The notes beneath the pieces are model-generated. The model was not told where the DNA came from, ran no database searches, and saw only the letters and a list, made by a program, of their open reading frames with translations. Source: Rhodocyclaceae bacterium (GTDB lineage: Bacteria; Pseudomonadota; Gammaproteobacteria; Burkholderiales; Rhodocyclaceae). From it: a stretch of 15,540 bases of DNA. The stretch spans positions 1 to 15,540 of the forward strand of contig PNJM01000028.1 of the NCBI GenBank assembly GCA_013821865.1, in the 5' to 3' direction. The translations under genes were made by a program, and so were the position numbers. Shown in pieces: positions 1 through 15,540 of this stretch. Position 1 is the stretch's first letter. Every line of letters starts with the position of its first letter.

Positions 1-978
1 CGGCGGCGTGAACTCGCCGAAGGGGACGAGATGGCTCTTGCTGTACGACTGCATGCCGCCCGGGCCGAAACCGACGGCGCTGTTGTAGTAGCGGCCCTGT
101 TCGTCCTGGGCGGCGATGCCGAGCAGCACTTCGCCGTTGCGCTTGAGCAACGCCACATAATCGCGCGGCAGCTGGTCGAGTACCAATGGAATGGCCGTCT
201 CCGGCAGCACGACCAGCTGTGCCGGATGCGTGCGCGCCAGACGAAGGTAAGTGTCGAGCGACTGGTGCAGGCGCTCGGGCTTCCATTTCAGGCTCTGTTC
301 GATGTTCCCCTGCAGCAGGCTGACGGTAATCGGCTTGCCGGACGGCTCCGTCCACTCGATCTGCATCAGGCCGAAACCCGCTGCGGTCAGGGCGGCGATC
401 GCAACGCCCGAGCGCAGCAGCCGTTCGCGGCGATGCCACGACAAGGCCAGCAGCGCCGCCATGAGGGCGCTGACAAAGCCGACGCCATGCACGCCCAGCA
501 GCGGCGCGAACCCGGCCAGCGGGCTGGGCGGCGTCTGCGCATAACCCAGCGCAAGCCAGGGAAAGCCGGTAAAGACCCAGCCGCGCAGCCATTCGGCCAG
601 CGTCCAGGCGGCGGCGGCGAGCAGCGCATCCACGGCCAGCCGGCCGCTCTTCAGCCGTGCGTACAGGAAGCCGGCCAGCGCCGGGAAGAGTGCGAGAACG
701 CCGCAGAACAGCAAAGCCGCCAGCGCCGCCAGCGGCGCCGGCATGCCGCCGAAATCGTGCATGCTGACATAGACCCAGGAGACACCCGTCAGAAAAAAGC
801 CCGCGCCGAAAACGAAGCCCGACAGGGCCGCCGCACGCGGAGCGGCGGCATGCCAGAGCCAGAAGAGCGCCGCCAGGGTCAGCAGCGGGATGGGGAAGAA
901 ACCGAAAGGGGCGAAGCCGAGGACTGTCGCCGCGCCGAGAAGGAAGGCCGCGGCCAGGCGCGGTGCGGCACGGCTCAT
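1..978 (-). CDS. lnt: Apolipoprotein N-acyltransferase (5' part, runs off left edge)
   Basis: This is the N-terminal 326 residues of Lnt, the inner-membrane enzyme that adds the third acyl chain to lipoproteins after Lgt and LspA. Reading the minus strand from the ATG at 978-976 gives a hydrophobic N-terminal half with several membrane segments (for example LGFAPFGFFPIPLLTL and FGAGFFLTGVSWVYVSM). The nitrilase-like domain follows. It begins with a GNIEQSLKW motif and carries the catalytic glutamate in PETAIP (E260) and the catalytic lysine in SKSHLVPFGE (K314). The catalytic cysteine and C-terminal membrane segment lie beyond position 1; the family is about 500 residues. The start codon overlaps the corC stop as ATGA, so translational coupling is likely. 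A partner gene of corC upstream of lnt is the normal arrangement in proteobacteria. Confidence 0.95.
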   Translation of the reverse strand, partial: MSRAAPRLAAAFLLGAATVLGFAPFGFFPIPLLTLAALFWLWHAAAPRAAALSGFVFGAGFFLTGVSWVYVSMHDFGGMPAPLAALAALLFCGVLALFPALAGFLYARLKSGRLAVDALLAAAAWTLAEWLRGWVFTGFPWLALGYAQTPPSPLAGFAPLLGVHGVGFVSALMAALLALSWHRRERLLRSGVAIAALTAAGFGLMQIEWTEPSGKPITVSLLQGNIEQSLKWKPERLHQSLDTYLRLARTHPAQLVVLPETAIPLVLDQLPRDYVALLKRNGEVLLGIAAQDEQGRYYNSAVGFGPGGMQSYSKSHLVPFGEFTPP

Positions 979-1805
979 GCGGCGGTTTGCAGGCGATCGA
1001 CCAGCAGCGTATGCACCCGCCGGCTGTCGGCGCGCAGCACCTGGATGCGCAGGCTTTCGAGCTGCACGGTTTCGCCGCGCTTGGGCATCCGCCCGAGGTG
1101 ATGGATGATCATGCCGCCGACGGTGTCGAATTCCTCATCGCTGAAGTGCGTGCCGAAAGCATGGTTGAAGTCGGCGATCTCGGTCGTGGCCTTGACGCGG
1201 TAGCGCCCGGCATGGTCGAGCAGGATGTTGTCCGATGCCTCGTCGAAGTCGTACTCGTCCTCGATGTCGCCGACGATCTGCTCCAGCACATCCTCGATGG
1301 TCACCAGGCCGGCGACGCCGCCGTATTCGTCGACGACGATGGCCATGTGGTTGCGCGATGCGCGGAATTCGCGCAAGAGGACGTTCAGCCGCTTCGACTC
1401 GGGGATGAACACCGCCGGCCGCAGCATGTCGCGGATGTTGAACTCCTTGCCCGCGTAGTAGCGCAGCAGGTCCTTCGCCAGCAGGATGCCGATGACGTCG
1501 TCGCGATTTTCGCCGATGACCGGGAAGCGCGAATGCGCCACCTCGATGACGCGTTCGATGAACTGCTCCGGCGCTTCGCCGATGGAAATCACTTCCATCT
1601 GCGAGCGCGGCACCATGATGTCGCGCACCTGCATGTCGGAGACCGAAAGCGCCCCCTCGATAATGGAGAGCGCATCGGCGTCGAGCAGGTTGCGTTCGTA
1701 GGCCGAATGGAGGAGGGCGACGAGCTGCTCGCGGTCCTCGGGCTCGCGCATCAGCAGCGCGGACAGGCGCTCGAGCAGCGAAGGCCGACTGGGGGAAGGT
1801 TCCAT
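975..1805 (-). CDS. corC: CorC-type CBS-domain protein (Mg/Co efflux-associated)
   Basis: A 276-residue cytoplasmic protein of the CorC/YbeX family, linked to magnesium and cobalt homeostasis and here, as usual, next to ybeY and lnt. Seen: a short N-terminal helical region, then paired CBS domains at about 60-185 (IMVPRSQMEVI, FPVIGENRDDVIGIL, AIVVDEYGGVAGLVTIEDV), which bind adenine nucleotides in the family. A CorC_HlyC domain follows at about 195-276 (the region FDTVGGMIIHHLGRMPKRGE). I chose the ATG at 1805 because it gives the usual family length, lies 5 bp after the ybeY stop, and the protein opens MEPSPSRPSLLERL like its relatives. Upstream in-frame codons lie inside ybeY and do not encode family sequence. 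Without its own membrane segments it cannot itself be a channel; the transport role is from family knowledge. Confidence 0.95.
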   Translation of the reverse strand: MEPSPSRPSLLERLSALLMREPEDREQLVALLHSAYERNLLDADALSIIEGALSVSDMQVRDIMVPRSQMEVISIGEAPEQFIERVIEVAHSRFPVIGENRDDVIGILLAKDLLRYYAGKEFNIRDMLRPAVFIPESKRLNVLLREFRASRNHMAIVVDEYGGVAGLVTIEDVLEQIVGDIEDEYDFDEASDNILLDHAGRYRVKATTEIADFNHAFGTHFSDEEFDTVGGMIIHHLGRMPKRGETVQLESLRIQVLRADSRRVHTLLVDRLQTAA

Positions 1806-1810
1806 AGAAA

Positions 1811-2266
1811 TCAGTACGGATCGGGATGGCCGAGTCGCGCCAGGATCTCGCGCTCCCTCTCTTCCATGATGCGGGCCTCGGCGTCGCTTTCGTGGTCGTA
1901 TCCCTGAAGGTGCAGCATACCATGCACGACGAGGTGGGCAAAATGGGCAATGACAGGCTTGCCCTGCTCGCCCGCCTCGCGCAGCACCACCGGCAGGCAC
2001 AGCACCAGGTCTCCCGCAAGCGCCGGCCGCTCTGCGTAGACGAAGGTCAGCACGTTGGTGGCGTAGTCCTTGCCGCGGAACTGCGCATTGAGCCGGCGCC
2101 CTTCGTCGGCATCGACGAAGCGCACGGTCACTTCGGCCGCGCCCGGCCCGGTCGCCCGCACCCATTTGCGCACTTCGGCTCGCGTCGGCAGCGCATCGCC
2201 CTTCACGGCGTACTGGACGCCGAGGCTAAGAGGCGTTGTCTTCGCGCTTTTTTTCGTGCTGCTCAT
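1811..2266 (-). CDS. ybeY: Endoribonuclease YbeY (16S rRNA maturation)
   Basis: A 151-residue single-domain zinc metalloprotein of the UPF0054/YbeY family, needed for 16S rRNA 3'-end processing and late 70S quality control. The family signature HGMLHLQGYDH is intact, with metal ligands H115, H119 and H125 (H-x3-H-x5-H). The preceding block NVLTFVYAE and the segment GDLVLCLPVV are also typical. The ATG at 2266 lies 41 bp inside the 3' end of phoH. No better in-frame start exists before the conserved LSLGVQYAV stretch, so the overlap appears real. There is no strong Shine-Dalgarno motif ahead of it (sequence ends GCCGCCT), which fits coupling to phoH translation. corC starts 5 bp downstream of the stop. 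Confidence 0.95.
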   Translation of the reverse strand: MSSTKKSAKTTPLSLGVQYAVKGDALPTRAEVRKWVRATGPGAAEVTVRFVDADEGRRLNAQFRGKDYATNVLTFVYAERPALAGDLVLCLPVVLREAGEQGKPVIAHFAHLVVHGMLHLQGYDHESDAEARIMEEREREILARLGHPDPY

Positions 2267-3191
2267 AGGCGGCGACGATGCGCGCCACCAGCGGATGGCG
2301 CACCACGTCCTCGGCGAGAAAATCGGTGAAGGCGATGCCGCGCACCTCGCGCAGGATGCGCTGCGCCTCGATCAGGCCGCTCTTCATGCCGCGGGCGAGA
2401 TCGATCTGGGTGACATCGCCCGTGATGACCGCCTTGGCGCCGATGCCGATGCGGGTGAGGAACATCTTCATCTGTTCCGGCGTGGTGTTCTGCGCCTCAT
2501 CCAGGATGATGAAGGCGTGGTTGAGCGTGCGGCCGCGCATGTAGGCGAGCGGCGCGATCTCGATGGCCTGGCGCTCGAACAGCTTGGCCACCTTGTCGAA
2601 TCCCATCAGGTCGTAGAGCGCGTCGTAGAGCGGACGCAGATACGGATCGACCTTCTGCGCCAGGTCGCCGGGCAGAAAACCCAGCCGCTCGCCGGCCTCC
2701 ACCGCCGGGCGGGTAAGCACGATGCGGCTGACCTGGTCGCGTTCGAAGGCATCCACGGCGGAGGCCACGGCGAGATAAGTCTTGCCGGTGCCGGCGGGGC
2801 CGATGCCGAAGGCAATGTCGTGTTCCTGGATCTGGCGCAGATACTGCACCTGGCGCGGCGTGCGCCCGTGCAGCTCCGGCTTGCGCGTGAGCAGGCCGGG
2901 CTGATTGGCCTGGCCGCGCTCAGCCAACTGTCCCAACTCGATCAGGCCGAGCTGGATGTCGTCGACCGAGAGATGATCCTTGGCGGCGGCGTAGAAATGC
3001 TGCAGCGCCTGCGCGGCATGGGCTGCCTGCGCCGGATGCCCGTGCAGCGTGAAGCGCTCGCCGCGGCGGGCGATGGCGACATCGTAGGCCGCCTCGATCT
3101 GGCGCAGGTTCTCGTCCAGCGCGCCGCACAGGCTGGCCAGGCGCTGGTTGTCCACGGGGGAGAGGACGAGGTCGAGCGGCTTGGCCTTCAC
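2226..3191 (-). CDS. phoH: PhoH-family P-loop ATPase (YbeZ)
   Basis: A 321-residue PhoH-like protein, an ATPase related to superfamily 1 helicases and the usual operon partner of YbeY, with a proposed role in RNA metabolism. An N-terminal region of about 100 residues resembles the KH-like PhoH N-domain ([24 protein letters not shown]). The ATPase domain follows with Walker A GPAGTGKT (lysine about 137), the block [18 protein letters not shown], Walker [10 protein letters not shown] (about 225-232), and the sensor region [17 protein letters not shown]. The length is normal for the family. The start ATG overlaps the miaB stop as ATGA, and the 3' end overlaps ybeY by 41 bp. Confidence 0.95.
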
Positions 3192-4636
3192 GGTTCGCGG
3201 GTGACGATCTCGCCGCGCAGCGAATGCGGCATCGCGGCAGTGATGGTGACGTCGGCGAAACTGCCGGTCAGGCGCGGCCGGCCGGCGAAGTTGACGATGC
3301 GGTTGTTGTCGGTGCGCCCGGCCAGCTCGCCGGCGTCCTTTTTGGACGGTCCCTCGACCAGAACGCGCTGCACGCTGCCGACCATGCCCTCGCTGATGGC
3401 CAGGGCCTGTTCCTCGATGCGCTTCTGCAGGCGCATCAGCCGCTCGATCTTCAGTTCATGCGGCGTATCGTCGGCAAGTTCCGCCGCCGGCGTGCCGGGA
3501 CGCGGGCTGTAGACGAAGCTGAAGGAGGCGTCGAAGCCGACCTCCTCGATGAGCTTCATGCTCGCCTCGAAATCGGCCGCACTCTCGCCGGGAAAGCCGA
3601 CGATGAAATCGGTCGACATGGAAATGTCCGGCCGCGCCGCGCGCAGGCGGCGCACGATGGACTTGTATTCCAGCGCCGTGTAGCCGCGCTTCATGGCGGC
3701 CAGAATGCGGTCGGAACCCGACTGCACCGGCAGGTGCAGGTGCGAGACCAGCTTGGGCAGCCTGGCGTAGACATCGATCAGGCGTTGCGCCATCTCGCGC
3801 GGGTGCGAGGTGGTATAGCGGATGCGTTCGATGCCGGGAAGCTCGTGCACGCACTCCAGCAACAGGGCGAAATCCGCTTCCCCATCGGGCAAGGCGCCGC
3901 GGTAGGCATTGACGTTCTGGCCGAGCAGCGTCACTTCCTTCACGCCCTGACCGGCCAGGCCGGCGATCTCGGCCAGCACGTCCCCGACCGGGCGCGACAC
4001 CTCCTCGCCGCGGGTGTAGGGCACGATGCAGAACGTGCAGTACTTGCTGCAGCCCTCCATCACTGAAACGAAGGCCGAGGGCGACTGCCCACCCCCCAAC
4101 CCCCGCCCCACAGGCGGGGGTGACGGCAGTTCGCCGCTGCGCGGCTCCGCATCGTTGGCTGTCCCCGGCTCGGGGCGGCCCGTCGCCGGGGGCAGTTTCT
4201 CCATCCTGACGTACGCGGGTGTGAGCCGGTCAAACTTTTCGAGCTCCGGGAAAGAGGTGTCCACCTGCGGCCGGCCGGAGGCGCGGCGCTCGCGAATGAG
4301 CTGGGGCAGTCGGTGCAGGGTCTGCGGTCCGAAGACGATATCGACGAAGGGCGCACGCTCGACAATCGCCGTGCCTTCCTGGCTCGCCACGCAGCCTCCC
4401 ACGCCGATCACCAGATCCGGCTTCTGCAGCTTGAGGTGCCTGACGCGGCCGAGATCGTGGAACACCTTCTCCTGCGCCTTCTCGCGCACCGAGCAGGTGT
4501 TGAACAGAATGACGTCGGCCTCTTCGGGAAAATCGGTCTTCTCGATGCCTTCGGCGGCAAGCACGTCGGCCATGCGGTCCGAGTCGTACTCGTTCATCTG
4601 GCAGCCGAAGGTCTTGATGTAGAGCTTTTTGGCCAC
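3188..4636 (-). CDS. miaB: tRNA-2-methylthio-N6-dimethylallyladenosine synthase
   Basis: A radical SAM methylthiotransferase that converts i6A37 to ms2i6A37 in tRNAs reading UNN codons. From the GTG at 4636 it is 482 residues, opening [15 protein letters not shown] like other MiaB proteins. The N-terminal MTTase cluster cysteines are C12, C48 and C82. The radical SAM motif GCSKYCTFC has C196, C200 and C203, and a TRAM domain closes the protein ([21 protein letters not shown]). GTG is preferred because homology begins there and because it shares one base with the upstream stop (TAGTG). An ATG at 4684 would add 16 unrelated residues inside the preceding gene. Residues 151-186 (4079-4186) are an extra Pro/Gly-rich stretch between the MTTase and radical SAM domains, encoded by a palindromic element. 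All six cysteines are present and the frame is open, so function is probably retained. Confidence 0.95.
4081..4133. repeat. GC-rich palindromic element inside miaB
   Basis: A nested inverted repeat. Inner arms are ACCCCCGCC (4099-4107) and GGCGGGGGT (4113-4121) around the loop CCACA. Outer arms are ACTGCC (4084-4089) and GGCAGT (4125-4130), and pairing continues with GCG/CGC if one base is bulged. It encodes the residues around [15 protein letters not shown] in MiaB. Translated low-complexity strings of this kind are typical of small dispersed palindromic repeats in GC-rich proteobacteria. That it is a member of a multicopy family is inference: only this copy is in the window. Confidence 0.6.
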
Positions 4637-4980
4637 TACTGCTGGGGGTCGGAACGGGCTGCTTCTTCCGGCGTGAGTACCCACACGCGATTGACGTCGC
4701 CGCCGGCATCGACCAGGTAGCGCACCGGCACGGGCTGCTGCAGGGTTATCGGCTGGACGATGCGGTTCTGGGCATCGCGTATCTGCAGTCCCGGCGCAAG
4801 ATGCAGCGTCTTGTTGCCGAAGCGCGCATATCCCTGCGCCGGAGGCTCCATGACGGCCTTGACCGCACCCTGCGGCATCGGGCGGATCGTCATCTGCGGC
4901 GTTTCGGGCGCAACCGGACCCGGCGCCTGCGGAGCCGAGCCGAGGATGCCGGTGATGATCGCCGGGATGAGCGGGTTCAT
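4636..4980 (-). CDS. Hypothetical protein upstream of miaB
   Basis: A 114-residue protein I do not recognise. The N-terminus [14 protein letters not shown] is a short hydrophobic stretch that could be a membrane anchor or weak signal, followed by a Pro-rich segment ([11 protein letters not shown]) and a C-terminal part that looks folded ([13 protein letters not shown] through [10 protein letters not shown]). The composition suggests a small envelope-associated protein, but no catalytic motif is visible. The start ATG at 4980 has a GAGGCG Shine-Dalgarno-like motif about 6 bases upstream. The stop overlaps the miaB GTG by one base (TAGTG), so the two are probably co-translated. The coding bias and overlap support a real gene; the function is unknown. 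Confidence 0.7.
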
Positions 4981-5000
4981 GGGAATCGCCTCATGCCCTG

Positions 5001-5006
5001 ATTATA
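5001..5006 (-). promoter_or_regulatory. Possible -10 box for the miaB-lnt transcript
   Basis: On the minus strand the sequence reads TATAAT, a perfect -10 hexamer, about 20 bases upstream of the start of the small gene ahead of miaB and just past the end of the sensor kinase gene. No recognisable -35 hexamer lies 16-18 bases further upstream (CGGCCG occupies that place), so this is only a candidate. Confidence 0.35.
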
Positions 5007-5012
5007 TGCGAA

Positions 5013-5026
5013 CCGGCGGGTGCCGG
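5013..5026 (-). terminator. Short GC hairpin after the sensor kinase gene
   Basis: CCGGC (5013-5017) and GCCGG (5022-5026) form a 5-bp stem with a GGGT loop, 8 bases past the kinase stop codon. No T-run follows on the minus strand (TTCGCATAT comes next), so it is at best a weak or Rho-assisted end of transcription. Confidence 0.25.
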
Positions 5027-5033
5027 CCGGGAA

Positions 5034-7592
5034 TCAGGCCAGGGTGAAGAAGAACGTTGCGCCCTTGCCGGGAACGGCTTCGGCCCAGATTCGCCCGCCA
5101 TGGCGCTCGATAATGCGCTTGACGATGGCCAGCCCCACCCCCGTGCCTGGAAAATCGGCCTCTCTGTGCAGGCGGTGGAATACGCCGAAAAGTTTCGTGG
5201 CATGTTCCATCTCAAAGCCGACGCCATTGTCCCTGACGAAAAACACCGGCTGCCCTTCTTCCCTCGCCACGCCGACCTCCACCAGCGGAGCGGTGCACCT
5301 GGCGGTGAACTTGAGGGCATTGCCGACCAGGTTGAGCAAGGCCTGTCGCAGGAGGGCCGGATCCGCCATGACGGCCGGCATCGGATGCACCTGCACGCGG
5401 GCGAGCGGATTGTCCTCGCGCAATTCCTCGGCCACGGTGCGCACCATTGCCTCCATGTCCACCTGCGTGCGATTCAGGCCGATGCGGCCAACCTTCGAGA
5501 AGTTGAGCAGATCGTCGATCAGCACTCCCATGCGCACCGCACCGCGCGCAATGCGCTCCAGCATGTCCACCGACTCGGGGCCCAGATGCGCCCTCTCTTC
5601 CTGGATCAGAATGCTGGCGTAGCCGTTGATGGCCCGCAAGGGGGTGCGCAGGTCGTGCGAAATGGAATAGGCGAAGGACTCCAGCTCGGCATTGGCCCGC
5701 GCCAGCTCGGCGGTTCGCTCGGCCACGCGATGCTCGAGCGAAGCGGCGAGCCGCAGGATTTCCTTCTGCGCGCGCTGGCGCTCGGAGATGTCGATCACGA
5801 CAGCCAGGCATTTCCAGCGCCCTTCGCGCACGACCGCCTGCAGGTGCACTTCCACCGGGTATTCGCTGCCGTCGGTGCGCCGATGTCTTGTTTCGAAAAC
5901 CTGTTTCGGCTTCTCCTGCTGGAGGAGCTGCTGAACCAGCCTGGAAAAAGCCCCTTCGGTGTAATCGGGCATGAGATCCAGCGGCGTCATCCGCATCAGG
6001 CCATGGAAATCGCAGCCGAGGTTGTGCAACGCTCCGCTGTTGGCGTACTCATAGCGCAGCGTGGCGGCATCGAAGACATAGATTTCGTTGAGGCTCTGCT
6101 CGACGATCGCCAGCAGCTGGCGGTTTTCCTCCTCCGCCTGCTTGATCTCGGTAATGTCCGAGACGATGCCGTCCAGGCGCGCCTGCCTGCCCTGCCCGTC
6201 GGCGACATGGCGCCAGCGCGCCTCGATCCAGCGCACTTCGCCGCCGGGGCGGATGATCCGGTACTCCATGACCCCCATTCCGGAGGCGAGGATATGGTCC
6301 ATGACCGCCTCGGCCTGCGCGCGATCGTCCGGGTGCACGAGTTCCAGCCACAATCCAGGCTTCGTGCGGAATTCGGCAGCCTCGTGGCCAAAGATTTTTT
6401 TGGTCGAGTCGCTGGCAAAGAACAACACCCCCATGTCCGGAGCAAAGGACCATAGCGCGCGATCCATCGAACCGAGCACTGAATTCAGCATTGCCTGGGC
6501 CTCTTCCAGTCCACGCTCGCGCTCGGCCAGGGCGTCCAGCATGCCATTCAATTGAACGGCAACCTCAGCCACTTCCTTCGCGCCTGCGGCCGGCACGCGA
6601 ATATCCCGCCTCCCTTCGCCGAAAGCGTGCGCCGCCGAAGCAACGGCGTGGATCGGCGCCGCGATCCTCCGGCTTAGGTAATATGACAGCAAAAGGGCCA
6701 GGACCAGAACACCCGCAGCATAGGCAGCATGCTGCAGGGCGCTTGTCATCACTTTCTGCTTGATGCGCGCAACGTCGATCCCGACGATGGCGATCCAATC
6801 CGTGCCTTGTACGGGCTCAAAGCCGTAAATCCGCTCCACGCCGTCTGCGGCCGAGGCGGCGCGCACGACGCCGCTGCGCTGTTCGATGATCGCCTGGCCC
6901 GCCGGATCTCCTCTTCGGCTTTGGCCGATATGCCGGTCCGGATCGGGCAAGTGCGAGATGATCAAACCCTCGCCATTCATGATGACCGTGACCGGCTGCT
7001 CGGGCAGCTCCAGCCTGGCGACAAGAGAGTGGAAACGTTCGAACTGGGCAGCGGCAATCACCATGCCGGCGGCGCGCCCCGCCCCGCCCCGCACCGGATA
7101 GGCCAAGGGCAATACCCAGCTGCCGCTCGTGCGCTCCTTGAGAGGCGCGCCGACAAGCAGCCTGGGGTGGGCACCTGCCAGCGCCAGCAGAGGGCGGGCG
7201 GCCGTCAGGCCATCCACCGCCTCCGCGTTGGGGCCGGCCGCGATGCAAACAAGCCGGCCGCCCTGGTCCAGTATGGCAATGCCCGCGTACTCGCGGCGGA
7301 TGGTTTCGATGTCGCTGAACAGCTCATGACAGCGGGACGGCTCCAGGCTGCCCGTTTCGATGCGCCGCGCGATATCGCCCAGGCGTTGCTCGGCCCTTTC
7401 GAAATAATGCTGCGAATCGGCCGCGGCCACCCTCGCCAGGCGCCGGGCTTCGTCATGCGCCCTGTCAAATCCCTTTTGGGCTTCCTGATAAATATCGAAT
7501 GCAGAAGCCAAGAGCAGCGGCAGAACGGCGGCAAGCACCAGGATTTGCAGTTGGGCCCGGATTGACCGGGCAGGGGCACCCGTCAAAGCCAT
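5034..7592 (-). CDS. Membrane-bound PAS sensor histidine kinase
   Basis: An 852-residue sensor kinase. Seen in order: a membrane segment at about 14-33 (LQILVLAAVLPLLLASAF); a periplasmic region of about 250 residues resembling a double Cache domain; a second membrane segment at about 285-306; a HAMP linker to about 365; PAS domain 1 (about 370-490, ending DGIVSDITEIKQAEEE) and PAS domain 2 (about 495-610, ending VVIDISERQRA); a coiled coil; HisKA with phospho-acceptor H646 in SISHDLRTPLRAI; and HATPase_c with N box NLVGNALKFT (about 753), G1 DNGVGF and G2 GTGVGLAIV (about 816). No receiver domain is attached, and no response regulator gene is in the window. It reads divergently from the PqqD/ATP-grasp cluster, so it may sense a signal controlling that cluster; this is inference. 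The ligand is unknown. Confidence 0.9.
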   Translation of the reverse strand: MALTGAPARSIRAQLQILVLAAVLPLLLASAFDIYQEAQKGFDRAHDEARRLARVAAADSQHYFERAEQRLGDIARRIETGSLEPSRCHELFSDIETIRREYAGIAILDQGGRLVCIAAGPNAEAVDGLTAARPLLALAGAHPRLLVGAPLKERTSGSWVLPLAYPVRGGAGRAAGMVIAAAQFERFHSLVARLELPEQPVTVIMNGEGLIISHLPDPDRHIGQSRRGDPAGQAIIEQRSGVVRAASAADGVERIYGFEPVQGTDWIAIVGIDVARIKQKVMTSALQHAAYAAGVLVLALLLSYYLSRRIAAPIHAVASAAHAFGEGRRDIRVPAAGAKEVAEVAVQLNGMLDALAERERGLEEAQAMLNSVLGSMDRALWSFAPDMGVLFFASDSTKKIFGHEAAEFRTKPGLWLELVHPDDRAQAEAVMDHILASGMGVMEYRIIRPGGEVRWIEARWRHVADGQGRQARLDGIVSDITEIKQAEEENRQLLAIVEQSLNEIYVFDAATLRYEYANSGALHNLGCDFHGLMRMTPLDLMPDYTEGAFSRLVQQLLQQEKPKQVFETRHRRTDGSEYPVEVHLQAVVREGRWKCLAVVIDISERQRAQKEILRLAASLEHRVAERTAELARANAELESFAYSISHDLRTPLRAINGYASILIQEERAHLGPESVDMLERIARGAVRMGVLIDDLLNFSKVGRIGLNRTQVDMEAMVRTVAEELREDNPLARVQVHPMPAVMADPALLRQALLNLVGNALKFTARCTAPLVEVGVAREEGQPVFFVRDNGVGFEMEHATKLFGVFHRLHREADFPGTGVGLAIVKRIIERHGGRIWAEAVPGKGATFFFTLA

Positions 7593-7772
7593 ACGTGATC
7601 AACGTGCAGAAACATGATGACCTGTGCCGAATGACATGCCCTATCTCTGAGGATGCTCGGAAAAGAAGCGGCAAGTCGGTCAATAAAGAGTTTGGCAGTA
7701 TGAATCGGCAAAACGCCAAAAGCCAGTGTTAAAAAAAGATAGGCATAATTCGGCAATATATTGAGAGATCCC
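7593..7772. promoter_or_regulatory. Divergent intergenic region between kinase and PqqD-like cluster
   Basis: This 180-bp A+T-richer stretch must hold promoters for both directions. It contains a 6-bp inverted repeat TTTGGC (7691-7696) / GCCAAA (7715-7720), spaced by 18 bases, which could be an operator. A CATAAT at 7744-7749 could serve as a rightward -10, but no good -35 partner is visible. A TGATCA core palindrome flanked by ACGT lies just upstream of the kinase start (about 7594-7606). For the rightward gene a GAGAG motif sits about 5 bases before its ATG. I found no convincing small ORF here that could be a precursor peptide. Confidence 0.4.
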
Positions 7773-8054
7773 ATGGAAAAGGCCAACAGCCCGATTGGGC
7801 AATCGGTTGACTTGCCCAAGCCGGAAGTCTTGATGCGGCTGGCGCTCAGCGACAACGGCTTCGTTTTCGACCCGGTCGCCGGCAACAGCTTCACCGTGAA
7901 TGGCACGGGCCTTGCGATCCTGCGGCGGCTTCAGCACGAGTCCGATCTTGATAGTATCGTCGCCTCCCTTCAGGAGGAATTCGAGGTCGATGCAATGGTC
8001 GCCGAGCGCGACGTGATCGAATTCGCCGGCCTGTTGCGCAACGCCTTCAAATAA
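7773..8054 (+). CDS. PqqD-like small protein (RRE fold)
   Basis: A 93-residue protein resembling the PqqD family. The signature is a short beta region followed by helices: VFDPVAGNSFTVNGTGLAIL, then LQHESDLDSIVASLQEEFEV and a terminal helix RDVIEFAGLLRNAF. In PqqD and related RiPP recognition elements this winged-helix fold binds a leader peptide and presents it to a modifying enzyme, usually a radical SAM protein. No PQQ biosynthesis gene and no radical SAM partner is nearby; the next gene, 4 bp downstream, is an ATP-grasp enzyme. The ATG at 7773 is preceded by GAGAG; a TTG four codons upstream is less likely. It is the first gene of the cluster. Its exact role and any peptide partner are unknown. 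It is too long and too conserved-looking in fold to be a precursor peptide, though that cannot be excluded. Confidence 0.75.
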   Translation: MEKANSPIGQSVDLPKPEVLMRLALSDNGFVFDPVAGNSFTVNGTGLAILRRLQHESDLDSIVASLQEEFEVDAMVAERDVIEFAGLLRNAFK

Positions 8055-8058
8055 GAAA

Positions 8059-9123
8059 ATGACGGCCATCAACGTGGCGGTTACCGGCATGAATGCCGTG
8101 CCGGATAATCCCGGCGCCGGCCTTGCGGTCGCGCGTTGCCTGCGCGAAGCTTTTGGCGACCGCGTCCGGATCGTCGGCCTTGGCTACGATGCTCTCGATC
8201 CCGGCCTGCATCTCGGCGAATACTGCGACAGCGCGTACCTGCTTTCCTACCCGTCAAGCGGCGCCGAAGCGCTTCTGGCCAGACTGTCGGAGATTCACGA
8301 GAGCGAGCCGATCGACATGCTGCTGCCCTGCCTCGACGCCGAGTTGCCGCTCCTGGTCGGCCTCGCCCCCCGGCTCGCCGAAATGGGCATCCGCAGCTAT
8401 CTTCCCGACGCCAGCCAGCTTGCCCTGCGCGCAAAGGATCGGCTGCCGGAACTGGCCGAAACGGCCGCCGTCGGCACCCCGGAAACCCTTGCTATCATGC
8501 ATCCCGACTTCTTCCGTGACTGCGGCCGGAAAGGCTGGGAATTCCCGCTGGTCGTGAAGGGTGTTTTCTACGATGCGCGGGTGGCGGCGAATGCGGAGGA
8601 GGCGTCAGCCGCGTTTCGCTCCATCGCTGCCGAGTGGGGCTTGCCGGTGCTGGTCCAGCGCTGGATCGCCGGCGAAGAATGCAATCTCACCGCCGTGGGC
8701 GACGGAACCGGCGCCCTCCACGGCGAAGTGATGATGAAAAAGCGCGCTGTCACCGCCCGAGGCAAGGCCTGGGCGGGCGTTTCGATCAACGACGAGGACC
8801 TGGCCGGCATTGCGCACCGGCTGGTCGCCGCACTCAAATGGAAAGGGCCGATCGAAGTCGAGGTCATGCGCGATACGAAGGGCGGCTACCATCTCATCGA
8901 AATCAACCCGCGTTTCCCGGCCTGGATCTACCTCTCGCAGGGGGTAGGGCGCAATCTGCCGGCCCTGCTGCTCGCGCTGGCGTTCGGCCGGGAAACCCCA
9001 CCGCTTGCGCCACCCCGGCCCGGCATGCTGTTCCTACGCTACGCGCAGGAAATCATCGTACCGCTGTCTTCCTTCGAGGCTCTCATGATGGCCGGGAGGT
9101 CGGCGCAGGAAAGCGAAAGGTAA
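8059..9123 (+). CDS. ATP-grasp ligase (CarB/PylC-like)
   Basis: A 354-residue ATP-grasp enzyme. The family joins a carboxylate to an amine or thiol through an acyl-phosphate. The N-terminal Rossmann-like domain opens INVAVTGMNAVPDNPGAGLAVARCL, followed by a LLPCLDAELPLL segment. The ATP-binding region includes PLVVKGVF, LVQRWIAGEECNL and the magnesium-ligand motif LIEINPRFPAW with E281 and N283. The overall look resembles CarB-type and PylC-like amino-acid ligases rather than RimK or D-Ala-D-Ala ligase, but the acceptor cannot be read from sequence. The start follows the PqqD-like stop by 4 bp, and the next gene begins 3 bp after its stop, so it is central to the operon. Together with the adjacent PLP decarboxylase it suggests an amino-acid or peptide substrate. 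Confidence 0.85.
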   Translation: MTAINVAVTGMNAVPDNPGAGLAVARCLREAFGDRVRIVGLGYDALDPGLHLGEYCDSAYLLSYPSSGAEALLARLSEIHESEPIDMLLPCLDAELPLLVGLAPRLAEMGIRSYLPDASQLALRAKDRLPELAETAAVGTPETLAIMHPDFFRDCGRKGWEFPLVVKGVFYDARVAANAEEASAAFRSIAAEWGLPVLVQRWIAGEECNLTAVGDGTGALHGEVMMKKRAVTARGKAWAGVSINDEDLAGIAHRLVAALKWKGPIEVEVMRDTKGGYHLIEINPRFPAWIYLSQGVGRNLPALLLALAFGRETPPLAPPRPGMLFLRYAQEIIVPLSSFEALMMAGRSAQESER

Positions 9124-9126
9124 GAA

Positions 9127-10515
9127 ATGACGCAGCGCATGCCGTGGGTCAAGCCCGCGCTCACCCCTCACCGGGCGGGCGGCATGAACAAGTTCGGCGC
9201 CGTGCGCCCGCAGCAGCACCAGCCCGAACTGGATGGCGCGGCGATCGCGCCGCTGCTGGAGCAATACGGCTCCCCGCTCTTCATCGTCTCGGAAAAAAAA
9301 TTGCGCGAAAACGCACGCCACCTGCGGCGCGCCTTCTCCACCCGCTGGCCGAAGGTGCGCCACGGCTGGTCATACAAGACCAATTATCTGGGTGCCGTGT
9401 GCAATGTCCTGCATCAGGAGGGCGCCTGGGCCGAGGTCGTGTCCGAATTCGAGTACCGCAAGGCGCGCGCCCTTGGCGTGCCGGGGTCGCGGATCATATT
9501 CAACGGCCCCTGGAAGCCGGCCGGCATTCTCGAACAGGCGCTGCTCGAAGGCGCCACGATCCATCTTGACCACCTCGACGAACTCTACGCGGTCGAAGCC
9601 ATCGCGCGCCGCTTGGGAAAGCAGATACCGATCGGCCTGCGCCTCAATTTCGACACTGGCCACACCGAGCCATGGAGCCGCTTCGGCTTCAACCTCGAGA
9701 CAGGCGCCGCCATGGACGCCGTGCAGCGCATCGGCTCCAGCCAGTGGATGAAGCTTGCCGGGCTGCACAGCCACATCGGCACGTTCGTGCTGGACGTGCG
9801 CGCCTATGCCCGGCAAGCGCGCATCATGGCCGAGTTCATGGAAGCCGCAGAGCGCGAAACCGACTGCAGCATCGAGTACCTGGACATCGGCGGCGGCTTC
9901 GCGTCACGCAATGCCCTGCAGGGCCTGTACCTGCCGCCTGACCAGGTAGTGCCCAGCTTCGAGCAGTATGCCGAAGCCATCGTGGATGCCCTGTCCGAGG
10001 CCACGCGCGGGCGCACCGCGCTGGGCAAGCCCCTGCCGGTGCTCGTGCTGGAAACCGGGCGTGCGGTGGTCGATGACGCCGAGATTCTCGTCACCCGGGT
10101 CGTCGGCGGCAAGCGTCTGCCGGACGGGCGGCGTGCCGCCATACTCGATGCCGGAGTCAATCTGCTGTTCACGGCTTACTGGTACAACCACGAAGTCAGG
10201 CCCATGCAGCCGCTCGAGGGCCTGGCCGAGGAAACCGTTCTCTACGGGCCGCTGTGCATGAACATCGACACGGTGCGAGCCTCCGTGATGCTGCCGCCGC
10301 TCAACCTCGGCGACGCCTTGCTGATCTCCCCTGTCGGGGCCTATAACAACACGCAATGGATGCAGTTCATCCAGAACCGGCCCGCCGTCGTGATGGTCAT
10401 GCAGGATGGCAAGGTCGAGCCGATCCGCCTGGCAGAGACTCTGCAGACGATCACCGACATCGAGCGCATGCCGGAAACCTTGCGTTCGCCCTTCCCCGAA
10501 ACGCAGCCAAGATGA
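9127..10515 (+). CDS. Fold-III PLP-dependent decarboxylase (LysA/ODC-like)
   Basis: A 462-residue alanine-racemase-fold PLP enzyme, the class that includes diaminopimelate, ornithine/arginine and carboxynorspermidine decarboxylases. Seen: the PLP lysine in WSYKTN (K84), HSHIGT (214-219), the phosphate-binding loop DIGGGF (253-258), ETGR (309-312, where relatives have EPGR), and the substrate-side motif GPLCMNID with C377. LysA normally has CESxD here; the glutamate is replaced by methionine, so meso-diaminopimelate is probably not the substrate. The ATG at 9127 has AAAGG 8 bases upstream; a second ATG at 9184 begins nearer the homologous core and remains possible. The stop overlaps the next start as ATGA. 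It most likely decarboxylates an amino acid or a ligated product of the neighbouring ATP-grasp enzyme. Confidence 0.85.
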   Translation: MTQRMPWVKPALTPHRAGGMNKFGAVRPQQHQPELDGAAIAPLLEQYGSPLFIVSEKKLRENARHLRRAFSTRWPKVRHGWSYKTNYLGAVCNVLHQEGAWAEVVSEFEYRKARALGVPGSRIIFNGPWKPAGILEQALLEGATIHLDHLDELYAVEAIARRLGKQIPIGLRLNFDTGHTEPWSRFGFNLETGAAMDAVQRIGSSQWMKLAGLHSHIGTFVLDVRAYARQARIMAEFMEAAERETDCSIEYLDIGGGFASRNALQGLYLPPDQVVPSFEQYAEAIVDALSEATRGRTALGKPLPVLVLETGRAVVDDAEILVTRVVGGKRLPDGRRAAILDAGVNLLFTAYWYNHEVRPMQPLEGLAEETVLYGPLCMNIDTVRASVMLPPLNLGDALLISPVGAYNNTQWMQFIQNRPAVVMVMQDGKVEPIRLAETLQTITDIERMPETLRSPFPETQPR

Positions 10516-12650
10516 GTGCGGCCGCCTGGCAGCCTCCTTCGTTCGAACGCATCGGCCGCTCCCTGGCCAAGGCCTACGCCGCGGTTTTTTTCTGCCACTC
10601 CCCCTGGGTCGGCGCCTGGTTCGCCGCCTTGACCTGGTGGACGCCCCGCGCCGCCCTGGGCGGCCTGGCCGGGCTGCTGGCCGCCCTGCTGTGGGCCCGC
10701 GTGTTCCATCTCTCCACCGTAGGCCGTCTCCACCTGGTGAACGGCCTGTTGAGCGGCCTGATAATCGGCGCCCTTCATACCATCGAGGCCGCATTCTTTC
10801 TCTGGATCGCGCTGGCCGCCCTGCTGTCCACCCTGCTCGCTCATTGGCTGGCCGCACTCTTCTGGAAAACCGCCCGGCTGCCCGTCCTCAGCCTGCCTTT
10901 CGCCATTGCCTGCTGGACGGTTTTCCTGGCCTGGCAGGCCAACGCGCCGGCCACCCTGCCACTCAGCGCCCTGACAGCGGGAAACGTCCCCTTGTTCCGG
11001 CCTTGGCTGGACGACTTCTTCATCTCCATCGGCTGGCTCCTGCTGATTCCGTATCCTTTGGCGGGCGCTTTGGTTTTCTCTGGAATTCTGGTGGCGTCAC
11101 GCTACCTGGCTCTGCTGGCCGTGGCAGGCTATGCCGCGGGGATGGCCGCCGTGCTCATGCTGGGCGGCGGCGACACGCGCATGACCGCCTTCAACTTCGT
11201 GCTGGCCGCCATGGCACTGGGCGGGTTCTTCGCCGTGCCCGGTCGTGCCAGCTTCCTCGCCGCGATTACTGCAAGCGTACTGGCCGGATGGTGCGCCATA
11301 GCGCTGGAAACGTTGTTGCATCCCCTGCACCTGCCTTTGCTGACGATGCCCTTCCTGTGCGCCACCTATGTGATGCTGGGCAGCCTGGGCGCGCGGCTGA
11401 GCGCCCGCGAGCCGATCCTCACGCTGGATCATCCCGCCACTCCGGAAATCAATTACGAGCGCGCGCGTCTGGCGCAGGCACGCGGCGGGAAAGCGGACAG
11501 CCTGCCCCTGCAGCCGCCGTTCCACGGGGAATGGCGCATCACGCAGGGCTTTGACGGCCCGCATACGCACCGCAGGCCCTGGCAGCACGCGCTCGACTTC
11601 GATATTGCCGATGGCGACCGCAACCACGGTGGCGACGGAACCGCTCGAGAGGATTATTTCTGCTTCGGCGCCCCGGTCCTCGCGCCGATTGCAGCCCAGG
11701 TCGTGCGGCTGCGCGACGACCTGGTCGACGTCCTGCCGGGAGAGGTCGATGTCGCCAACAACTGGGGCAACTTTCTCCTCCTGCGCACCGGCGCCGGCCT
11801 GCATGTGCTGCTTGCCCACCTCAAACGCAGCAGCATCAAGGTGCGCGTCGGCGAATGGGTTGCGGCGGGCCAGCAAGTGGCCAGTTGCGGCAGTTCCGGC
11901 CGCTCCCCTGTCCCGCACCTGCATCTGCAGGTTCAGCTTGAGGAGCAACTGGGCAGCCCTACGCGGCCTTTCCATCTCACCAACGTCCTGCTGCGCGGCA
12001 AGAACCTTGCACGCGAATTCCGCCTCTTCCACCTCCCCTCGGCCGGCGAGGAGGTGAGCGCCGCACTGAGCGACGAGCGGCTGGCTGCCGCGGTGCGGCT
12101 GTCGAGGGATCGCGTGCTGGCTTACCGGTTTCGCACCTCTCCCGGGGGCGATGTCAAGCCCGTCACGCTGCGAGCGAAATTGACCTTGCTCGGCCAGCCC
12201 CGGCTGGAAACCGGCAACGGAGCATCGGCCGCCTACGAGGAAACGCCGGCCGTGCTCGGGTTCTACGACAGGAATGCCCGGCGCGATCACATGCTCGACC
12301 TGTGGCTGCTGGCGGTGGGGCTCACTCCGCTCTCCGCCGTGGCCGACCACTGGAACGACCGTCCTCCCGCACGCCTGCTGCCGCTCCCGGCCGGACAGCG
12401 GCTGCTCTGCGCGCTGCTGCGTCCGCTCGGCGCAAGCTGCGACAGCCGCTATCGCCGCAAATGGGACGAGGCAAGCGGCACTTGGCTTCAGGAGGGCGAG
12501 CATACCCTGCGACTTGCGCCCGGCTTTGCGTGGCGCTGCCTGACCCGCGCCTGGATCGAGCCGGGGCGGGGCATCTGCCGTCTTCGGCTGGAAATGCAGG
12601 GCACAGTCTGGGAAGCTGAGCTGGAATCCGGATCTCCTCCCCTTTCGTGA
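10512..12650 (+). CDS. Urea-transporter-like membrane domain fused to M23 metallopeptidase
   Basis: A 712-residue fusion. Residues about 1-300 are strongly hydrophobic, with around ten membrane segments, and resemble bacterial urea transporters (UT/SLC14): HLVNGLLSGLIIGAL, then LPVLSLPFAIACWTVFLAW and the repeated half later (LPLLTMPFLCATYVMLG). Residues about 335-500 are an M23/LytM-type domain: ITQGFDGPHTH, QHALDFD (H359, D362), a VLLAHLKR segment and the zinc motif PHLHLQV (H469, H471). In the canonical HxGxD motif histidine is four residues before aspartate; here H359 is three before, so the first ligand may instead be an upstream histidine. A further 200 residues follow without a motif I recognise. 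The start overlaps the decarboxylase stop (ATGA). The enzyme domain presumably faces the periplasm. Whether the channel part carries urea is not known. Confidence 0.85.
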   Translation: MSAAAWQPPSFERIGRSLAKAYAAVFFCHSPWVGAWFAALTWWTPRAALGGLAGLLAALLWARVFHLSTVGRLHLVNGLLSGLIIGALHTIEAAFFLWIALAALLSTLLAHWLAALFWKTARLPVLSLPFAIACWTVFLAWQANAPATLPLSALTAGNVPLFRPWLDDFFISIGWLLLIPYPLAGALVFSGILVASRYLALLAVAGYAAGMAAVLMLGGGDTRMTAFNFVLAAMALGGFFAVPGRASFLAAITASVLAGWCAIALETLLHPLHLPLLTMPFLCATYVMLGSLGARLSAREPILTLDHPATPEINYERARLAQARGGKADSLPLQPPFHGEWRITQGFDGPHTHRRPWQHALDFDIADGDRNHGGDGTAREDYFCFGAPVLAPIAAQVVRLRDDLVDVLPGEVDVANNWGNFLLLRTGAGLHVLLAHLKRSSIKVRVGEWVAAGQQVASCGSSGRSPVPHLHLQVQLEEQLGSPTRPFHLTNVLLRGKNLAREFRLFHLPSAGEEVSAALSDERLAAAVRLSRDRVLAYRFRTSPGGDVKPVTLRAKLTLLGQPRLETGNGASAAYEETPAVLGFYDRNARRDHMLDLWLLAVGLTPLSAVADHWNDRPPARLLPLPAGQRLLCALLRPLGASCDSRYRRKWDEASGTWLQEGEHTLRLAPGFAWRCLTRAWIEPGRGICRLRLEMQGTVWEAELESGSPPLS

Positions 12651-12693
12651 AACCGGGAGAAAGATGCGTTACGATTTGCAAAGGAGAAGCGCC

Positions 12694-13317
12694 ATGGTCA
12701 CGATCACGCGACTGATTGCCTGGAACCTTGCCGCGCTGGCGGCAACAATGCTGGTACCGGCCGCCTACGCGCAGCCGGATCCCTGGTCGGAATCGTATCG
12801 GCTGGAATATATAGGCAAGAACATCGAGGCGCAGGCCTTGGTCGAGCCGATAGCCACACGCCAGCCCATCAACGAATTCGCCATCATGCGCACGGCCTGG
12901 CTGCTGCACCTGCAGGGCAAATACGCAGAGGCCGAGAAGCGCTACCTGAGGGCGGTGGAGGTGAACCCGCGCTCGCTCGAGGCCAAGCTGGGCGTCATGC
13001 TGCCCCAGATGGCGCTCCTTCGCTGGAACGACGCCATCCAGAGCGGCCGCAAGGTTCTCGCGGAAAGCCCGTGGAACTACACGGCCCACGTCCGCATCAT
13101 GATCTGCGAGGAGGCGTTATCGCGCTGGGAGGACCTGTCCAGGCATGCAGCGGAGGTTTCCGCGCGCTATCCGACCGACGCAACGGTGCTGGTGTATTGG
13201 GCGCGTGCCGAAGCCGCCCTGAAACGCACGCGCAAGGCCAAGGAGGTCTACGCCCAGGTGCTGGAGCGCGTGCCGGGCCATATCGAGGCGACGAACTACC
13301 TCAGAAACAATCCCTGA
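12694..13317 (+). CDS. Secreted TPR-repeat protein
   Basis: A 207-residue protein with a signal peptide (ITRLIAWNLAALAATMLVP, cleavage likely after AAYA before QPDPW), then helical repeats of TPR type. One clear unit is AWLLHLQGKYAEAEKRYLRA followed by VEVNPRSLEAKL, and another is ARAEAALKRTRKAKEVYAQV followed by LERVPGHIEATNYL. Such proteins act as periplasmic scaffolds; no enzymatic motif is seen. I chose the ATG at 12694, which has AAGGAG 7 bases upstream and leaves a clean signal peptide. The ATG at 12664, with GGGAG 4 bases upstream, would add ten charged residues and is the alternative. It follows the transporter-peptidase gene by 43 bp and is probably the last gene of the operon. An envelope site matches the M23 partner. 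Confidence 0.8.
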   Translation: MVTITRLIAWNLAALAATMLVPAAYAQPDPWSESYRLEYIGKNIEAQALVEPIATRQPINEFAIMRTAWLLHLQGKYAEAEKRYLRAVEVNPRSLEAKLGVMLPQMALLRWNDAIQSGRKVLAESPWNYTAHVRIMICEEALSRWEDLSRHAAEVSARYPTDATVLVYWARAEAALKRTRKAKEVYAQVLERVPGHIEATNYLRNNP

Positions 13318-13351
13318 GGAAATACCGGCAGCCGCAGTGCGGGCGACCCAA

Positions 13352-14011
13352 TCAGTGAACGAGCCAGTAGCGCACCAGCTCGTGAATCTCGTGGTTGTAG
13401 GGCGCGTTCTCGACCGTGTCTTTGTATTCGTAGCGGACCGCGTTGCGCACCGCCGGGGAATACCACAGCGTGTCCTCGATTCTTCCGCTCCAGGAACCCT
13501 CCTGGCTCCTCCCGCTGTACGCTCCCTTGACCTCGATTTTCAGGGCGAAAAAAGTGCCGGCCGGAACCGTCACGCTTTCAAACCCGATTACCCGCCCCTC
13601 GAGGTCCGCCTTCACCGTCTTGTCGGGTTGTTTGGTATGGGCAAGGTCGACGGAATGCCTCCAGGTTTTTCCTATCTGCAGGGGAAACGCGAAATTCGGG
13701 TAATACGGCAGCGCTGTCTGCGCAAAGTCCCGGCCCTCGATACGCACGAGATTGAAATCCCTGTTTCGCAGGATGTCCGCGACATGAGTCCCATCCAGGC
13801 CGGTCGCCTCCAGGAAAATGCCGTCGGCGGCGACCTTCTTGACCTTGACGACCGAGACGTCCTCGAGCAACTTGCTCCAGCCATCCAGCTTGTTATAGAT
13901 CCAGACGTCACCCACCTTGACCGTGGGCCCATCGATAGACTCCGGCCGGCTCTGCGCAAAGGCGCCCGCCACGGAAATAAAACAGAGGGTAAGCAAAGCC
14001 AGCGCGCGCAT
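13352..14011 (-). CDS. Secreted hypothetical protein (DUF3108-like flavour)
   Basis: A 219-residue protein with a signal peptide (MRALALLTLCFISVAGAFAQ, cleavage near AFA-Q), then a beta-rich domain with many aromatic residues: VKVGDVWIYNKLDGW, FPLQIGKTWRHSVDL, VTVPAGTFFALKIEV, and a C-terminal part with IEDTLWYSPAVRNAVRYEY. The VPAGTF motif followed by paired strands and a WYSP turn recalls periplasmic DUF3108-like beta proteins, but I do not claim membership. It converges on the TPR gene, 34 bp from its stop. The ATG at 14011 was chosen because the signal peptide begins there; the longer in-frame extension to 14158 has Cys-rich, non-secretory sequence. No clear Shine-Dalgarno precedes it; a palindromic repeat abuts the start instead. 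Confidence 0.75.
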   Translation of the reverse strand: MRALALLTLCFISVAGAFAQSRPESIDGPTVKVGDVWIYNKLDGWSKLLEDVSVVKVKKVAADGIFLEATGLDGTHVADILRNRDFNLVRIEGRDFAQTALPYYPNFAFPLQIGKTWRHSVDLAHTKQPDKTVKADLEGRVIGFESVTVPAGTFFALKIEVKGAYSGRSQEGSWSGRIEDTLWYSPAVRNAVRYEYKDTVENAPYNHEIHELVRYWLVH

Positions 14012-14122
14012 GTCATGCCGGTCAGGCCGGCAGCTCGGGATCAATGGCTCATTATAGCCCCGGCCATACCAGTCGCAGGCCAGACACCTGCAATGCTGTT
14101 TTCCGGCAAACCCGGCATGACA
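14011..14122. repeat. Inverted pair of REP-like sequences
   Basis: TGTCATGCCGG (14011-14021) is repeated exactly in inverse orientation as CCGGCATGACA (14112-14122), 90 bases apart. Each arm is followed toward the centre by a second CCGG (14027-14030, and 14103-14106), giving a small REP-like unit in each half. The TGTCATnCCGG type of core recurs in many proteobacterial intergenic repeats. The left arm touches the start codon of the secreted hypothetical gene. Multicopy status is inference. Confidence 0.5.
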
Positions 14123-14210
14123 GACGGCAACGTTCCCGCCACATGCGGGGCGTGGCAAATCACTGTTCAGGGGGAAGGCGCTCGCCTGATCGCAAGCGTT
14201 TGAAAGAAAA

Positions 14211-14255
14211 TGGTGGTGATGGAGAGACTTGAACTCTCGACCCCCGGATTATGAA
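14211..14255 (-). other. 3' half of tRNA-Met(CAU): probable island attachment site
   Basis: On the minus strand this reads anticodon loop TTCATAA (14255-14249, anticodon CAT), the 3' anticodon strand TCCGG, a variable region, a perfect T-arm (stem GAGAG / CTCTC around loop TTCAAGT), the acceptor strand CATCACC, discriminator A and CCA. This matches the 3' half of an elongator tRNA-Met. The expected 5' half (D-arm and GGTGATGTAGCTC-type start) does not follow; upstream sequence is unrelated and cannot pair with the anticodon stem. Tyrosine integrases often cross over in the anticodon loop and leave exactly this kind of 3' copy. By geometry the island lies to the right, and an intact tRNA-Met should stand at its other end, outside the window. 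Confidence 0.75.
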
Positions 14256-14340
14256 GCAGATCAACGCCGCAATTCTAAGCGCCTGACCCGCCGCCGATAT
14301 TCGCCCCGGCGTTTGTCCAATATTCGCGCACCATCACCAC
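14213..14340. repeat. 10-bp inverted repeat and 11-bp direct repeats beside the att site
   Basis: GTGGTGATGG (14213-14222, inside the tRNA acceptor end) is matched by its exact inverse CCATCACCAC at 14331-14340. Between them, CCGATATTCGC (14294-14304) and CCAATATTCGC (14317-14327) are direct repeats that differ at one base, 23 bases apart. These could be integrase or excisionase arm-type sites in an attachment region; that role is inference from position alone. Apart from these repeats I see no gene between 14012 and the promoter at 14380. Confidence 0.4.
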
Positions 14341-14379
14341 GCCGAAACCCGCGCCGGTTCTAGGGGGTGTTTTTCGAAT

Positions 14380-14408
14380 TAGACACCCTCCCCCTACCCG
14401 GCTATCAT
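14380..14408 (+). promoter_or_regulatory. Promoter of the toxin-antitoxin operon
   Basis: TAGACA (14380-14385) and TATCAT (14403-14408) are each one or two changes from the sigma-70 consensus and are separated by exactly 17 bases. Transcription would begin near 14415. An inverted repeat GGGTGT (14365-14370) / ACACCC (14383-14388) overlaps the -35 box and is placed where an autoregulatory antitoxin would bind. Confidence 0.55.
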
Positions 14409-14441
14409 TGTTTTATTGGGATGTTCAATGGGGAATGGGCC

Positions 14442-14690
14442 ATGACCACACCTGCAACGCTTTCACAAACCGATCAACGCCGCCTGGACAAACTCGCCAA
14501 GGCAGCCGGCCGCACGCCTCAGCAGGCGCTGCGGTTCGTGCTGCGGGATGGATTCGAGGCCACCGAGCGCACGGTCAAGCTGGTGTCTGCCCGCATGAAG
14601 AAGGGGCGGACGATTCCGCATGAAGAAGTCAAACAACGACTCGACGCGTTGATCGCCGTCCATGCCGGGAAGAAGAAAAAAGCGGCTTGA
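14442..14690 (+). CDS. Putative antitoxin of a RelE/ParE-type module
   Basis: An 82-residue, charged, mostly helical protein. The N-terminal part (SQTDQRRLDKLAKAAGRTPQQALRFVLRDGFE) looks like a ribbon-helix-helix or related DNA-binding region. The C-terminal part has GRTIPHEEVKQRLDAL, a string found in many antitoxins, and ends in a lysine tail. The toxin gene overlaps its 3' end by 29 bp. I chose the ATG at 14442 because the promoter predicts transcription from about 14415, too close to serve the in-frame ATG at 14421 or the upstream one; the sequence GGGGAATGGG precedes it. Likely roles are neutralising the toxin and repressing its own promoter. Confidence 0.75.
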   Translation: MTTPATLSQTDQRRLDKLAKAAGRTPQQALRFVLRDGFEATERTVKLVSARMKKGRTIPHEEVKQRLDALIAVHAGKKKKAA

Positions 14691-14982
14691 GTGGCACGAA
14701 GAGGCTGTTGAAGAACTCGCCGAAGCTCTCGCCTGGTACGAGGAGCTCAACTCTGCAGCGGCGCGGCGGATGAGGTCCGCCATCCTTGCCGCGGCGGCTT
14801 CTCTGGTCGCGGAGCCGGTTTCGGTTCCCGGCCGACCGGGGATCCTCGCGGGCACCAGAGAACTGCCAGTCGGACACCGAGTGCCCTTCACGCTCGTATT
14901 CGTCCGTGCCGATCAAACCGGCGACTGCACGATCTACCACTGCCTGCACCAGGCCCGCGAGTACTTCAATCGACATGATTAG
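14662..14982 (+). CDS. RelE/ParE-family toxin
   Basis: A 106-residue protein with the layout of the RelE/ParE superfamily: an N-terminal helical pair (WHEEAVEELAEALAWYEELN, then AARRMRSAILAAAASL), followed by strands with a small-loop arginine (TRELPVGHRVPFTLVFVR) and a final strand with CTIYHCLHQAREYF. RelE members cleave mRNA on the ribosome and ParE members inhibit gyrase; the sequence does not decide which. It starts inside the antitoxin gene without a good Shine-Dalgarno, consistent with coupled translation. An alternative start a few codons later near LEWHEE cannot be ruled out. The pair is typical accessory cargo of an island. Confidence 0.8.
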   Translation: MPGRRKKRLEWHEEAVEELAEALAWYEELNSAAARRMRSAILAAAASLVAEPVSVPGRPGILAGTRELPVGHRVPFTLVFVRADQTGDCTIYHCLHQAREYFNRHD

Positions 14983-15008
14983 CCATTCAGTATTCCAAAG
15001 TTCGGCAA

Positions 15009-15359
15009 TCATCGACTGCTCCACACGCATCCTGCCACCCTTGGAATTGCTCCATCCCGGCAACAGCAATTGATTGTCACGGAGATGAGCAACCAACCGC
15101 CGCGCGCATCCGGAATGGAAAAACGGTGCTCACCGCGCGCCCGGAAAACTGCCTTCTGCGCTTCTGTGAATTGCTTGCCCTGTTGGCGCTCCAGTACCGT
15201 GATGGCCTCGTCGGCCTCGTTCTCCCACTGGTCGCAGAGGCGCTTGTAGAACATCAGCGACAGGATGTAGTTCTTATAATCCTGCCCGGCAGTCTTGCCA
15301 CGCAGGATGTTGGCGGCGCCCCACAGGTGTGCTTCGAGTTGTTGTTGGGTCAGTCTCAT
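15009..15359 (-). pseudogene. hsdM: Truncated type I restriction methylase (hsdM N-terminus)
   Basis: From the ATG at 15359 the first 84 or so residues are those of the HsdM N-terminal helical domain: MRLTQQQLEAHLWGAANIL, then AGQDYKNYILSLMFYKRLCDQW and a linker EHRFSIPD. After SIPD (about 15108) the sequence no longer resembles HsdM, which would continue with the rest of the N-domain and the SAM-binding methylase core. A stop occurs at 15009. The usual length is about 500 residues, so over 80 percent is missing, including the NPPF/Y catalytic motif. The start overlaps the upstream gene as ATGA, showing it was once the second gene of an operon. Truncation rather than frameshift is likely, because the sequence to the left is a toxin-antitoxin pair on the other strand. 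Confidence 0.8.
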
Positions 15360-15540
15360 TGTTGTTCCGGTGTCAGTTCTGACTCGCCCATCCAGTAACA
15401 CAGCAGCGGTGCCGGGATGCGCAATATTCGAGTGGTGGTGTCGGGCAGGTCAGCAATCGTGCCGAAATCGTCCAGCGATTTCGTGACCACGTAGCCGCGA
15501 TCAATGGATTTTTGCTGGCAGAGTTCAAGCAGGCCCTTGA
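15356..15540 (-). CDS. C-terminus of a probable DUF4143-type ATPase (partial)
   Basis: The last 60 residues of a protein whose start lies beyond the right edge. The tail reads LLELCQQKSIDRGYVVTKSL, then ILRIPAPLLCYWMGESELT. This resembles the C-terminal end of COG1373/DUF4143 AAA-type ATP-binding proteins, which commonly end with a GYV(I/V)TKSL strand and an IPAxLxCYWLGxSE motif and which often sit inside type I restriction operons. No ATPase motif can be checked because that part is outside. Its stop overlaps the hsdM start (ATGA), so the two were one transcriptional unit. Confidence 0.55.
   Translation of the reverse strand, partial: KGLLELCQQKSIDRGYVVTKSLDDFGTIADLPDTTTRILRIPAPLLCYWMGESELTPEQQ

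Follow-up and report, generated by a model that had tools for sequence, protein, structure and literature searches.

The operon described here is a real, widespread and unnamed synthesis-and-transport unit with two unusual fusions. In the open-access literature covered (a PubMed Central subset, mostly titles and the beginnings of abstracts), we found no description of its gene set, of a fusion between a urea channel and a hydrolase, or of a fusion between a recognition-element domain and a TetR-like DNA-binding region. The original prediction, which knew of no named system with this set, is thus uncontradicted within that subset. The enzymes would follow a known logic in which an amino acid is conjugated and then decarboxylated, and the tight preservation of the core across phyla is probably the sign of a new small molecule that matters to the physiology of its carriers. 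Four genes, A to D, may be the core of an operon for the synthesis and transport of a small compound derived from an amino acid, by way of conjugation, decarboxylation and M23 release into a channel, a reading to which we give somewhat less than an even chance.

Layout and linkage of the operon

The window is the whole stretch of DNA that was analysed (15,540 nucleotides), and it forms contig 28 of a genome of 2.76 Mb with an estimated completeness of 81.7%. Among the matches listed in a profile search of genome contigs, the nearest relatives of its locus belong to the Rhodocyclaceae/Rhodocyclales. The features are as follows.

5034..7592, minus strand: divergent sensor histidine kinase (Pfam: Cache below its cut-off, HAMP, two PAS, HisKA and HATPase)
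7773..8054, plus strand: gene A, PqqD/RRE-like, 93 aa (Pfam PqqD, 49.4 bits)
8059..9123, plus strand: gene B, ATP-grasp ligase (CPS-like/PylC-like), 354 aa (Pfam/NCBIfam, profiles)
9127..10515, plus strand: gene C, fold-III (alanine-racemase-fold) PLP decarboxylase, 462 aa (Pfam)
10512..12650, plus strand: gene D, urea channel plus M23 metallohydrolase plus LolA-like domain, 712 aa
10527..11480, plus strand: urea-channel domain of D, residues 6-323, complete fold
11499..11996, plus strand: M23-type domain of D, residues 330-495 (H353-x8-D362, H436, H469-x-H471)
12000..12647, plus strand: LolA/LolB/VioE-like half-barrel domain of D, residues 497-712
12694..13317, plus strand: gene E, TPR protein with a hydrophobic signal-like N-terminus, 207 aa (Pfam TPR models)
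13352..14011, minus strand: gene G, DUF3108-like, convergent, with a signal-like N-terminus, 219 aa

The five co-directional genes that had been predicted are present on the plus strand with the gaps given for them (4, 3, -4 and 43 bp), and the divergent sensor kinase and the convergent gene flank them as described. AAGGAG lies directly upstream of position 12694, the start of E. Pfam upheld the labels of all five genes (PqqD, ATP-grasp, PLP decarboxylase, transporter/M23 and TPR); none of the core-operon proteins reached an NCBIfam cut-off. The proposed limits of the cassette, 7773 to 13317, were too narrow, as the unit extends to G in the window's clade and to a protein that we call X5 and two-component regulators elsewhere. 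The convergent gene G is probably part of the locus.

A profile search of genome contigs with a 27-sequence alignment of D provided the 80 loci analysed here (the true total is at least 80). Upstream gene order was counted in the 64 of these 80 loci with more than 3.3 kb before D. The original prediction had suggested looking in distant genomes for at least four of the five genes in the same order, and A, B, C and D follow one another on a single strand in 63 of the 64 loci, the sole exception being L096. The median gaps A-B, B-C and C-D across loci were -4, 2.5 and 9.5 bp, with outliers of up to 1.3 kb. This arrangement is far beyond chance. Judged by record title, the 80 loci listed represent at least four phyla and include alpha-, beta-, gamma- and zetaproteobacteria, Magnetococcales, one Desulfobulbaceae record (Thermodesulfobacteriota), one Geothrix record (Acidobacteriota), several Melainabacteria/Obscuribacterales and one Nitrospirae MAG that is possibly mis-binned. 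Some of the carriers are cultured, namely one Mariprofundus, grown in pure culture, and two strains of Legionella from culture collections. Pairwise distances of A, B, C and D were correlated (Spearman, 0.67 to 0.80; 67 sequences each), and for every pair 0 of 200 permutations reached the observed value; these correlations support the view that the four genes were inherited or transferred together, but common descent by itself would produce correlation too.

Whole genomes gave a similar picture of co-occurrence. In 274 genomes of the class, 11 genomes carried B (called at E ≤ 1e-40), with 12 loci between them, and all 12 were on the contig of a D. D was found without B in G179 and G233, in both at contig edges, and in G250, where a weak D (∼30% identity) lay on a 13-kb contig that lacks A-B-C. 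In 398 genomes of the phylum, B occurred in 37 genomes at 38 loci and D in 37 genomes. D lay directly downstream of B on the same strand at 32 of the 38 loci, several of which are clipped by contig ends; at one of the 32 (G438) D was detected by tblastn only. The remaining six comprise one locus with D on the other side of B, where B's own downstream sequence runs off the contig (G333:C182), two where the contig stops before D could appear (G459 and G333:C60), and three with A-B-C present and no D found near B (G325, G386 and G426). The D match in G652 covers only the M23 part, and D in G433 and G434 lies at contig edges. D and E occur without A-B-C in G310 and G337, a type that L096 and L098 resemble. 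Since A-B-C without D and D without A-B-C both exist, the two halves are not strictly dependent on each other, and the latter arrangement means that an importer role fits D as well as an exporter role. The linkage of A-B-C-D is thus very strong without being absolute. The operon is patchily spread even within one family, in which B was present in 20 of 74 genomes (10 of 36 better assemblies). Together, the ordered loci and the co-occurrence in whole genomes strongly support the predicted conserved system of a cytoplasmic trio with envelope partners.

Recognition protein A and enzymes B and C

Residue conservation was assessed after a length filter that retained 68 of 69 sequences for A, 71 of 72 for B, 71 of 77 for C, 50 of 51 for X5, and 55 of 57 for E. 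Three other analyses used 12, 11 and 15 representatives, in each case together with the window. In A, residues G29, F30, F32, D33, P34, G37 and N43 were each conserved in at least 95% of the 68 sequences. The best solved relatives of A in profile comparisons were the lasso-peptide proteins TfuB1 and TbiB1. It is important to note that A did not reach the cut-off of any of the PqqD-type NCBIfam models that it matched, among them the PqqD equivalog (26.7 bits; cut-off, 46) and the PqqD_rel_X equivalog of the HPr-rel-A system (29.2 bits; cut-off, 35). A phosphopantetheine acyl carrier domain is absent from A, for which Pfam gives only PqqD and a sub-cut-off Propep_M14 match, and its variable C-terminus showed no conserved carrier residue among 15 representatives and the window.

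The resemblance of A to lasso-peptide RRE proteins raises the question of a RiPP pathway, in which A would recognise an unlinked precursor, B and C would modify it, and D would remove the leader with its M23 domain and export the product, in the way of peptidase-containing transporters. The fusion of an M23 domain to a transport domain and a TetR-like extension of A in some loci, which suggests that A senses the state of the pathway, also favour this explanation. We consider it unlikely. No convincing conserved family emerged when 2,918 short ORFs (18 to 110 aa) within 1.5 kb in the 80 loci and the window were clustered, although unlinked or fast-evolving precursors would escape this search; the 25 largest groups, rejected as precursors, look like antisense shadows, upstream-site DNA and low-complexity matches. 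Further, an unaltered urea-type pore is too narrow to let peptides through, and A to E have no Pfam match to YcaO, radical SAM or lasso-cyclase families. A thus shares its Pfam domain and best solved relatives with the lasso-peptide B1/RRE proteins and PqqD but differs from them in the missed NCBIfam cut-offs, in the TetR-like extension found at 15 loci, and in belonging to an operon for which a precursor was not found and in which A to E match no cyclase or radical SAM enzyme.

B matched the Pfam families ATPgrasp_Ter (35.7 bits) and ATP-grasp_3 (25 bits), with profile matches to 2pn1, carbamoyl-phosphate synthetase and PylC. Its EINPR stretch (281-285) and K167 were conserved in at least 95% of 71 sequences. 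C matched Orn_Arg_deC_N (101 bits) and Orn_DAP_Arg_deC (45.8 bits), and its presumed PLP lysine K84, together with C377 and D381, was conserved at the same level in 71 sequences. The top solved relative of C was the N-citrylornithine decarboxylase 7kh2 (196 bits), followed by DAP decarboxylases (116 bits), a D-Orn/Lys decarboxylase (84 bits), BtrK-type enzymes (73 to 76 bits), Lys/Orn decarboxylases (65 to 69 bits) and ornithine decarboxylases (44 bits). From these scores, rather than from a tree, C would belong to the clade of DAP, D-ornithine and BtrK decarboxylases. PMC7857480 groups FigC, SbnH, AcsE, MccE and BtrK with the DAP and D-ornithine decarboxylases in a single clade; clade-2 members other than DAPDC or D-ODC are considered there more likely to serve specialised metabolites, e.g., siderophores.

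FslC and FigC of rhizoferrin synthesis are the nearest characterised relatives of C, and they belong to a pathway in which, as proposed here, conjugation precedes decarboxylation. C, however, scored 215 bits against the FslC NCBIfam model (cut-off, 500), and the ligase of this operon is of the ATP-grasp type. The kinship of C with FslC and FigC, and the siderophore-type role that PMC7857480 favours for other clade-2 decarboxylases, would suit a metallophore, with B and C making a conjugate that resembles a precursor of rhizoferrin or staphyloferrin, and X5, E and D exporting it or taking it up. The barrel-like look of an envelope partner and the names of several iron oxidisers among the 80 loci listed (Mariprofundus, Ghiorsea, Gallionella and Sideroxydans) would also suit a siderophore-like product. 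We nevertheless regard this explanation as quite improbable: no NIS synthetase (IucA/IucC) or TonB-dependent receptor match was found in the 15 window proteins scanned, the tested X5 proteins had no confident Pfam or NCBIfam match, and many of the carrier taxa are not iron oxidisers.

In the butirosin pathway, BtrJ is an ATP-grasp enzyme. Like BtrI, BtrJ and BtrK, the present trio combines a small protein of carrier size with a ligase and an AR-fold decarboxylase, here presumably also for a conjugated amino acid, and the ATP-grasp ligase and the decarboxylase (B and C) stand side by side, as expected of a pathway of this type. The substrate of BtrK is BtrI-S-glutamate, as given in PMC7857480. 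The differences are that A has a PqqD fold and is no acyl carrier protein, that C has a higher score with FslC than with BtrK, and that this operon adds a urea channel-hydrolase and envelope genes.

The channel-hydrolase protein D and a proposed mechanism

Pfam recognised only two families in D, UT (138.4 bits) and Peptidase_M23 (47.3 bits), and both were present in all of the best 120 of 211 D homologs. The AlphaFold model of D has a pLDDT of 91.4. The predicted fusion of a transporter to an M23 domain is therefore real; its transporter part needs to be specified as a member of the urea-channel (UT) family, and the prediction had lacked the third, LolA-like domain. Residue, charge and cysteine analyses of D covered the window and 79 of the 80 loci (L032 was left out as short), and other analyses of D used subsets (65 of 120 homologs; 19 of 120 homologs plus 7 loci; 59 of 80 sequences).

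By domain and fold, D belongs to the urea transporter family. As in known urea transporters (SLC14 and dvUT), the channel fold is complete and both LPxx(S/T)xPF motifs, which we take to be the UT signature, are present in window D (regions 123-130 and 274-281); in contrast to them, D is fused to M23 and LolA-like domains and position 278, in the second motif, is Ala in 57 of 80 sequences. A nitrogen module in which D imports urea or a small amide, while A-B-C make a regulatory or storage compound, appears very improbable. D scored only 82.9 bits against the urea-transporter equivalog TIGR03441 (cut-off, 274.6), and such a module leaves the tight linkage of D to A-B-C without explanation. The solutes known for urea channels are very small and neutral, so that the product would be limited accordingly if the pore is unchanged. 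These limits on size and charge give an experimental handle on the product.

Urea transporters have an N-in/C-in topology, and most M23 and LolA-like proteins are extracytoplasmic. The signals of location in D differ, with charge and cysteine content pointing to the cytosol and the fold of the LolA-like neighbour to the periplasm. Charge bias places the soluble part of D inside in 80 of 80 sequences, and the bias holds in 72 of 80 when the two end segments are omitted. Cysteine makes up 1.55% of this soluble part (with an odd number in 38 of 80 sequences), compared with 1.57% in B and 1.14% in C, the cytosolic partners, and 0.35% in E and 0.08% in X5, the envelope partners. The M23 domain of D is thus predicted, from sequence features, to lie probably in the cytosol. 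The zinc ligands of LytM follow an HxxxD / HxH scheme. In D, the usual histidine of HxxxD is His in 0 of 80 sequences and H353-x8-D362 stands in its place, whereas the HxH and D362 are kept; the M23 residues are nearly invariant, with histidines 436, 469 and 471 each replaced in 2 of 80 sequences.

The predicted cytosolic position and the altered pattern of zinc ligands make cleavage of peptidoglycan cross-links unlikely and speak against the original prediction of a periplasmic M23 enzyme cutting such links. They also bear on a role in envelope or peptidoglycan modification, in which an inner-membrane D with a periplasmic M23 domain would cut or modify cell-wall peptides. The clear M23 fold, the envelope-like appearance of E, X5 and G, and the usual periplasmic location of LolA-like folds would agree with that role, but the charge bias, the cytosol-like cysteine content and the absence of the usual histidine leave it improbable. 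Overall, D shares its fold and HxH motif with M23 peptidases such as LytM, lysostaphin, Csd1/2 and LasA and differs from them in having H-x8-D for HxxxD and in being predicted to be cytosolic and attached to a channel. Peptidase-containing ABC transporters also combine a protease and a transport path in one protein; D, however, has no C39 or ABC domain match and has a channel fold instead.

Computation yielded the linkage, the identities of the domains, the conserved residues of the active sites, the predicted topology and the shared upstream site (see below). The conjugation, decarboxylation and release mechanism proposed above is the simplest that uses every part. In this mechanism, the RRE-like A would recruit the substrate, or dock the enzymes to it, and B would couple an amino acid to a carrier peptide or protein or to a small carboxylate or amine. 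C would then strip the alpha-carboxylate from the conjugated amino acid in the manner of FslC and BtrK. At the cytosolic face of the inner membrane, the M23-type hydrolase in D would cleave an amide while the LolA-like domain holds the conjugate, and the freed small polar product would enter D's own urea-type pore. Beyond the inner membrane, E and X5 (G in the window's clade) would handle the product. We infer the substrate, the order of the reactions, release by the M23 domain and the direction of flow; the chemistry is supported by the nearness of C to N-citrylornithine decarboxylase and the likeness of A to peptide-binding proteins. Several observations count against the mechanism: A-B-C and D occur apart in a few genomes, A shows no conserved carrier residue and the short ORFs searched gave no precursor peptide, M23 and LolA-like proteins mostly lie outside the cytoplasm, the M23 histidines are replaced in a few sequences, some loci have neither E nor X5 nearby, and urea channels are known for a narrow range of solutes. 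If the coupling of channel and hydrolase is true, D would be a new kind of transporter. A more specific version, in which conjugation and decarboxylation are RRE-guided, a cytosolic M23 domain with altered zinc ligands clips the product into its own urea channel, and an RRE-TetR fusion lets the state of substrate or carrier switch the operon in some lineages, is possible and rather doubtful.

Envelope partners and regulation

Homologs of E were found somewhere in 56 of the 80 loci as well as in the window, and E may be secreted, judging from its signal-like N-terminus. Downstream partners were counted in the 67 of 80 loci whose sequence continues for more than 2.3 kb past D. Both E and X5 were downstream in 36 of these, only E in 9, only X5 in 7, and E together with an upstream partner in 1; in 4 loci E or X5 lay solely upstream of A, and in 10 neither was nearby. 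X5 has about 300 aa and a signal-like start, and its C-terminal residue was aromatic in 46 of 50 near-complete members (one analysis of X5 used 16 of 51 members). X5 had no Pfam match above cut-off (two members tested), no NCBIfam match (three members) and no PDB sequence match, so its label as a putative outer-membrane barrel stays an inference. X5 was not found in the window locus or in the window's 81.7% complete genome, the genome search having lacked a positive control. G scored 20.1 bits against DUF3108_like (cut-off, 27) and matched the lipoprotein 4fvs in profile comparison (E, 1.1e-4). Its homologs were found in 6 of the 80 loci (L022, L023, L025, L032, L058 and L082), none of which had an X5 match, and G lies on the operon strand in L032, L058 and L082 and is convergent in the window. 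Homology between G and the C-terminal domain of D was not supported by profile comparison (hhalign probability, 0.9%), though both point to 4fvs/3fzx. E, X5 and G all resemble envelope proteins.

A long form of A (∼265 aa, with an N-terminal TetR-like region) occurred in 15 of the 80 loci; four were tested against Pfam, which gave TetR_N above cut-off in two and PqqD alone in the other two. A scan for TGAAAGT-N4-ACTTTCA across 1.21 million positions, which covered the window as well as the 80 loci, gave 13 sites scoring at least 13/14, and 12 of these sit 9 to 83 bp before long A genes. The remaining site is 464 bp ahead of the start of A as called in L070. The site in L061 scores 12/14, and L033 and L034 have no site near A; operator-like sites of at least 12/14 thus accompany long A in 13 of 15 loci. 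The consensus was derived from the same upstream regions, so that these counts demonstrate position-specific conservation rather than independent discovery. Genome-wide, the exact site was found only at this locus in G657 to G659, two of which carry one-mismatch sites elsewhere, and G661 had no match at one mismatch or fewer. G660 had one further exact match, which we put down to chance rather than to a real operator as it lies inside an ORF that is presumably pilQ. The shared upstream site suggests a putative operator for the TetR-like A and offers a second experimental handle, as a reporter for the inducer.

The window's nearest relatives, L022 to L025, keep a sensor kinase upstream of A instead of the TetR-like extension. 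This kinase is on the opposite strand and 59 to 70% identical to that of the window (partial in L024), and it likely regulates the locus in the window's clade. In other loci, a two-component pair is often near the operon.

N-terminal stretch of gene C

The fold-III PLP decarboxylase of the cassette (C) begins with a conserved stretch that precedes the region aligning with its closest characterised relative, the N-citrylornithine decarboxylase FslC. Across 71 sequences, five residues of this stretch (W7, P10, N21, K22, and G24) were each conserved at a level of 95% or more. Residues 1 to 34 could be a docking tag for the PqqD/RRE-like protein (A). Separately, gene C is broken into two ORFs in the Legionella moravica record (L050).

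Window 9127-9228: conserved N-terminal stretch of C, residues 1-34
L050:7502-8905: gene C as two ORFs, 60 and 390 aa

Cassette variants and accompanying genes

Four loci (L096, L098, L147 in genome G310, and L148 in genome G337) carried D, the urea channel-M23-LolA-like protein, together with the TPR protein (E) and without A, B (the ATP-grasp protein), and C; L096 and L098 additionally had a match to the barrel-like protein X5. The D proteins of G310 and G337 were ∼61% identical to that of L096. These loci possibly represent a consumer or receiver version. Genome G333 held two B loci, on contigs C182 and C60 (L149), and on C182, D was situated on the far side of B, an arrangement that perhaps reflects two cassette copies in tandem.

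At five loci (L026, L028, L031, L048, and L057), the cassette was followed by a gene from one methyltransferase-type family, a family label tested on the members from L031 and L026. These genes and a tyrosinase gene possibly encode tailoring enzymes.

L029:11403-12962: tyrosinase gene, after D

Other features of the window

A ParE-type toxin gene near the window end is overlapped by a short upstream ORF, which had no match in a Pfam scan and may encode the antitoxin partner. The HsdM-matching ORF looks truncated.

14367-14690: short ORF upstream of the toxin gene
14662-14982: ParE-type toxin gene (PF05016)
15009-15401 (-): short ORF matching the HsdM N-terminal domain (type I restriction-modification)

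A dispersed repeat lies in frame within a miaB-like gene; this 135-bp stretch had 14 matches in the window's own genome, its own copy included.

3188-4684 (-): miaB-like gene
4066-4200: dispersed repeat
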